Of a stretch of DNA of 64,000 nucleotides, positions 1 through 64,000 are shown piece after piece. This stretch comes from Komarekiella atlantica HA4396-MV6 (lineage in GTDB: Bacteria; Cyanobacteriota; Cyanobacteriia; Cyanobacteriales; Nostocaceae). Both the position numbers and the translations under genes were made by a program. The stretch spans positions 62,001-126,000 of the forward strand of contig JAHHHK010000020.1 in assembly GCA_019359395.1 (NCBI GenBank), written 5' to 3'. Within the stretch, counting starts at the first letter, position 1. Every line of letters begins with the position of its first letter. The notes under the pieces are model-generated. The model saw only the letters and a program-made list of their open reading frames with translations, was not told where the DNA came from and searched no databases.

Positions 1-731
1 TTTGCGTTTTCAATGTCGCCGCGCTCAAGTGTTTGGCGGATTAGTGAAGTGCTAATACGCGCTTGCTGTGTTTGAGCAATGTTAACATCACTGCTTTGTG
101 GGGATACATCTGTATAACTTTGCAAGGGAACGATAGTAACTGGAATACCGTACTTGGCCGCGAGTAATTGCAAATCTTTAGCTGTACCACTGCGTTTTTC
201 ACCAAAACAAAAATCTTCCCCGATACTAATTTGCTGACATCGAAGTTGTTGTACGAGAATTTTTTCTACGAACTCTTCGGGGGTTAAAGCAGATAATTCT
301 TTATCAAAAGGCAGCAGTACCAGTTGTTCTACCCCAAGCGATCGCAATTGTTCGACTTTTTCATCCAGTGGCGTTAACAAAGTCCGGGGTTGTCCGGTAA
401 AAAACTCCTGTGGATGGGGATGAAAGGTGACAACTGTCGAGTATACACGTTCGTTTGGTGATACTAGGGGTGCAGAAGAGGAGGGAATGGGGGGATGAGA
501 GGATGGCGGGAATGAAGAATTTCTTTCTCTTTCAATTTCCCCTTCTCCCTCTGTTTCCTTTTCCTCCTCTGTTTCTTGTCTCCTTGCTTGCTGCAAAACT
601 GGTTGAATTACTCTTTGATGACCAAGATGGACACCGTCAAACTTGCCAAGAGCAACAGCGGTTGGTGTTAGAGCCAGTTCAGTCGAAGAAGCAACCCACA
701 CAGAACACCCATTTTGAGACAGATTTAGCAC
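1..731 (-). CDS. ribF: Bifunctional riboflavin kinase/FAD synthetase, N-terminal part (cut by window start)
   Basis: RibF phosphorylates riboflavin to FMN and adenylylates FMN to FAD. The visible part is the N-terminal FAD synthetase (nucleotidyltransferase) domain. Reading the minus strand from GTG at 731 gives VLNLSQNGCSVWVASSTELAL, then the nucleotide-binding motif ALGKFDGVHLGHQRV, the TFHPHP motif, and the conserved stretch ISIGEDFCFGEKRSGT. The frame stays open to base 1, so the riboflavin kinase domain lies outside. Homologues that I remember start at the same MLNLSQNGCS position, which supports GTG 731 over the internal GTG at 701. Between the KFDGVHLGH segment and TFHPHP, at about positions 440-580, there is an in-frame low-complexity insert rich in Glu/Lys/Arg and then Ser/Pro, made from purine-rich DNA. 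It replaces a loop and probably leaves the fold intact. The family call is firm; the start is likely. Confidence 0.9.
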   Translation of the reverse strand, partial: MLNLSQNGCSVWVASSTELALTPTAVALGKFDGVHLGHQRVIQPVLQQARRQETEEEKETEGEGEIERERNSSFPPSSHPPIPSSSAPLVSPNERVYSTVVTFHPHPQEFFTGQPRTLLTPLDEKVEQLRSLGVEQLVLLPFDKELSALTPEEFVEKILVQQLRCQQISIGEDFCFGEKRSGTAKDLQLLAAKYGIPVTIVPLQSYTDVSPQSSDVNIAQTQQARISTSLIRQTLERGDIENA

Positions 732-873
732 GTGGATTCTGGATTTTAGGTTTATTTTAGCTATCAGCAGGAAGCTACTCTATGGTAAACCGCCTTGAGG
801 AGGACAGATCTCGTGCTGAAAGCTCTTGATCACCAATCTAATCTAAAATCTACAATTGCTTCGACCGCAACCT

Positions 874-1770
874 TTAGCCAGAAAACTTGCTGACAGGAAA
901 AGATTCTGATAAGGGAACTGAGATGGGAACCTGGAGTACCATTCCTTCACGTGCCATAATTGCACCAGAAAATTTCGCCGCGGCTTGTTCCCCTACACAA
1001 TCTAAAAAATCGTCATTGTGTGCAGGGTCGTGATGATAAATCACTAAAGTTTTGACGTTAGCTGCTTCTGCTATTTTTACAGCTTCTTGCCAAGTAGAAT
1101 GTCCCCAGCCAATTTTTGGAGATTTTGGACTATGGTATTCGTCATCAGTATAGGTGGAATCGTAGATCAAAATGTCGGCATTACGAGATAACCACAGCAC
1201 ATTTTCATCCAGTCGATCAGGGTAATGTTCAGTATCAGTAATGTAAACCGCAGCACCACCAAACCAATTGACTCGGTATCCTACAGCTTCACCCGGATGG
1301 TTTAAAGGTGATGTTTCTACGGTAATGTCATCAATGTATATTGGTTGCCCTGATTGAATGTCATGAAAATTTAAATTGGCTTGCATAATCTGCAAGGGTA
1401 CGGGAAAATTTGGGTGGAGCATTTGGTCATTCAACCGCTGTTCTATGGTGGAACCATCGGGAGCGATCGCGCCATAGATATGAAAGTTATTCCCTTTGAC
1501 AAATCCTGGACTAAAAAAGGGAAAACCCTGCATGTGATCCCAATGCGAGTGGGTGAAAAATATATGAGCTTCTATTGGCATTTGGCGCAACAAAGATTGC
1601 CCCAAAACATGCAATCCTGTACCAGCATCGAAGATTAAGCGTTTACCGCCCACTTGCATCTCAACGCAAGGGGTATTACCGCCATAACGGACGGTGTGTG
1701 GCCCTGGACTGGGGATGCTACCGCGAACGCCCCAAAATTGCACAGTAAATTGTTTCTCTATCCTAGACAT
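874..1770 (-). CDS. MBL-fold metallo-hydrolase
   Basis: A 298-residue protein of the metallo-beta-lactamase superfamily, close to the RNase Z/PhnP-like branch. The N-terminus FWGVRGSIPSPGP followed by RYGGNTPCVEM is typical of that branch. The metal-binding motif THSHWDHMQG lies near residue 74, followed by downstream metal ligands in ITDTEH and IYHHDPAH. No signal peptide or membrane segment is seen, so it should be cytoplasmic. The substrate cannot be told from sequence: related proteins act on phosphodiesters or cyclic nucleotides. It is on the same strand as ribF and about 140 bp upstream of it, but there is no clear operon link. The start at 1770 is an ATG directly before the conserved fold, so it is likely right. 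Confidence 0.85.
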   Translation of the reverse strand: MSRIEKQFTVQFWGVRGSIPSPGPHTVRYGGNTPCVEMQVGGKRLIFDAGTGLHVLGQSLLRQMPIEAHIFFTHSHWDHMQGFPFFSPGFVKGNNFHIYGAIAPDGSTIEQRLNDQMLHPNFPVPLQIMQANLNFHDIQSGQPIYIDDITVETSPLNHPGEAVGYRVNWFGGAAVYITDTEHYPDRLDENVLWLSRNADILIYDSTYTDDEYHSPKSPKIGWGHSTWQEAVKIAEAANVKTLVIYHHDPAHNDDFLDCVGEQAAAKFSGAIMAREGMVLQVPISVPLSESFPVSKFSG

Positions 1771-2057
1771 GGGTGTTGGCTTGCTGGACTGAGCGGGCGA
1801 TAAATCGAAAAAATTGTCACTTGTTTTGTCTAAGTTTATGCTGTCTCACTGCTTTTAGCAGAGGGTGATTTATTGGTAAAACAGCATACTCTGTTTACAG
1901 CTGATTTTGTGAAGTGGATAAGGTACTACAAAGCACAATTTTCAAGTTGTGTTTGCGTATGTATATCGGTTATCTCAAGAGTGCTCCTACTTTATAGCCT
2001 ACATTTTCCTGTAATGCATTTGGTTAACTTCAAATAGCTACCCGTAGATAAAATGAT

Positions 2058-2855
2058 TCAAGGAAATCCAAATTCCCACTGAGATAATTTATCCAGTCCG
2101 GTTGCGTAGGTGAGATTGTATTGTAAAGGCGTTATACTGATGTGGTTTTTACGGACAACATGTACATCCAGGGGTATGTTTTGAGGCAAGTTTAATCCTG
2201 ATGGAGGTTCCACATCTTCGATTACTTCTCCGGTTAACCAGTAGTACGTTTTTCCACGGGGATCAACTCGCTTATCAAATACATCAATATAGCGTCGCAC
2301 TCCCTGACGGGTAAGAGTGGCTCCGGCAATTTCTTCCCACTTCACAGCGGGAATATTAACGTTGAGCAACATCAAATCTGGTAAAGGCTTTTGTGCTAAT
2401 TGCTCCACTAAAATTCTGGCAAAATTAGCCGCAGGTTGAAAGTCCTTAGAGGTGTGACTGGTAAGACTCAGCGCCACACTGGGAATGCCTTCAATTAAAC
2501 CTTCCATTGCCGCAGAAACGGTACCAGAATAAAGAATTTCCGTTCCTAAATTCGCACCTTGATTAATGCCAGAAAGAACTAAGTCGGGGGGAGACTCTAG
2601 CAAAGCCCACAGTGCCAATTTCACACAATCCGAAGGAGTGCCATCACAAGCCCAGGCATTGACAGCAGGATGAAAAAGTGCATCGACAATTTCGGCGCGA
2701 ATGGGCTGGTGCATGGTTAGTCCATGTCCAGTTGCCGATCGCTCTCGATCTGGGCAAACTACGTTCACATCATGACCTGCTTCTGCCAAGCAGTTAGCTA
2801 GAGTACGAATACCTAGGGCAGAAATACCATCATCATTGCTAATCAGTAATTTCAT
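2058..2855 (-). CDS. surE: 5'/3'-nucleotidase SurE
   Basis: SurE is a metal-dependent phosphatase that removes phosphate from nucleoside 5'- and 3'-monophosphates and is linked to stationary-phase survival. The N-terminal metal site [10 protein letters not shown], the [12 protein letters not shown] segment and the [21 protein letters not shown] motif are all present. The length, about 265 residues, is usual for the family. I place the start at the ATG at 2855, which opens directly with MKLL. The frame continues two codons further to ATG 2861, but those two codons are part of a heptamer repeat (GTCATTA type on the plus strand) that runs into the gene start, so the longer start is less likely. 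It is divergent from pheS. Confidence 0.92.
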
Positions 2856-2856
2856 A

Positions 2857-2887
2857 GTCATCAGTCATTAGTTATTGGTCATTTGTC
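2857..2887. repeat. Degenerate heptamer repeat (STRR) at the surE start
   Basis: Plus strand reads GTCATCA, GTCATTA, GTTATTG, GTCATTT in succession, about four imperfect 7-bp units. This is the short tandem repeat type known from heterocystous cyanobacteria. It touches the surE start codon. A further scattered run of related units lies at about 2962-2983. Confidence 0.75.
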
Positions 2888-3132
2888 TTTAAAGTTCTGT
2901 TTGCCAGTTCGACTTTAGGCGTTCCCTGCGGGATCTTGTTACAGACTTATTTCTTTTTGATTGGTCATTGCTCATTTGTCAATGTCAAAGGTCACAATAG
3001 AACAAAAAATATATCTACATTCAATTAACTCTAAACTGGTAAACATAAATCTAGCTTTGACTCTTACCTTTGATTTCAGCAATGGCACAATGCTCAGGTG
3101 ATTTGTTGAGCAGTCTTGAGCTTGGGACTATA

Positions 3133-3167
3133 GACTAATGACTAATGACTAATGACTAATGACTAAT
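3133..3167. repeat. Five perfect GACTAAT heptamers upstream of pheS
   Basis: GACTAAT is repeated five times without error from 3133 to 3167, ending 6 bp before the pheS ATG at 3174. The array therefore occupies the place where a Shine-Dalgarno site would normally be, and no purine-rich ribosome-binding site is visible. The surrounding 2862-3173 region holds no gene; apart from the heptamers I see nothing definable in it. Confidence 0.9.
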
Positions 3168-3173
3168 TAACCA

Positions 3174-4166
3174 ATGACTAGCAATTTAGAAGCTCAACTT
3201 TTAGCACTGCGGCAAGAAGGAGAACAAGCGATCGCAGCCGCCGATACCCTAGAACGCCTAGAAGAACTCAGAGTTAGCTATCTGGGTAAAAAGGGGCAAC
3301 TAGGGGCACTTTTGCGAAGTATGGGGCAGATGAGCGCAGAGGAACGACCGAAAATTGGAGCGATCGCCAACACAGTCAAAGAGTCCCTGCAAACTAGTTT
3401 AGACCAGCAACGCGCCGCCCTAGAAGCCGCGCAAATCGAAGCACAGCTAGAAGCTGAAACTTTAGATGTGACTATGCCAGGCATTTACCGCCCTCAAGGT
3501 CGCATCCATCCCCTCAATGGCATTATTGACCGGGCGCTAGATATCTTTGTCGGTATGGGCTATACGGTAGCTCAAGGGCCAGAAATGGAAACAGATTATT
3601 ATAATTTCGAGGCTCTCAATACCCCGCCTGACCACCCCGCCCGTGATATGCAGGATACTTTCTACCTGCCAGATGGTAATCTCCTACGTACTCATACTTC
3701 ATCAGTTCAAATTCGCTACATGGAAAGAGAGGAGCCACCCATCCGGGTTGTTGCTCCAGGGCGAGTTTATCGGCGAGATAATGTAGACGCCACTCACTCA
3801 GCGGTTTTCCATCAAATAGAACTTTTAGCAATTGACGAGGGATTAACTTTTACCGACCTCAAAGGCACAATTAAGGTATTTTTACAAGCAATATTTGGCG
3901 ATTTGCCTATTCGTTTCCGTGCCAGTTATTTCCCCTTTACTGAACCCTCGGCTGAGGTTGATTTGCAGTGGAATGGGCGTTGGTTGGAGGTGATGGGTTG
4001 CGGTATGGTCGATCCAAATGTACTTAAATCTGTGGGTTATGACCCAGAAGTTTATACCGGGTTTGCCGCCGGTTTTGGTGTAGAACGCTTTGCAATGGTG
4101 TTACACCAAATTGATGATATTCGTCGGTTGTATGCTAGCGATTTGCGGTTTTTGCAGCAATTTTAA
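3174..4166 (+). CDS. pheS: Phenylalanine-tRNA ligase alpha subunit
   Basis: PheS carries the catalytic class II core of the tetrameric enzyme that charges tRNA-Phe. The protein has 330 residues, the normal size. The N-terminal coiled coil (about residues 1-90, [16 protein letters not shown] and the following helix) precedes the catalytic domain. Class II motif 2 is seen as [20 protein letters not shown] and motif 3 as [16 protein letters not shown]. The ATG at 3174 follows a heptamer array by 6 bp and opens with [10 protein letters not shown], as I remember for Nostoc relatives. The pheT partner is not adjacent, which is common in cyanobacteria. Confidence 0.96.
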
Positions 4167-4373
4167 GGAAGCGATCGCTTTAAATAATCAGGCATTTACT
4201 AAATCTCTTGCAAAAATCTATTGGATGAAAATGGAACCACAGATAAATACCGATTAATAATATCAATTCTTAAAAAGAAGGCTACATATTTAATCTGGCT
4301 TGCCAAATTAAATTTTACTTTCTTAATAGAAATTAGGAATTGTATTATCTGTGGTTCTAAATATAATTGGCTG

Positions 4374-4649
4374 ATGCGGTTCACTTGGGATGAAAATAAG
4401 CGGCAATTAAATTTGGGCAAACACGGGTTTGATTTCGTGGATGCTTCCCAGGTTTTTGAAGGTGCAACATTCACGTTTGAAGATGAGCGCTATGCTTATG
4501 GAGAACAGCGCTTTATTACACTGGAACTATTACGTAGGCGAGTGGTAGTGATTGCCCATACAGAAGTTGGGGATGAAATTCGTGTAATTTCGATGAGGGA
4601 GGGAACTAAACGTGAGCAAATCATTTTTTTTCAAAGCCTCTCAAACTGA
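4374..4649 (+). CDS. brnT: BrnT-family toxin (RelE-like fold ribonuclease)
   Basis: BrnT toxins are small ribonucleases that stop translation and are neutralised by the DNA-binding BrnA antitoxin. From ATG 4374 the protein is 91 residues: MRFTWDENKRQLNLGKHGFDFVDASQVF, then a Glu/Asp-Glu-Arg strand and RRRVVVIAHTEVGDEIRVISMREGTKREQ. The WDxxKxxxNxxKHGxxF opening and the RxISxRxAxxxE-type ending are the family hallmarks. The frame is open for about 50 codons upstream, but that part is AT-rich and unlike BrnT, so I reject the longer start. It overlaps the next gene by 38 bp, so the two are translationally linked, toxin first, as usual for brnTA. Confidence 0.85.
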   Translation: MRFTWDENKRQLNLGKHGFDFVDASQVFEGATFTFEDERYAYGEQRFITLELLRRRVVVIAHTEVGDEIRVISMREGTKREQIIFFQSLSN

Positions 4650-4938
4650 TTGGCAGAGGATTGATGCAATGCAAGATGAGGACATTGATCTTTCTGACAT
4701 TCCAGAAGTGAGTGAAGAACAAATGAAACAAGCAGTGCTGCGGGTTGGGGGAAAACCTGTTGAACGGGGTCAACAGCGTGTCGATATCCTCCTAGATGCT
4801 TTCATTGTGGAATACTTCAAGGCCAAGGCAGGTGAGCAGGGGTATCAAGTGCTAATTAATCAGGCATTGGCAGAGTATATCTTAGCAAAAACAGTGGATT
4901 TGTCAGTTTCAGAAGTCAACGAGATTTTACCAGATTGA
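4612..4938 (+). CDS. brnA: BrnA-family antitoxin
   Basis: Partner antitoxin of the preceding BrnT. The conserved acidic stretch DEDIDLSDIPEVSEEQ near residues 23-38 wraps the toxin in known complexes. The C-terminal RVDILLDAFIVEYFKAKAGEQGYQVLINQALAEYI is the ribbon-helix-helix-like DNA-binding part (GYQxxINxxL motif), so the pair probably represses its own promoter. GTG at 4612 gives 108 residues; ATG at 4669 (MQDEDIDLSD) is a plausible shorter start. The 38-bp overlap with brnT supports coupling. Confidence 0.83.
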   Translation: MSKSFFFKASQTDWQRIDAMQDEDIDLSDIPEVSEEQMKQAVLRVGGKPVERGQQRVDILLDAFIVEYFKAKAGEQGYQVLINQALAEYILAKTVDLSVSEVNEILPD

Positions 4939-4975
4939 AGTAAACTATTCAGTACGCAACTCCCCTTTACGCGAT

Positions 4976-5587
4976 ATGACTGCAATCACTGGCAAACGTC
5001 TAACGCTTGAGGAATATTTGAAGTATGACGATGGCACTGATAGCCAGTATGAACTGGTGGCAGGGGAATTAGTTGCAATGCCACCTGAAAGCCCAAAAAA
5101 TGTTCAGATATCTCTGTTTTTGCTAGTAAATTTGCTTAAGTTTGTCCCAATCAATCAGTTGAGTAACAAAGCTGAAATTGTCGTCGGTGGTTCTCGTGCG
5201 ACAACTCGCGTTCCCGACTTAGTTGTGCTGACAGATGAATTAGCAACAGCCTTACAAGGCTCAACAAGATCCACAATTACCCTGGATATGCCACCTCCAG
5301 CGCTGGTTATCGAAGTCGTTTCTCCTGGCAAAGCTAATGAAGACCGGGACTACCGCTATAAACGTTCTGAGTATGCTGCTAGGGGAATTGCTGAATATTG
5401 GATTGTTGACCCGCAAACGAACAAGGTTACTGTATTAACATTAGTTGATGGGCTTTATGAAGAAACTGTCTTCGCAGGAAACACAGCGAGCGCTTCTACT
5501 ATCTTCCCAGAATTACAGCTAACCGCAGAGCAAGTACTTAAAGCCGGAGAAAGCATTACACCAAGCTCTGCTAAGTCAGATAATTAG
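4976..5587 (+). CDS. Uma2-family (DUF820) restriction-endonuclease-fold protein
   Basis: A 203-residue member of the Uma2/DUF820 family, which is strongly expanded in cyanobacteria and has a PD-(D/E)XK nuclease fold. Family marks are the N-terminal LTLEEYLKYDDGTDSQYELVAGELVAM, the VPDLVVLTDEL segment carrying the catalytic Asp, and PPPALVIEVVSPGKANEDRDYRYKRSEYAARGIAEYWIVDP, with the Glu-x-Val and Lys positions of the active site. The biological role of the family is unsettled; links to transposition and defence have been proposed. It starts 37 bp after brnA on the same strand and could be co-transcribed. The gap from 5588 to 5858 holds nothing I recognise. Confidence 0.88.
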   Translation: MTAITGKRLTLEEYLKYDDGTDSQYELVAGELVAMPPESPKNVQISLFLLVNLLKFVPINQLSNKAEIVVGGSRATTRVPDLVVLTDELATALQGSTRSTITLDMPPPALVIEVVSPGKANEDRDYRYKRSEYAARGIAEYWIVDPQTNKVTVLTLVDGLYEETVFAGNTASASTIFPELQLTAEQVLKAGESITPSSAKSDN

Positions 5588-5858
5588 AGGACTAACCCCA
5601 AATTTCTTTTTGGCAGACAGATGAAGTGATTTGAGAGAGGCGATAGGGCAGTTTTCTGGCAAGATATTGGTTATATCTGCCCCGTTAAGTGCAATCGTAC
5701 GCTCAACGAGCTGAAAGTGGGCAGGCAATCAGCAGTGGGTAACAATAATGAGTTACTTTTTATTACCAACCTTTATCCTCACATTCAAATTTTCCTTTGC
5801 TTAATCTGGTGGGATCTATTGATGAATTAGATAGATTTAATCGTTTTATTTGATCACA

Positions 5859-6503
5859 TTATCCTTGAGTACTTCGACATTCACCTAATGACTTTGCTGG
5901 AAAAAGGTGTTCTGAACTAAATACTTGATTACAAAACCATTTTTCTCTTATTTCTGTTATTTCATCAATAGTTTCGTTTGATAAGATATCACCTTTTGCG
6001 TGTTCTACTTTAAGGCCAATAATAGAAAAAGGTACAGTTACAAAACTTGATAAGAAAAATATTAAAAGCCAAAAAATATTTATATTATTTTTCCTAAAAA
6101 ACTTCATCCTATATATCAATATAAAAACAAAAATATTAAATAGAATACTGACTATAAATAACGAATTATCATACTGGAGCGATAATCTAATTACATTAAA
6201 TATGTCATTAGGATAAACTTTGACAGAATATGGGTCTAATGAAGGAGCATAAATAAGGGTTCGTTTAAAATGGTCTTTTAAGGAAATTGAAAATGATAAT
6301 AAAAATATAAATAATGCAAGATTCCGATTTAAAAAAGGTTCTTTTCCATTCTTTAATTCAATTATTTTTAAGATAGGTAGTATAAAAATTATAAACATCC
6401 ATGTAAATATTAAAATAATATTAGCAATAAAAATAATAATTAATATATAATCAAGATAATTGGTTGAATACTTAACCATTTCAAGCAAGTTATAAATTTC
6501 CAT
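5859..6503 (-). CDS. Predicted four-TM membrane protein, no known family
   Basis: I do not recognise this 214-residue protein. It has four hydrophobic segments: about residues 17-45 (YILIIIFIANIILIFTW), 63-79 (LALFIFLLSFSISL), 113-132 (LFIVSILFNIFVFILIYRM) and 141-165 (IFWLLIFFLSSFVTVPFSI), followed by a charged C-terminal tail ending CRSTQG. The coding DNA is much richer in A and T than its neighbours, with heavy use of ATA and AAA codons. That suggests recent acquisition or relaxed selection. It sits between accessory gene pairs, so a cargo or defence role is possible, but nothing in the sequence shows this. Confidence 0.6.
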   Translation of the reverse strand: MEIYNLLEMVKYSTNYLDYILIIIFIANIILIFTWMFIIFILPILKIIELKNGKEPFLNRNLALFIFLLSFSISLKDHFKRTLIYAPSLDPYSVKVYPNDIFNVIRLSLQYDNSLFIVSILFNIFVFILIYRMKFFRKNNINIFWLLIFFLSSFVTVPFSIIGLKVEHAKGDILSNETIDEITEIREKWFCNQVFSSEHLFPAKSLGECRSTQG

Positions 6504-6750
6504 ATTTTATAAATAAAAATATTTTTATTAATTGAGTAAATGTAGTTATTCATTCCTCAAGAAAATTGCCTAAATCCTTGATTTTTCGTTGATATTTAGG
6601 GGAGTGAATGGTTGCCTCCTTACTCCCTTCTCACAATGTCCAGCATTCTCCCTTACCACGGTTTGCTGTAGCAGCATCTGGAGTCTTGACAGGATATTGG
6701 GGTAAGAATTGACGGGAGGGCTTGAAGGAAATTGAGGGGAGAATGGGGAA

Positions 6751-6777
6751 GTTAAAAAAACCAGGATAAATCCTGGT
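6751..6777 (-). terminator. Rho-independent terminator of the 51-codon gene
   Basis: On the minus strand ACCAGGA, a four-base loop and TCCTGGT form a perfect 7-bp stem followed at once by a run of seven T. It lies 30 bp after the stop of the short minus-strand gene at 6807-6962 and is the best evidence that this gene is transcribed. Confidence 0.8.
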
Positions 6778-6806
6778 ACGTTAATATTTTAGATTTTTAT
6801 TAAAAG

Positions 6807-6962
6807 TTATATCATATCTTTAAGTAATGAAATGTTCACTTCTGTATTTTCGAGAACTAACTCAAGCATACATCTTTCTCCTTCATCACTTGGCAACAGT
6901 CTGTTTATTTCATCAGATGCCGCTTTTTTAACTTCTAATAATTTTTGAAAAGGTTTTTTCAT
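6807..6962 (-). CDS. Small protein of 51 residues, unknown
   Basis: The minus strand from ATG 6962 reads MKKPFQKLLEVKKAASDEIN and continues to a C-terminus LLKDMI, 51 residues in all. The middle part (RLLPSDEGERCMLELVLENTE) and the rest suggest two or three charged amphipathic helices; no motif is recognised. A textbook terminator lies 30 bp beyond its stop codon. No clear Shine-Dalgarno sequence is seen, which is common in cyanobacteria. The size and charge would fit an antitoxin or small regulator, but this is only a guess. Confidence 0.5.
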   Translation of the reverse strand: MKKPFQKLLEVKKAASDEINRLLPSDEGERCMLELVLENTEVNISLLKDMI

Positions 6963-7154
6963 AATAGTTGATACAATAAATTGTAAATAATTAGCTACTA
7001 TGAAAAAGGTTAAAACCTTTCAAAACTAATGTCACATAAATTTAAAAATTAAACACCATGATTATTACTGAAGTTTTATACTTTTGTGTAAAACTGTTAA
7101 GTAAAAATACTGCTAAACTAAAGTCAACGCCAGTTTTGCTGAGTGATTCGTTCT

Positions 7155-7448
7155 ATGTTTGCTGAAACCTCCTCGCGCTACGTTACCCGTAACCCTGAAA
7201 TTTTGAGCGGAGAGCCAATTATTATAGGTACTCGGACATCTGTTCGTGCCATTGTCGGTTTGTGGCGATTGGGGATTATGCCAGAAGAAATCCTGAACCA
7301 TTTGCCACATCTTACGCTGGCACAAGTGTTTGATGCCTTGAGTTTTTATCTCGATCATCAAGCAGAGATTAATGAATACATTGAGCGAAACCGAGTACCC
7401 GATGAATTAATACATCCATCTGTAAAAGCTATATTGGGCACATCGTGA
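7155..7448 (+). CDS. DUF433 protein (antitoxin-like)
   Basis: A 97-residue DUF433 protein. The family has a winged helix-like fold and is nearly always encoded next to a DUF5615 PIN-like protein. The signature RNPEILSGEPIIIGTRTSVRAIVGLWRLG, followed by GIMPEEILNHLPHLTLAQVFDALSFYLDHQAEI, is fully present. ATG 7155 is preferred; an in-frame GTG at 7143 adds four residues. Its last codons overlap the next gene by 4 bp (GTGA), which points to translational coupling. Likely role: DNA-binding, antitoxin-like partner. Confidence 0.85.
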   Translation: MFAETSSRYVTRNPEILSGEPIIIGTRTSVRAIVGLWRLGIMPEEILNHLPHLTLAQVFDALSFYLDHQAEINEYIERNRVPDELIHPSVKAILGTS

Positions 7449-7789
7449 CGGTTTTTGCTGCACTTTACAACGATGAGGATATGTCAGCGTTGGTTGCTAC
7501 ACTGTTGCGATCACGCGGTTTGGATATCACAACTGTTCCTGAACAAACAACCCTCGGCAAAACTGACCGTGAGCAACTTGAATTCGCAACTTCTGTAGGC
7601 AGATGTATTCTGACACATAACTGTGTCAATTTTGAGCGGTTGCATCTCCAATATATAGAGGAGAATAGAGAACATTTTGGGATTATCGTCGTGCCTCAGA
7701 AAAACGCTTATGAAGTGGCGCAACGGATTGGTATTCTAGTAAGCACACTAACCGCTGATGAAATTAGGAATCAGTTGTTGTATGCATGA
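7445..7789 (+). CDS. DUF5615 PIN-like protein (toxin-like partner)
   Basis: A 114-residue DUF5615 protein, a short PIN-like fold. Acidic residues in the expected places are NDED near the N-terminus (LYNDEDMSALVATLLRSRG), TDREQLEFA, and CILTHNCVNFERL, where the usual ThrxAsp is replaced by THN. The replacement of that Asp may weaken metal binding; the C-terminus (FGIIVVPQ) is normal for the family. The GTG start overlaps the DUF433 stop. The two genes form the common DUF433/DUF5615 pair, assumed to be a toxin-antitoxin module, although direct proof of activity for this family is thin. Confidence 0.82.
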   Translation: MTVFAALYNDEDMSALVATLLRSRGLDITTVPEQTTLGKTDREQLEFATSVGRCILTHNCVNFERLHLQYIEENREHFGIIVVPQKNAYEVAQRIGILVSTLTADEIRNQLLYA

Positions 7790-7792
7790 ATC

Positions 7793-7850
7793 GTTTCAAA
7801 TTAACAATATTCAGGTGGTCAGTGAATTACACTAACCACCCTTTTGAAAC
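7793..7850. terminator. Bidirectional hairpin between convergent genes
   Basis: Nested inverted repeats: outer GTTTCAAA (7793-7800) with TTTGAAAC (7843-7850), inner GGTGGT (7814-7819) with ACCACC (7835-7840). It lies exactly between the converging DUF5615 and S9 peptidase genes, whose stops flank it, so it can serve both as a terminator. Confidence 0.6.
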
Positions 7851-7851
7851 T

Positions 7852-9741
7852 TTATTTAACTAGTCCTGAATGACCGGGGATATCTCCCAAAGGTTCAAAT
7901 CTCCCACCTAAGTATTTGGCAAGAAATTCTTCTGCGATCGCAAAGAAATGCAAGCGATTTTCTGGTCTAGCAAAGCCATGTCCTTCGTCGGGGTAAAGTA
8001 CATATTGCACTGGCAAACCAGCTTGTTGCATTGCTGTAACAATTTGATCACTTTCTGACTGTTTCACGCGTGGATCGTTCGCGCCTTGACCAATGAGCAA
8101 AGGTTTTTGAATCCGGTCAGCGAAAAATAAAGGCGATCGCGATTTTAGAAACTCTGATTCTGTCTCTAAATTACCAACACGGTGATAAAGCATTGCTTTG
8201 AGTGGTTCCCAATAAGGCGGTATAGTTTCTATCAGAGTAATCAAGCTACTTGGCCCCACAATATCTATACCAGCAGCAAAAACTTCTGGTGTAAAAGTCA
8301 ATCCCACCAAGGTGGCGTAACCGCCATAAGAACCGCCCATAATCACAATCTTTTGCGGATCAGAAATACCTTGTTGCACTAACCAGTTAACAGCATCAAT
8401 TAAGTCGTCGTGCATTTTGCCAGCCCATTCGCGATTGCCAGCATTCACAAATGCTTTACCATAGCCAGTGGAACCCCGATAATTAACTTGCAGCACAGCG
8501 TAACCGCGGTTAGCTAGCCATTGCGCTTCTGGATCTAAACCCCATGTATCCCGCACCCAAGGGCCACCGTGAACTAGCAATACTGTTGGTAGATTCTGGG
8601 CAGGTATACCTACCGGAGTTGTTAAGTAACCATGGATAGGCAAACCATCCCGCGCCTCGAAGCTAATTGGTTGCATTGATGCTAACTGCAACCCTTCAAG
8701 TTTAGGTTGGTTACTAAAGAGGAAAGTGCTAGTTTTCGTTTCTCGCTTGTAAGAATAGTAATAAACTGGGCCATCATCAGTGTTGTAACCTACCAGCCAG
8801 TTTTTATCTTCCAAATCACGGCTAACTATAAAGAACTCTCCTGAATGCACCTTGGCAAGTTCCTCAAAATCAGCGGCGATACTCTGGTCGATTACCTGCC
8901 ATTCCTGTTTGTCTTTATAGAAAGAAATTGCTTGGATAACTCGCGTTAATGGCTGGATAATTATCCCCGCGACATCATACTGTTTATCTTCAGCAATGAC
9001 TGTTTCTTGACGAGTGTCTAAGTCAACAGCTAGCAGACGTTGGGCGTTAGCATCATGACTGCCTTCAATATAAAGTGTTTTGCCATCAGCCGAGAAGCTA
9101 ACAGAATTCCCTTGTTCTTCTAGTCCCCAGTGACGGAGAACATCCCACTCTTTATCTGTGGTTTCCCGTAATAACAAATCGTAACCACCATCAGGAGTAC
9201 TAGCTATTGCTGCACGTACTTGAAAATCAGCGTCAGATGTCCAACTGATAATGTTACCGGGGTTGTCAGTGTCGAACTCAATCGCACCATTTTTTAAGTT
9301 GATGCGGTAAACGTCAAACTTTTGGGGATTATTTAAGTTCAACGCTACCAGCACTTCATCTGGAAATTTAGGTTCCAGTTCCACGAGTTCGGCTTTCACA
9401 CCCTGGAATGGCGTTAAGTCACGCACAATCTTGGAGTGAATATTAACCAAGTGGAGGTGAAAGTTCTCGTCGCCATCCGAGTCTTGCATGTAAATCAACT
9501 GGTCGGCGTTATAAGTCCAGAAGAAAATGCGGATACCCCGCTTTTTGTCGGCAGTTAGTATTTGGTCGTCTTCTTGTCCTATAGTTCGTAACCATACCTG
9601 CAAGACATTTTTCTCATCAGGGGCGATATATGCCAAGTACTTGCCATCAGGTGAGAGTTGTGGGCTAGTTTTTTCGGGATTCCCAAACAGAATTTCGCGC
9701 GGAATCAGCGGTGGTAGGGAGAGTGCTTGAGCAGATGACAT
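7852..9741 (-). CDS. S9-family (prolyl oligopeptidase-like) serine peptidase
   Basis: A 629-residue S9-type peptidase (acylaminoacyl-peptidase/dipeptidyl-peptidase IV-like). Residues 1-380 form the beta-propeller, with TolB-like repeats such as SPQLSPDGKYLAYIAPDEKN and SFSADGKTLYIEGSHD. The C-terminal alpha/beta-hydrolase domain has the oxyanion region LLVHGGPWVRDTWG, the nucleophile elbow MGGSYGGYATL (Ser near residue 473), the acid in GANDPRV and the His in PDEGHGF. No signal peptide is seen, so it is probably cytoplasmic and cleaves short peptides. It is monocistronic between a convergent hairpin and a repeat array. Confidence 0.92.
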   Translation of the reverse strand: MSSAQALSLPPLIPREILFGNPEKTSPQLSPDGKYLAYIAPDEKNVLQVWLRTIGQEDDQILTADKKRGIRIFFWTYNADQLIYMQDSDGDENFHLHLVNIHSKIVRDLTPFQGVKAELVELEPKFPDEVLVALNLNNPQKFDVYRINLKNGAIEFDTDNPGNIISWTSDADFQVRAAIASTPDGGYDLLLRETTDKEWDVLRHWGLEEQGNSVSFSADGKTLYIEGSHDANAQRLLAVDLDTRQETVIAEDKQYDVAGIIIQPLTRVIQAISFYKDKQEWQVIDQSIAADFEELAKVHSGEFFIVSRDLEDKNWLVGYNTDDGPVYYYSYKRETKTSTFLFSNQPKLEGLQLASMQPISFEARDGLPIHGYLTTPVGIPAQNLPTVLLVHGGPWVRDTWGLDPEAQWLANRGYAVLQVNYRGSTGYGKAFVNAGNREWAGKMHDDLIDAVNWLVQQGISDPQKIVIMGGSYGGYATLVGLTFTPEVFAAGIDIVGPSSLITLIETIPPYWEPLKAMLYHRVGNLETESEFLKSRSPLFFADRIQKPLLIGQGANDPRVKQSESDQIVTAMQQAGLPVQYVLYPDEGHGFARPENRLHFFAIAEEFLAKYLGGRFEPLGDIPGHSGLVK

Positions 9742-9844
9742 ATTTTCTTTTCATCTTCTACTTGACTACCCTATTGTCACTTGGTGGTGAAAATGACAAT
9801 TCATCCTATTGGGTGAACCTCATTCGAGAATAAGCATAAAGCAT

Positions 9845-10166
9845 TGATACTCGTGAACGAGGCTTTAGCTCCGTTCATCCACCTTTGATACTCGTGAACG
9901 AGTGTTTTAGCTCCGTTCATCCACCTTTGATACTCGTGAACGAGTGTTTTAGCTCCGTTCATCCACCTTTGATACTCGTGAACGAGGCTTTAGCTCCGTT
10001 CATCCACCTTTGATACTCGTGAACGAGGCTTTTAGCTCCGTTCATCCACCTTTGATACTCGTGAACGAGTGTTTTAGCTCCGTTCATCCACCTTTGATAC
10101 TCGTGAACGAGTGTTTTAGCTCCGTTCATCCACCTTTGATACTCGTGAACGAGTCTTTGATACTCA
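9845..10166. repeat. Tandem array of 41/42-bp units ending in the recQ stop codon
   Basis: Seven full units begin at 9845, 9886, 9928, 9970, 10011, 10053 and 10095, with lengths 41, 42, 42, 41, 42, 42 and 42. A part unit starts at 10137, and a 10-bp remnant at 10157-10166 contains the recQ stop codon. Each unit starts TGATACTCGTGAACGAG, of which ACTCGTGAACGAGT is a 5-bp stem with a TGAA loop in most copies, and ends GCTCCGTTCATCCACCTT. The whole unit repeats without unique spacers, so this is not CRISPR. The 41-bp units break any reading frame, so the repeat acts at the DNA or RNA level, not as protein. Confidence 0.95.
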
Positions 10167-11609
10167 TTTACGGCAATTATCGCAATGTCCGCAACGCAGG
10201 TTAGCTGCTTCTTTGTCAAAACCAAAGGCGTTTAACAAAAACTGCCAACGACACTGCTTAGTTGTCAGGTATTGATGCATCTGTTTCGCAGCGTGTAATT
10301 GTGTTGGTGGGTGATTTCCGGCTTTTTGAGCAATGGTGTAATGAAAAGGGTCAAGCCAGTTTAACTGACCACTGCTATGGAGTAATGCTAGAGCCGTAGC
10401 ACCTTCGGGAAATTGTCGCGTCACTGCATTGATTTCTCCCTGTTTCGGTAATTTTTTCACAAGTTGCTGCGCTGTTTGTTGTTGCGATCGCATTTGTTCT
10501 TGAAAAAACTGCTGTCTTTGCTTATCTTCTGGATCTAACCACCCCGTCGGTTCACTCACCAAAGTCAGCGCCTCGGCTGGTTTACCATCTCTTCCAGCCC
10601 GTCCAATTTCTTGCACATATTCAGATAATAGATGCGGTGCGTGAAAGTGAATTACCCAACGCACATCTGGTTTATTTATCCCCATCCCAAACGCACAGGT
10701 ACAGACCACAAAGGGCATTTTTCCACCTAACCAGCTTGCTTCTACTGCACGGCGTTCTGCTGCACCCAATCCCGCATGATAACTAGCTGTTGCATAACCC
10801 ATCTCTGCTAACCATTGGGCTAAATTCTCGCTATCTCGCCGGGTGCGAACATAAACTAACCCAGCTTGTTGCGGTCTATTTTGAATAAATTTTAATAATT
10901 GTTGTTTCCTGCCTTGTGGTGTCCAAGCTGTGCGGACGCTGGGATGCAAATTAGGACGGTAAGGATTCAAGCGAAAAATCTCTGGTTGCTGTAATTGTAA
11001 AACTGTTTGAATGATTTTTTGGGCTAAGGGGTCAGCAGTCGCAGTAAAAGCAGCGATGCTAATCTTTGTTCCTGATGGTTTTGATTTGAGTAGTGCAGGA
11101 CGTACTGCCCCTAATCTGCGATAAGCTGGTCGAAAAGTATCACCCCATTGCACTAAACAATGAGCTTCATCCAAAATCAAACCGTTAATTTGCAATTCCG
11201 GGTGACATAATCTTTCCCAGACTGGTGGACTCAGTAAAGTCTCTGGCGATAAATAAAGTAATCTTAGCTGTTGACGTTCCAAAGCTTGCAGAGTTGCACG
11301 ACGTTGAAATGAAGGCAATTCACTATGTAAAAGTGCGGCTTTTTGGTGGCTTTGTCGTAATTCCTGTACTTGATTCTCCATCAGCGCTACCAAGGGCGAA
11401 ACTACTAAAGTTAATCCTGTTTGTAGCAGTGCAGGAAGTTGAAAGCAAATCGACTTTCCGCCACCTGTAGGCATAATAATCAGTGCATCTTTTTGTGCTA
11501 ATAAACTACTGATAATTTCTCCCTGTGGTGAACGGAAATCTTCATAACCCCAGATTTTTTTAAAAGCTGCGCGGACTTCTTGCCAAGATTTTGTTGTTGG
11601 CTGATTCAT
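10164..11609 (-). CDS. recQ: ATP-dependent DNA helicase RecQ, short form
   Basis: A superfamily 2 helicase of the RecQ family, acting in recombination and replication-fork repair. From the ATG at 11609 (MNQPTTKSWQ) it is 481 residues; the frame extends six residues further to 11627. Motifs in order: FRSPQGEIISS (Q-like motif), PTGGGKSICFQLPAL (Walker A), LILDEAHC (Walker B), AFTATAD (motif III), and EYVQEIGRAGRDG (motif VI). The zinc-binding end LRCGHCDNCRK is the very C-terminus, so the HRDC domain is missing. Its stop codon lies inside a remnant of the downstream tandem repeat, so the natural end may have been reshaped by the array. Short RecQ forms are common in cyanobacteria. Confidence 0.92.
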   Translation of the reverse strand: MNQPTTKSWQEVRAAFKKIWGYEDFRSPQGEIISSLLAQKDALIIMPTGGGKSICFQLPALLQTGLTLVVSPLVALMENQVQELRQSHQKAALLHSELPSFQRRATLQALERQQLRLLYLSPETLLSPPVWERLCHPELQINGLILDEAHCLVQWGDTFRPAYRRLGAVRPALLKSKPSGTKISIAAFTATADPLAQKIIQTVLQLQQPEIFRLNPYRPNLHPSVRTAWTPQGRKQQLLKFIQNRPQQAGLVYVRTRRDSENLAQWLAEMGYATASYHAGLGAAERRAVEASWLGGKMPFVVCTCAFGMGINKPDVRWVIHFHAPHLLSEYVQEIGRAGRDGKPAEALTLVSEPTGWLDPEDKQRQQFFQEQMRSQQQTAQQLVKKLPKQGEINAVTRQFPEGATALALLHSSGQLNWLDPFHYTIAQKAGNHPPTQLHAAKQMHQYLTTKQCRWQFLLNAFGFDKEAANLRCGHCDNCRK

Positions 11610-11752
11610 AATCAATAGTAGATGCACCCATATGTTTGAACACTGAATATAGCTTTTGCTTTACAGCTAATGGTTCAGTAATTTCATCATCCTATGTTGC
11701 AATCCATTGATTACAAGAATAAACATATTGCAGAAATTCTAGTTTTTTATTA

Positions 11753-11901
11753 AAACCACAGATGTAGACGCGCAGCGGTGAGGCAGCGCTGCGGGAGGGT
11801 TTCCCTCCGCAGAACTTTTCGCTGTCTTGAAAAGTTTTGCGCTCTGTTACCCGGAGCTTCGCTTACTTTTCGCTGTGTTAATTTGTCTGAATCTGTGGTT
11901 T
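11753..11901. repeat. Palindromic intergenic element with 11-bp terminal inverted repeats
   Basis: AAACCACAGAT (11753-11763) and ATCTGTGGTTT (11891-11901) are perfect inverted repeats framing 149 bp. Inside are an almost perfect hairpin CTGCGGGAGGG/CCCTCCGCAG at 11789-11812 and a perfect stem AACTTTTC/GAAAAGTT just after it. No coding capacity. It looks like a small non-autonomous mobile or dispersed element of the kind common in Nostocales. The rest of the gap 11628-11989 is AT-rich, with no gene seen. Confidence 0.8.
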
Positions 11902-11989
11902 AATTTTCATAAACTCGACTTTTACAAGAAGTCTAATGAATTAAAATTAATTCTTACATATCAATATACTAAATAAAATATGCGATCAC

Positions 11990-12427
11990 ATGAACGAAGA
12001 ATTAAAACATAGATTTTATATCAATAGTGATAAGTCTAAATTAGATATTCAAATGATTCATGATTTTTTACAAACTTCCTATTGGGCTGAGAATATACCA
12101 TTAGCCACAGTAGAAAAGGCAATAAAAAACTCTTTATGTTTTGGGCTTTATGAAGGTGAGCAACAAGTTGGTTTTGCAAGAGTGATTACTGATTATGCAA
12201 CTTCTGCGTTGTTAAAAGATGTTTTTATTCTGGAGCCTTATCGAGGACAGGGTTTAGGAAAATGGTTTGTAGAATATATTTTAGAATATCCAGAGTTACA
12301 AGACGTTCAAAGATGGTTGTTAGGCACAAAAGATGCTCATGGACTTTATCGCCGTTATGGTTTTAAAAATTTAACAGAGCCGGAAAAAATCATGATGCGT
12401 TTAAATCTCAATACTTATCAAGTGTAA
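11990..12427 (+). CDS. GNAT-family N-acetyltransferase
   Basis: A 145-residue single-domain GNAT protein. The acetyl-CoA-binding motif A is VFILEPYRGQGLGKWFVEYIL (R/QxxGxG/A present as RGQGLG), preceded by VGFARVITDYATSALLKDV and followed by LGTKDAHGLYRRYGFKN, the typical motif B. The substrate is unknown; such proteins acetylate small amines, antibiotics or protein N-termini. The DNA is AT-rich compared with recQ. It is convergent with the following gene, with a hairpin between them. Confidence 0.88.
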   Translation: MNEELKHRFYINSDKSKLDIQMIHDFLQTSYWAENIPLATVEKAIKNSLCFGLYEGEQQVGFARVITDYATSALLKDVFILEPYRGQGLGKWFVEYILEYPELQDVQRWLLGTKDAHGLYRRYGFKNLTEPEKIMMRLNLNTYQV

Positions 12428-12477
12428 GTTATCGCAAGTAATTTAGGGTGAAGAAAGCACAAAGCAGAAGGGATGTA

Positions 12478-12509
12478 ATATGGTGAATGGTTTATAACCC
12501 CCACCATAT
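12478..12509. terminator. Hairpin between convergent genes
   Basis: ATATGGTG (12478-12485) pairs perfectly with CACCATAT (12502-12509) across a 16-base loop. It lies between the converging GNAT and SnoaL-like genes and ends 8 bp before the stop of the latter. There is no long T run, so termination is likely but not certain. Confidence 0.5.
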
Positions 12510-12516
12510 AATAATT

Positions 12517-13179
12517 TTAGGAATGGAAAGGACAACCACTTGCGGTTAGTTTTTGCAAAAAGGTATTATTATCAAAATAATGCTCTAAAGACTCAATCTT
12601 TAAATCCTCAGTTACACGAGCAATACTAACTCCTACTACTTCTATTGTTTCTCCTGTGGGTGCATAATCTTTATAAGAACCATTAAATGTTCCCCAATGT
12701 CGCCACTTAAAGGTAACATTAGGTGGCCCTGAGAGAACTTCTGTTAATTCCCAAAGAAATCCATTAGAAAAGGCATTATGAAAAAGTTCAAATGAAGATT
12801 CAAAGGTTTCAGATTTGGAACTATACTGCTCACTTTCACCTAGAAACAAGTTATAAGTACCTTCTACTGCGACATCTTGAGCAGTGTATTGTTGTCCCCC
12901 ATTGCTACTCATCTTAAACTTATCAGTAACAATCGAAAGCCATTGTTGAGGATTAGTTTTATGAGAAGCTTCCATCTCAAAAGTTCGGACTAAATTTTGG
13001 GCGATCGCTTCTAAAGAACCTTCTGGATGTTGAAATTTACTCTCTTGATGAAGAAATGCATTGGTGTAAGAATAATCAGGACGTCTTCCTTCTCGCCACT
13101 GTACTGCTTCATCATGAGAAATTACTATATCTCTATCTTGTACCCAGAGTGGCAATTCTGTATCTTTCTCGCTACTCAT
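12517..13179 (-). CDS. SnoaL/NTF2-like protein related to plant pathogen-related proteins
   Basis: A 220-residue protein that matches, from memory, the plant 'pathogen-related protein' group along its whole length. Shared features include WREGRRPDYS, the PEGSLEAIAQNLVRTFEMEA segment, a YNLFLGE stretch, and SGPPNVTFKWRHWGTFNGSY followed by YAPTGETIEVVGVSIARV. The fold is the SnoaL/NTF2-like cone-shaped barrel, used by ester cyclases, isomerases and binding proteins. Its biochemical role is unknown in both plants and bacteria. It has no signal peptide and stands alone. The start at ATG 13179 fits the homologues. The upstream gap 13180-13486 is AT-rich with nothing recognised. Confidence 0.78.
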   Translation of the reverse strand: MSSEKDTELPLWVQDRDIVISHDEAVQWREGRRPDYSYTNAFLHQESKFQHPEGSLEAIAQNLVRTFEMEASHKTNPQQWLSIVTDKFKMSSNGGQQYTAQDVAVEGTYNLFLGESEQYSSKSETFESSFELFHNAFSNGFLWELTEVLSGPPNVTFKWRHWGTFNGSYKDYAPTGETIEVVGVSIARVTEDLKIESLEHYFDNNTFLQKLTASGCPFHS

Positions 13180-13486
13180 ACAAGTTGACTGATTATAAAC
13201 ATCGTTTTTTATAATAAAGTTTTCTGGATATTAAATAAATCAGAAAATCTAAAAAGTAAAAAATATTCATACTTAACTCAATAGACTTGACTTTTTACAC
13301 AAATCCGAATATGAGCAGCCACACATGCACACTTACAGTTATCCTATCTAAATTGTGAACAGAGATTTGAAAAATTTTTACACACAAAGAAGTTGGAATA
13401 ATTTAGCAGCTTTTGAGTTTGCAAACAATTCTGCTGACCAATTTAGGTTGCTCACACATCACTAAAAGGCAAAAAAATTGCTGTAC

Positions 13487-14008
13487 TTAAATCAAATCTA
13501 ATTGCATTAGATTCCCTTCAGAAAAACCGAGGCTGGAGTAAACTGGTTTACCCAATGGCGAGGCGTTAAGAACCACTCGCGTGCAACCGATAACTTTTAA
13601 ATATTCAATTGCTTTATTAGTTAGATGTTTAGCAATGCCTTGTCTGCGGTAAGATTGTTCAACGTAAACACACCAAATATATCCAAATTTGCGATATTCA
13701 TTGTTGAAAACATTCGGGTATAAACCTGCAAACAGTTGACAACTTACAGAACCTACAACTACATTATCAATCTCTGCAACAAAAGCTTTGTAAAACAAAT
13801 CCCGACGCGCTTCAGCTATAAATTTAAGTGTAATATTCTGCCACTCAAGCTGGATATTACTCTCATGAACACCAATATCTAGCCACAGTTGGTAAAAGTG
13901 TTCTGCAATCAGTGAGTCTTCTTTGATGGTGGCTTCTCTAATAGTGATATGTTTTTCTGAACTCACACTTAACTTTTCCCCTAAGTAGCCGTCATGAACT
14001 GCGTACAC
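13487..14008 (-). CDS. GNAT-family N-acetyltransferase
   Basis: A GNAT protein of up to 173 residues. The core begins at ITIREATIKEDSLIAEHFYQ, and motif A reads CVYVEQSYRRQGIAKHLTNKAIEYLK (RRQGIA), followed by VVLNASPLGKPVYSSLGF, motif B. The printed start is GTG 14008; a second in-frame GTG at 13966 (VSSEKHITIREA) begins closer to the domain and may be the true start. No ATG is available. Its substrate is unknown. It is divergent from a repeat-rich gap and not linked to an operon. Confidence 0.83.
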   Translation of the reverse strand: MYAVHDGYLGEKLSVSSEKHITIREATIKEDSLIAEHFYQLWLDIGVHESNIQLEWQNITLKFIAEARRDLFYKAFVAEIDNVVVGSVSCQLFAGLYPNVFNNEYRKFGYIWCVYVEQSYRRQGIAKHLTNKAIEYLKVIGCTRVVLNASPLGKPVYSSLGFSEGNLMQLDLI

Positions 14009-14033
14009 TATAAAGAATGAAAACCGTTTTTAT

Positions 14034-14095
14034 CTTTGTGTCTTGGTGTCTCTGTGGTTCAAAATTTTTTACCACTAAGGCACAAAGACACAAAG
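14034..14095. repeat. Large imperfect inverted repeat, dispersed family
   Basis: The left arm (14034-14058) begins CTTTGTGTCTTGGTGTCT and the right arm (14071-14095) is its near-complement, ACCACTAAGGCACAAAGA and so on. They pair over about 25 bp with few mismatches around a short A/T loop. One arm occurs again at 19503-19528 (CTTTGTGTCTCTGTGCCTTG), so this is a dispersed repeat family, not a gene-specific terminator. Confidence 0.75.
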
Positions 14096-14178
14096 TATTT
14101 TCAACTTAGAGAGAGAGTTTTTTTAGCTGATGCTAAAAATCAGGTGAGGTACTTTTCTTATGGGCGACAGGTACGATT

Positions 14179-15783
14179 TCAGACTTTGTGTGCAGATACT
14201 TCCTCTGGCTTTTCTTGAGTTTGCAAAGATGCATAAAGCCGATTAAGCGCATTTACATAAGCTTGTGCAGAAGCAACGATAATATCTGTGTTCGCCGCAT
14301 GACCAGAAAATACTCTAGATTCATGTCGTAAACGGATAGTTACTTCCCCAATAGCATCGATACCAGCTGTTACTGACTGCACAGAAAACTCAATCAACTG
14401 GTTAGGTACATTCACCACACGGTTGATAGCCTTGTAAACTGCATCTACTGGGCCAGTACCAATTGCAGCATCAGTTAATTCTTCACCTTCTGGGGTGCGG
14501 AGGGTAACTGTAGCAGTGGGACGGGCGTTACTTCCGCAGGAAACTTGCACCAGTTCAACACGGAATAAATCGGGTGCTTGTTGGATTTCATCATTAACGA
14601 TCGCTTCCAAATCCCGATCAGAAATTTCTTTCTTTTTATCTGCTACTTCTTTAAATTTGACGAATGCTTTATTTAATTCGGTTTCCGATAGATCAAAGCC
14701 CAATTCTTTCAAGCGGGTACGGAAAGCGTTTCTACCTGAATGTTTGCCCAAAACTATTTGATTGTCTGTTAAACCAATCAATTGGGCATCCATAATTTCA
14801 TAGGTGAGCCGATTTTTTAACACACCATCTTGGTGGATACCAGACTCATGGGCAAAAGCATTTGCCCCGACTACTGCTTTATTTGGTTGCACTAACATTC
14901 CCGTCAAATTGGAAACTAGGCGCGAGGTTCTATAAATCTCACGGGTATCAATATTTGTCAGGGGTTCTTGAGATTCTGCTGGTCTTCCAAAATAAAAGTT
15001 AAAATATTGCCGCCGGACATGTAACGCCATCACTAACTCTTCTAGTGCGGCATTTCCTGCTCGTTCACCAATACCATTAATTGTGCATTCTAGTTGCCGC
15101 GCACCATTTTTTACAGCTTCTAAGAAGTTAGCAACTGCCAAGCCTAAATCATTATGACCGTGAACAGAAATAATCGCTTGGTCGATGTTAGGGACATTTT
15201 CTTTAATGCCCTTAATTATTGCTCCAAATTCGCTGGGAGTAATGTAACCCACAGTATCAGGAATATTAACTGTTGTTGCACCAGCAGCGATTGTTCGCTC
15301 TAATACTTGGTAAAGAAATTCTGGATCGGAACGAGCAGCATCCATCGGAGAAAATTCTACATCTGCCATGAAGGACTTGGCATAAGCTACCATTTCTTCG
15401 GCGATCGCTAATACTTCTGCTCGTGACTTACGCAGTTGATACTCTAAATGAATATCAGAAGTAGAAATAAATGTATGAATTCTCCCTTTAACTGCTGGTT
15501 TTAATGCTTCTGCCGCAGCTTCAATATCTGCTTTAATTGCTCTTGCCAAACTACAAATTATAGGCCCATTTTCTGTTCCCACAATTTGGGCAATCTTGCT
15601 AACTGCCTCAAAATCTCCAGGACTAGCAAAGGCAAAGCCTGCCTCAATTACATCCACACCCAGACGAGCTAGTTGCTTAGCTATAACTAACTTTTCGTCT
15701 ATATTTAAAGTTGCTCCTGGACACTGTTCTCCATCTCGAAGTGTAGTATCAAAAATGATGATTCGCTCTGTTTTGTTTGCCAT
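14179..15783 (-). CDS. leuA: 2-isopropylmalate synthase
   Basis: LeuA condenses acetyl-CoA with 2-oxoisovalerate, the first step of leucine synthesis. The protein from ATG 15783 has 534 residues, the normal size for the bacterial long form. Seen are the DRE-TIM opening [19 protein letters not shown], the [20 protein letters not shown] metal site, and [13 protein letters not shown]. The C-terminal part from about residue 390 is the LeuA allosteric dimerisation domain ([20 protein letters not shown]), where leucine should bind. An upstream GTG at 15789 adds two residues and is less likely. No T-box or leader peptide was seen upstream. Confidence 0.95.
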
Positions 15784-15878
15784 TTGCACTTTGCTGTTTA
15801 ATGTTTACTTGTAGCTCAAAATATCTTCAACCTTGGTTTTTATTTTACTCTTACGTTTGTAAATAATTGTTAAGATGA

Positions 15879-16400
15879 TTAACCTTCTGTTTTTTCTATT
15901 TGATCTCTGATATCATTTAAATCTATATATCTGTCCGTAGCATTACGCAATTCTCTAGCTATCATCCCTTCTGTAGATACTACTGTAATATAAGTATTTT
16001 TTCCTCGTAATAATTCAATTGCCCTTTCAAAATCTCCATCGCCACTAAATAATACTACCCGGTCATACTGCTCTACTGTATTAAACATATCTACAACAAT
16101 TTCAATATCTAAATTAGCTTTTTGCGAGTAACGACCAGATGAATCATCGTAGTATTCTTTAAGAATTTTAGTTCGTACTGTATATCCCAGACTAATTAGA
16201 GCATCTCTGAAACCTCGTTGATCTTGTGGATCTTTTAAACCAGTGTACCAGAATGCATTAATTAAGGCTGTGTCTGGTTGTTCGTATTTGAAGTATTCTA
16301 AGACTCGCCGCGGGTCGAAAAACCAACCATTTTTTTGTTGAGCATAGAACATATTGTTTCCATCTACAAAAATAGACAGACGATTCATTGGAGAACCCAT
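15879..16400 (-). CDS. NYN-domain (LabA/DUF88-type) PIN-like nuclease
   Basis: A 173-residue single NYN domain. The N-terminus MNRLSIFVDGNNMFYAQQKNG carries the first catalytic Asp (VDGNN), and VVLFSGDGDFERAIELL holds the second acidic cluster (SGDGDF); KANLDIEIVVDMF supplies another Asp. NYN proteins are PIN-fold ribonucleases; the cyanobacterial member LabA takes part in circadian output in Synechococcus, but this protein is a shorter relative and I do not claim that role. ATG 16388 is an alternative start four residues later. It lies upstream of leuA on the same strand with a 95-bp gap. Confidence 0.85.
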   Translation of the reverse strand: MGSPMNRLSIFVDGNNMFYAQQKNGWFFDPRRVLEYFKYEQPDTALINAFWYTGLKDPQDQRGFRDALISLGYTVRTKILKEYYDDSSGRYSQKANLDIEIVVDMFNTVEQYDRVVLFSGDGDFERAIELLRGKNTYITVVSTEGMIARELRNATDRYIDLNDIRDQIEKTEG

Positions 16401-17137
16401 AGAAATTTACACCTAATAATAGAAAAGAATTTAGATGGAACAATAGATTATAGCAATTCTCAAATGACAAGTTTGCTAATATCTATAAAGTGACTCTTCA
16501 TCTATAGCTTTTATGTTACAGCTTTCAAAGCATAAAATCGGCTAAAACATTGAAGTTGAGATCCTGGGCGCTAAACCTTTTTCACCTCCGGCACTACAAG
16601 AGCTACCCTGTGATCAAAATCTACCAATAAAATAGACTGAGCAACAGCATTCTTTGCTGTATAACACTAAAGTTTACTCCTAAAGAGGTATAGCATAGGC
16701 TCAAGGTAGAATATAAGTTGATGCCTATATATAAACTTTGCTGTCAATAGAAGGCTCGCTTTATAGAGAACACCAACATTGCACTAGAGACAGAATCCGC
16801 CCTTGGAACACCTTCTGGTAAACCTCGTAGTTTGGGTTGTACCTGTTGGCTACGGTAGAGTAAAATTTTGCTGCAACCAAGTACAGAGGCGAAGTATCTC
16901 TAGCTGGTGAATCTGTGGAATAATCACAAATTAGAACTCACTCAGAAAAATAAAATAAGTTAGACAGTACTTGAGTTGAAATCTCTTGAGGGCTAGTACC
17001 TACACAAGTTTGTTGAGGAAGAAAGGATAATTTACAAATATATAAGTTTTTCATTTAAGTCTTATTTCAACGTGATTGCTTTCAAACAGGGACTAAATAA
17101 ATAAAAGTGTTGTACCTAAATCAATCAGTAGCACCAT
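16401..17137. other. Long intergenic region without recognised gene
   Basis: This 737-bp gap separates two divergent genes. No open reading frame with family features, no tRNA and no clear inverted repeat was found. It is AT-rich from 16920 to 17130, where the promoter of the CHASE2 kinase must lie. Confidence 0.5.
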
Positions 17138-19453
17138 ATGGCAGAAGAACCTACATCTACATTAACCAAAAAATATGTCTCTGCTGCCAATAGACTTTTA
17201 AGTAAACCTACAAAAGCAACTTCGACGGTATCAGCACGCCAGTCCAAGCTGATGGCTCGTCTAGGTCATCTACTTGCTGGTACTTTAACAATGGGGGCAG
17301 CACTGCTGAGTGCTTCTAATTTAGGCTTGGTTCAATTAATGGAAAATCAAGCACTTTCCACTTTTTTTCAACTGCGCGGCCCGATTGTGCCTCCAGAAGA
17401 TATTGTAATTTTAGCTATAGATGATCAGTCAATCTCAGTCCCCGAACAGTACTATAAAACAGATACGCAACAGTATGCCTACTTAGAAACACTGAAATCT
17501 TTTCCCTATAAACGTGCTGCATACGCCCAGGTGATTTCAAAGTTAATTAAGGCTGGTGTACGCTCTGTAGCGATAGATGTCGTTTTTGACACACCAAGTA
17601 GCTACGGAGTCGCCGACGATCGCCAACTCCAGACAGTATTGCAAAAATATGGTAGCAAAGTCACCTTAGCAGCACTCTACGAAAATTTTGAAACGCACCA
17701 AGGGCCGTTCATGCAACTGACACAGCCGCAACAAATTTTTCGTACAGGTTCAGTATCCATTGGTTCAGCTAACTTTCCCATAGAGGTTGATGGTAAGGTT
17801 CACCGACTAGCAAGCGAATTTCCCAAATTGTTAGCTGAAAATAATTTGTTAACGGCGAAACTACCCTCATTTGATGAAGCAGTACTAAGGGCCGCTCAAG
17901 TGAAATATCCTCAACCAAAAGGCGATCGCATTTATTTTTGGGGACGTGCAGGTACATTTGAACCTATTCCTTTTTGGTACGTATTCGAGCCGGAAAACTG
18001 GAATAATTATTTGCAGCAGGGAAAGGTTTTCAAAGATAAGATTGTTCTGATTGGTTCGACAGATAAGTTAAGCAATGATTATCATGCAACTGCAACCAAC
18101 AGCACTGAGCGGATGTCTGGAGTGGAAATACATGCCAATGCGATCGCAACTTTAATAACAGGTAAAGCGCTCACCGTTGCAATTAAAAGTCCACTACTGC
18201 GGGGTTTGTTTGTACTAGTTCTGGTTAGCGGTACAATTTTGCTCATTACTAGAAGCAAGCGCGGCATTAATAGATTGCTGTATAGCATTGCCTTGGCTAG
18301 TATTTGGGGAGGAATCAGCTATGTGTTATTTATCTATGGTCAGTTAATTTTTCCCACTACTATACCAATGCTTGCGATCGCCATGAGCGGACTTTCCTAC
18401 CTGGGAACTGAAGTAGCTAGGGATAAGCTCAGAACGCGCCAATTAATCGATATTTTTCAAAGATATAAATCTTCCCCTGTTGTCCAAGAGATTATTAGCC
18501 AGCAAAATGATTTACAAGATTTACTCCAGCAGCGAGATTTAGCTGTATCAGGAAAAGTACTCGCTGGACGCTACAAAATTGTGAAAGTTCTCGGTTCAGG
18601 TGGATTCAGTGAAACCTACATTGCTGAAGACATCCAACGTCCTGGCTACCCGCGATGTGTTGTCAAACAGCTAAAACCAGTCAGCACCAAATCAGAAGGG
18701 TTGCAACTTGCTAGACGTTTATTTAACTCCGAGGCGCAAACACTAGAAAAACTGGGAACACACAACCAAATTCCTCAGCTTTTGGCTTATTTTGAGCAAG
18801 ACGAAGAATTCTACTTAGTTCAAGAGTATGTAATTGGTCATCCTCTGAATCAAGAACTGCTATCAGACAAACCCCTTTTGGAAACAGTAGTAATCGAAAT
18901 TGTTAAGGATTTATTGCAAACATTAACATTTGTCCATGAGAACGATGTGATTCACCGGGATATTAAACCTGGTAATATTATTCGGCGACACTCAGACAGC
19001 AAACTGGTATTAATTGATTTTGGTGCTGTCAAAGAAGTCATCGCAAATCAGCTTGATAGTCAAGAGCAAACCCCCTTTACCATTGGCATTGGGACTCAAG
19101 GTTATGCACCAAGCGAGCAATGTTTTGGGCGTCCCCAGTATAGTAGTGACATCTATGCAGTCGGCATGATTGGAATTAAAGCCTTGACTGGTATAGCTCC
19201 TCATGAGCTAGATAGAGATGCTTATGGTGAGTTAAGGTGGAGCGACAAGGCCCAGGTAAGCAACTCCTTGGCTGAGATTCTCAGTACAATGGTGCAAGAT
19301 GACTTTAAACAGCGATATCAGTCTGCATCAGAAGCCCTTGAAGCGCTGGACAAGTTAGTATCTCAAAATAGAAACTCTATATTACAAGACAACTCATCTT
19401 TATTTTTAGACGATTCCGAAGCTCCCACTAAACCTTGGCCAGGAGGATCTTAG
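17138..19453 (+). CDS. CHASE2-domain membrane serine/threonine protein kinase
   Basis: A 771-residue receptor kinase. An N-terminal membrane segment (about residues 40-66) leads to an extracytoplasmic CHASE2 sensor domain (about 75-345; VPPEDIVILAIDDQSI, IDVVFD, GKVFKDKIVLIGSTD and SGVEIHANAIATLI are its hallmarks). Three closely spaced membrane helices (about 349-428) follow, then an Hanks-type kinase domain from about 477. Kinase motifs: GSGGFSETY (glycine loop), CVVKQLKP (Lys), VIHRDIKPGNII (catalytic loop, about 604) and LIDFGAVKE (DFG, about 626), and GTQGYAPSEQ (P+1 loop). All catalytic residues are present. It probably senses a ligand outside the inner membrane; the ligand is unknown. 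Confidence 0.93.
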   Translation: MAEEPTSTLTKKYVSAANRLLSKPTKATSTVSARQSKLMARLGHLLAGTLTMGAALLSASNLGLVQLMENQALSTFFQLRGPIVPPEDIVILAIDDQSISVPEQYYKTDTQQYAYLETLKSFPYKRAAYAQVISKLIKAGVRSVAIDVVFDTPSSYGVADDRQLQTVLQKYGSKVTLAALYENFETHQGPFMQLTQPQQIFRTGSVSIGSANFPIEVDGKVHRLASEFPKLLAENNLLTAKLPSFDEAVLRAAQVKYPQPKGDRIYFWGRAGTFEPIPFWYVFEPENWNNYLQQGKVFKDKIVLIGSTDKLSNDYHATATNSTERMSGVEIHANAIATLITGKALTVAIKSPLLRGLFVLVLVSGTILLITRSKRGINRLLYSIALASIWGGISYVLFIYGQLIFPTTIPMLAIAMSGLSYLGTEVARDKLRTRQLIDIFQRYKSSPVVQEIISQQNDLQDLLQQRDLAVSGKVLAGRYKIVKVLGSGGFSETYIAEDIQRPGYPRCVVKQLKPVSTKSEGLQLARRLFNSEAQTLEKLGTHNQIPQLLAYFEQDEEFYLVQEYVIGHPLNQELLSDKPLLETVVIEIVKDLLQTLTFVHENDVIHRDIKPGNIIRRHSDSKLVLIDFGAVKEVIANQLDSQEQTPFTIGIGTQGYAPSEQCFGRPQYSSDIYAVGMIGIKALTGIAPHELDRDAYGELRWSDKAQVSNSLAEILSTMVQDDFKQRYQSASEALEALDKLVSQNRNSILQDNSSLFLDDSEAPTKPWPGGS

Positions 19454-19502
19454 GATACGCCAACCACTCCACTTCGCTGTGTAAAGTCAAGAATGTATTT
19501 CT

Positions 19503-19528
19503 CTTTGTGTCTCTGTGCCTTGGTGGTT
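19503..19528. repeat. Single arm of a dispersed repeat
   Basis: CTTTGTGTCTCTGTGCCTTG and the following GTGGTT match both arms of the inverted repeat at 14034-14095. Here only one arm is seen. Confidence 0.6.
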
Positions 19529-19569
19529 AAAAAGCCAATTTTTTAACCATAAACCCATTAAGATCCAAA

Positions 19570-19612
19570 GGTAAAAAGCCCAAAAATCGGTAAATTTTTT
19601 AGGCTTTTTACC
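19570..19612. terminator. Bidirectional terminator hairpin
   Basis: GGTAAAAAGCC (19570-19580) and GGCTTTTTACC (19602-19612) form a perfect 11-bp stem around a 21-base loop, between the convergent CHASE2 kinase and flavoprotein genes. The arms themselves include runs of A and T, suited to termination in both directions. Confidence 0.65.
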
Positions 19613-19654
19613 CAAGTACTTTTAACTCTCCGAATTGTCAGTCCTGAACCTAAT

Positions 19655-21001
19655 TTAACTTAACGATAGGAACTCTTCTCCTGCTGTAGGATGAATACCT
19701 ATTGTTTCATCTATGTCTTCTTTGGTGATACCTTTACGAATTGCCACACCCAAACTTTGAATGATATCCGCTGCGTGTTCACCCACCATGTGAGCGCCCA
19801 AAACTTGCCCAGAATTGCCGTCTACCACTAACTTTATCGTTGTTTGCTCATCCTGTTTAGTCATCTGAGATAACAGCGGTTGAAATTGAGTGCAGTAGCA
19901 TTTGACAGATTCACCAAATTTTTCTCGCGCCTTTGCCTCTGTCATCCCCACGCTTGCTGCTTCTGGACGGCAAAAAACAGCAGATGGTACATAATCATAA
20001 TTCAGTTTTTGTGGCTTATTGCCAAAAACTGTATCGGCAAAGGCTTTACCTTCAGCTTTAGCAACTGGTGTCAATTGCAAGCGGCTGGTACAGTCACCCA
20101 CAGCAAAAATGTTTTCTTGGGTAGTGCGGCTGTATTCGTCTACTTTGATTGCGCCTTGTTTGTCAAGTTCAACATTGGCATTCTCTAAACCGAGATTCTT
20201 GGTATGTGGGGTGTAACCTGCGGCTACTAAGATAGTGTCTGCTGTAATGATCTCTTGGCGCTTACCAGTAATCATTAACAACAAACCCTCTTCTGAGTAT
20301 TTGATTTCTTGAGCAGTGCTGTTGGTGAAAAACTGAATTCCCCGTTTTCTTAAACCTTGTTGCATCGCAGAGCGGATGTCATCGTCAAAGCCCGATAAAA
20401 TCATTTCATCTTTTTCGATAACTGTTACCTCGCAGTCGAAAGCGTGCATCATGCTAGAAAATTCTGTGCCAATGTAGCCACCGCCAATAATTGCCAACCG
20501 TTTTGGCAGATAGGGTAAGTGAAACATCTGGCGGGATGTGATGGCGTATTCTATACCTGGAATGTCTGGCTTGACGGGTTGGCCTCCCACAGCAATTAAA
20601 ATTTTGTCTGCTGTAACTTTGCGCCCATCAATGTTGATAGTATGAGCATCAACAAAAGTTGCATGTTCACTGATTAGATCAATTCCAGCTTCGTGCAACT
20701 GCTGAATATAGGAGTGGTTAATGCTGTCAATATGCTGGTGTACTGACTTAATAAATATTGTCCAGTCAAAGTGTGCTTGACACTCACTCCATCCGTAACT
20801 GTACGCCATTTGATTTTGTAGGGCGAAGTCAGCAGCGTAGACAATTAGTTTTTTGGGAATACAACCGCGATTCACACAAGTACCACCGGGGGCTTCTTGT
20901 TCAGCTACGGCGACACGCACGCCATAACTTGCTGCTTTTTTAGCTGCTGCCAATCCCCCAGGCCCAGCACCAATGACAAACAAGTCGTAATCAAATGTCA
21001 T
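19655..21001 (-). CDS. Glutathione-reductase-like pyridine nucleotide-disulfide oxidoreductase
   Basis: A 448-residue class I flavoprotein disulfide reductase. It has the FAD fold (FVIGAGPGGLAAAKKA), the redox pair GGTCVNRGCIPKKL, the NAD(P)-binding fold IIGGGYIGTEFSSMM, the second FAD motif IFAVGDCTS, and the C-terminal active base IGIHPTAGEE. It is closely similar to the second reductase at 46707-48083. The key difference is at the end of the second beta strand of the pyridine-nucleotide fold: here VIEKDEMIL, with a Glu, versus QITRGEKIL in the other. Glu at this position usually selects NADH over NADPH. It may therefore be an NADH-linked relative acting on another disulfide. The start ATG 21001 opens with MTFDYDLFVIG, identical to the paralogue. 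Confidence 0.88.
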   Translation of the reverse strand: MTFDYDLFVIGAGPGGLAAAKKAASYGVRVAVAEQEAPGGTCVNRGCIPKKLIVYAADFALQNQMAYSYGWSECQAHFDWTIFIKSVHQHIDSINHSYIQQLHEAGIDLISEHATFVDAHTINIDGRKVTADKILIAVGGQPVKPDIPGIEYAITSRQMFHLPYLPKRLAIIGGGYIGTEFSSMMHAFDCEVTVIEKDEMILSGFDDDIRSAMQQGLRKRGIQFFTNSTAQEIKYSEEGLLLMITGKRQEIITADTILVAAGYTPHTKNLGLENANVELDKQGAIKVDEYSRTTQENIFAVGDCTSRLQLTPVAKAEGKAFADTVFGNKPQKLNYDYVPSAVFCRPEAASVGMTEAKAREKFGESVKCYCTQFQPLLSQMTKQDEQTTIKLVVDGNSGQVLGAHMVGEHAADIIQSLGVAIRKGITKEDIDETIGIHPTAGEEFLSLS

Positions 21002-21258
21002 AAAAATCTGTTCCTTTTTAACTGTTTGGAAAGCAGAGCTATTTCATCCCTTATAGTTATTTAGTTAAAACTTCATCTACTGTCTTTGGGTGGACAAAGT
21101 GGGATGAAAACGCTCATACAAGTAGCAGACTGTCGATTTTCTAGCAATTAGATACAAAATAAACGGCGATCGCAGCCCTAAAAAATTGAGATGAAAGACT
21201 CAGTAATTTTAGTTATGAATTGAGCGATCGCGACTTTCATAATTGTCAAAAATTAAAG

Positions 21259-23577
21259 TTAATCAAGTAAATTTTGCATCTCCTCGACATCCCGTGTCAT
21301 TCCCAAGTGCTTAAAACCATTAATCGCCTTAGTTGACAATTGGTAAGCTTTCTCTGCACTCCCCCATTTTTTTTCCCAGCGGGCAAGAGAGCGTTGATAG
21401 CGAGCTAAACGCCGCTTATTGTTACTGCTTTCGGCGACAGTTATGCCCTGAATTAATAGCTTTTGGGCTTCATCGCGATCGCCTTGTTCAATTGCCAAAT
21501 CAGCTAGCCAATTTTGAGCAGAATTAATCACCCGATGCCAATTAATTTTTTCTGCACTTTTCATCACCTCTTGAAAAAGCATCTTAGCTTCTAAATATTT
21601 ATGTTCTTGATAAAAGATAATCGCCCGATGATAAAGAACAGGAATATAATGACGGATGTGCTTTTGCTCCTCTAGATTAGCCTGAGTCACCAACTTCTGT
21701 TCTATATCCAGCCATGTACGCGCATCTGGATAATTTTGTTCTCTGATTCGTAGCCTAGCGAGATTCTCAGCCAAGTCAGCTTGAACGCATAAGTCTGCAT
21801 GGTCGCGTAAAACCCATGCACGTCGCAACATTTCGTCTGCTTCTTTCAAACTTTGCTCTGAACACTCCCGAATCAGCAACCAGGTTTTGCGAATCATAAA
21901 TTTTACTAAAGAAGACCATTCACCACGGCGTTCTGATTGTTCTATGAGCCATTGCAACCAATCGAGGCGATCGTCCCAATAAGCGTAGAGATTTGCGTAG
22001 TGGTTCAAGAGCAGCCATAAACTTCTAACTTCTTCATAATGGTCTTGGTCTTTACACCAATAAAGTACTGCCCGCAGATTTCCTTCTTCTTCCTCTATCC
22101 TGTCGTAATGTATCCACTTTTCCCAATCTTCTCCAGCATAACTGTAGGCAAAGTCTAAATACCATTTCACCCAGCGCCTCCGTGCTTCTTTCTCAAAATC
22201 TGGGTAAGCAGCTAACTCTGCTAAAGCATACTCACGAGTCAGAGACAACATCTCATATCGCTTAGTCTCTGAATTTAGATTCACTAAAGATAGTTGCTGC
22301 AAACGCGCCAAGCCACTATTTACAGAATCAGGAGCAAATGTTAGTCCCGCAACCTCGGCGACAGCAGCGAGTATGGGATAGTCAGGAAAAATCGCCAGTG
22401 ACATCAGTAATTTGTGGGTGTGGGGTGACTGTTCTTTTATGCCTTGCACTGATTGCTTAAAGCAAAAACGAGCCACATCACCTGTAGCTGAGGCTAACTG
22501 TTCCAACACCGAGTTTAAGGAATAACCACTAGATACTTGACCGATCGCATAGACAATAGCAAGGGGGATACCTCCAGTGCGTGTATAAAGCAACTCAGAG
22601 TCCTCATCGTTAATAGTTATCCCTTTTTCTCCAGCTTGTTGCTGAATCAACTGCAAACCATCATCTGGAGGCAAGTTTTGCAGACTAATTGGCAACAAAG
22701 CAATCCGCTCGCGGGTTGTAATTACGACTTTGACACAAATGGGCAGATTATAAAGGAACTCGATTACCTCATTTCTATCTTCTATAGTCTCCATGTTGTC
22801 CACAATCAATAATGTTCGCTGTCTCGAAAGAATTTGGCGCACACGGTCAAATTGGTCACTAGGAGGAGATTGAATAATAGTAGGGTCGTTTAAAGCATTA
22901 GCAATCACCCGAAAAATCTCGCGCAGGTTACGCTGTCCTTGCCGCCGTAAAATATTATCGGGAATTAGTTCCTGTTGTTTGGCTGAAGTGAAAATAATCG
23001 CATCAAATTTAGGTGCGTCAGAAAGGTTTTCGTTACTCGCTTTTAAGCACAGGTAAGCAGCTGCTAATACCAGCGCCGTTTTACCTACACCACCAATACC
23101 ATGCATCGTGATCATGTGTGCGCCATGATCCGGCGAAAGGCGTTCCAGTAGCGTATTCATCTCTACCTCACGACCAATAAATGCTGTGTAGGTCGGTGAT
23201 GGGAGATTGTGAGGGATGGAGCGGCTATAGATAGGCGATGGAGCAATACCTCTGCGATATCCATATTTCTCCAAAATATGGACTAGGTTACTTGACTTAA
23301 CGCTATTATTTGACTCTCCTGTCAAAGTTTCGATGTTTCGATAGATATTGCTCAATCCGGCTCTCACACCAGCGTTATCCCTGTGCAAGTCCTTACTAAT
23401 TTTCTTTAAGCTATACCCACACAGCAACCCAAGTAACAAATCTTTCTTGGTATTTTGCCTATATCGCTGTTTAGTTCTAGCTTCTAAGTCAGTTAGTAGA
23501 CGGTCTATTTCCCAGCCCTTCAAAACCTTGCGATACCAAGTTTTGGACAGATTCCCACTCTCGGACTGACCTGACAT
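21259..23577 (-). CDS. NB-ARC (STAND) ATPase with N-terminal HTH-like domain and TPR-like repeats
   Basis: A 772-residue STAND protein. The N-terminus (about residues 18-85: IDRLLTDLEARTKQRYRQNT, then LLLGLLCGYSLKKISKDLHRD) looks like the helix-turn-helix domain found at the start of many cyanobacterial vWA-MoxR-associated proteins. The NB-ARC domain spans about 130-420: ITMHGIGGVGKTALV (P-loop, about 163), TLLIVDNME (Walker B), VVITTRER (sensor) and TGGIPLAIVYAIG (GLPL-like). The C-terminal half is helical, TPR-like (AENLARLRIREQNYPDARTW and similar). STAND proteins switch on upon ligand binding and act as regulators or defence sensors; with no nuclease or protease domain, a transcriptional role fits best. 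The frame extends to GTG 23586; ATG 23577 is preferred. Confidence 0.87.
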   Translation of the reverse strand: MSGQSESGNLSKTWYRKVLKGWEIDRLLTDLEARTKQRYRQNTKKDLLLGLLCGYSLKKISKDLHRDNAGVRAGLSNIYRNIETLTGESNNSVKSSNLVHILEKYGYRRGIAPSPIYSRSIPHNLPSPTYTAFIGREVEMNTLLERLSPDHGAHMITMHGIGGVGKTALVLAAAYLCLKASNENLSDAPKFDAIIFTSAKQQELIPDNILRRQGQRNLREIFRVIANALNDPTIIQSPPSDQFDRVRQILSRQRTLLIVDNMETIEDRNEVIEFLYNLPICVKVVITTRERIALLPISLQNLPPDDGLQLIQQQAGEKGITINDEDSELLYTRTGGIPLAIVYAIGQVSSGYSLNSVLEQLASATGDVARFCFKQSVQGIKEQSPHTHKLLMSLAIFPDYPILAAVAEVAGLTFAPDSVNSGLARLQQLSLVNLNSETKRYEMLSLTREYALAELAAYPDFEKEARRRWVKWYLDFAYSYAGEDWEKWIHYDRIEEEEGNLRAVLYWCKDQDHYEEVRSLWLLLNHYANLYAYWDDRLDWLQWLIEQSERRGEWSSLVKFMIRKTWLLIRECSEQSLKEADEMLRRAWVLRDHADLCVQADLAENLARLRIREQNYPDARTWLDIEQKLVTQANLEEQKHIRHYIPVLYHRAIIFYQEHKYLEAKMLFQEVMKSAEKINWHRVINSAQNWLADLAIEQGDRDEAQKLLIQGITVAESSNNKRRLARYQRSLARWEKKWGSAEKAYQLSTKAINGFKHLGMTRDVEEMQNLLD

Positions 23578-23603
23578 AAATATCACCCTATAAATCCATC
23601 ATA

Positions 23604-23779
23604 AATGTTGTGTTAGCAACATTTTAACGGACAAAATTTTGACAATGTTGTACTAGAACATTTTAACCAACAAAGCGTTAACAAATTTTTAACTTGTCAA
23701 TCAAAATTTTCACAATGTTATATCAGCAACATTTTAACTAACAAAATTTTGACAAAGCGTTAACAAATTTATAACTCTG
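23604..23779. promoter_or_regulatory. Three operator-like inverted repeats in the divergent promoter region
   Basis: Three copies of an interrupted palindrome, AATGTT-n-AACATTTTAAC, begin at 23604, 23644 and 23714, each followed by ACAAA. In addition CAAAGCGTTAACAAATTT occurs twice (23671-23688 and 23754-23771). They fill the gap between the NB-ARC gene (minus) and the peptidoglycan-binding gene (plus). The arrangement of repeated dyads within about 180 bp of both starts is what a regulator's binding sites look like. The NB-ARC protein, with its HTH-like N-terminus, is a candidate binder; this is inference. Confidence 0.65.
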
Positions 23780-23936
23780 TAAATTGGCTATTTGTAGTTA
23801 ATTTGGTAGGTTAATCTCTAAGTTCACAAAATCTTGATCGCGAGCGTGGTGCAGAGATAACACTCAACACCAAGTTTTATCAAAAATCTTGCCAGATTAT
23901 TTATTCTTTTCAGGCATTACTACATAGGAGTACTAG

Positions 23937-24782
23937 ATGAACAGAGCTATTAAATCACTAACTTTCTTGCTAGGGCTGAAATCAATAAAGCCTTATTTTC
24001 CAGAGGAAAAACAAGTTTGTTTATTCAATAAACGTCCCATACTTTACCGAGACTTTACGCCCAAGTCTGTACAAGAATCAATTAATGAGTTACAACAGCG
24101 TTTGCAAGCTCAAGGTTTTCTGGCAAATATTAGTGGTAAATTCGACTTAGAGACAGAAGAAGCAGTAAAAGAATTCCAAAAAAGAAATAATCTCAGAGTT
24201 GATGGAGTAGTCGGGCCACTAAGTTGGGCTTGTCTTTTCTATCCAAAGCTTTCCCGCATTCATAGAATAACGCCTCCAGAGTTACAGGATGCTGTTAAGG
24301 AACTGCAAAATATTCTGTATGAAGAAGGATTTTCTAAAAAAAAGCCTGATGGATACTTTGATAGAGAAACTGAAAGAGCCGTTAAACGTTTCCAAAGAAT
24401 TTACGGATTGAAAGATGATGGTTTGGTTGGGGCTGCAACTTGGGCTGTGCTTTTAGGAATGCGACAAAAAATAGACAAAAGCTTTCCCAGGTTAGTTTAT
24501 TTTTTATCACCACATTCGTTGTTTTTTTGGGAACAATTTTTAATGATTTCTTCCATTCTCTTAGGTATTTATCATAGTCCCATACCAGGGCCCTCTCCCC
24601 AGTTGAATACAGCCCTAGCAACTGCCTATGCACTCACCTGTATAGTGCCTTTTCTATTAGAGTGTCTCCCCCTAAAGCCTTCAGACAAGCCTAGCTTACC
24701 GCTGTTGCAATATGCACCCTACGTGTTAACTGGTATCTTTTGGAAACCAATTATCAATTTCATGGGGACATTGTTTAATTAA
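23937..24782 (+). CDS. Membrane protein with two peptidoglycan-binding (PG_binding_1) domains
   Basis: A 281-residue protein. Two PG_binding_1 repeats are clear: about residues 44-103 (SVQESINELQQRLQAQGFL, then LETEEAVKEFQKRNNLRVDGVVGPLSW) and 115-178 (LQDAVKELQNILYEEGF, then ETERAVKRFQRIYGLKDDGLVG). Two or three hydrophobic segments follow in the C-terminal 100 residues (FLMISSILLGIYHS, ALATAYALTCIVPFLLECL, YVLTGIFWKPI). The domain order puts the wall-binding domains N-terminal without a clear signal peptide, so membrane topology is uncertain. It is divergent from the NB-ARC gene and shares its repeated upstream sites. Confidence 0.82.
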   Translation: MNRAIKSLTFLLGLKSIKPYFPEEKQVCLFNKRPILYRDFTPKSVQESINELQQRLQAQGFLANISGKFDLETEEAVKEFQKRNNLRVDGVVGPLSWACLFYPKLSRIHRITPPELQDAVKELQNILYEEGFSKKKPDGYFDRETERAVKRFQRIYGLKDDGLVGAATWAVLLGMRQKIDKSFPRLVYFLSPHSLFFWEQFLMISSILLGIYHSPIPGPSPQLNTALATAYALTCIVPFLLECLPLKPSDKPSLPLLQYAPYVLTGIFWKPIINFMGTLFN

Positions 24783-24899
24783 ATGATTAGGATAAGCGAT
24801 CGCTACATCTAGCTTTATTTATGTAGTCACTATCTAGAGCTTGAGTAAAGTGCGATGACCTACGGTCGGTCGGAAACCATCGCCTACCTCAAATATCCC

Positions 24900-25313
24900 T
24901 CAACTTATAGGTTGCAACAAAGGATTCTTTCTAATCTCAGACAAACACTCTTCTAAAGACAAATCTTGCATAATTTGCCACCACTGCCCAGTATGCCTCA
25001 TATAAGCCAAATTGAAACAATCTTTACCTGTGTACTCTAACCGGACAAATCTGGATTCAAATGACGGGGAAATTGCATTTTTTCCAGGACAGTTATAGAT
25101 AGAACAAAAGTAAAAGTAGTTGCGATACCATTTACCAAAAATATCTACCAAATAATTCCACTCATAATCTTCCGGCCTAGATAAAATAAATTTTGGCTTC
25201 AGTTCCGTGACAATTAAATCATTACATTGCTGTTCAATTAAGTGTTTTTCACTGATAGGCACTTGCGGTTTAAGCTTTTTCTCAGGTAAGCGAATCCATC
25301 TTCTCTTTGCCAT
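24900..25313 (-). CDS. Conserved hypothetical protein, 137 residues
   Basis: I do not firmly recognise this protein. It is basic at the N-terminus (MAKRRWIRLPEKKLKPQVPI). The C-terminal half contains FVRLEYTGKDCFNLAYMRHTGQWWQI, which is reminiscent of the DUF3024 pattern (a strand, then W/Y-rich hairpin), but this is a weak resemblance. The ATG start at 25313 and normal codon use suggest a real gene. Upstream, 24783-24899 contains only a GCGATG/CATCGC hairpin. Confidence 0.6.
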   Translation of the reverse strand: MAKRRWIRLPEKKLKPQVPISEKHLIEQQCNDLIVTELKPKFILSRPEDYEWNYLVDIFGKWYRNYFYFCSIYNCPGKNAISPSFESRFVRLEYTGKDCFNLAYMRHTGQWWQIMQDLSLEECLSEIRKNPLLQPIS

Positions 25314-25364
25314 AGGATTTGCTACTAAAAATTACTTTATCGACCATTACCATATCACCGAGTC

Positions 25365-25518
25365 AGGACTTACGCAAAATATCTCTCAAACTCTCATTTC
25401 TCCCGAAGTTCTGATGCCTGCGGCGGGCTGCGCCAACGGAGGAAGCCTCCGCTCAGACTTCTCTCCGTGCCCTCTGCGCCTCTGCGGTTCGTTATTGCGT
25501 AACTCGTGCGTAAGTCCT
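25365..25518. repeat. Palindromic element with 12-bp terminal inverted repeats
   Basis: AGGACTTACGCA (25365-25376) and TGCGTAAGTCCT (25507-25518) are perfect inverted repeats bounding 154 bp. The inside is GC-rich and itself partly palindromic (GGAGGAAGCCTCC around 25439-25451). No coding capacity. The same end sequence appears in degenerate form near 46610 (GGATTTACGCAGGATTC). This is a MITE-like or dispersed repeat common in Nostocales. The rest of the gap 25314-25692 holds no gene. Confidence 0.75.
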
Positions 25519-25692
25519 ACTAGTCATACTAGTTGAGCAAAATAGAAAAATTATGTGATGATTTGTACAATTTTACACATTACAGATGAATAGACCACAG
25601 TAGGGTGGGCATTGTAATGCCCACCCCACAAGCCTTGTTCATGTAACCGCGAATTCTATTCATCTAGGCTATATTCAGAATCGAATAATAAC

Positions 25693-25822
25693 GGCGGGTG
25701 CGGGGGTTGAACCCGCGAATCCCCAAAATGGTGGAGATGTTACCGATAACCCTAAATTCCTGGCTGACGCCACGCTTCGCGAACGTCCCCGAAAGGCAAG
25801 TTGCGAATCAGGATAACCCGCC
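25693..25822 (-). ncRNA. Y RNA-like (YrlA-type) tRNA-like RNA, copy downstream of rsr
   Basis: The minus strand starts GGCGGGT and ends ACCCGCC, a perfect 7-bp acceptor-like stem. The last 24 bases form a perfect T arm (GCGGG TTCAACC CCCGC) joined to the acceptor. There is no D arm: the 5' acceptor strand runs straight into TATCCTGATTC, similar to the ATATCCTTGTTC of the first upstream copy. CTTGCC then begins the Y-type helix, but the helix is enlarged by a GC-rich insertion (TTCGCGAAGCG palindrome) of the dispersed-repeat type. The conserved block AGGGTTATCG is intact. It lies 48 bp after the Ro60 gene on the same strand. It may be a diverged or decaying member; a tRNA finder would call it pseudogene-like. 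Confidence 0.68.
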
Positions 25823-25870
25823 ATGAAGTATGAAGGATAAAGTTTTTCATTCTTTATCCTTCAGCAATGT

Positions 25871-27472
25871 CTACAACTCATCCGTTGCCAGCATTTGGAT
25901 AATGCGAGGCGTTCCCGGATCAAACCCCGCCAAATCCCAAGACAGCGAATCTTGAGGATCTACCAGCGTAATCTGATAAGGTGCAAGGGTGACATACACC
26001 GCCTTAACATTGGGATTCACCTTTTTGCGGTACTGTGCCAGCGCTTGACTTGGATGCTTATAACCAGCCCAGCTTTCTGAGTCAGTCCAGAAGCACACTA
26101 CATCCGCCTTGAACTTGTTCTTAATCATCCAATCGTAAGCCACAGACGCATCTGTTCCACCGAAGTTTTGGTTGCTAGCTTTGCGAACAGCTGAACTAAA
26201 ACTATCTTTAGCAGTGATACCCAATTCACGAAATTCGGTAGCAAAGCCGCGAATCATATAGTTTTTCTCTGCTTTTGCTGTTACCAGTGCCATTGTGGTG
26301 GCAATTTCACAACAACTTAGTCCCATATCTGCAACCAAGCTACCCATAGAACCAGAAACATCCACCGCGTGCATAAACACTTTACCTGTGGGTTGCACAA
26401 CATCGAAAGACAGTTCAACCGCCTTTTCTAAGATGTCCACAATGCGAGGAACTGGCTTCCAAGTTTTCTGGCTGCGTCCTAATCTACCCCCAGATTGGTA
26501 AGTTTTGAGTGCTTTCAAAACATCAATCGGATGGATACGACCTTTACGCAGATGTTCTTTATTATTAAGAACTGCTTCCACACGCAGTAAATTTGCGTTT
26601 TCATCAGTTCGCAACACACCCAAGTCAGTCAATGAACCCAGGTTTCGCAACATTGCACCTATTGGCATTTCCTGAAACAGCAATTGCCAAGCTTGCTTAT
26701 CCATTTTGCCCACGGGTGCAGCCATTTCGTGGGTTAGGCGTCCTTGTGAAATAGCTTCATGAGTTTGGGTGGGATTCCGCTTTAGCCACTCATACCACCA
26801 AATCTGAGCCAATGCTTGAGAGGGTATTTCTGCTGGCAATTCTTCCCAGCTTTTGACTACCCACTCAAATAGTTGTCGGTGATTTTCTGTAGGTGGTTTG
26901 ACATGGAACAACCGCAATGCATCCCGGTGGGAAAAGCCTTGACGTTGTTGATATTTCAATAGCTGATAAGCCAAACCCTTAACATCTTCTCGTGAGAGCC
27001 AAGTTTTACCAGCTTCCCGCACCACTTTACCAAATCCCCGTAGAGATTTAGTGTAGTTTAGCCATTCGTAGAAGTGGCTACCAGTGCGGACAACTTGCCC
27101 AAAGATTTCACCAAATGCCTGTTTTGCTTCTGGTGTTTCACCCATCGACAGTAGAACTAAAGCCAAGATTGGCGCACTGTTGTTGATGGCGCGGCCATCG
27201 CTAGCATACAGAATTTCTTCGGCTACACGGCTAGGATTTTCGGCAACAGCTTGTTTGATAACTGCCACAAAGTCCTCAGTTAATTCTTGCTTACCAGCAT
27301 AGTAAGTACTTTTTGCTGTACCAATCAATAAACAACGGCGCAGCATTTTCCAAATGCCAGCATCAAACATCCAGCCACCGGAACGCCCCTGAATCATCTC
27401 TGCTTCTCGTCCGGGGATAGGCTGAGACTGTGGTGTAGCTGTCTTATTTTTAGTGAAAAAATTATAATTCAT
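25871..27472 (-). CDS. rsr: Ro60 orthologue (Rsr), TROVE and vWA domains
   Basis: A 533-residue Ro60 protein. Residues about 15-350 form the TROVE ring of HEAT-like helices that holds misfolded and Y RNAs (LIGTAKSTYYAGKQELTED, YTKSLRGFGKVVREAGKTW, HRDALRLFHVKPP, AQIWWYEWLK). The C-terminal vWA domain has a complete metal-ion site: MHAVDVSGSMGSL (DxSxS), FGGTDASVAY (Thr) and FWTDSE (Asp). In Deinococcus and Salmonella, Rsr works with Y RNAs and the exonuclease PNPase in RNA decay and stress survival. Here four tRNA-like RNAs flank it on its strand, three upstream and one downstream. ATG 27472 has a GGGAG ribosome-binding site 7 bp upstream, within a hairpin. Confidence 0.9.
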   Translation of the reverse strand: MNYNFFTKNKTATPQSQPIPGREAEMIQGRSGGWMFDAGIWKMLRRCLLIGTAKSTYYAGKQELTEDFVAVIKQAVAENPSRVAEEILYASDGRAINNSAPILALVLLSMGETPEAKQAFGEIFGQVVRTGSHFYEWLNYTKSLRGFGKVVREAGKTWLSREDVKGLAYQLLKYQQRQGFSHRDALRLFHVKPPTENHRQLFEWVVKSWEELPAEIPSQALAQIWWYEWLKRNPTQTHEAISQGRLTHEMAAPVGKMDKQAWQLLFQEMPIGAMLRNLGSLTDLGVLRTDENANLLRVEAVLNNKEHLRKGRIHPIDVLKALKTYQSGGRLGRSQKTWKPVPRIVDILEKAVELSFDVVQPTGKVFMHAVDVSGSMGSLVADMGLSCCEIATTMALVTAKAEKNYMIRGFATEFRELGITAKDSFSSAVRKASNQNFGGTDASVAYDWMIKNKFKADVVCFWTDSESWAGYKHPSQALAQYRKKVNPNVKAVYVTLAPYQITLVDPQDSLSWDLAGFDPGTPRIIQMLATDEL

Positions 27473-27502
27473 GGCTTCATCTCCCGGCCCTTGTGGGCAA
27501 AA
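27473..27502 (-). promoter_or_regulatory. Y-helix-like hairpin overlapping the rsr ribosome-binding site
   Basis: On the minus strand, TTGCCC, a four-base ACAA loop and GGGC form a short stem that runs on into CGGGAGATGAAGCC before the rsr ATG. The sequence TTGCCC-loop-GGGCCG is nearly the same as the helix of the Y-like RNA at 27829-27956 (TTGCCC-GCAA-GGGCCG). The GGGAG after the stem is the likely ribosome-binding site. Rsr could bind its own leader here and limit translation. The similarity is direct; the regulation is inference. Confidence 0.5.
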
Positions 27503-27510
27503 ATGGAAGG

Positions 27511-27633
27511 TGGCGGAGCAGGATTTGAACTTGCGACCTCCCGATTAACAGTCGATAACCCTAATTCTTCGGTCTTTTCAGACAAGGGGTGAACAAGGAT
27601 ATTTTTGGCGCTCTACCACTGAGCTATCCGCCA
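27511..27633 (-). ncRNA. Y RNA-like (YrlA-type) tRNA-like RNA, first copy upstream of rsr
   Basis: 123 nt. Acceptor TGGCGGA/TCCGCCA pairs fully; D arm GCTC AGTGGTA GAGC; T arm GCAAG TTCAAAT CCTGC with one A-C mismatch. In place of a normal anticodon arm is an insert with ATCCTTG, then ACCC-CTTGTCT-GAAA-AGACCGAAG-n-GGGT, a helix with a bulged C and a GAAA loop, and then AGGGTTATCG. CCGAAG followed seven bases later by GTTATC is the same arrangement as in the 5' Ro-binding helix of animal Y1 RNA as I remember it. It starts 39 bp upstream of the rsr start codon and could share its transcript. An Asn-like GTT triplet at the 3' side gives the alternative reading of a tRNA-Asn with a short intron, which I judge less likely. 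Confidence 0.78.
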
Positions 27634-27649
27634 CATATAAAGTTTGGTG

Positions 27650-27769
27650 TAGCAGGGCGGGATTTGAACCCGCGACCTCTCGAACCCAATCGATAACCCT
27701 CATTTGTCGGCCTTTTCAGGCAAGAGGTAAACAAGGATGTTTAGCGCTCTACCACTGAGCTACCTGCCA
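27650..27769 (-). ncRNA. Y RNA-like (YrlA-type) tRNA-like RNA, second copy
   Basis: 120 nt, 16 bp upstream of the first copy. Acceptor TGGCAGG/CCTGCTA; D arm GCTC AGTGGTA GAGC; perfect T arm GCGGG TTCAAAT CCCGC. The insert has CATCCTTGTTTACC, then the helix CTTGCCT-GAAA-AGGCCGACA and AGGGTTATCG. Compared with the first copy the helix pairs GTCT/AGAC have become GCCT/AGGC, a compensatory change that supports a conserved fold. The triplet region TTGGGTT would give a six-base, hence faulty, anticodon loop for Pro, which argues against a working tRNA. Confidence 0.8.
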
Positions 27770-27828
27770 CATGAAAAATTTGGGATTTTATGAGTTTTAA
27801 AAGATAGATATTGGCAATTAATTTGATG

Positions 27829-27956
27829 TAGCGGAGCAGGATTTTTACCTGCACCTCCAGAAGTTTGGATCAAGGATGTTTAATTATGTGCGATAACCCT
27901 CGATATGTCGGCCCTTGCGGGCAAGGTGGGCGCTCTATCATTTGAGCTATCCGCTA
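27829..27956 (-). ncRNA. Y RNA-like (YrlA-type) tRNA-like RNA, third copy with rearranged insert
   Basis: 128 nt. Acceptor TAGCGGA/TCCGCTA pairs perfectly; D arm GCTC AAATGATA GAGC; T arm GCAGG TAAAAAT CCTGC, whose loop lacks the normal TTC. The insert is in a different order: the helix CTTGCCC-GCAA-GGGCCGACA and AGGGTTATCG come first and the AAACATCCTTG block follows, whereas in the two copies nearer to rsr ATCCTTG comes first. The helix again shows compensatory change (GCCC/GGGC) and keeps a GNRA loop. This is the most upstream member of the cluster. No anticodon arm can be drawn. Confidence 0.77.
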
Positions 27957-28614
27957 CGGGTGAAAGCTAACTTCTGAATGAATATCAGCTTGTATTATTA
28001 ATGTAGTATGTATATTACTAGGTGTCAAGTGGCTGACGAGCTAATTTATTTAGATGCGGATTTAAGTCAAAAATCCAGTCACAATCAAGCAATATCTTAA
28101 ACGGATACTGCTACTCTACGGAAAGCCACTACAAGTTTGTGTGTTTTCACTTTTTAGTTTGCTCTGACATTTTGCACCAATCTCAATTAGCACCCTCACC
28201 CACACAGAACTCAAGTTCTGGGCTAATAGCCTAACTCCACTAAAGTGGACTAAAATTCAAACTCAATCTTCTAAAGAAGACTTGAGCTATAAGAGAGAAT
28301 TCATTCTCAGTCAGGCGATTGTTGGAACTGGTGCAGAATCTCAGTTTGATCCTACCCAGAATACTTCTATATGAAACTACATATTTTTGCTTTGTTTGGT
28401 TACTATCCTCAGAACCCGCTTTTTGCTTGAGAAAAAACTTTTGCCCGATCGCTAACAAATGGTAGATATGATGGAGCGTACGAAAGTTATAACACCTACT
28501 AATGCTAATTTTTGCTGGCAAATTTGCCACAACTTTGCCAAATGATACAAAAAAATGTCACAATTTTTGCCAAGATAATATTATTTCCAGAAAATTCACT
28601 TGGCAAAAATCGGC
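27957..28614. other. Intergenic region with four consecutive short hairpins
   Basis: 28205-28308 contains four perfect short palindromes in a row: CAGAACTCAAGTTCTG, TCCACTAAAGTGGA, TCTTCTAAAGAAGA (extended by CTCAA/TTGAG) and GAGAATTCATTCTC. The loops are only two or four bases. No gene is seen. The part 27957-28200 should include the promoter of the Y-like RNA cluster; no clear motif is recognised. Confidence 0.7.
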
Positions 28615-29340
28615 ATGAGTGAAAAACTAATCGAGGGCGACGGGAAAGCTTTTCTCGTTCTACTTTTGCCCATATCATTTTTGATTATTTTCCTGGTTTC
28701 CACTTGGAAAATTTTGCTGGCCATAATTGTGCTGATCATTGGCTTCAATCTTTGGCAATTGTATCAATGGCAACAATGGTCTCAGCGAGTTAACCCAATT
28801 TTCCATCAGATGATTCGGGAAAACCAGGGCAGGCTTACGCCAATGGACTTGGCTATTAGAGGCAATTTTTCTGGGACAATGGCAAAACGCTACCTAGATG
28901 GTAAAGCTTCTGAATTTGGTGCCAGTCTCATTAACTCCGAAGACGGGGGTCAGTCTTATTACTTCATAACTGCTAGCATTCTGGGCAACATACTTGACAG
29001 TAGTGAGCCTGTAAAAGAACTTCCGGCTCAACCAGTTGCCAAAACTGCACGTTCGCTGCTAGCACCACCACCAAAACCACAGGAGGAAGAACCCGAAACA
29101 GAATCCCGATCACAGTCAACCCATGAGCAAACAAAACAATCACTGGAAAAACAGTTAGTTTTTGGCTCTCTCATTCAATCTGAACTTGCCAAGCGGCTAA
29201 ATGTTTATTCCAGTACTGTTTACAAACGACGAAACGATCCAGATTTTCCAGAGTGGAGTCGCAGCAGAGACCCCGATGGTATTGCTTGGACGTTTTCCGA
29301 AAAAGCTAAGGAGTTTTTTCCACTGGATGAGGAAGGGTAA
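28615..29340 (+). CDS. Conserved cyanobacterial membrane protein with C-terminal HTH-like region
   Basis: A 241-residue protein of unknown function. Two hydrophobic stretches near residues 14-50 (AFLVLLLPISFLIIFLVSTW and ILLAIIVLIIGFNLWQLYQW) form one hairpin or two membrane helices. A first small helical domain (NQGRLTPMDLAIRGNFSGTMAKRYLD) looks like a winged-helix. A Pro/Glu-rich linker follows, and then SLIQSELAKRLNVYSSTVYKRRNDPDF, which resembles a helix-turn-helix. ATG 28615 is preferred; the frame continues to TTG 28600. A membrane-bound DNA-binding protein is possible but unproven. Confidence 0.72.
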   Translation: MSEKLIEGDGKAFLVLLLPISFLIIFLVSTWKILLAIIVLIIGFNLWQLYQWQQWSQRVNPIFHQMIRENQGRLTPMDLAIRGNFSGTMAKRYLDGKASEFGASLINSEDGGQSYYFITASILGNILDSSEPVKELPAQPVAKTARSLLAPPPKPQEEEPETESRSQSTHEQTKQSLEKQLVFGSLIQSELAKRLNVYSSTVYKRRNDPDFPEWSRSRDPDGIAWTFSEKAKEFFPLDEEG

Positions 29341-29378
29341 AAATTAAAATCACAAAGCCGCCCCGCCGGGGCATTTCC

Positions 29379-29411
29379 AAAAACTCCATCCCAAGAGTGA
29401 GTGGAGTTTTT
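29379..29411. terminator. Rho-independent terminator, convergent genes
   Basis: AAAAACTCCA (29379-29388) pairs perfectly with TGGAGTTTTT (29402-29411), with a 13-base loop and a following T-rich tract. Lies between the convergent membrane-protein gene and pyrD; A/T runs on both sides allow use in both directions. Confidence 0.75.
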
Positions 29412-29416
29412 TATTT

Positions 29417-30553
29417 TTATCTTTTGAACTCTAAACCTACAGCTTCGCTGATGGTATTTAAGCCGTTTTGCTCTAACTTTGAAAGTAAACCTGTAAGAAT
29501 CTGGCGTACCATCAATGGGCCTTCATAAATCCAGCCTGTATAAACTTGGATCAAGCTAGCGCCAGCAGTAATTTTTTCCCAAGCATCTTCAGAAGAAAAA
29601 ATACCACCAACGCCAATTATTGGTATTTTTCCCTGAGTTTGCTGCCAAATAAACCGAATTACTTCAGTGGAGCGATCGCGCAATGGCTCACCGCTAATTC
29701 CGCCAGCTTCTTCTTGGGGCGATTTGCCAGTTTGGTCAATTACTTGGGTTTTCAGTCGATCACGGCTGATGGTTGTGTTAGTGGCAATAATCCCCGCTAG
29801 CTGGTAGGTTTTGGCTAGAGAAATAATGTCAGCGATCGCTTCCCATTCCAAATCTGGTGCTATCTTGACAAAAATTGGTTTTTGTGAATTATTTTCCTGT
29901 TGCAATAACTTTAAGATGGCACTGAGCATAGAAGCATCTTGGAGCGATCGCAACCCAGGCGTATTGGGCGAAGAGACATTAACTACAAAATAGTCACCCA
30001 ACTCCTTCAGTAAGCGAAAACTATGAAGATAATCTTCTGCTGCTGCTTCTAGAGGAGTTACTTTAGATTTTCCCAAATTTATCCCTACGGGTATTGACTG
30101 GCTTAACTTCTGCTTTTCCCGTGTTAAATATGCCGCCATTGCAGCTGCACCGCGATTATTAAAACCCATCCGGTTGAGAGCAGCTTTGTCTAAAGACAAG
30201 CGAAACAAGCGGGGACGGGGATTTCCTGGCTGTGGATGAAAAGTTACAGTTCCCAATTCTGCAAAGCCAAAACCTAAACTTGACCAAATATTAACAGCAA
30301 CGCCATCTTTATCAAAACCTGCTGCCAATCCTACAGGATTGGGAAAATTTAGCCCAAACAAACTTTGTTCCAAACGCTGATCGTGCAGGCAAAAAGACTG
30401 CTGTAGGCGTCGATTTACCCAACTAGCAGGAGGGCGATCGCCTGTTTGCGACAGCCAACTCAAACTGCGAATTGTCTGCTGGTGTAACCACTCTGGATCT
30501 GTTTTTGCCAGATTAAACACAAGCGGACGAATGGCGAATTGATAAATATCCAT
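29417..30553 (-). CDS. pyrD: Dihydroorotate dehydrogenase (quinone), class 2
   Basis: PyrD oxidises dihydroorotate to orotate in pyrimidine synthesis and passes electrons to quinone. The 378-residue length and the N-terminal extension before the barrel ([29 protein letters not shown]) mark the membrane-associated class 2. Conserved parts: [53 protein letters not shown] (catalytic Ser), NTTISR, and [15 protein letters not shown] (FMN phosphate). ATG 30553 fits the family. It is divergent from the multi-GAF sensor. Confidence 0.95.
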
Positions 30554-30743
30554 TTCGATCCCTAGTAGGGATTAATATACAACAGCTTGCTTTGTGATCT
30601 ATCAAAATATCGACTCATATTGAGGTGATGCTGACTTTATTTGATTGAAACCCACAACTTTCAGCAAACACCCCTGGCTGTATTAGTGAGGGCAGTTTTC
30701 TGGGCATCTTATATATTACAAGCTATTTTAACCAATAATTCAG

Positions 30744-33656
30744 ATGGGGCAGCCGCAAAAACTTATAGCCGCCGAACAGCAGATCGTTTCCTTGGGGCGC
30801 GTCCTCCAGAGTCTCAGAGAAGAAGATAATGTTGAAGTTCTGATTGAATCTACTATTTCTTATCTTAAAGAGCAGTTTGACTACAAACTGGTTTGGATTG
30901 CTCTTTACGATCGCCTAAATCACATATTGTTTGGTAAAGGTGGAATCACACCCGATAGCGACACGAGTTTTTTAAAAAAACGGGTTGTTCTTAATCCTGG
31001 AGATTTATTAGAACAAGTAGTAATTGAACAGCGTCCTTTGGGCGTAGCAGATTTGCGAGTTGAAATCCGCGTCGCAGAATGGCACAAAGTTGCAGATAAA
31101 TTCCACATCCAGGGAACGATTGTTTTACCAATTCGCTATAAAGACCGCTGTTTGGGTTTGATTTTACTGGGTTCAGAACGTTGGGGCTACTTGTTGCCTG
31201 GGGAAGCAAAAGCACGTCTGATGATGGTTTTAGGCGAACTGGGGGCAGTGCTTTATCAACATGAAATAAATTTGCAGCAAAAGCAAACCAAGCGACCCGA
31301 TGAACCATTATTAGGATTACTGGACAATTTACGCACTCTGAGTAATCTAGATCAAAGATTAGAAGCCGTGGTGCAGACAACCCATCAATTTGTCTCCCCT
31401 AACCGGACAAATATTTACTGGTTTGAGCGCGAAGGCCGCTACTTTTGGTGTCGGATGAGCAATCAGCTTGTCAAAATCAATCCTGAATCTAGCAGTCAGC
31501 AAGCAGCGGGAATGACTGTGCAGGAATTGAGCGACTTTTATTATGCTTTAGCGGTTAATCAAATTGTCTCAATTGGCGACGCTCGCAGTTCTTTGAAAAG
31601 CCATTTTACGGCAAAGTTACTGCAACGCCTAGGAGTGCGATCGCTCCTAGCAGCTCCGATCATTTGGCAAAAGAACCTACTAGGTTTTTTGGCGGTAGAA
31701 AGCAATGAACCTCGGATCTGGACAGAGACAGACAAAAATTTTGTCCAGGGTGCTGCTGGGTTAATTTCTCTAGTCGCCCCCACCGAAGGCATGGAAAGCA
31801 CCATCAAACAGATTGAAGATGATACCCAACTGACTAGCCAAGTCGCCCAAGCTGTCTATAGCGAGCATGACCTACATAAAACTTTACATATCTGCGCTAC
31901 AAGAGTTTTAACTAGACTATCTGCCACCCGCTTTTTACTTTTACAGTACAATCCTGAACAAAATAATTATCAAGTTATTTACCAAAGTCAGCCCAATAAT
32001 CGCCGACCTTTGACATTTACCCTTGATGCTCTCAAAGAATTGGATGGGCAGCTTTTACAACGTTCAAATCAAGCAGTAGAGATTGAAAATTTAGATGAAG
32101 ATTTGCGCTTTTTAAACTGGCGTCTCCCTCTGCTAGAAAACGGTGTGCGATCGCTACTGGTTTGCCAATGTACTAAAGGTAATACACCAGCAGCGCTTTT
32201 AATCATTGCTCACGAAACCCATCGCTCATGGACAACGTTGGAAACGGAATTACTGTGGGCTGTCGGCCAACAAATTGGTGTAATTGTTCGTCAATGGCAG
32301 TTGCACACCCGCACCCAGCAGCAGGAAAAAATTTCCCAGACATTTGAACAATGTCTAAACATTTTGGCACAAGCCCAGAACGGCAAAGCATCAGGAGAAA
32401 ATTATTTGGAACGCACGGCACTAGAACAAATAGCATCTGTTCTAGACTGTCCTCTCGCGGTATTGCTATCCTGGTCGCCTGGCCAGCGTTGGGCAGAAGT
32501 TATACCAGGGGTAATTACTAATACGCGGTTTGGGATTTTTTCTGATGCATCTATTCCCATTAAGGCTGAGGCATTAATTCAGTGGGCGCTTTCTCAAAAG
32601 GGTCACTTGACTCTGAAGATGGATGATTTACCCTCAGAAACACGGAAATGGTTTAATGGGCCTGACATGGGTCAAATTTTGGTGATGGCGTTACGTACTA
32701 ATACTGATTGTGAACCCACAGGTGTAGTTTTGTTGGCAGACCATAATGAGCGTCGCTGGTCAGAACAAAGCCTCAATGCTACAGCAACACTAATTTCACA
32801 ATTAGCTTGGTGGCGTCGTCAAAAGCAAATTACTCAACTTTTAGATTCCACAACAGAGGAATTACGACAACTCAATTGGTACAAAAATCGTCGTTTGGAG
32901 GAAATGCAAAGAACAGCGGCGCTGTCACTCAGTCAAATACATGATTTGGGTATTCCAACCAATGAACTGGCCCAGATGCGCTACCAGCTATTGCTGCGGC
33001 AGTTAGACCAGACTACCACCTCCATGAGTGGACTGTTAAAACTTGAGCAGTGGCAGTTACACATGAGTTGGGAAACTATGCCAATAGCTAGTTTACTAAA
33101 GCGATCGCTTGAACGAGTTGAAAATTTACTCAAACAACAAAAACTATGGATTGGTGTGCATGGTTTGGGACAACCGATTGAGGATGGCGAGTTACCAAAA
33201 AACTCTTCATTGGTCAGAGGCGTTCTTGCCTCAAATTCTCAATCTTCAATGGCGATCGCTGGTGATATTGTCAAAATTGAATTAGTTCTTCATGAATTGT
33301 TAGTTGCTGCTTGTTGCCGTTCCTACGGAAGCAGAATTGATATTTGGTGTCGTCGCTTAGATGAGTGTAAACCCGTTGACGGAGCCTCTAGTACAGAAGC
33401 GGCTTGTCGTCAGACATCGCTAGAACTGTCGATTACAGACAACGGCAAAATCGAACCACAGCTAATGGTCGCGCTATCTCACAATACACCCAAGGATCTG
33501 CTTGCTCCCTCCAATCTCGACCAACCACCAGGTTTACATCTGCTAATCTGCCAAAACCTCATGCAGCAACTTGGAGGAGAATTACATTTCTATCAATTAC
33601 CCGATCATCGAGTAGTCAGCCGCTTACTTTTGCCGTTAGCTGATCATAATTCTTAG
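30744..33656 (+). CDS. Multi-GAF sensor with histidine-kinase-like C-terminus
   Basis: A 970-residue soluble sensor protein. Several GAF domains occupy most of its length: about residues 28-170 (IESTISYLKEQFDYKLVWIALYD), 200-340, 370-515 and 540-690, judged by the SLLAAPIIW / SLLVCQCTK type strands. The C-terminal part has a short helical dimerisation-like region and an ATPase-like domain (ELVLHELLVAACCRSYGSRID as N box, ITDNG as G1, and PPGLHLLICQNLMQQLGGEL as G2). A phospho-accepting His in the H box is not clear; LSQIHDLGIPTNE is the only candidate, so kinase activity is uncertain. GAF domains could bind a chromophore or small molecule, but no clear bilin-binding Cys motif was found. Confidence 0.8.
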   Translation: MGQPQKLIAAEQQIVSLGRVLQSLREEDNVEVLIESTISYLKEQFDYKLVWIALYDRLNHILFGKGGITPDSDTSFLKKRVVLNPGDLLEQVVIEQRPLGVADLRVEIRVAEWHKVADKFHIQGTIVLPIRYKDRCLGLILLGSERWGYLLPGEAKARLMMVLGELGAVLYQHEINLQQKQTKRPDEPLLGLLDNLRTLSNLDQRLEAVVQTTHQFVSPNRTNIYWFEREGRYFWCRMSNQLVKINPESSSQQAAGMTVQELSDFYYALAVNQIVSIGDARSSLKSHFTAKLLQRLGVRSLLAAPIIWQKNLLGFLAVESNEPRIWTETDKNFVQGAAGLISLVAPTEGMESTIKQIEDDTQLTSQVAQAVYSEHDLHKTLHICATRVLTRLSATRFLLLQYNPEQNNYQVIYQSQPNNRRPLTFTLDALKELDGQLLQRSNQAVEIENLDEDLRFLNWRLPLLENGVRSLLVCQCTKGNTPAALLIIAHETHRSWTTLETELLWAVGQQIGVIVRQWQLHTRTQQQEKISQTFEQCLNILAQAQNGKASGENYLERTALEQIASVLDCPLAVLLSWSPGQRWAEVIPGVITNTRFGIFSDASIPIKAEALIQWALSQKGHLTLKMDDLPSETRKWFNGPDMGQILVMALRTNTDCEPTGVVLLADHNERRWSEQSLNATATLISQLAWWRRQKQITQLLDSTTEELRQLNWYKNRRLEEMQRTAALSLSQIHDLGIPTNELAQMRYQLLLRQLDQTTTSMSGLLKLEQWQLHMSWETMPIASLLKRSLERVENLLKQQKLWIGVHGLGQPIEDGELPKNSSLVRGVLASNSQSSMAIAGDIVKIELVLHELLVAACCRSYGSRIDIWCRRLDECKPVDGASSTEAACRQTSLELSITDNGKIEPQLMVALSHNTPKDLLAPSNLDQPPGLHLLICQNLMQQLGGELHFYQLPDHRVVSRLLLPLADHNS

Positions 33657-33728
33657 GTTTAAGATAGGAGCGATCGCTCAGCTTGGTTGCAAAAAATAAG
33701 CTGCTAGAGCTACCCTGCTAAGTGCTAT

Positions 33729-33754
33729 CTCTGCATAAAAAGCCCTTTGCAGAG
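33729..33754. terminator. Hairpin after the GAF sensor gene
   Basis: CTCTGCA (33729-33735) and TGCAGAG (33748-33754) form a 7-bp stem with a 12-base loop between two convergent genes. No T run follows, so it is only a candidate. Confidence 0.35.
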
Positions 33755-33868
33755 GACAGTTGAATACTGCTGATTTTTAGTTTGGGGGTGCAAGTCACCT
33801 TTGAAGAGGAACTTTACACCGAATTGCTCACAGTATCTCCGGTTGAGTGTGCTTCAATACTAAAGCTA

Positions 33869-35119
33869 TTATGAGCGCAATCGAGATGGGACTTCCTGCC
33901 AAAATAGGGGAATTGCTATCAAACCAGAAATTAACTCAATGCCGCCAAAAATGGCAAGAGATACCCCAAATCCAAAGTGCAGTAGTTCTCCAAAGATGAG
34001 GCTGCCAACACCAAATCCAGTGAACAGTATAAACACTTTGAGTCCCATAGTTTGACCTAAATTATTGTCATCCCCCAAGTCGGTCACAATACCCACAAAC
34101 AAAGGTTGTGTAAGGTCATACCCCAAAGATAAGAACAGAACCGCGATCGTCGTGACATATGCAGGAATATCGAAAATCATAACAATACCAGCTAGTCCTG
34201 CCATAACTAGTCCTAACGGAATTAACCAACGTCGTCCCCAATGATCAACTGCCCGACCAATTAGGGTACTCAACAGTAATCCGGGAATGCCGTATCCGAG
34301 AATGGTCAAACCAATGCTCAAGGGATCCATATTGTAACGTTGCGACAAGTACAACCCTAGCCAGGTATACACACCAGAGTGGTAAATGCCGTTCCACAAA
34401 ACATAAGTATAGGTTCGTTGTCCTCGAGAAGTAGTTAATATTTGGCTGTATCCCCTAAATATCTGACGAATGCTGGGTAAATTTTCTATTTTAGGTGTAT
34501 CGAATAGAGAGCCGTAAAGATGAAGCCGCCAAAGAACAAAAGCAGCAAGAACAGCTGTACCGATAAACAGCCATCGCCAACCTAAAAATGGTTCCAGAAT
34601 TGCGCCACCCGCAGAACCCGCCGCCATTCCCCCTTCCATAGCTGCAAATACCAGCCCTAGTTGGATGCCTCGTTGTTCAAACGGAAATAAATCGCCAATC
34701 AATGCAAAGGTGAGTGGAATAACTCCACTAGCTCCAATCCCTGTCAGCAGTCGCCAAGCCGCCATTTGCGAAGCCGTCTGAGCCGTTGCCGTCAAGGCTG
34801 TGCAGATAACAAAAATCAAGAGCGAGATGCGAATTATAGACCATCGTCCGAATCGATCTGACAGCACGCCGTAGAACAACGCCATCAGCGCGTAGGACAA
34901 CATATAGGCTGGAACAATAAATCCAATTTCCTGAACTGGAACATTAAACACTTCAGCTAAACGTGGAATCAGGGGAGCGATCATATATCCCTGAAGAAAA
35001 ATTAAACCGGCCGCGATCGCAAGTAAGGCAAACAGGCGTTGATGTTGCTTTAAGCGAATTGTGCGATCGGCTGCTTCCGCATGAGGTAGATGCTCAATAT
35101 GCTTTTTGCGGTTTGGCAT
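33869..35119 (-). CDS. MFS transporter (drug/sugar efflux-type)
   Basis: A 416-residue major facilitator protein with 12 predicted membrane helices. The loop between helices 2 and 3 holds the MFS signature GVLSDRFGRWSII, and helix 5 begins GLVFAAMEGGMAAGSAGGAILEPFLG. The relation is to the AraJ/arabinose-efflux or DHA1 drug-export group, but the substrate cannot be told. The charged N-terminus (MPNRKKHIEHLPHAEAADRT) precedes the first helix LFALLAIAAGLIFLQGYMIA. It stands alone, and no regulator is adjacent. Confidence 0.88.
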   Translation of the reverse strand: MPNRKKHIEHLPHAEAADRTIRLKQHQRLFALLAIAAGLIFLQGYMIAPLIPRLAEVFNVPVQEIGFIVPAYMLSYALMALFYGVLSDRFGRWSIIRISLLIFVICTALTATAQTASQMAAWRLLTGIGASGVIPLTFALIGDLFPFEQRGIQLGLVFAAMEGGMAAGSAGGAILEPFLGWRWLFIGTAVLAAFVLWRLHLYGSLFDTPKIENLPSIRQIFRGYSQILTTSRGQRTYTYVLWNGIYHSGVYTWLGLYLSQRYNMDPLSIGLTILGYGIPGLLLSTLIGRAVDHWGRRWLIPLGLVMAGLAGIVMIFDIPAYVTTIAVLFLSLGYDLTQPLFVGIVTDLGDDNNLGQTMGLKVFILFTGFGVGSLIFGELLHFGFGVSLAIFGGIELISGLIAIPLFWQEVPSRLRS

Positions 35120-35423
35120 AGATTTTAAATCTCCTAATTCACTTTGCGCCCTAAAGGTCTGGATGCTAAAAATTTAGAAACTAGGCTAAAACAGTTAACG
35201 CCAAAAGCTGGCAGAGCAACTACTTCACAAAAGTCAAAGTTTCATGACAATTATGTTAACATTGATTGCATTCGCAGCAAAATTGTTACTAATCAGAATT
35301 AGCGAGTGTCGGCAACACTTGTACTTACCTAGAATTTGTTCTCGTAGCAATTAGCTATACTCCCCCAGTTTCGACTACGCAAGAAGGCGGACGATCGCAC
35401 CCTTGCAATTCCAAAAAAACTGA

Positions 35424-35481
35424 AAAAGGCGATCGCCTAGCCTCAAAATCGGCAAGTCTAGGCTGATGAGAGTCGCCTTTT
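35424..35481. other. Long-range inverted repeat with nested stem
   Basis: AAAAGGCGA (35424-35432) and TCGCCTTTT (35473-35481) are perfectly complementary. Inside, TAGCCT and AGGCT pair again. The outer right arm ends in TTTT, so on the plus strand this could be a terminator for an unseen short transcript. The rest of the gap 35120-35736 shows no gene. Confidence 0.45.
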
Positions 35482-35736
35482 GTACCTTTTGTTGGTTTAT
35501 TTCTTCGTTTTCTGACAATTTTACAAAAAACCCTCTTTGGACAGATGCACAAACTTATTTGAGCTTTGAGGCATCTGCCTATAGTTTTATCTTTTCAAGT
35601 AGGTAGTCAATAAATCAGCCTATAGAGAGATTGACTATACATTTGTTTGTCAAAAGTATCCTCCCTTCGTAACAAACTGGTTATAATTGTCTTCCATCTC
35701 TCTCAGGAATAAAATTCTAATCCGCACAGTGTTCAT

Positions 35737-35901
35737 ATGGGACATGCTCGTTCTAAATCTGACCTGCCCACAAAAATCTGTCCGGTATGTCAACGTCCTT
35801 TCACATGGCGCAAGAAATGGGCAGATTGCTGGGACGAAGTGAAATACTGCTCAGAACGTTGCCGCCGTCGCCGTTCTGAAACTACAGTGACCGGGGACTA
35901 G
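35737..35901 (+). CDS. DUF2256 small zinc-ribbon-like protein
   Basis: A 54-residue protein, MGHARSKSDLPTKICPVCQR at the start, followed by PFTWRKKWADCWDEVKYCSE and RCRRRRSE. The spacing Cys-x2-Cys ... WRKKW ... YCSxRC is the DUF2256 signature, with two Cys pairs that probably bind zinc. It often occurs next to photolyase/cryptochrome-like genes, but no such gene is here. Its stop codon TAG lies inside the heptamer repeat that follows, so the repeat provides the gene's last two codons and its stop. Confidence 0.88.
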   Translation: MGHARSKSDLPTKICPVCQRPFTWRKKWADCWDEVKYCSERCRRRRSETTVTGD

Positions 35902-35980
35902 GGATTAGGGACTGGGGACTAGGGACTAGGACTGGTAAAAAGTTTTCTAAATACCCAATACCCAGTACCCAATGCCTAGT
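35893..35980. repeat. Two heptamer (STRR) runs after the DUF2256 gene
   Basis: 35893-35933 is built of GGGGACT/AGGGATT/AGGGACT-type 7-bp units, and 35953-35980 of CCCAATA/CCCAGTA/CCCAATG units, which are related on the opposite strand. The first run overlaps the end of the DUF2256 gene. Confidence 0.75.
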
Positions 35981-36021
35981 GAAACCAAACGCAAGTGAGA
36001 CGCAAATAGCGCAAGAGATAG

Positions 36022-36978
36022 ATGAAGCTACAGGTGCAACCTAAATTAATTATTCATGGAGGGGCTGGTAGTTCTCTCCACGGCAAAGGGGGAATAGAGG
36101 TAGTGCGCCGATCGCTCTATAAGGTAGTAGAAGAAGTCTATTCTCTTCTATTATCTGGAGCAACTGCTTCCGAAGCAGTGGTGCAAGGATGCTACATACT
36201 CGAAGATGACCCCCGTTTTAATTCTGGCACTGGTTCAGTACTGCAATCTGATGGTCAAATCCGCATGAGTGCTTCTCTGATGGATGGTGCTTTAGGGCGC
36301 TTCAGTGGCGTGATTAATATCTCACGGGTGAAAAATCCCATTGAGTTGGCGCAATTTTTACAAAACTCTCCAGACCGGGTGTTATCAGATTACGGATCAG
36401 CTGAGTTGGCGCGAGAAATGCAAATTCCCATTTATAACGCTTTAACTGATTTGCGGTTGCAAGAATGGATACAGGAACGCCAGGATAACTTTAAAAGTAC
36501 GATGGCTGGCGTGGTAGCAGAACCCGAACTAGTAGAAACCAGTAACGCCCGACGCGGCACCATCGGAGTAGTAGCTTTAGATGGCTATGGTAAACTAGCC
36601 TCTGGCACTTCCACAGGCGGCAAAGGCTTTGAGCGAATTGGGCGGGTAAGTGATTCAGCTATGCCAGCAGGTAACTATGCAACTGGTCATGCTGCGGTCA
36701 GCTGTACTGGTATTGGAGAAGACATTATTGATGAGTGCTTAGCAGCAAGGATTGTAGTGCGCGTCACTGATGGGATGTCCCTCAAGGATGCCATGCAGCG
36801 CTCATTCATGGAAGCCCACCAGAACAAGCGGGATTTGGGAGCGATCGCTCTAGATGCTAGTGGGGCGATCGCTTGGGGTAAAACCAGCCAAGTCTTACTG
36901 GCTGCGTTCCACGATGGCGTAAGAGTAAGTGATACTTTGGAACTTCCTGAAAGTACAGAAGTTGGCTGTTTGTCTTAG
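36022..36978 (+). CDS. iaaA: Isoaspartyl peptidase / plant-type L-asparaginase
   Basis: An Ntn-hydrolase precursor of 318 residues that self-cleaves before a Thr. The N-terminal PKLIIHGGAGSS, the NSGTGSVLQSDG and MDGALGRFSGV segments, and the cleavage site ARRGTIGVVALDGYGKLASGTSTGG (Thr near residue 181) are all family marks, as is the later TGIGEDIIDECLAARIV. It hydrolyses beta-aspartyl dipeptides. In cyanobacteria this enzyme also degrades beta-aspartyl-arginine released from cyanophycin, so a role in nitrogen reserve use is plausible. The start ATG 36022 is well placed. Confidence 0.93.
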   Translation: MKLQVQPKLIIHGGAGSSLHGKGGIEVVRRSLYKVVEEVYSLLLSGATASEAVVQGCYILEDDPRFNSGTGSVLQSDGQIRMSASLMDGALGRFSGVINISRVKNPIELAQFLQNSPDRVLSDYGSAELAREMQIPIYNALTDLRLQEWIQERQDNFKSTMAGVVAEPELVETSNARRGTIGVVALDGYGKLASGTSTGGKGFERIGRVSDSAMPAGNYATGHAAVSCTGIGEDIIDECLAARIVVRVTDGMSLKDAMQRSFMEAHQNKRDLGAIALDASGAIAWGKTSQVLLAAFHDGVRVSDTLELPESTEVGCLS

Positions 36979-36995
36979 CTATCAGCCTGAAGCTG

Positions 36996-38381
36996 TCAGC
37001 TAGAGTTTTTCGGTTGTTGGCTTTGGGCTGAACGTTTCTTTGATACCCAACCCGGTTTGATCACTTGATGCTCACGGGCAATCACCAATGAGTCATCAGA
37101 GACATCTTCTGTAACAGTCGAACCTGCTGCTACATAAACATCGTTTCCGAGAGTTAATGGTGCAACTAAGGTAGTATTAGAGCCTGTACCAGTGCGATCG
37201 CCTATGATGGTACGATTTTTATTAACGCCATCATAGTTGGCAGTAATTGTCCCTGCACCGATATTGACTTTATTGCCCGTAATGGTATCGCCCAAATACG
37301 ATAAATGCGCCACATTTGTGCGATCGCCTAACTGAGTATTTTTCAATTCCACAAAATTACCCACACGGCAACCAGTACCTACTTGTGCATGACCGCGCAA
37401 ATGGCTATAGGGGCCAATCCGGCTGCCTGCCTGTACAATACTATCCGTCACCACAGAATACTTGACAGTGACATTTTCACTAATTTGGCTATTTTCAATT
37501 AAAGTCCCAGGCCCGATGCGACTTCCTGTTTGAATTGTGGTTTTTCCCCGCAGGTGTGTTTGCGGTTCAATAATTACATCCGGCTGTAATTCCACGGTTT
37601 CATCAATAGTGATGCTTGTAGGATCGATGAGGGTGACACCCGCCAGCATCCATTTTTCCTTAACTCGCCTTTGTAAAATATCGTATGCTGTTGCCAGTTG
37701 CAGGCGATCGTTGATACCAAGGATTTCTTGGTAATCTTTCACATCGACTGCCATGACTTTGCCAACTTGAGTCACAGCATCGGTAAGATAATATTCCTTT
37801 TGGGCATTGTTTGCCTGGAGATGCGGTAGTATCTCTGCCAAATTCTGCCACCGGAAGCAATAAACTCCAGCGTTAATCCGGCTATTTTGTCTTTGGGCAG
37901 GCGTACAATCTTTGTGTTCAACAATTTGCTGTACAATACTTTCATCGTTACAAAAAACGCGTCCATAGCCTGTGGGATCACTTAGATGCGAGGTGAGGAT
38001 GGTGGCAGCGTTCTGATTTTCTTGATGAGTTTGTAACAGCTGGTTGAGGGTTTCGGTACGTACTAAAGGCAAATCGCCATTTAGTACCAGTAAATCCTCA
38101 GTGTAACCCTCTAAATAAGGAAGTAATTGCTGGATTGCATGACCAGTACCCAGTTGCACAGTCTGCTCAACAAACTCCAAAGTGGGGATTGAATGCATGG
38201 CGGCTTTGACTTCCTCAGCTTGATACCCCACAATTACTATCCGCCGTGAGGGCGAAAGCGGTTCTACACTTTCGATAACTCTCTCTACTAGCGATCGCCC
38301 ACCCAAAGAATGTAAAACTTTGGGTAAGTTTGATTTCATCCGTGTGCCGCGTCCTGCCGCTAGAATTGCTACAACTACCAT
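36996..38381 (-). CDS. glmU: Bifunctional UDP-GlcNAc pyrophosphorylase / GlcN-1-P acetyltransferase
   Basis: GlmU makes UDP-N-acetylglucosamine, the precursor of peptidoglycan and lipopolysaccharide. The N-terminal half is the uridylyltransferase ([38 protein letters not shown]). The C-terminal half, from about residue 255, is a left-handed beta-helix with hexapeptide repeats ([37 protein letters not shown]) and the acetyltransferase site [22 protein letters not shown]. The length of 461 residues is normal. It is convergent with iaaA, with only 17 bp between the stops. Confidence 0.96.
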
Positions 38382-38513
38382 AATTAGCTATCAGCTATCA
38401 ATAAAATTGTGATAAATACTGTTGGTGCTTTGAGATTTAGGCTCAAATCATACCAGCTAATTGTCTAAGACAGAAATATCAAAGGCTCCTATCTTTTATA
38501 TCCTGATTACTAA

Positions 38514-39743
38514 CTACTCTCTATCCTCAAAAGAGTTAATAAACTCTGTAAACTGCTGCATTAGTTCGGGATTGCGCCAACCCGAATCAGTTTCTTCTTG
38601 CATCACCAAAAGCGCTTCTTCTGAAGTAAAAGCTCTCTTGTAAGGTCGTTCGCTGGTTAAGGCATCGTAAATATCAATTAACTGAAACACTTGCGCCAAG
38701 AAAGGAATGTTATCTCCCTTGAGTCTATCGGGGTAGCCTGAGCCATCCCAGCGCTCATGGTGATGGCGAATGATCGGAATTACACCCCGCATACTGCGTA
38801 GTGGTTGGCAGATTTTTTCCCCAATCAAAACGTGCTGTCTCATAATTTTCCAATCTTCGGGGCTGAGTTTGCCTTTTTTCAGCAACACTGCGTCGGGAAT
38901 ACCCACTTTACCGATATCGTGGAGATAACCACCCCACATCAAATCCCGAATTTGGTAGCGTGAAAGGTTGAGGTATTCCCCAAATGCTTGTCCCAGTTTG
39001 ACCAGTCGTTCGCAGTGATCGCCCGTATTAGGATCGCGACTTTCAATCGACATAGCAATGGAAAACAGTACTTGTTCGGCATGGTCTAAGTCTTCATTTA
39101 AACGCTTCTGCCGCACTAGGGATTTAACACGCGCTGCCAATTCCACACGGTCAAAGGGTTTGGTAAGAAAATCATCCGCTCCGACTTCAATTCCCCGGAT
39201 GCGCGATCGCCTATCATTTAAAGCTGTAATAAAAATTACTGGTATTAACCTAGTCTGCTCATCTTGCTTGAGCAGCTGGCACACTTCAAATCCATCCATC
39301 CCCGGCATCATCACATCCAGCAAAATCAGATCCGGTTGTTTTTGCGTTACTAATTCTACAACAACAAAACCACTGTCCGCCTCAATTACTTCGTACCCTT
39401 CCATAGCTAAAAGGGCAACAGCAGTCATGCGACTAGCAGCATGGTCATCAACTACTAAAACTTTGGGTGGCTCTGAGTCAAAGCCATTCAATTTAGAACC
39501 TTTGGTTTGTAGGGTTCTAGATACCAATGAATCACCACCATTAACATCAGCCTTTATCCAAGAAGACACTGCTTGGGTATCTTCAAGCATAAGGTCTTCT
39601 TTAGATAAGCCCAAGGAATAACCCTCTACATTTTGCAATTCTACGGCGTGATTTAAACCGATACTCTTCACTTGACTTAGAGGGTTCGACCCACTAATAA
39701 TTTGTTCGGTAGAGCCTGTATGGTTGGATTTCCATTGAATCAT
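38514..39743 (-). CDS. Response regulator with HD-GYP c-di-GMP phosphodiesterase domain
   Basis: A 409-residue regulator. An uncharacterised N-terminal tail (about residues 1-90) precedes a receiver domain (KVLVVDDHAASRMTAVAL, phosphorylated Asp in LILLDVMMPG, Lys in FLTKPFD). The HD-GYP domain follows from about residue 215: GDHCERLVKLG, YLHDIGKVGIPDAVLLKKGKL (HD plus metal ligands), RHHHERWDGSGYPD (the GYP motif) and DIYDALTSERPYKR. All residues for c-di-GMP hydrolysis appear present. The cognate kinase is not adjacent. The next upstream region, 39744-40479, has no gene I can support. Confidence 0.93.
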   Translation of the reverse strand: MIQWKSNHTGSTEQIISGSNPLSQVKSIGLNHAVELQNVEGYSLGLSKEDLMLEDTQAVSSWIKADVNGGDSLVSRTLQTKGSKLNGFDSEPPKVLVVDDHAASRMTAVALLAMEGYEVIEADSGFVVVELVTQKQPDLILLDVMMPGMDGFEVCQLLKQDEQTRLIPVIFITALNDRRSRIRGIEVGADDFLTKPFDRVELAARVKSLVRQKRLNEDLDHAEQVLFSIAMSIESRDPNTGDHCERLVKLGQAFGEYLNLSRYQIRDLMWGGYLHDIGKVGIPDAVLLKKGKLSPEDWKIMRQHVLIGEKICQPLRSMRGVIPIIRHHHERWDGSGYPDRLKGDNIPFLAQVFQLIDIYDALTSERPYKRAFTSEEALLVMQEETDSGWRNPELMQQFTEFINSFEDRE

Positions 39744-40479
39744 AAAGGCACTGCAATTTTCTTGAAAAAGTTAACAGCGTCAAATTTCAAAAAAAAGTTT
39801 AGTTTTTGACTGTATTTAAGCCAGTATTTTCATAAAGATCACGTATCATAACTTTTACTCTTTAATTTACATAATTATGCGTTATAGCTCTCAAGAGGGG
39901 AACTGGAGACGTTTCCGTTAGTTCCGGTCAAAAATCCTCCAGTTTAGAGTAAAACTTGATCGGAGGCGGAGTATCGCCGAATTTGCTCTTGCGCTTTGTA
40001 GCTTGCTTCCCCGGAGAAGTACACAATAGAATGTGCAATTTATAAGTCTGACAGCTGATCAAACTACTTAACCGAGGCATTCACAGCATGTTTTTTATAT
40101 TACAAGAACCAGAGGAATATTGCTGTCTAATTTTTCGGCTATAAATTCCAGTATGATGAATCCGCGCAAATGTTAAATCAGGTTTTTTACGGATATCGAT
40201 TAACATAGCAGCGCCAAAAAATCTTTTAATTGCTTAGTCTATATCAAAGTATCTGGGTTTGAATTTAAAGTTTTTATAGTGATTATATAAATATATAAGT
40301 ATTTTTCCTTAGCTAACAATGAGACATGGTAAATACCATTAACAATTATGTATTATTAGCTACTTTTGAGTAATTTAATTTATTTAGGTCATCAAAACTC
40401 ATTGCTTGACTAGTAAGAAACACAAATCAAAATTTTAGTAAATTATTATACGTGAGACTGAAGTTGATACTGGTTATTA
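39744..40479. other. Long intergenic region without recognised gene
   Basis: AT-rich stretch between two minus-strand genes. No family-like reading frame, RNA gene or strong hairpin was found. It must hold the promoter for the REC/HD-GYP gene. Confidence 0.45.
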
Positions 40480-41430
40480 TTATGAACTATTGCTTGTAAA
40501 GTCAGTACCTTTAATGCCCAATAGCCACCTTTTTCGCCAATGAGAGGTAGGTTCCAAGGATGAGGCTTGTTGCTCTTGTTGTCGCCGCATTGCTATGAGT
40601 TCAGCAGAATCGCTCAATTTGGGATCGCGGTAGGGAATCGCAGCGCAAGTTAGCAAATGTTCTTTTTCTGCCTGAGAGAGTGGGTAAGAAGAGGGGGGGA
40701 GAGGGAGAGGAGCAGGGGGGGAAAATTCCAATGCTTCTCCTATTGCTCTATTATGGGCTGCTACTGTACCGGGCGATCGCCTTCCCACTGGTGGAGTAGA
40801 AGCTATTACCAAACCAGCCGCTAATAATGCTGTGCGTACAGCAGCAGCACAAGAATAAGTGGCTAGGAAACCGTCTTCATGTAAACATAATGACAGTTGT
40901 TGAATAAATTCAACTGTCCATAATTGAGGACATTGAGGTGGTGAAAACGGATCGAGAAAAATCGCATCTGCTCGGAAATCTAACTGACGTACCAATGCAA
41001 TCGAGCTTCTAGCATCGCCAATTAGTAGTCTTGCTTTCAAGCAAGGTGTTTGCACTTGATGCTCAAAAGCTAGTTGGGTCAAAATTTCGGTATGGTTGCA
41101 ACTCCAATTATCGAATAAATTATGAGCGATCGCAGCTTTTGGCACAGACGGATTCAGTTCTAAACCAATCACTTCAACATAGCAACTAGGATTAATTGTC
41201 CAAATAGTCTGTAAAGCCGCCGCTGTATTGTATCCCAGACCATAACAAACGTCGAATAGCCGCAAGACAGGTTTCTGTGCGGCTGTAGCTAGTTGAGTGG
41301 GAACTACAAACTTGAAAAAACTCTCCTGCTTAGCTCCATAATGGCTGTGAAAAGATTCGCCAAACTCTTGGGAAACGAAGGTAAATGAACCATCTGCTGT
41401 GAGCTTAGGTGTAAAATTCTCTAATGACAT
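40480..41430 (-). CDS. mnmD: MnmD-like tRNA wobble-uridine methyltransferase
   Basis: A 316-residue protein with the SAM-dependent methyltransferase domain of MnmC (DUF752/Methyltransf_30). In bacteria this domain makes the last step of mnm5(s2)U34. Marks: LTADGSFTFVSQEFGESFHSHYGAKQE, SAM-binding LRLFDVCYGLGYNTAAAL, EVIGLELNP, and the catalytic region FRADAIFLDPFSPPQCPQLWT. The FAD oxidoreductase half of E. coli MnmC is absent. The frame extends upstream to 41526, but that would overlap the divergent rhodanese gene, so ATG 41430 (MSLENFTPKLTADG) is chosen. The C-terminal quarter has a Pro-rich stretch and an ending RKRWLLGIKGTDF. Confidence 0.88.
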   Translation of the reverse strand: MSLENFTPKLTADGSFTFVSQEFGESFHSHYGAKQESFFKFVVPTQLATAAQKPVLRLFDVCYGLGYNTAAALQTIWTINPSCYVEVIGLELNPSVPKAAIAHNLFDNWSCNHTEILTQLAFEHQVQTPCLKARLLIGDARSSIALVRQLDFRADAIFLDPFSPPQCPQLWTVEFIQQLSLCLHEDGFLATYSCAAAVRTALLAAGLVIASTPPVGRRSPGTVAAHNRAIGEALEFSPPAPLPLPPSSYPLSQAEKEHLLTCAAIPYRDPKLSDSAELIAMRRQQEQQASSLEPTSHWRKRWLLGIKGTDFTSNSS

Positions 41431-41455
41431 CTTACAAAAAACTGAATAATGACCA

Positions 41456-42277
41456 ATGCACAATTCCCAATTTGTGGTTTCGCCAACGTGGCTGTTTGAA
41501 CATCTTGAAGATCCGCAAGTCGTCATTGTAGATTGTCGCTTTTCTCTAGCCGATCCACAATTAGGACGACAACAGTACCAAACGAGTCATATAAAGAATT
41601 CCTACTACCTCGATTTGAATCAAGATCTTTCCAGTCCCGTAGGTAAGCATGGCGGGAGACATCCTTTACCTAACCCCAATGATATAGCTAACAAATTATC
41701 GGCGATTGGAGTAAATTCCCAAGAAACTTTAGTTGTAGCTTATGATGATTCGCGCTTTGCTTTTGCTGCTCGTCTGTGGTGGCTGTTACGCTATCTAGGA
41801 CATGAGCAAGTAGCTGTACTGGATGGAGGCTTTGCTGGATGGCAAAAAGCCGGATATCCCATCACAGATATCCTTCCTACCCCCAAAATGGGTACATTCG
41901 TAGCTCAAGCACAAACAGACAGGGTAGTAGATATTACAGCGGTGAGAAATCGCAAAGATAGTCCAGAGGTAGTTTTGGTAGACTCAAGAGAGAGCGATCG
42001 CTATCGAGGCGAACGAGAGCCAATTGATAAAATAGCCGGTCATATTCCCAGCGCAGTTAACTATCCGTGGCAAGAAATTACAGACTCTTCCGGTTACTTA
42101 CTTCCTCAACCAGAGCAACGCCGTCGATGGGAAGAAATAGAAACAGCTGAGGAAATTTTAGTTTATTGCGGTTCTGGTGTAACCGCTTGTGTGAATTTAC
42201 TTTCTTTGGAACTAGCCGGCATAAGTAAGGCTAAACTTTATGCTGGTAGCTGGAGTGATTGGATTAGTTATGTGTAG
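41456..42277 (+). CDS. Sulfurtransferase with two rhodanese domains
   Basis: A 273-residue tandem rhodanese of the thiosulfate / 3-mercaptopyruvate sulfurtransferase type. The N-terminal inactive domain has VVIVDCRFSLADPQLGRQQY and LVVAYDDSRFAFAARLWWLL. The C-terminal active domain has LVDSRESDRYRGEREPIDKI, then AGHIPSAVNYPW and the active-site loop VYCGSGVTACVNLL with the catalytic Cys. The CGSGVT loop fits mercaptopyruvate-type enzymes. It is divergent from mnmD by 25 bp; a sulfur-linked tRNA modification partnership is tempting but unproven. The stop codon is followed by an STRR. Confidence 0.92.
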   Translation: MHNSQFVVSPTWLFEHLEDPQVVIVDCRFSLADPQLGRQQYQTSHIKNSYYLDLNQDLSSPVGKHGGRHPLPNPNDIANKLSAIGVNSQETLVVAYDDSRFAFAARLWWLLRYLGHEQVAVLDGGFAGWQKAGYPITDILPTPKMGTFVAQAQTDRVVDITAVRNRKDSPEVVLVDSRESDRYRGEREPIDKIAGHIPSAVNYPWQEITDSSGYLLPQPEQRRRWEEIETAEEILVYCGSGVTACVNLLSLELAGISKAKLYAGSWSDWISYV

Positions 42278-42304
42278 TCATTTGTCATTAGTTATTAGTC
42301 ATTT
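42277..42304. repeat. Heptamer repeat (STRR) after the rhodanese gene
   Basis: GTCATTT, GTCATTA, GTTATTA, GTCATTT: four related 7-bp units beginning at the gene's final base. Confidence 0.75.
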
Positions 42305-42388
42305 TAATCACCAAGGATATAAGGAAAAATAACTCCTTCGGAGTTCACCAATCGCTCATGGGGAGCCACCCCCTTGCGGTGAATCAGT

Positions 42389-42412
42389 GCTGCGGGAGGG
42401 TCTCCCTCCGCA
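42389..42412. repeat. Dispersed hairpin repeat shared with 11789-11812
   Basis: TGCGGGAGGG-TC-TCCCTCCGCA is nearly the same as the hairpin inside the element at 11753-11901. It sits in a GC-rich palindromic block (about 42330-42475) unlike its surroundings. Confidence 0.75.
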
Positions 42413-42492
42413 GGCGACTGTGAACCCGAAGGGAGGTTCCTTCCGTTGGGGCTACGGTGTACACACAAGTCGGATTACCTTATCCCACATCG

Positions 42493-42760
42493 TTTTGATC
42501 TCCCCTAACCCCTCTTAAAAAAAGCAGGGCTGTTTAATTCCCCAAAAGACCTTAATTTACAAGCGTATCAGTCAAAAAAATCAGGTTGTTAAACAATCTA
42601 ATTGGGTCGAAAACCAGGCGAACGCACTGAAATTTATTGTTTGAGACAGTAATTTTTCGATTACCAACTCACTAAAATTTCTGGTTGATACTCTTGACAA
42701 AATCTTGATCTGAGCGAATGAAACAGCCCTGCCTTTTGAAGGGGGTTGGGGGATCTAAAA
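42493..42760. mobile_element. Putative MITE with about 40-bp imperfect terminal inverted repeats
   Basis: The left end (from TTTTGATCTCCCC, 42493) and the right end (to GGATCTAAAA, 42760) are inverted repeats of about 40 bp. The inner 12 bp are perfect: GCAGGGCTGTTT at 42524-42535 and AAACAGCCCTGC at 42721-42732. The about 185 bp between them are AT-rich and non-coding. This is the form of a non-autonomous element; the matching transposase is not in the window. A target duplication is not certain. A last palindromic block of the CGAGACGCTACGCG type lies at 42815-42870. Confidence 0.72.
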
Positions 42761-42895
42761 CTACGGGAAATTGAGTGTTTGAGCTGAAGTTGACACCAAT
42801 GGTGGCGTGGAGACCCCCATCGCCCTTGGCGTCTCCCCTTCTCTACGAGACGCTACGCGAAGGGAGAAGACCGCGTTGGCTCACCAATGACAAAT

Positions 42896-44212
42896 TTAAA
42901 ACTGACCTAAATCCAAATTGTAATTGACACTAAAAAACCAGCCATCAAAATCAATGTTTTGAGCGGTAGAATTACCTAATGTGACTCCAGCCTGTACATT
43001 CATATTAATGGAGTTGGAGATTTGGTAATTCAAATGCCCAAATAGCCGATGAAATTGATCTTCTCGCTCGCGCTGCGTAAAGTCTGAGTAGCTAAATTGG
43101 TAATCCAGACCAACCTGAAGCGGTTTTTGCAAGTAGTAATTCAAAGAAATCCAAAAGGAATTGATCACGCGATTTCGGCTTTCGGGATCAGCAAAATTCA
43201 CACTCAATTCGTAGAAGCTTTCTAGCATCAATCTTGAAGTTAGAGGATCTCGCCGTCCCAAAGACAGTTGCAGGGAATTCTCACCTAAGAAGCGATCGCC
43301 AGCTTTAAAACTATCTAAGCGATCGCTGTTGTTGGCATAAAATAATTGTTGATTGCTCCAACTAACTCTTCCGTACATTCGCTGCGATAGCTGCTGGTAA
43401 ATACTGAGATTGAATCTTACTTGGTTGTAATTATATTGTGATTGATCTATGTAACGAATTAGGTTGCCATCAATTGACCCGTTTAAATAAGTTTTAGATC
43501 CCAAAGGAAAATATGCGGAGGCTAGTCTTAGTCCAGAAAAAATCAAACCATCTTCTATTGGAGAATCATTAGAGGAAAAAATGTTACTTGTCTGAAAGTA
43601 GCCAACACGAGCCTGTAGATTGCCTATGGGTTTAAACTGAACTACAGGCTGTTCTGTTGGTGGTGGTGGCAGCTGTTCTAAAGGTCGTGGTCGTAGCCTT
43701 AGCCCTAATTCGCGATCGCTATCAGACTCAAGGGGTGGCTGTTTTTGCTCTTGCAACAGTTGCCAGAGCCTCTCTAGTCTTTCAGACTCATTGATCTCAG
43801 GAGCATTTAATAATTGCTCTATTGAGTCAGAAGAAGCAGGAAAGTTGCTTGGCTGTACTTCTAGCTGTGGCGAGTCATCCTGCTCTTGATTACCTCCAGA
43901 GTTTTCTGTTGGTGCTGGAGTTTGCTCAGTTATTTGTGGTGTTTGCTGTGTCAGATTTGACGGAATCTGAGAGCGTAAACTCTGTGACTCACTAGACTGT
44001 TCGCAAAAAGAGTTAATTGCTTCTTGCTCTAACTGCTGGCATTGCTGATGATTTTGTGGGCTAGCGAAAGATGTTATTTTCGGTGCAAAATTATTGTGAT
44101 GACGCCATATATTTATATTTGCTGATTCTGCCGCATCTACTTTAATGCAATAACAGCTTCCACCACTGAATGCTAACAAAATCCAAAAAAATAAACCTTT
44201 CCAGATCTTCAT
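42896..44212 (-). CDS. Predicted outer-membrane beta-barrel protein
   Basis: A secreted protein of 438 residues from ATG 44212. The hydrophobic N-terminus MKIWKGLFFWILLAFSGGSC is a signal peptide; the Cys in SGGSC could mark a lipoprotein but the context is imperfect. A Gln/Pro/Ser-rich linker spans about residues 60-200. The C-terminal half has alternating aromatic/polar strands (ARVGYFQTSNIF, KTYLNGSIDGNLIRY, NQVRFNLSIYQQLS) and ends in Phe (NYNLDLGQF), as outer-membrane barrels do. The frame continues upstream to GTG 44332; ATGs at 44239 and 44218 are alternatives. It is divergent from the FecR-domain gene, which suggests a joint surface function. Confidence 0.7.
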   Translation of the reverse strand: MKIWKGLFFWILLAFSGGSCYCIKVDAAESANINIWRHHNNFAPKITSFASPQNHQQCQQLEQEAINSFCEQSSESQSLRSQIPSNLTQQTPQITEQTPAPTENSGGNQEQDDSPQLEVQPSNFPASSDSIEQLLNAPEINESERLERLWQLLQEQKQPPLESDSDRELGLRLRPRPLEQLPPPPTEQPVVQFKPIGNLQARVGYFQTSNIFSSNDSPIEDGLIFSGLRLASAYFPLGSKTYLNGSIDGNLIRYIDQSQYNYNQVRFNLSIYQQLSQRMYGRVSWSNQQLFYANNSDRLDSFKAGDRFLGENSLQLSLGRRDPLTSRLMLESFYELSVNFADPESRNRVINSFWISLNYYLQKPLQVGLDYQFSYSDFTQREREDQFHRLFGHLNYQISNSINMNVQAGVTLGNSTAQNIDFDGWFFSVNYNLDLGQF

Positions 44213-44682
44213 TTGCATCTTTGAAGGTGTTGATCGCATCTGGCAGATGTAGACCCACAAGTTGCACTGGAAGTTCCAACTCAAAACACAAAATTTCTGC
44301 CTAACTTTACTGAAATTTAACCAGTGAGTCACCTCATACAGCTCCTCAGCAACTTCTTGTTACGCATACCCACCTTGTGGTTTAGGTAATTAGATAAGGA
44401 TTATCTGTAAGGTACTCCTCATTTAACTGTTGATATTTAGTACCAATTTTGAAATTTGTCCCAGACTTTATTTCATAGTATGTCGGTTTTCGAGTAAAAA
44501 CTTAAACAAACTAAATATAGTGTATTGATTGTCTATTTTATCTATTAAATGTACACTAAAATGCAGATAAATTTACCTGAAAAAAGTCGCTGTAACAGTT
44601 ATTAGCTGCTTGAACCTTTAACATCAAAATCTATGATTAATTTGTTTAGTATCAGTTAAAGTTCACAAGCTCCCAAAAAACT

Positions 44683-46248
44683 ATGTTTCATAAATCGTTT
44701 CTACTATTAATTATTGGTTTTTGGGGAATTGCAGTACTGCCTTTGTCAAATCGGGCAAGTGCCATAACTCCTCTGATACGAGCCGAGATTCAGAATCTAC
44801 GCAATTTAGTACAACTGATACCCAGAGATAACCTAAAGAAGCGTCCCGCACGCAAATTAGATGCAATGATTCCTGGGGATGGACTGTCAACTGGTCGAGC
44901 TTCTCTAGCAGACTTGCGTTTCAATGATGGCTCTTTAGCACGGATTGGAGAACAAGCGGTATTTCAATTTTTGCCAAAGACTCGCAACTTTAGACTGTCA
45001 AACGGGACTGTGCTGCTGCTCATCCCACCTAAAAGGGGTCAAACGCATATACAAACACCAAGTGCAGCAGCAGCAATTCGTGGTTCAGCATTATTTGTGC
45101 GCCACAACCAACAAACAGACACCACAATTGTGGGTGCGCTGACAAATAGTGGCATTGAAGTTTCTAATAAAGATGCTTCTCAAACTCAAGTGCTGGAAGC
45201 AGGGCAGATGATAGTTATAGTTAAAGGTAAATTTCAAAGCTTATATGATTTTGATCTGAAAAATTTTTATGAAACGAGCGAGCTAGTTCGGGAACTTGAT
45301 TTAAATAGACAAAATCCCGTACCTACGCCTGATCCTGCCATCACTAGTGTTCAAGCTGAAACTACTGCGGCTTTGAAAGCACAGCCACCTATAACAGGCG
45401 AGGGAGTAATTGAAAATCCTTCTTTTGTGCAGTTAACTACTAGTCCTTCAAATTCGCCCAGTAAAGACGTTATCACAAACAATTCTTCAGCAAACTCCTC
45501 AGAGAAAACAGGACAAGCCTCGACAAATACCGAGCAGCAGAGCACAACAAATGGTAACGCCAACGTAAACACTCCGAAAAATAACGTTGGTGTTGATTCT
45601 AGTAGAACTTCAACAACACCTCAAAACTCTTCAGCAGAAAATCCTACAAACCAAAACTCACAAAGTAACACATCACCCGTTAAAAATCCCACCGACAACG
45701 CATCACCTGTTAAGAATCCAACTGACAACATGCCCGTTAAAAATCCCACCGACAACGCATCACCTGTTAAAAATCCAACTGACAACACGCCCGTTAAAAA
45801 TCCCACCGACAACGCATCACCTGTTAAGAATCCAACTGACAACACGCCCGTTAAAAATCCCACCGACAACGCATCACCTGTTAAGAATCCAACTGACAAC
45901 ACGCCCGTTAAAAATCCCACCGATAATACATCACCTGTTAAAAATCCAACTGACAACACACCCGTCGAGAAACCATCTGACAACACACCCGTCGAGAAAC
46001 CATCTGACAACACACCCGTCGAGAAACCATCTGACAACACACCCGTCGAGAAACCATCTGACAACATACCCGTCGAAAAGCCATCTGACAACATACCCGT
46101 CGAAAAGCCATCTGACAACATACCCGTCGAAAAGCCAACTGACAACACACCCGTCGAGAAACCATCTGACAACATACCCGTCGAGAAACCATCTGACAAC
46201 ACACCCGTCGAAAAGCCAACTGACAACACACCGCCCGTCAATAATTAA
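44683..46248 (+). CDS. Secreted FecR-domain protein with long (P)VKNPTDN/PVEKPSDN repeat tail
   Basis: A 521-residue protein. A signal peptide (MFHKSFLLLIIGFWGIAVLP..., cut after about residue 26, SNRASA) is followed by a FecR domain (about 60-175: ASLADLRFNDGSLARIGEQ, IQTPSAAAAIRGSALFVRH and TTIVGALTNSGIEVSN). No sigma factor or TonB receptor lies nearby, so a FecA/FecI-type signalling role is unlikely. Cyanobacterial FecR-domain proteins of this kind are exported and of unknown role. A Ser/Thr/Asn-rich linker leads to about 190 residues of repeats: ten units of the KNPTDN type and then ten of the EK-P-(S/T)DN type. The tail is highly hydrophilic and probably extended, perhaps spanning periplasm or cell wall. 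Confidence 0.83.
   Translation: MFHKSFLLLIIGFWGIAVLPLSNRASAITPLIRAEIQNLRNLVQLIPRDNLKKRPARKLDAMIPGDGLSTGRASLADLRFNDGSLARIGEQAVFQFLPKTRNFRLSNGTVLLLIPPKRGQTHIQTPSAAAAIRGSALFVRHNQQTDTTIVGALTNSGIEVSNKDASQTQVLEAGQMIVIVKGKFQSLYDFDLKNFYETSELVRELDLNRQNPVPTPDPAITSVQAETTAALKAQPPITGEGVIENPSFVQLTTSPSNSPSKDVITNNSSANSSEKTGQASTNTEQQSTTNGNANVNTPKNNVGVDSSRTSTTPQNSSAENPTNQNSQSNTSPVKNPTDNASPVKNPTDNMPVKNPTDNASPVKNPTDNTPVKNPTDNASPVKNPTDNTPVKNPTDNASPVKNPTDNTPVKNPTDNTSPVKNPTDNTPVEKPSDNTPVEKPSDNTPVEKPSDNTPVEKPSDNIPVEKPSDNIPVEKPSDNIPVEKPTDNTPVEKPSDNIPVEKPSDNTPVEKPTDNTPPVNN
45673..46230 (+). repeat. In-frame tandem repeat in the FecR-domain gene
   Basis: The first half alternates 27- and 30-bp units (PVKNPTDNT/SPVKNPTDNA), and the second half uses 27-bp units (PVEKPSDNT and variants). 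Units are nearly identical at the DNA level (AAAAATCCCACCGACAAC; GAGAAACCATCTGACAAC), so they have spread by recent duplication. The switch between the two types falls near 45960. Confidence 0.92.
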
Positions 46249-46706
46249 ACCGATTCTCCAAATATATAAAACTGCTAAAGTAGTCTGTAATAGAGCTCTT
46301 CATCAGTTAATTGCTCTTTGTAAAGGACAAGGAGACAGCCTGAACCTGCTTCTTTTACTACTAAAACTTTATTTCTTAAACACAGATGGAGCGCAAATTA
46401 TACCCAACACTAGAAGCAGAAATATGACAAGTGTTAAGCTGTTCTTGCTTTGATTTGCATTCTGGCTATTGACTAGATGCTCACTTAGATTGCTTGCGTT
46501 TATTCATTGTGAATTGCTTAGCTACCGCCTCTTCTGAAGTCAAAGCAAAGAGTAAGATTCATAACTGATAAGAAAGCATCTGCTAACGCTAGATTAAATC
46601 AAGGACAGGATTTACGCAGGATTCGGCGGATATCCTTTGTAGTTCAATCAAGTTCTCTGTGTAAGTTCCCAGGAACCAACTTGTTGCTAAAGAGATACAT
46701 AAATTT
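46249..46706. other. Intergenic region without recognised gene
   Basis: 458 bp between the FecR-domain gene and gor. Near 46605-46630 is a degenerate copy of the GGACTTACGCA repeat end seen at 25365. No gene-like frame or RNA was found. The gor promoter should lie in the last 100 bp. Confidence 0.45.
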
Positions 46707-48083
46707 ATGACTTTTGATTACGACCTGTTTGTAATTGGTGCTGGTTCTGGGGGTTTGGCAGCTTCCAAACGAGCGGCTAGCTACGGGGCTAAAGTAGCGA
46801 TCGCCGAAAATGACTTAGTTGGCGGTACTTGTGTGATTCGTGGTTGTGTTCCCAAAAAACTCATGGTCTATGGCTCTCACTTTCCCGCATTATTCGATGA
46901 TGCCGCAGGTTATGGCTGGAAAGTGGGTAATGCAGAATTGGACTGGGAACATTTCATTACATCTATAGATAGGGAAGTTCGGCGACTATCACAGCTACAC
47001 ATAAGCTTTTTAGAAAAAGCAGGAGTCGAACTAATTCCTAATCGCGCTAGTCTGGTAGACCCTCATACTGTAGAAGTTGATGGACGCAAAGTTACAGCAG
47101 ACAAAATTTTAATTGCTGTTGGCGGGCGTCCTGTTAAACCAGATTTATTAGGTATGGAATATGGAATTACCTCTAACGAGATTTTTCATCTCAAAGAACA
47201 GCCGAAACATATAGTCATTATTGGCGCTGGTTACATCGGCACGGAATTTGCTTGTATTATGCGTGGTTTGGGTTCTCAGGTAACGCAGATTACCAGAGGT
47301 GAAAAAATTTTGAAGGGGTTTGATGAGGACATCCGTACCGGAATTGAAGAAGGTATGATGAACCACGGAATTCAGTTGATCAAGAACAATCTGGTAAAAG
47401 CAGTTGAACGCGTGCCGGAAGGGTTGAAACTGACTTTATCTGAGGCAGATCAACAACCAGTAATTGCCGATGTGTTTTTAGTAGCGACTGGTCGGATTCC
47501 CAATGTAGATGGGCTGGGTTTAGAAAATGCTGGGGTAGATGTCGTCCCTAGTTCCGTCGAAGGGCCTGGCTATAAGACCATGAATGCGATTGCAGTTAAT
47601 GAATATAGTCAAACTAGTCAACCTCATATCTTTGCCGTGGGCGATGTCACCGATCGCTTAAATTTAACTCCTGTGGCTATTGGTGAAGGTCGCGCCTTTG
47701 CTGATAGCGAATTCGGAACTAACCGCCGCGTATTCAGTCACGAAACTGTGCCAACAGCCATATTTTCCACACCCGAAGCCGCTACAGTCGGTTTGACAGA
47801 AGTGCAAGCACGAGAGCAACTCGGTGATACTGTGAAAATATATAGCACTCGCTTCCGCCCCATGTACCATAGTTTGACCGGTAAACAAGAGAAAATAATG
47901 ATGAAATTGGTGGTTGATGGCAACACCGATAAAGTACTGGGTGCTCACATGGTTGGAGAAAGTTCAGCTGAGATAATACAAGGGGTGGCGATCGCAGTCA
48001 AAATGGGCGCAACCAAAAAAGACTTTGATGCTACCGTTGGTATCCATCCCTCAGCAGCAGAAGAATTCGTCACATTGCGTTAA
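46707..48083 (+). CDS. gor: Glutathione-disulfide reductase
   Basis: A 458-residue flavoprotein that reduces oxidised glutathione with NADPH. FAD fold FVIGAGSGGLAASKRA, redox Cys pair GGTCVIRGCVPKKL, nucleotide fold VIIGAGYIGTEFACIM, second FAD motif HIFAVGDVTDR and C-terminal active base GIHPSAAEEF. At the end of the second strand of the nucleotide fold it has QITRGEKIL; the Arg/Lys residues there fit binding of the NADPH 2'-phosphate. This is the canonical cyanobacterial glutathione reductase; the paralogue at 19655-21001 has Glu at the same place. The upstream start ATG 46707 opens MTFDYDLFVIG. Confidence 0.93.
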   Translation: MTFDYDLFVIGAGSGGLAASKRAASYGAKVAIAENDLVGGTCVIRGCVPKKLMVYGSHFPALFDDAAGYGWKVGNAELDWEHFITSIDREVRRLSQLHISFLEKAGVELIPNRASLVDPHTVEVDGRKVTADKILIAVGGRPVKPDLLGMEYGITSNEIFHLKEQPKHIVIIGAGYIGTEFACIMRGLGSQVTQITRGEKILKGFDEDIRTGIEEGMMNHGIQLIKNNLVKAVERVPEGLKLTLSEADQQPVIADVFLVATGRIPNVDGLGLENAGVDVVPSSVEGPGYKTMNAIAVNEYSQTSQPHIFAVGDVTDRLNLTPVAIGEGRAFADSEFGTNRRVFSHETVPTAIFSTPEAATVGLTEVQAREQLGDTVKIYSTRFRPMYHSLTGKQEKIMMKLVVDGNTDKVLGAHMVGESSAEIIQGVAIAVKMGATKKDFDATVGIHPSAAEEFVTLR

Positions 48084-48101
48084 AAACGAGGTCATGAGTT
48101 T

Positions 48102-48135
48102 TTTGTCATTTGTCTTTTGAGATGACAAATGACAA
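48102..48135. terminator. Heptamer-derived perfect hairpin after gor
   Basis: TTGTCATTTGTC (48102-48113) and GACAAATGACAA (48124-48135) form a perfect 12-bp stem around ten bases. Both arms are STRR-like heptamers in opposite orientation, so the hairpin seems to have arisen from the repeat and could serve as terminator for gor. Confidence 0.55.
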
Positions 48136-48161
48136 GGAATGACCCTAACAAGAAAAGCTTG

Positions 48162-48803
48162 ATGACAACCCAGTTCATATATCTTCATGGCTTTGCTTCC
48201 AGTCCTAAATCTGCTAAGGCGCAAGATATAGGCGATCGCTTTGCCCAAATTCAAACAAACCTGAAAATTCCTGATCTAAATGCTGGCGATTTTTCTCATC
48301 TGACAATCACCCGTCAGCTAATACAAGTTGTCACAGAATTCAGTAATGATTCTGCACCTGTAGTGCTGATTGGCTCAAGTTTGGGCGGTTTGACAGCTGC
48401 CCATTTGGGAGAGCAATATTTACAAGTACAACGCCTAGTCTTACTAGCACCAGCCTTTGGATTTTTATCCCATTGGTTGCCCAAGTTAACAGATGAAGAG
48501 GTAGAGCGTTGGCAAAGAGAAAAATATCTCATGATCTACCACTATGGGGAGGAGCGATCGCTGCCTCTAAGTTACGATTTTGTTAAAGATGCTGCTCAAT
48601 ACCAAGAGGAACTTTTACAACGTTCTATCCCCACCCTTATCCTGCATGGAAAGCATGATGAAGTCATTCCTATTGAAGCTAGTCGTGATTTTGCGCGATC
48701 GCGTCCTTGGGTGGAATTAGTAGAACTAGAGGATAATCATGCTTTGGGTAATGTTATGGAAGAAATCTGGCAAGCAATTCGTCCCTTCTGCCAATTACCT
48801 TGA
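48162..48803 (+). CDS. YqiA/YcfP-like alpha/beta hydrolase
   Basis: A 213-residue esterase-like protein. The start ATG 48162 gives MTTQFIYLHGFASSPKSAKA; an ATG at 48129 lies within the heptamer hairpin and is rejected. The oxyanion motif HGFASS, the nucleophile elbow LIGSSLGGLTAAHLG (Ser), the acid in HGKHDEVIPI and the His in ELEDNHALGNVM complete a catalytic triad. The YqiA family cleaves short acyl esters in vitro; its substrate here is unknown. It stands between gor and hisC. Confidence 0.87.
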   Translation: MTTQFIYLHGFASSPKSAKAQDIGDRFAQIQTNLKIPDLNAGDFSHLTITRQLIQVVTEFSNDSAPVVLIGSSLGGLTAAHLGEQYLQVQRLVLLAPAFGFLSHWLPKLTDEEVERWQREKYLMIYHYGEERSLPLSYDFVKDAAQYQEELLQRSIPTLILHGKHDEVIPIEASRDFARSRPWVELVELEDNHALGNVMEEIWQAIRPFCQLP

Positions 48804-48837
48804 AGCTGTAAAATATTAGACTCTTACTTGTCATTTG

Positions 48838-48885
48838 TTGAATAACCAATGACTAATAACAAATGACTAATGACAAATAACTAAA
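48838..48885. repeat. Degenerate heptamer repeat upstream of hisC
   Basis: Units AACCAATGACTAATAACAAA and then TGACTAATGACAAATAACT are variants of the GACTAAT/GACAAAT heptamer. They end a few bases before the hisC ATG, as in the case of pheS. Confidence 0.7.
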
Positions 48886-48888
48886 ATT

Positions 48889-50037
48889 ATGCTTCCATTC
48901 ATCCGATCAGATTTAACTAAGCTACACGCGTATAAACCTCACCCCAGCAGCGATACAGCCGGAGCTGTTCCCACGCAGTTTGATCGGCTGGATACGAATG
49001 AAAGTCCCTATGATTTGACGCCTGAATTAAAAGAAAAACTAGTCTGGACGTATCAGCAAGTAATTGAAACAAATCGTTATCCTGATGGCGGACATGAGAT
49101 ACTCAAAGATGCGATCGCCGAGTACGTCAATGAGTCAGCTGCCCTTTCACCATCCCTGTTCACTTCTGCCAATATTTCTGTGGGCAATGGTTCAGATGAA
49201 CTGATTCGCTCTTTATTAATCGCCACCTGTCTTAAAGGAGAAGGCTGCATTCTAGTTGCCAATCCTACTTTTTCTATGTACGGGATTTTGGCACAAACTT
49301 TAGGCATCCCTGTAGTAACGGTAGACAGAAATGAAGCAAATTTTGAAATTGATTTAAAAGCTGCACAGTCTGCTATCGAACAAACTCAAAACCCTCCCAT
49401 TCGAGTAGTTTTTGTAGTACATCCCAATTCTCCAACTGCCAACAGTTTAACCACAGCAGAGTTGGCATGGTTAAAAAATCTGAGCGAAGAGATTTTAGTA
49501 GTAATTGATGAGGCTTACTTTGAATATAGTCAGAGTACTCTAGTTGGTGAATTAGCACATCATCCTAACTTGATTATACTACGTACTTTTTCTAAAGCTT
49601 TCCGATTGGCAGCCCTTCGCGTTGGCTATTGCGTTGCTCATCCAGAAGCGATCGCCATCTTAGAAAAAGTCCGCTTACCCTACAATCTTCCTAGCTTCTC
49701 CATCGCAGCAGCATTAGTTGCTTTGCAAAACCGCACACTCTTACTTGAGACGATTCCCCACACCCTGAGTGAACGAGCCAAACTGATCGCAGCTTTATCT
49801 CAACATCCAACATTACAAATTGCAGAAAGTACTGCTAACTTTATTTATCTGCGTCTCAAACCAAAAGATTCTCATCCCCAAGACGCTGCTTTAAAAAAGT
49901 TACACCAAAAACTCAGAGATTATGGCACTCTTGTTCGGCAAATAAGTGGAGGATTGCGAATTACTGTAGGGACGACCGAAGAAAACGCTCGCACCTTAAA
50001 ACGAGTACAAGCTGCTTTGGCAAATCTTGACTCTTAA
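48889..50037 (+). CDS. hisC: Histidinol-phosphate aminotransferase
   Basis: HisC is the PLP-dependent enzyme that converts imidazole-acetol phosphate to histidinol phosphate. The protein has 382 residues. Marks: [49 protein letters not shown], the [10 protein letters not shown] strand, [26 protein letters not shown] and the PLP-binding Lys in [17 protein letters not shown], plus a C-terminal [13 protein letters not shown]. The upstream context is STRR, so the ribosome-binding site is weak. It is convergent with the next gene, with 8 bp between them. Confidence 0.95.
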
Positions 50038-50045
50038 CGATTCAC

Positions 50046-50609
50046 TCAGGAATTAAACCTGCCATCCAGCTCGTTGCCAAAACGGCGTACTGTTCCGACT
50101 GTTTGTGGCAGTACACCCACTAAAAGTGCAAAAGCAACATCCGGCAAATCAGCCACTATTTCTGGTAGGAAATATTGTTCAAATTGATCAAGAATTTTCT
50201 GGACTCGCTGCTGGGGCACCGGGTTTTCTGTAATTTGCTTAATTAACCGAATCCACTGTCGTCTAATTAAGTAAGCCTTTTGGCGCTCCTCATTAGATTC
50301 AGGAGTTAATAAAAACTGATTAGAAACATTTCCTATGGGCAGTGCCCTGTGGCAATCGCAATCGTAATCCCCACCCACTGCTGCTCCAGGCCCAGCAAAC
50401 TCCGCGTGGTAGCGTTTAAAGAGTATTAGCCCATTCCGCTTACGACTATTGACGATGAAAACTTTTCCAGTGTGCAAAAGTGTGAGGATATCCGAGCCTT
50501 GCGATTGCTCAGTTCCATCGGGCATGACAAGATGGTCAAGGAAACTGGTGTCAGGGTAGTAAGTTGATAACATAGCAGTTTGATAGCGTCGACGCTTTTC
50601 GCTATCCAT
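50046..50609 (-). CDS. Conserved cyanobacterial protein of unknown function
   Basis: I do not recognise a family in this 187-residue protein. It is soluble, with no signal peptide. Notable features are DYDCDCHRALPIGNVSNQFLL, with two Cys and a His close together that could bind metal, and a helical C-terminus (QRVQKILDQFEQYFLPEIVADLPD). The normal codon usage and clear ATG at 50609 (MDSEKRRRYQTAML) support a real gene. It lies tail-to-tail with hisC. Confidence 0.65.
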   Translation of the reverse strand: MDSEKRRRYQTAMLSTYYPDTSFLDHLVMPDGTEQSQGSDILTLLHTGKVFIVNSRKRNGLILFKRYHAEFAGPGAAVGGDYDCDCHRALPIGNVSNQFLLTPESNEERQKAYLIRRQWIRLIKQITENPVPQQRVQKILDQFEQYFLPEIVADLPDVAFALLVGVLPQTVGTVRRFGNELDGRFNS

Positions 50610-51527
50610 GTTTTCTCAAACTTTCAATGAATTTTGTAGTAGTATGCACTTCCAAACAGAACTAGATTTTACATCAAATTAAGTTTTTGAGTTTTCTTAT
50701 TATCAAAAATTTGCAGGTCAATTTAACTAAGATGGGAAAAATATAGACGCTGTTCAGTAATTGAGTGATCATATTTTATGAGATATAACTAGATTTGTCT
50801 CCAACTGTATGACTTTTTGTTTAAAGTTTTTATAAAGATGAATATCTTAATTACAAAGTTATTATGAGGTAGATGAAATTTTAAAGTGTGAAATTACGTA
50901 TATATCTATTATAGGATCATTGATTATTTTTTATAGGAGTTTTTGGTATTAATAAATTCAAAAAAATCAAAATTTGGATACTTTTAAAAACAGCAAAATT
51001 TTCTAAATAAACGAAATCAGATTTTTTGGATATTACAAATTATTTATTAATTGCAAAAGTCTATAGTAAACTTTACTATGTAACATTAAGATAACTTCCA
51101 CAGTTAAATAATCAAAGATGCCTAAAAAATTAGATTGAATTTTAAGCTATATTAGCTATTAACATATTTAATATATAGTTTTTTCTTAAATTTGAAAGTA
51201 GTTGAGTTAAGATTAAGCAACACCAATAATACAGCGTATATATTGTTATTTAAAGAGAGGTTCATGCAAGTTTGGGATAAATCAATATAACAAAAAATAA
51301 TTATACTACTTGGGTTCTCATCCATTCGATATGGGCGATAAGTTTTATATCAATTTTGTCTACCTATTTAGTTTAAATTCTAAAAAACATTAGTTACCGC
51401 AACATAACTATATGTGATATTTAACGTATATTCAACTAGATAAATTTATAGTCTAATTACCAGTATTTTCGATAGGTTTTCTCCAAGATAATTATAATTG
51501 TGTAATTTCCAATTCCCACAATATAAC
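50610..51527. other. Long AT-rich intergenic region
   Basis: 918 bp, strongly AT-rich, with no frame of interest, tRNA or clear hairpin. It might hold small RNAs, but nothing in the sequence supports one. Confidence 0.5.
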
Positions 51528-52172
51528 TCAGGTAGTTGAATCAGCACTCAAATGCTTTAATAATAGTATTTGACGTGATCGTCTTAGAAGATATGTATTC
51601 CAATTCGATTCAACTTTATGCGTCCGATATCCCAGCTTGAAATAAAGCTGTCTTGCCTGATGATTATTTTCTAACACGTGGAGATATAAGTCTTGAAAAC
51701 CCCAGTCTTTAGAGACTTTTTCACAGCCAATAAGTAACTCTGAAGCTACACCGTGCCTACGATATTTTGGATGAACCGCTAAATTAGACAGATAAGGAAA
51801 ACTCTTACCAACCTGCGCCCACGAATCACTGAAACGTACATTTAGTTCCACGGTTCCCACTAAGTTATTAGCCTCACTATTAGTAACATCAACGGCAACT
51901 AAACAAACTTGATGAGGTGTAGGTAATGCTAGGCGATGCCTTAAATCTTCATAAATACCCAAACGTAGTAATGGAAAAGCCCATCCCCAGATACCGTTTT
52001 GAGAGTGAAAGCTTTCAGTAATGATTTGAGCAACACCAGTCAAATCAGCAGATGTCGCTGCACGTAGTTGAAATTGGCTAGAAGTTGGATTAATGACAGA
52101 TGTAAGTGACTGTTGATGGGATGGACGAAAAAAACAAGATGTCAAGGCTAGTTTAGTATTAATTTTATTCAC
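51528..52172 (-). CDS. GNAT-family N-acetyltransferase (plastid-GNAT-like)
   Basis: A 214-residue GNAT. The domain begins near FQLRAATSADLTGVAQIITESF, motif A is LSNLAVHPKYRRHGVASELLIGCE (RRHGVA), and motif B is DLYLHVLENNHQARQLYFKLGY. The VLENNxxAxxLYxKLGY pattern fits N-terminal protein or RimI-like acetyltransferases, and the overall form is like plastid GNAT proteins of plants. The start is a GTG at 52172; residues 1-35 are poorly conserved and a later start is possible. Confidence 0.85.
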   Translation of the reverse strand: MNKINTKLALTSCFFRPSHQQSLTSVINPTSSQFQLRAATSADLTGVAQIITESFHSQNGIWGWAFPLLRLGIYEDLRHRLALPTPHQVCLVAVDVTNSEANNLVGTVELNVRFSDSWAQVGKSFPYLSNLAVHPKYRRHGVASELLIGCEKVSKDWGFQDLYLHVLENNHQARQLYFKLGYRTHKVESNWNTYLLRRSRQILLLKHLSADSTT

Positions 52173-53210
52173 GAAAATCTTCTCAAATATCCTAAAACAC
52201 CGTCTCCAACTGGGTAAAACTCAAGAGCTACCCAGGTGATTGAACTAACCTGAGATTGCCAATTCACTTTTGATTGTGAATCAAACAAAGTGCAAAACTT
52301 TGCTTGCTTGGGGTTTTATAACCTGTATACCTCAAGGAGCCTTAAGAGTTGCAGTTTCATAAATTTACACTCTTTAGTTCAGCAGGTTCAAGCGCATCCT
52401 GGTTTTAGGGTAGAAAAGCGAGCGATTTGTTTAGTACAAAACAAGTTGATAGTTGACAGTGGTAGTAGCTAGATTGAGCAGGTAGAGACATAGTATAACC
52501 TGTTAGTTAACATTGCCTACAAAATTGTTAAGCAAGTACACCCCTGGCAAACTCTGGTTTCAAACCATCTCTGATTACAGTATTGGCTTAATTTATGCAA
52601 TTTGCACTACATAGAACTCAGTGTGCTACTGAGTAGCAAAGACAGGCTGTACAGGTACTAAGAAAAGAATCTGCAAGGTTATCTTATGCTTAATCCTCAA
52701 TTTTGCTAATGCTAGCACTTGTCTTAATTATAGTTTTGATTGCTAAATTGGAAAGAGGTATTTGTCTAATAGTATACGTTGCCTTTAAATATTATTGTTG
52801 TAATATTGCTGACTCTACCATGACTACCACAAATAAAATTTACCAGCAAGTGTTAGTGCAACTGTTGCGAGGGGAAAACTTAATATGCAGCTTCAGCTGG
52901 ATTTTTCAACCAGCTTTGAGCACTGTATATAGTATCAGACATTTCTTCGCGCAGGTGAGGGAAAATTTGACCAGCAAGCATCAACTCCATAACACTAATG
53001 ACTATGAAACCAATTGCGCTGCACCAGAGCGAATAGCAATCGGCACGAACCCTTGAGACAAATTACTGTGAGTAAACGCTTCCACACTCAGCAGTCATGT
53101 AGCCAAACAGCCTTATTGGTCAAAATGCTCTGCTCTGGACTGACTCAGAAGCATCCTTACCTGATCAGATTATTCTTTATCCGACTGCCGTTGCTGCAGG
53201 AAAGCGGTGC
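52173..53210. other. Long intergenic region upstream of cyaC
   Basis: About 1 kb. Open frames of 60-117 codons occur here but lack family features, and I do not call them. A small hairpin AGCTGG/CCAGCT lies at 52895-52915. The region may carry the regulatory sequence of cyaC; no known motif is recognised. Confidence 0.45.
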
Positions 53211-56200
53211 ATGAAATCCCAAGCAAACAGTAAGCCTAAAATTTTGGTTGTCGATGACGAACCAGACAACCTTGACTTGCTTTACCGCACTTTCTATCGC
53301 GACTATAAGGTGCTAAGGGCAACCTCTGGTCCTGCGGCGCTGGATCTGCTCTCGCAAGAGGGAGAGGTCGCAGTGATCATCTCTGATCAACGAATGCCGA
53401 TGATGAGCGGTACTGAATTTTTGAGTCTGACAGCGACTCAATATCCAGATATTATCCGGATTATTTTAACTGGCTACACCGATGTTGAAGATCTGGTGGA
53501 AGCAATCAACGCTGGTAAAGTATTCAAATATGTTACTAAACCGTGGGAAGCAGAAGAACTTAAAGCAGTAGTACGTCAAGCTTTAGATACTCATAATGTT
53601 CTTAAAGCCCGCACTCGCGAACTTACCCGTACACTTCGTCAAGAATCGCTGTTGAACACTGTCACTAACACTATTCGCAGCGCCTTAGACTATCGGCAAA
53701 TTTTGCAGGCAATTGTGGATACAGTGGGTCATATGTTGGAAGTGGATGTCTGTCTGTTGCGTCCCTTTCAAGATGATCAATTGGCAGATGAAGGATTCAT
53801 TTACCAGAAGACTCTTAAGGAAGAAGCAGAAGATGAGAGAGATGAGGGAGAAGCAACATCTCTTTCACCCTCCTCATCTTCTTTACTAGCTCAAACGGTG
53901 TGGGAAACCCGCGAAGTACAAGTGATTCACAATGTGGTAGGTGATGAGCGTATTCAGGGTGATACTCCCGAATTTCATCAACGTGGTGCTGCTTTTGCTA
54001 CCGCTAACATTTGTTCCAGTTTAGTTGTGCCACTGATTTGCCAACAAGAATTAATGGCAGTATTAGCATTACACCAGTGTTCTCAGCCACGCTTGTGGGG
54101 AGAAGAAGAGGTACAGCTGGTGTTGATGGTAGCGGATCAAGCAGCTCTAGCGTTGTCTCAAGCCTATGCTTACGAGCAAGTACGGGCCCTTGCTAAACGA
54201 GAGAGCTTGATTAATACGATTACTAGCGCGATTCGCTCTAGCCTAAATCCTCAAGATATCTTTGCAGCTATTACACAACAACTAGGACAAGCTTTACAAG
54301 TTGATGGCTGCATCTTGTCTTTGTGGACAGAGGAAGATGAGTTTGTCCAGTGTGTAGGCTTGTATGACAGTTCTTCAAATTCAGAGGATTCCTTGGAAAA
54401 AGTTCAGGAGAAGCACATAAGTAGCAATAGACACGATTCAGGTCAGCAATTACCTGATTATCAAGCACCAATTAAGGATAATCCGATCCTGCAAGAATTG
54501 TTGCGGACACATGAACCAGTGGTAATTGCTGATATGAGCCATTCATCCTTGGCAATCCAGGATTTTGATTTGCCTTTAAAAATGCCAGCACGATCGCTAA
54601 TGGTTGTCCCATTATTAGCTGATGGTAAATGCATCGGTAGTATCACTCTACGTGAAGGTAATAACACCCGTCGATGGCTATTATCTGATGTAGATCTGGC
54701 GAAAGCAGTAGCAGCTCAAGCTGCGATCGCTGTACAGCAGTCACGCCTATACCAAAAGACTCGCCAGCAAGCTGAACGCTTGTTGGAATTAGACAAACAA
54801 AAAACCGAATTTTTCCAAAATATCTCCCATGAGTTCCGCACTCCTATAACTTTAATACAAGGGCCTTTAGAGTCGGTGGTGGCAAGTGGTGAGGGGTTAT
54901 CTTACTCGCAAAGTGCGATCGCCTTGCGTAACTCCCGTCGCCTCCTACGACTAGTAAATCAATTGCTAGATTTACAACGCTTAGATGCAGGGAGAATGCA
55001 GCCTAGTTTCCATCCCTGCGATTTAGTCGAATTTGTCAGTCAAATTGTTGAGTCGTTTCGTCCCTATTGCGAAAAAAAGGGACTGCATCTCGATACTCAG
55101 TTGGGTGAATGTCCAACAGTGTACTTGGATATGGAAAAATTTGACAAAGTGGTTTACAACCTTCTGTCAAATGCTATGAAGTTTACACCCGAAGGAGGTA
55201 CGCTCAGCGTCAGACTACAATCTGAAGATGACCGTTGCATATTACAAGTACAAGACACTGGAATTGGCATTGTTCAAGAACAAATTCCCCACCTATTTGA
55301 GCGCTTCCGCCAAGCTGAAGGCTCAGCAAATCGCTCTTATGAAGGCAGTGGTTTGGGTTTGGCTTTAGTTAAAGAATTGGTGGAATTGCATGGTGGTAAA
55401 GTAACCGTAGAATCAGTTTATGGACAAGGTACCACTTTTACCTTATGCTTATTCACTGGTAGTGCTCACTTACCCGCACAGCAAATACTAGAAACGCCTT
55501 GTGAATTAAATACGAGCCGCGCTAGCGTAGAATTGGCTGATTTAGAATTAGTAGAGCCAACAATAGACAATATTGAAAGTATAACCAAAGAGTTATTACC
55601 CAGCTCAGGCACTCAGGGCTTGCATGAGCATGGTAATGTTCTAACCCTAAGTAATGGGCACTCAATTTTAGTCGTAGACGATAATCCGGATCTGCGAGCT
55701 TATGTATCTGATATTCTCCGCCGCAATGGCTATCAAGTGCAGACAGCTCGTAACGGTTACGAAGGGTACGGTATATCTCAGCAAATTTTACCCAGTTTGA
55801 TTGTAACTGACTTAATGATGCCTTTGGTGAGCGGACTAGAGATGATTCGGATGATTCGCAATGAGCAGAAGTTAAAAGGAACACCAATCATTCTGCTTAC
55901 AGCCAAAGTTGATGAAGAAACTCGCATTGAAGGTACTGAACATGGCGCGGATGCTTATTTAGCAAAACCATTTAATGACCGGGAACTTCTAGCAGAAGTT
56001 CGGAATCTTTTAGCCTTAAAGGAAAATGAACGTCGGATTTTGGAGTTAAATACTTATCTGACAGAATCGGTGCTCAAACGCTTCTTGCCATCTGTATTGG
56101 TGCAAAAAGCTGCAGCCGGAGATCTAACGCTAGATTTGCGCCCAGAACCACGTTTGATTACAGTTTTATTTAGTGACATTGTTGGCTTTACGCAGCTAGC

Positions 56201-56738
56201 AAATACTCTCAGATCTCGGCGAGTGGCAGAGTTACTGAATGAATATTTAGAAGCTATGACTAAGGTTGTATTTGACAATGGCGGCACTGTCGATAAATTT
56301 ATGGGAGATGCTATCTTAGCTTTATACGGAGCGCCAGAAGAACTAACCCCGAATGAACAGGTGCGACGTGCCATTAATACAGCAAGAGCAATGCACCGCT
56401 CACTAGCTCCATTGAACCAGCGCTGGCGAGAGCAAGGTGTATTCGACGGCGATAAACTTACTAGCGTACAGTTCCGCTGTGGTATTCATCAAGGTACGGC
56501 TGTTGTAGGTATGTTTGGTAGCGCTGAACGTGCCGATTACACAGCTATTGGCCCAAGTGTAAATATTGCTGCTAGGTTGCAATCTGCTGCTGTTCCCGGT
56601 ACTATCCTAGTTTCTGCTGCTGTGGCAGATTATTTGCAGGAAGAAGAAATTACTAAAGGTAGTCCTCTAGAACTAAAAGGAGTTGATGAAACAGTTCTAA
56701 CCTTTGCTGTTACACCAGAGCTAATGGCTAATCGCTAA
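53211..56738 (+). CDS. cyaC: CyaC-type hybrid histidine kinase / adenylate cyclase
   Basis: A 1175-residue signalling protein: receiver 1 (about 10-125, ILVVDDEPDNLDLL, Asp in VIISDQRMP), two GAF domains (about 160-325 and 330-515), HisKA (FFQNISHEFRTPITL, His near 540) and HATPase (NLLSNAMKFTPEGG, about 650; DTGIGI; GSGLGLALVKEL), receiver 2 (about 818-935, ILVVDDNPDLRAYV, Asp in LIVTDLMMP) and a class III cyclase (about 980-1160). Cyclase metal Asp residues are in LFSDIVGFT and FMGDAILA; Lys in VDKFMGD and Thr in DYTAIGPSVNIAARL fit an ATP-specific class IIIb enzyme. The domain order is that of cyanobacterial CyaC, the main cAMP producer, controlled by phosphorelay. Confidence 0.93.
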   Translation: MKSQANSKPKILVVDDEPDNLDLLYRTFYRDYKVLRATSGPAALDLLSQEGEVAVIISDQRMPMMSGTEFLSLTATQYPDIIRIILTGYTDVEDLVEAINAGKVFKYVTKPWEAEELKAVVRQALDTHNVLKARTRELTRTLRQESLLNTVTNTIRSALDYRQILQAIVDTVGHMLEVDVCLLRPFQDDQLADEGFIYQKTLKEEAEDERDEGEATSLSPSSSSLLAQTVWETREVQVIHNVVGDERIQGDTPEFHQRGAAFATANICSSLVVPLICQQELMAVLALHQCSQPRLWGEEEVQLVLMVADQAALALSQAYAYEQVRALAKRESLINTITSAIRSSLNPQDIFAAITQQLGQALQVDGCILSLWTEEDEFVQCVGLYDSSSNSEDSLEKVQEKHISSNRHDSGQQLPDYQAPIKDNPILQELLRTHEPVVIADMSHSSLAIQDFDLPLKMPARSLMVVPLLADGKCIGSITLREGNNTRRWLLSDVDLAKAVAAQAAIAVQQSRLYQKTRQQAERLLELDKQKTEFFQNISHEFRTPITLIQGPLESVVASGEGLSYSQSAIALRNSRRLLRLVNQLLDLQRLDAGRMQPSFHPCDLVEFVSQIVESFRPYCEKKGLHLDTQLGECPTVYLDMEKFDKVVYNLLSNAMKFTPEGGTLSVRLQSEDDRCILQVQDTGIGIVQEQIPHLFERFRQAEGSANRSYEGSGLGLALVKELVELHGGKVTVESVYGQGTTFTLCLFTGSAHLPAQQILETPCELNTSRASVELADLELVEPTIDNIESITKELLPSSGTQGLHEHGNVLTLSNGHSILVVDDNPDLRAYVSDILRRNGYQVQTARNGYEGYGISQQILPSLIVTDLMMPLVSGLEMIRMIRNEQKLKGTPIILLTAKVDEETRIEGTEHGADAYLAKPFNDRELLAEVRNLLALKENERRILELNTYLTESVLKRFLPSVLVQKAAAGDLTLDLRPEPRLITVLFSDIVGFTQLANTLRSRRVAELLNEYLEAMTKVVFDNGGTVDKFMGDAILALYGAPEELTPNEQVRRAINTARAMHRSLAPLNQRWREQGVFDGDKLTSVQFRCGIHQGTAVVGMFGSAERADYTAIGPSVNIAARLQSAAVPGTILVSAAVADYLQEEEITKGSPLELKGVDETVLTFAVTPELMANR

Positions 56739-56810
56739 AATTCAGCAGGCTGGATTTGAAGCATTAGCAATGTGTAAGAGTGCCAAATCATATCCAGTTT
56801 TAGATATAAT

Positions 56811-57878
56811 ATGACACCATCGGTTGCAGACAAAACTCCAATTCCAGCCAAGATCTGGAGACGACACACCGATCCACCAGGTTTGTGGATTGCCGTCGTT
56901 ATAGGGTCAGTCTCTCTGCACTTGCTGGCGTTCTGGCTAATCCGCTCATCTCAGTTTAGCCGCTTGTGGCAGCAAGAGAACAAAGCCACTATTCCGATTG
57001 AAGTTGTAGAGATTTCTTCTCAGACAAAACCAAGAGTAAGAAAAGTTACTTCTAAACCAAAACCAGTCTCGCCTAAGCGATCATCCACAGATCAAAAGCT
57101 ACGATCTGCAAATTCACCAAAGCAAGTAGTTTCAAAAGATAACTTAACAGCGAAAATTACCCCTAGTACTCAAGATAGAAGTGCAATAGCTTTTGCTAAA
57201 AATCAAAAAGCGATCGCTGAGCAACTCCAACGCGAGCAAGCTGAACAACTTCAACGTCAGCAAGCTGAGCAACTCCAACGCGAGCAAGCTGAGCAACTCC
57301 AACGTCAACAAGCTGAGCAACTCCAACGTCAACAAGCTGAGCAACTTCAACGCGAGCAAGCTGAACAACTCCAACGTCAACAAGCTGAGCAACTCCAACG
57401 CGAACAAGCTGAGCAACTCCAACGCGAGCAAGCTGAACAACTCCAACGCGAGCAAGCTGAGCAAACTAATACCCAAGGAGCGTCCTCGCAAACCTCTAAT
57501 GCTCCTGGTGGAAGTCTTTTAGCGAGTTTGGTGGGGGAACCTCAACAGGTAGACAGGGATAGACATAATAACCCAGCTAGAATCAAAATAAGTGACGAGC
57601 CATTTCCCAAAGGACTCGAATATGTAAAGTTTATTGAAAGAAAACCTGGCCAGCCTGTAGAATTCACGGTGATATTAACAATTTCTGAAAAGGGCAAACT
57701 TGAGAAGATTGATATTGAAGATGAGGAAGTACCAGAAGATGAAAGAAGCTACTATGAAGACTTCGTTGCTGATCAAGTTTTCAAAGGCTGGGAATTTGAA
57801 CCTGCATACGATAACGATCCAAATGATCCAAAGCCTAGCAATCTGATGGTACGTATTAGAATAGAACCTCTGCCTTGA
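56811..57878 (+). CDS. TonB/TolA-like protein with (AEQLQRxQ)n coiled coil
   Basis: A 355-residue membrane-anchored protein. One N-terminal membrane helix (about residues 24-46, LWIAVVIGSVSLHLLAFWLI) follows a short cytoplasmic tail. A Pro/Lys-rich stretch, then ten 8-residue units AEQLQREQ or AEQLQRQQ (about residues 136-215), predicts a long coiled coil across the periplasm. The C-terminal 100 residues (YVKFIERKPGQPVEFTVILT, then DQVFKGWEFEPAYDNDPN) have the TonB C-terminal pattern. It begins 72 bp after cyaC and may be transcribed with it. No ExbB/ExbD gene is near, so the energy source is unknown. Confidence 0.83.
   Translation: MTPSVADKTPIPAKIWRRHTDPPGLWIAVVIGSVSLHLLAFWLIRSSQFSRLWQQENKATIPIEVVEISSQTKPRVRKVTSKPKPVSPKRSSTDQKLRSANSPKQVVSKDNLTAKITPSTQDRSAIAFAKNQKAIAEQLQREQAEQLQRQQAEQLQREQAEQLQRQQAEQLQRQQAEQLQREQAEQLQRQQAEQLQREQAEQLQREQAEQLQREQAEQTNTQGASSQTSNAPGGSLLASLVGEPQQVDRDRHNNPARIKISDEPFPKGLEYVKFIERKPGQPVEFTVILTISEKGKLEKIDIEDEEVPEDERSYYEDFVADQVFKGWEFEPAYDNDPNDPKPSNLMVRIRIEPLP
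57216..57464 (+). repeat. 24-bp in-frame tandem repeat in the TonB-like gene
   Basis: Ten units of 24 bp, of the form GCTGAGCAACTCCAACGCGA followed by GCAA, with Glu/Gln swaps at one codon, encode AEQLQREQ or AEQLQRQQ. The near identity points to recent expansion or homogenisation. Confidence 0.92.
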
Positions 57879-57935
57879 TAACTAAATGCTTGAATTTTAG
57901 TTAAAGCTGTGTTAAATTTATAAGGTTGGAAATTC

Positions 57936-58006
57936 GCGGGCGTAGTTTAGTGGTAAAACTATAGCCTTCCAAGCTATTAATGCGGGTTCGATTCCCGCCG
58001 CCCGCT
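57936..58006 (+). tRNA. tRNA-Gly (anticodon UCC)
   Basis: Acceptor GCGGGCG/CGCCCGC, D arm GTTT AGTGGTA AAAC, anticodon arm ATAGC CTTCCAA GCTAT with TCC at 57968-57970, T arm GCGGG TTCGATT CCCGC, discriminator T. All stems pair. CCA is not encoded. Confidence 0.95.
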
Positions 58007-58580
58007 TAGCAAGAAAAACTCGTGAAATGCATATTTTTCATAAGTTGTAAGTTTTTCACGATGGTTAGCTTAATTTATAAGTAGACACTATGGGCTTGCA
58101 ATTGTGCGATTGCCAGTGATACTGCAATCAAAAAAATACCTTATGTTCTGCAATACTACAGAAACAGAACTTAGGCATTTTAAAGAGATTGTGAGCATTC
58201 TGTTCGCACAGCATTACCGTAATATACGGAGCGATAGCATAGTTTGACAGTGGTCTTTCCCAACCAATCTGATTCCACGGGTTTACAAACTGAGGCGAAT
58301 GCCTTTGTTAAATTTTTGTCTCAGAACTAATATTCTCAGTTCAAGCGTAAATTGCCTTCAGTAGCCAATTACGTTATCGGCTGGATTCGATATAAAGGAG
58401 ATGTAAAAATAACAATTGCACAGCACTCCAGCATGAGCGTTATACTTACTGACGCAGACAAAGCTTTCTTCCCAAATTCAGAAGGAGACTTTATTTTTGT
58501 GATTTTATTTGGCAACCTCAACTTTTTACTCGTAAAATCGAAGACAAGATAAAGATCAGTAGAATAGAGTTTCTAAATTA
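58007..58580. other. Intergenic region after tRNA-Gly
   Basis: 574 bp with no convincing gene. An AAAACTCGTGAA/TTCACGA-like inverted repeat around 58014-58060 could end the tRNA transcript. A 66-codon frame at 58352 has no family features. Confidence 0.4.
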
Positions 58581-59537
58581 ATGAGTCAATTAATAAGTCA
58601 GGGTGGAACAGCTATCACTAAGGCTCCAATAGTAGATCGGATAAACGACATTGCTTGGCAAGCTCACCAAGGTAGCGTTGCTGCGATTATTCAACTATTG
58701 AATGAAAAGCTTGCTAAATCTGGTGTTAGAACCAGAGCGATTTTTTCCGATGGTGTCTTACAACTTCTGTGTGAAGCGGCTAGGATAGAGCAACTTGAGC
58801 AATCTTCCTTAGTAGAACAAATTGAACAAATTCTTGAGTCAATTGCACCACGTAACATTCGCCGAGTCAATATCAACAGCCGAATTGTTAGGGAACAGCA
58901 ATTACTTTGGTTGAAGGAAATTTCTAGCGATCGCGAGAATCAATTGCTTTGGTCACAGGAAATTACATTAGTTCAGCCAAATATCTTAAAGCAAATAATT
59001 AAAGATTTTACAGAAGCCCAAACTGAACTAAAAAAAATAAATTTACCTAAAACACAATCCTTTCATCCTTTAATACTTACTAATAAAGAAAAACACAAAA
59101 CTTCAACTAAAACAGGCACACTAGCAGTTGTCGGTTTATGTTCACTCTTCTTGCTCGGTTGGGTTGTTTATGCTCAGTTGGGCAATAAATTGAAAAACTT
59201 AATGCAACTAGATTCTTCTAAATCTTTAACTACAACAAATACTAACGAGAGTCAAGCAGAAGCACTACCCCGTGCTACTAAAAATAATCTTTCCGAATCA
59301 TCTGACGATCCATTTGTGGCATCAGTGCGACTCGCTAACCAAGCTTCTGCATCTGGTAAAACAGCTACAACCTCGACTCAGTGGTTAGAGCTAGCTGCTA
59401 GGTGGCAACAAGCTTCCGATATAATGAGCACTGTACCAACAAAACACAACCGCTATCAAGAAGCTCAGATTCGCACTAAGCTCTACAGAAAATATAGTGA
59501 GGCAGCGCAGAAAGAGGCAGAGAAGAGTAAGTCTTAG
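58581..59537 (+). CDS. Single-pass membrane protein, unknown family
   Basis: A 318-residue protein that I do not recognise. The N-terminal 140 residues are helical and soluble (DRINDIAWQAHQGSVAAIIQLLNEKLAKSG; repeated REQQLLWLKEISS / RENQLLWSQEITL motifs). One membrane helix lies near residues 178-199 (TGTLAVVGLCSLFLLGWVVYA). The C-terminal 115 residues are Ser/Thr/Asn-rich and then helical, with SVRLANQASASGKTATTSTQWLELAARWQQA resembling the helical repeat found at the C-terminus of several cyanobacterial surface proteins. It lacks a signal peptide, so the N-terminal part is probably cytoplasmic. Confidence 0.7.
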   Translation: MSQLISQGGTAITKAPIVDRINDIAWQAHQGSVAAIIQLLNEKLAKSGVRTRAIFSDGVLQLLCEAARIEQLEQSSLVEQIEQILESIAPRNIRRVNINSRIVREQQLLWLKEISSDRENQLLWSQEITLVQPNILKQIIKDFTEAQTELKKINLPKTQSFHPLILTNKEKHKTSTKTGTLAVVGLCSLFLLGWVVYAQLGNKLKNLMQLDSSKSLTTTNTNESQAEALPRATKNNLSESSDDPFVASVRLANQASASGKTATTSTQWLELAARWQQASDIMSTVPTKHNRYQEAQIRTKLYRKYSEAAQKEAEKSKS

Positions 59538-59661
59538 TTTATGGGGTGGACTATATTTTTAAATTTTTCGTAGGGCGACTATTACTTGTGGAAACAAACT
59601 CATAAAAGTTTGTAGAGATGTAAAATTGCACATCTCTACAAATATTAAAAACCAAACCTAA

Positions 59662-60636
59662 TTAAACACTCATTTCTAGCATTTTTTGAATTGGTCGCAG
59701 TGCAGCGAGGCGGATATTCTCTGACATGGTGATTTCGGGATTGCGATTTTTCATCGCCCAGTAGAGCTTTTCCAAGGTGTTTAACCGCATAAAAGGACAT
59801 TCGTTGCAATTGCAATTATTTACTGGAGGAGCCGGAATAAAATGTTTGTCAGGAGCTAGCTTTTGCATTTGGTGAATGATCCCAGGCTCCGTAGCAACGA
59901 TAAATTCTTTGGCATTACTCTGTTGACAATATTTGAGTAAAGCTGCTGTAGAGCCGATAAAGCTAGCGTGGCGCAATACACTACTTTCGCATTCTGGATG
60001 TGCGATCGCCTCTGCTTCTGGGTAGGCAATTTTTAACTGGACAATTTTCTTTTCAGAAAAGGTTTCATGCACAATACAGCTACCTTGCCACAGTACTAAA
60101 TCTCGCCCAGTCTGTTCCATAACATACCGTCCTAAATTCCGGTCTGGGGCGAAAATAATCGGCTGTTCTTTCGGTATCTGCTGCACAATCTTGACAGCAT
60201 TGGAACTAGTACAAATAATATCGCTCATCGCCTTAATATCGGCAGAGCAGTTGATGTAAGAAACCACCAGATGATTAGGATGCGCTGCTTTAAAAGCTGC
60301 AAACGCCTCTGCTGGACAACTGTCTGCTAAAGAACAACCAGCATCCAAATCTGGTAATAACACCAATTTATCGGGATTGAGTATCTTTGCTGTCTCTGCC
60401 ATGAAGTGAACACCAGCAAAGACGATCACATCGGCATTAGTCTTTTCTGCTGCTTTTGCCAGTTGTAGTGAATCCCCAATAAAGTCTGCTATGTCCTGAA
60501 TATCTGGCTCTTGATAGTAATGCGCCAGGATAACCGCGTTGAGTTCTTTTTTGAGACTCTCAATAGCAGCAAACAAATCTAGTGGTAGTTCACCCGGTTG
60601 GGTTTTGTTTCGTTGAGCTAGTACAGTCGTAAACAC
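59662..60636 (-). CDS. nadA: Quinolinate synthase
   Basis: NadA is a [4Fe-4S] enzyme that condenses iminoaspartate with dihydroxyacetone phosphate to quinolinate for NAD synthesis. The protein has 324 residues: [46 protein letters not shown], the Cys in [32 protein letters not shown] and the cluster-binding Cys in [15 protein letters not shown]. The GTG at 60636 is the start ([18 protein letters not shown]). It is divergent from the phosphoesterase gene. Confidence 0.95.
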
Positions 60637-60786
60637 AGTTAGGGGGTTGCTTTAAGTTGCAAGTTTTTGTCTTGTGGAATCAATTATAGTAGTTTTTACC
60701 AAAAATGGTAGACGGTTGATTTCCTGAGATTGTGTCCAAATCCGGCTGAGTTTCATATCCTGGAGATAGACGGCAAGGAAAGTGGC

Positions 60787-61707
60787 ATGACCAGTCAGAA
60801 AACTCAATCAACAACCCTCAAAATTGCTGTAGTTGGCGATGTTCACGACCAATGGGAAGTAGAAGATGGTATTGCACTCAAGTATCTGGGTGTTGACTTA
60901 GCGCTGTTTGTAGGGGATTTTGGTAACGAATCAGTGGAAGTGGTCAGAGCGATCGCCTCTCTCGACATTCCCAAAGCAGCGGTGATGGGAAACCACGATG
61001 CATGGTACACTGCCACGGAATGGGGACGTAAAAAGTGTCCCTACGACCGTTCTAAGGAAGACTGGGTACAGGAACAACTCGATTTATTAGGCTCAGCTCA
61101 TGTCGGTTACGGCAAGTTGGATTTTCCCACTTGGAATTTAACTGTAGTGGGGGGTCGTCCTTTTACCTGGGGTGGCCCAGAGTGGAAATTTGCTGACATC
61201 TGTAAAGAACGGTATGGTGTAACAAGTCTGGAAGAATCTGCCGACCGAATCGTCAAAGCGGTCAAAAGCGCCACTTACGAGACGATTATTTTTTTAGGTC
61301 ACAATGGGCCTAGTGGGTTAGGCGATCGCCCAGAAGACCCCTGCGGCAAAGACTGGCATCCCATAGGCGGCGACTTTGGTGATCCAGATTTTGGCGAGGC
61401 GATTTCGCAGGCTCTCACTGCTGGTAAAACCATCTCTCTGGTGACATTTGGACATATGCACCGAACTCTCCGGCACACCAAGAAAGTGTTGCGAAAGCCC
61501 GTTTTTAGAAGTCCAGAGGGAACAATTTACTTGAATGCAGCAACTGTGCCCAGGATTGTAGAAAATGGCAGCGAGAAACTGCGTAATTTTTCCATTGTCT
61601 CTCTAGAGGCGGGTGTGGTTTCGCAAGTTTCCCTAGTTTGGGTTGGCGATGATTTCCAGGTGGCATCTGAAGAAATTTTGTACGAGCGATTGCATAGTGT
61701 GTCGTAG
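60787..61707 (+). CDS. TIGR04168-type metallophosphoesterase
   Basis: A 306-residue calcineurin-like phosphoesterase. ATG 60787 (MTSQKTQSTTLKIAVVGDVHD) is preferred over the upstream 60730 start, which adds an unconserved 19 residues. Metal motifs: VVGDVHDQWE, LALFVGDFGNE (GDxG), AVMGNHDAWYT (GNHD), IIFLGHNGPSG and LVTFGHMHRTL (GHxH). Metal-binding residues are complete. The family is conserved in cyanobacteria and plastids; its substrate is unknown. Confidence 0.87.
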   Translation: MTSQKTQSTTLKIAVVGDVHDQWEVEDGIALKYLGVDLALFVGDFGNESVEVVRAIASLDIPKAAVMGNHDAWYTATEWGRKKCPYDRSKEDWVQEQLDLLGSAHVGYGKLDFPTWNLTVVGGRPFTWGGPEWKFADICKERYGVTSLEESADRIVKAVKSATYETIIFLGHNGPSGLGDRPEDPCGKDWHPIGGDFGDPDFGEAISQALTAGKTISLVTFGHMHRTLRHTKKVLRKPVFRSPEGTIYLNAATVPRIVENGSEKLRNFSIVSLEAGVVSQVSLVWVGDDFQVASEEILYERLHSVS

Positions 61708-61838
61708 ATATTCGCGTCCAGTAGTGCAATCGGCGTAGATGATAGGATATAGTATTATCTGTCAGCTTTTGCGATCGCCGACATAAAGCACTTAGATGGT
61801 GTCTTGACTAGGTTAGGCAGAAGCTAGACAGGTTTACT

Positions 61839-61923
61839 GGAGAGGTGGCAGAGTGGTCGATTGCGTCCGACTTGAAATCGGATGAGGCTAAAACCTCCGG
61901 GAGTTCGAATCTCCCCCTCTCCG
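61839..61923 (+). tRNA. tRNA-Ser (anticodon UGA)
   Basis: Acceptor GGAGAGG/CCTCTCC, a serine-type long variable arm, anticodon arm GTCCGA-CTTGAAA-TCGGA with TGA, T arm GGGAG TTCGAAT CTCCC, discriminator G. All stems pair. It lies 258 bp before a truncated ATPase gene, a place where integrative elements often insert. Confidence 0.95.
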
Positions 61924-62180
61924 TTGAATACTTTGTGAATAGTAGCAGCCAATATCATCATGATCACATCTTGATGATATTGTTCAATTGCCAGGTGAAA
62001 CCTAATATTTGACAAGAGCTTTAAACATAGAGGTATTTTAACAGAAATACTTTTATCAAATTTTTAGCTGCTATCACTAAGTCTATAAGGCTGATAGAAG
62101 TGCAAAATGCTTAAGCTCAACTATACACTTAGAAATTTAAGCAACATAAAGTACTTTCAGAATTCAAAGAATATTTATAA

Positions 62181-63431
62181 TTTATACACTACAATATTTC
62201 ATTACAAACAGAAGATCAATATACTGAAGAAAATACTTCTCAAATTTTTGCTGAAGAAATTTGTAGAATATATCATATATTTCAAGAAAAAAGCATTTTA
62301 ATAATATTTGATGAAATCGAACGTATAACTTTTAATGTTTCTAGTGTTAGACACTGGGAAAAAAATTTGGATTTTATATTTTTCTGGCAAACTTTAAGAG
62401 CTAATTTCCAAAAATTAAATAATGTTTTTTCTTATTTAATCGTAGGAACTAACCCAATGTGTATAGAACAGTCAAGCATTCTTGGTAAAGATAATCCTAT
62501 TTTTCACTCAATACCAATTGAATACTTACCAAGATTTGATGTGCCACAAACCAGAGATATGGTTAGAAAACTTGGGAGAATTATAGGATTGCAGTTTGAC
62601 GAAATAATTTATTCAAAATTAACAGAAGATTATGGTGGACATCCATTTTTAATCAGACAAGTATGTAGTTTAATCCATAAATTAAACAATCAATATCTAC
62701 CATTTATAGTAGATAGAATTACATATGAAAAAGCTAAAAATGAATTTGATAAAAATCATGCTCCTAAATATATTGAAATGATGGTTGATGTATTAACTGA
62801 ATTTTATGCTGATGAGTACTATTTACTAGAATACTTAGCCATTGGTGATCTTAACTTTTTTAATCAATATGCTAGGGAGTCAACAGAATATACTAATCAT
62901 TTAAAAGGTTATGGAATTATCAGTCAGACTAGAGATGAATATGATTTTAAAATAGATGCAGTCAAACAATATTTAATACAAAAAAACAAATATAAAAAGG
63001 TTAATGCAAGCAATGAAGATATGTTAAATGAAATATCTCAAAGAAGAAACGCTTTAGAACCAAAGTTAAGGAAAATAGTGCGTACTCAGTTAAAGGCCAA
63101 ATACGGAGAGAATCAAGCAAGAGAGAAATTACTAGTTTCTTTTAGTAAAGAGGAACAGAAAAAGTATAATCACCTAGCTTATAAAGATTTGTTCGATCCT
63201 AATAAGGTAAATATATATTTTGAAGTTTTGAGAAATATAATCAAAAAAGAATGGTCAACTTTTGAACACATTTTCTCACGTAAACAAGATAAATTTAATT
63301 TAAAAATGGAAGCTATAAACAAGTATAGGGCTGATGCACATGCAAAACAGATGACACAAGATAAGATGGGTCACTTTAGAGACTGTATGACATGGATTGA
63401 AACCCATGTAAACGATTTTTTAGAAGACTAA
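62181..63431 (+). pseudogene. 5'-truncated ATPase with HEPN-like C-terminus (remnant)
   Basis: The frame is open from 62181 to the stop at 63431 but has no ATG, GTG or TTG before TTG 62367, which falls after the Walker B strand (ILIIFDEIERITF) at about 62292-62330. The P-loop half is absent, so the gene has lost its 5' end. The rest includes sensor-like SYLIVGTNPMC and YGGHPFLIRQVCSLI, followed by a helical region. The C-terminus has LRKIVRTQLKAKYGENQA and INKYRADAHAKQM, an Arg-x3-His pattern as in Swt1/HEPN ribonuclease domains. ATPase plus HEPN is a known design for abortive defence. AT-rich DNA and tRNA-Ser next door suggest a foreign remnant. No start-codon repair is visible. Confidence 0.72.
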
Positions 63432-63563
63432 AAATTAAATATTATTTAATCTCTATAATTGAAGGTTGAAATACTTTCTTGGAAAGCAAAAAGCATAATT
63501 CCCCTCTGTCCACTATGAACATCGCGCTACAATTACCAATAAATTCTTTTGGGAGGTCAATCA

Positions 63564-63830
63564 ATGGCTACCCTTCATGCGCTAGATATACCCGATGAGT
63601 TATACGAACAACTGCAAGAGTTAGCTAAAGCTGATAATAGCTCAGTTGATGCTCAAGTTATTACAATATTGCAGAACGCCTTGCAGGCAAAAACACAGCT
63701 AATACAAGACGAAAGGTACAAAAATGTCCTAAAACTTCTAGAGGAAATTCGTCTTCGCCGTGAGAGTCGTCGGACTGATGTGGAATGGCCTGATAGTACT
63801 GCATTAATCCGAGAAGACCGCGATAGATGA
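63564..63830 (+). CDS. VapB/FitA-type antitoxin
   Basis: An 88-residue protein with an N-terminal ribbon-helix-helix: MATLHALDIPDELYEQLQEL, then AKADNSSVDAQVITILQNAL. The C-terminal tail (ESRRTDVEWPDSTALIREDR) would wrap the toxin. ATG 63564 has GGGAGG seven bases upstream, an unusually strong ribosome-binding site for this window; the frame extends to 63549 but that start is weaker. It overlaps the next gene by 4 bp (ATGA). Confidence 0.85.
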   Translation: MATLHALDIPDELYEQLQELAKADNSSVDAQVITILQNALQAKTQLIQDERYKNVLKLLEEIRLRRESRRTDVEWPDSTALIREDRDR

Positions 63831-64000
63831 CAACGTATCTCAGATGCGTCGTAGATACCAGTGTGTGCATCAAGTATTTTATCGCTGATCCACTAACTGC
63901 CAAAGTTAATCAACTCTTTGGTCATCTTGCTAATCCACAGACTGAAATTTTTGTACCAGACCTTTTTTACATCGAGTGTGCCAACGTTTTATCGAAGTAC
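63827..64000 (+). CDS. PIN-domain toxin (VapC-like), cut by window end
   Basis: 58 codons are visible, opening MTTYLRCVVDTSVCIKYFIA. The first catalytic Asp is in VVDTSV, and the Glu of the second cluster is in FVPDLFYIECANVLSKY. This is a VapC-like ribonuclease paired with the preceding VapB/FitA-type antitoxin; the two genes overlap by ATGA. The rest of the protein is outside the window. Confidence 0.85.
   Translation, partial: MTTYLRCVVDTSVCIKYFIADPLTAKVNQLFGHLANPQTEIFVPDLFYIECANVLSKY

Follow-up and report, generated by a model that had tools for sequence, protein, structure and literature searches.

A Ro60 gene with four tRNA-shaped Y RNAs in a cyanobacterium: a putative stress-induced Ro60-Y RNA operon

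Within the window (the whole stretch of 64,000 nucleotides of Komarekiella atlantica HA4396-MV6 DNA that was analysed), a Ro60 gene is accompanied by three tRNA-like RNAs on its 5' side and by one lacking the D arm on its 3' side, a layout that recurs in relatives. The features are as follows:

25692-25822, minus strand: Y RNA copy 4, with acceptor and T arm, without D arm, with an enlarged Y loop (R1 24.6 bits)
25871-27472, minus strand: Ro60 gene (TROVE and vWA domains), 533 amino acids, assigned by ORF call, Pfam and best solved relatives
27481-27498, minus strand: hairpin GCCC-ACAA-GGGC of the Ro60 mRNA leader, resembling the Y cap and followed by the Shine-Dalgarno-like CGGGAG
27510-27634, minus strand: Y RNA copy 1, main type, adjoining Ro60 (R1 139.9 bits)
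27542-27554, minus strand: inner anticodon hairpin CGA-CTGTTAA-TCG kept in copy 1
27555-27602, minus strand: Y hairpin of copy 1 (ATCCT/AGGGT, GTTC/GAAT, internal loop, GTCT-GAAA-AGAC cap)
27649-27770, minus strand: Y RNA copy 2, main type, with 8-bp acceptor, D arm, Y hairpin and T arm (R1 129.5 bits)
27828-27957, minus strand: Y RNA copy 3, second type, with 8-bp acceptor, D arm and T arm (R1 59.2 bits)
27992-28009, minus strand: operator ATACTACATTAATAATAC predicted for TrcR, in overlap with the -10 box TACATT
28023-28028, minus strand: -35 element TTGACA of the putative Y array promoter (TTGACA-17-TACATT, 10/12)

The first-pass annotation had identified the TROVE/vWA protein as a Ro60 orthologue with an intact metal site, and both points hold. 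The vWA metal site motif, DxSxS followed by T and D, is complete in the alignments to solved Ro60 relatives (DVSGSM, FGGTD, TDSE). Both domains of the 533-residue product exceed their Pfam cutoffs (TROVE 67.6 bits, cutoff 23; vWA_Ro60 127.3 bits, cutoff 27.7), and its closest solved structures are the Ro60/Rsr proteins 2nvo, 9nen and 1yvp. A search for defence systems with PADLOC gave no match to Ro60. Ro60 was the only gene that the 36 sampled loci had in common, the next gene clusters being present in 18; a gene for a CCA-adding enzyme adjoins the array in at least three loci, and the rtcB gene of the source genome is located on a different contig from the Ro60 array. At locus L080, the neighbour of the array is a protease-like gene.

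The positions previously proposed for the four RNAs were borne out, as was their equipment with arms (acceptor, D and T arm in copies 1-3, acceptor and T arm only in copy 4), and AGGGTTATCG is common to all of them. The R1 scores refer to an RNA model that was built in this analysis from 30 seeds, copy 1 being one of the latter; the search that gave the scores of copies 1-3 listed 300 of 332 matches. In copy 3, the partner strand of the Y helix, CCTTGAT, sits 3' of GTTATC; the Y loop of copy 4 contains, as judged by eye, a repeat-like palindrome. With default filters, the Rfam tRNA model recognized copy 2 at a score exceeding the cutoff (46.1 bits); permissive filters gave matches to copies 2 and 3 (46.1 and 35.5 bits) and only a partial one to copy 1 (20.6 bits). 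ARAGORN called none of the four copies as tRNA. Compared with shuffled sequences, copies 3 and 4 have the better folding energies (z -3.27 and -2.96), whereas that of copy 2 is modest (-1.80) and that of copy 1, which does not fold better than its shuffles, is unconvincing (-0.62). Further Y copies were not found in the source genome: the 28 R1 matches consisted of the four window copies, 23 matches of tRNA length and one other on contig C67 (20.5 bits), in which no Y motif was seen by eye.

A motif scan of related Ro60 loci revealed one to six copies in 79 of 80 (18 of the 294 matches exceeded 150 nt and were dropped, and some of the remaining 276 are false matches inside genes); three or four copies are ordinary in this clade, contrary to the initial view that four copies around one gene are unusual. 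A downstream copy without D arm is present in 50 of 81 loci, the window included, and Picosynechococcus PCC 7002 carries three such RNAs 5' of Ro60 on pAQ7. Among the R1 matches listed, at least 33 of 386 genomes possess a long match, and all 33 contain both Ro60 and RtcB; likewise among the matches listed, there was no long match in any of the 350 genomes without strong Ro60 (the Ro60-positive set comprises 36 genomes, the six genomes with weak PF25045 matches, G360, G018, G032, G224, G120 and G004, being excluded). The association of Y RNA with RtcB gave Fisher p values of 0.005, 0.043 and 0.0007 by stratum; as some sections of the phylum commonly possess RtcB, it may partly reflect genome size or kinship.

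The common architecture of the RNAs comprises an acceptor of 8 bp with an extra G-1:C73 pair, found in 140 of 144 copies; some of the genes encode ACCA at the acceptor end. In the covariation test on 36 pairs, 95% of the cells were paired (41-52% when the frame was slid), and four of the five measures were matched by none of 500 shuffles, the remaining one by a single shuffle; G-1:C73 covaries although the scan did not select for it. The capped Y helix with its compensatory changes was rightly described at the outset. In the main type, the Y hairpin is inserted between positions 28 and 29: the insert itself was correctly recognized in the first place, but it does not replace the anticodon arm in copies 1 and 2, where the arm is interrupted and kept (with a loop of 6 nt in copy 2). 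The three inner anticodon pairs hold in 80% of the cells only, and copies 3, 4 and their like lack a visible anticodon arm, which is therefore not essential to all members.

Upstream of the array, the -35 and -10 boxes belong to a sigma-70 promoter scan that as a whole did not exceed chance (8 found, 5.7 expected). Of 72 arrays, 50 have the arrangement TTGACR-N12-14-ATACTACA upstream and 62 the exact TrcR core, the latter versus 1.2% of control windows (9 of the 81 loci, with short upstream DNA or no upstream copy detected, were left out of the core count); 10 of the 72 lack the exact core, and the array of PCC 7002 has none. The degenerate operator matches the 7.78-Mb source genome at two sites, one at the Y array and the other 32 nt ahead of an ORF whose similarity to ribbon-helix-helix proteins is weak; the ORF that follows the exact TrcR motif stayed below the Pfam RHH cutoffs. 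The rtcB promoter of the source genome contains no exact core (6 one-mismatch sites, 3.4 expected). TrcR is described in PMC10272220 as a translational-stress repressor whose targets in Anabaena include rtcB and an operon of 26 tRNAs; TROVE has no occurrence in that paper. According to two further studies, TROVE transcripts of C. fritschii PCC 9212 increase with erythromycin (PMC6424891), and in coculture a TROVE transcript rises by log2 4.5 and RtcB by 3.5 (PMC11423583). The Y RNAs look as if they were switched on by translation stress. The specialised RNA-sorting system imagined at first received no specific support; the evidence rather points to translational stress and tRNA repair. A second putative control element is located at the ribosome-binding site of Ro60, where the leader hairpin is kept in 77 of 81 leaders: Ro60 probably binds this Y-cap-like hairpin in its own mRNA and probably represses translation of that mRNA at times of scarce Y RNA.

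Among 41 non-redundant copies, 36 have an anticodon loop of 7 nt, 35 of these with U33 and 32 with a purine at position 37; in a set of 58 Ro60-adjacent copies, which were chosen by R1 and stem from related species, both features occur in 57 of 57 loops of 7 nt, whereas no other well-filled column varies as much as the three at positions 34-36. G37 is coupled to G36 ([[6,0],[1,29]], p=3.6e-6) as in the genuine tRNAs of the source genome ([[9,0],[0,36]], duplicates included), and in all 52 loci with at least two such copies the loops differ from each other. The loop of copy 1, CTGTTAA, is that of tRNA-Asn GUU; without the insert this copy measures 71 nt. Comparison with the nearest tRNAs disclosed no match of body to anticodon (best for copy 1: Val GAC, 57 matches).

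These loops could be explained by neutral drift: the tRNA body would serve as scaffold and RNase-processing handle for the Y hairpin, and the anticodon arm would be a leftover with a freely changing triplet. The entropy of the triplet (1.65-1.8), which is little above that of an unpaired linker column (1.53), the 12 of 42 distinct loops that do not fit YUNNNRN and the second-type and D-armless copies that manage without the arm agree with this explanation; the retained U33, purine 37 and G36-G37 coupling go beyond the needs of a simple hairpin, and we consider it possible but on balance not probable. The second explanation regards the copies as tRNA genes whose intron bears the Y hairpin; the latter would be excised at its base and the halves joined by RtcB to yield stress tRNAs with the displayed anticodon. 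The loops follow tRNA rules, RtcB is present in all 33 Y-positive genomes among the R1 matches listed, and removal of the insert results in a perfect anticodon stem of 5 bp in 27 of 41 copies (27 when slid by -1, 13 by +1, none by two or more); yet shuffled partners reach 21 such stems on average and 26 at maximum. Of the 41 spliced forms, ARAGORN accepts 37, yet sliding the excision by 1 to 6 nt still leaves 25-38 accepted, and this test is therefore not discriminating. Moreover, the 8-bp acceptor with its G-1:C73 pair is unlike that of ordinary tRNAs, second-type and D-armless copies yield no tRNA by eye, and intact tRNAs for Asn GUU and Pro exist in the genome; splicing into tRNAs is thus improbable.

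The frame of the RNAs was compared with that of YrlA, the bacterial Y RNA of Rfam model RF02553. If each mature RNA were bounded by the Y loops of two neighbouring copies, the apparent tRNAs would be an accident of the tandem order. Indeed, RF02553 matches across the junctions of neighbours (27710-27576, 29.8 bits; PCC 7002 array, L173:2614-2744, 31 bits), and pairing of the Y cap stem is equally good between neighbours (48/50) and within units (98/100). The acceptor, by contrast, pairs perfectly (8/8) in 97 of 100 cases within units versus 6 of 50 between neighbours (the former value is partly built in, since the scan required at least 6 of 7 acceptor pairs), and the copies downstream of Ro60 stand alone with no neighbour to pair with; this frame was rejected and is very improbable. 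Membership in YrlA proper was likewise discarded: the match of the window is far below the cutoff of 69 bits and confined to the junction, the order of the parts is opposite, and the proposed covariance-model check identified none of the four loci as YrlA. In 146 genomes of the phylum no match exceeded the cutoff, weak ones occurring in 31 of them and in 6 of 14 control genomes. That the copies are degenerate tRNA genes or functionless tRNA-derived repeats, as the palindrome in copy 4 and the poor folding of copy 1 might suggest, can practically be dismissed in view of the strong covariation, the adjacent Ro60 in 79 of 80 loci and the restriction of listed long matches to genomes with strong Ro60.

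With a probability of roughly 0.7, the locus would represent a Ro60-Y RNA operon of a cyanobacterial kind; sequence comparison supports the architecture and frame of the RNAs, the retention of the anticodon arm, the joint occurrence with Ro60 and RtcB, and the conservation of operator and leader hairpin. Functionally, the locus is best read as the source of a tRNA-shaped particle of Ro60 and Y RNA that would be induced by stress and serve tRNA quality control. A single promoter, for which repression by TrcR and release upon translation block are predicted, would drive the array and then Ro60 as one transcript, from which RNases may excise the units at their acceptor ends. The tRNA-like body of each RNA would have its parts in normal order (8-bp acceptor, D, anticodon and T arm); in the main type, a Ro60-type Y hairpin would project from the anticodon stem on its 5' side. 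Ro60 would bind the hairpin, whereas the body with its variable anticodon loop may show a tRNA surface to tRNA-acting enzymes: candidates are anticodon nucleases, which it would divert as a decoy, or enzymes of modification, CCA addition, degradation or repair. The particle would act beside RtcB in tRNA or rRNA quality control under translational stress. A more specific version is speculative and, as a whole, rather unlikely: Ro60-held tRNA mimics, excluded from translation by the 8-bp acceptor, might act as decoys or sentinels that bait anticodon nucleases during translational stress or phage attack, with the hypervariable anticodon between U33 and purine 37 as bait and a different loop in each copy of the cell, while RtcB repairs the cell's tRNAs.

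Three known kinds of RNA resemble the cyanobacterial ones. Genuine tRNAs share the acceptor, D, anticodon and T arms in the same order, the anticodon loop and sometimes the encoded ACCA end, but have neither the 8-bp acceptor nor a hairpin of approximately 50 nt in the anticodon stem; ARAGORN called none of 41 full-length Y RNAs as tRNA. The animal Y RNAs and nematode stem-bulge RNAs (RF00019, RF01656) are approached by the short Y-like hairpin of genome G041 (37.4 bits to RF01656, cutoff 38). Animal Y RNA has the CCGA...GTTATC strand and the interrupted helix, as here; animal Y RNAs are not known to contain a tRNA body, unlike the present RNAs, in which the short-loop Y stem opens into a tRNA. 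YrlA (RF02553; Salmonella YrlA 6CU1) likewise lies beside Ro60/Rsr and mimics a tRNA, its Y stem being connected to D, T and acceptor arms (PMC8394870); it ends, however, in the Y stem, and its tRNA part is circularly permuted (PMC8394870; ARTEMIS, PMC11472068). Here the ends are predicted at the 8-bp acceptor, whereas YrlA has a loop-closed acceptor; the internal Y hairpin is capped by a short loop, mostly GNRA-like, and the main type keeps the anticodon arm. The normal order of the tRNA body, the open acceptor and the internal Y hairpin make the RNAs, in their predicted structure, a circular permutation of YrlA. The rsr-yrlBA-rtcBA operon of Salmonella (PMC7790460) similarly links Ro60, a tRNA-like Y RNA and RtcB under stress induction; here RtcB is encoded on another contig, and the predicted regulator is TrcR instead of RtcR/sigma54. 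In the part of the literature that was searched, no Y RNAs of this kind were found in cyanobacteria, which is not a claim that they are unpublished.

With the predicted architecture, bacterial Y RNA would exist in a second circular permutation, whose tRNA mimic is open and has the parts of a tRNA in their normal order; the tandem order creates a YrlA-like unit at the junction of two copies and may thus offer a concrete route between both forms. Cyanobacterial Ro60 would be tied to translational stress and RtcB by a named repressor, TrcR, and the purpose of bacterial Ro60-Y particles would become testable in two strains that are already cultivated in laboratories, Chlorogloeopsis fritschii, for which induction data exist, and Picosynechococcus PCC 7002.

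The Ro60 gene and the four tRNA-like Y RNAs around it (copies 1–3 upstream, copy 4 downstream) are arranged in the window as follows:

25871–27472, minus strand: Ro60 open reading frame, 533 aa, TROVE and Ro60-vWA domains above the Pfam cutoffs
27510–27634, minus strand: copy 1, acceptor, D and T arms
27649–27770, minus strand: copy 2, acceptor, D and T arms
27828–27957, minus strand: copy 3, acceptor, D and T arms
25692–25822, minus strand: copy 4, without D arm, with a repeat-like palindrome in the Y loop
27992–28009: predicted TrcR operator before the Y array, from a degenerate-operator search

The domain matches and the nearest solved chains, which are Ro60/Rsr proteins, uphold the Ro60 orthology proposed in the first-pass annotation; the four RNA loci and their arm content, including the missing D arm of copy 4, were likewise confirmed. 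Copy 2 exceeded the cutoff of the Rfam tRNA model with default filters (copies 2 and 3 with permissive filters); ARAGORN called none of the four as a tRNA. The palindrome of copy 4 spans 25766–25790; downstream copies as long as copy 4 (130 nt) were seen in loci L004, L016 and L069, the remaining listed ones measuring 103–112 nt.

Four copies had been regarded as unusual, a view not borne out by the relatives. A scan for Ro60 yielded 80 related loci, all labelled cyanobacterial, and when these were scanned for GTTATC together with a T arm and a paired acceptor, 1 to 6 tRNA-like Y RNAs were detected in each of 79 (the exception being L061), so that four copies are normal in these loci. With the window included (81 loci), a filter for GGTTATC and length gave 0 to 5 upstream copies per locus; L016, L054 and L061 had none under this filter, though those of L054 were detected by R1, the covariance model derived here. 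The downstream copy was present in 50/81 loci.

R1 was derived from an alignment of 30 diverse main-type copies (Y hairpin interrupting the anticodon arm), among them window copy 1, on which a hand-made structure was scored: 95% of cells were paired versus 41–52% with the structure slid, and 23 pairs were changed on both sides versus 14.5 in shuffles. Four of five covariation measures were reached by 0/500 shuffles and the fifth by 1/500. The acceptor pairing is partly built in, since the scan demanded at least 6/7 acceptor pairs; the eighth pair, G-1:C73, was no scan requirement and was present in 30/30 copies as five pair kinds (GC 23, CG 3, UA 2, AU 1, UG 1). Anticodon-stem pairs, equally unrequired, covary (CG 17/UA 9; CG 10/AU 9), and the three inner ones hold in just 80% of cells. 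Folding energy by itself is weak evidence for the structure.

An assignment to YrlA failed: the Rfam YrlA model reached 29.8 bits (cutoff 69) solely over the copy 2/copy 1 junction. Passages in PMC8394870 place both RNA ends of YrlA in its Y stem, and passages in PMC11472068 describe its tRNA part as a circularly permuted tRNA; the order in the window RNAs and their relatives is the reverse. Among 50 tandem neighbour pairs, a perfect 8-bp acceptor was formed in 97/100 cases within units versus 6/50 between units; the Y cap stem pairs in both frames (98/100 within, 48/50 between) and is thus no arbiter. The relevant loci elsewhere are:

L173:2541–2947, plasmid pAQ7 of Picosynechococcus PCC 7002, a strain common in laboratories: three tRNA-frame Y RNAs immediately upstream of Ro60, R1 94.8, 61.7 and 48.8 bits
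L178:1295–1420, 2128–2256 and 3420–3521, minus strand, genome G044: Y RNAs in tRNA frame and YrlA frame, within a tRNA cluster (over 20 tRNAs) that includes Ro60

In PCC 7002, too, the Rfam YrlA match lies across a copy junction. YrlA order was recognized by eye beside Ro60 in phages Cashline and Myrna and a Bosea plasmid; the Cashline R1 match (42.0 bits), spanning two YrlA-order units, is the mirror image of the YrlA junction effect. G044, a metagenome-assembled genome outside the class with 7% contamination, holds both orders in one cluster (R1 67.6 and 50.9 bits; RF02553 38.4 bits, below cutoff). In a tree of 22 Ro60 proteins, the tRNA-frame Ro60s of the class formed a single clade (14/14, support 100/100) with G044 outside.

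Among the matches listed from 386 genomes searched for R1, Ro60 and RtcB, R1 matches of 110 nt or more that scored over 58 bits occurred in at least 33 genomes, 33/33 of them within the 36 strong-Ro60 genomes; the Ro60 of the other three (G127, G021, G041) falls outside the cyanobacterial clade. Of these, L179 (G127, Nostocaceae; 4500–5500, minus strand) has a tRNA cluster with Ro60 from another clade and, by eye, RNAs in YrlA order with a short loop capping the acceptor; L181 (G041; about 4030–4240, minus strand) carries short animal-like Y hairpins adjoining Ro60, one scoring 37.4 bits to Rfam nematode stem-bulge RNA (cutoff 38), with an RtcB gene about 2.5 kb away.

RtcB was found in 129/386 genomes overall and in 33/33 Y-positive ones among the matches listed; by stratum, Y-positives on the same basis had it in 21/21 vs 15/22, 8/8 vs 35/54 and 3/3 vs 5/78 (CMH z 4.75). 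The RtcB of the window's own genome (contig C75, L198:574–2373) is, by eye, seemingly split by an intein-like insertion. A protein cluster with CCA-adding-enzyme domains occurred in 5/36 sampled loci: in L048, L055 and L063 (Pfam confirmed) this gene directly precedes the Y array and shares its strand, and it probably adjoins the array in L057, whereas in L080 it lies farther off, the adjoining gene being protease-like.

As described in parts of PMC10272220, the repressor TrcR, released by translation-blocking antibiotics, controls a 26-tRNA operon and rtcB via ATACTACACTTGTATTAC, and a slipin gene is among those raised in the trcR deletion. In 62/72 loci the exact core ATACTACA was located at most 400 nt upstream of the first Y RNA detected (one mismatch in 8 further loci, two in 2), compared with 1.2% of control windows; in 50/72 loci TTGACR preceded it by 12–14 nt on the strand of the array, which places it over the −10 box. 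The degenerate operator has two sites in the 7.78-Mb genome (backwards control 0): that before the Y array and one identical to the published sequence, which lies 32 nt ahead of an ORF of 111 aa; this ORF is weakly similar to ribbon-helix-helix proteins and is probably trcR. Counting against a simple regulon, no exact core was found at the genome's rtcB or near the PCC 7002 array. Passages in PMC6424891 report a dramatic rise of TROVE and SPFH transcripts in C. fritschii PCC 9212 under erythromycin, and PMC11423583 places TROVE (+4.5 log2) and RtcB (+3.5) among its top genes for coculture in far-red light; strain PCC 6912 (L051) has Y RNAs and the exact core.

A hairpin of the form TT-G(NNN)-loop-(NNN)C-YG ends 10–15 nt before the Ro60 start in 77/81 leaders (closing C replaced by A in the other four), against a background of 391 in 1.48 Mb, or 0.012 per 45 nt. 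Mostly GCCY-GNAA-RGGC, it resembles the Y cap (stems GCCC/GGGC 42, GCCT/AGGC 30, GCCT/GGGC 3, GTCC/GGGC 2). In the window it directly adjoins GGGAG, so that Ro60 binding there could silence its own translation.

Main-type copies retain their anticodon arm, into which the Y hairpin is inserted between positions 28 and 29; in the second type (copy 3 and relatives) the Y-helix strand pairs with a partner 3′ and not 5′ of GTTATC, which reads as the identical helix with opposite order of strands. Judged by eye, some copies have a body resembling a Leu, Ser or Gln tRNA. A 7-nt anticodon loop was present in 36/41 non-redundant copies (U33 35/36, purine 37 32/36, 20 distinct triplets). Across 58 Ro60-adjacent copies of related species selected by R1, positions 34–36 were the three most variable (1.8, 1.8 and 1.65 bits; columns more than 80% filled) compared with a median column of 0.13 and a linker column of 1.53 bits, and 7-nt loops had U33 and purine 37 in 57/57. 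G37 accompanied G36 in 6/6 Y RNA loops versus 1/30 with other bases (p=3.6e-6); genuine tRNAs of the window's genome gave 9/9 versus 0/36, duplicates included. In counts without control, all loops were distinct within each of 52/52 sources with at least two main-type copies, and 42/52 had at least two triplets among 7-nt loops. Eight of 42 distinct loops were identical to a genuine tRNA loop of the window's genome, and 30/42 fitted YUNNNRN. Removal of the insert restored a perfect 5-bp anticodon stem in 27/41 copies; splicing is not demonstrated, since shuffled partners did nearly as well (mean 21, maximum 26) and ARAGORN did not discriminate.

The hypervariable triplet and the differing loops per cell, together with the decoy idea put forward for YrlA (in passages of PMC7790460, where YrlA itself is uncleaved), suggest that the RNAs may serve as tRNA decoys; that the tRNA body is a pure scaffold is a strong rival to this decoy reading. 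On the favoured reading, the Ro60-Y particle is stress-induced, carries a tRNA-shaped RNA and probably works beside RtcB in the quality control of tRNA or rRNA.
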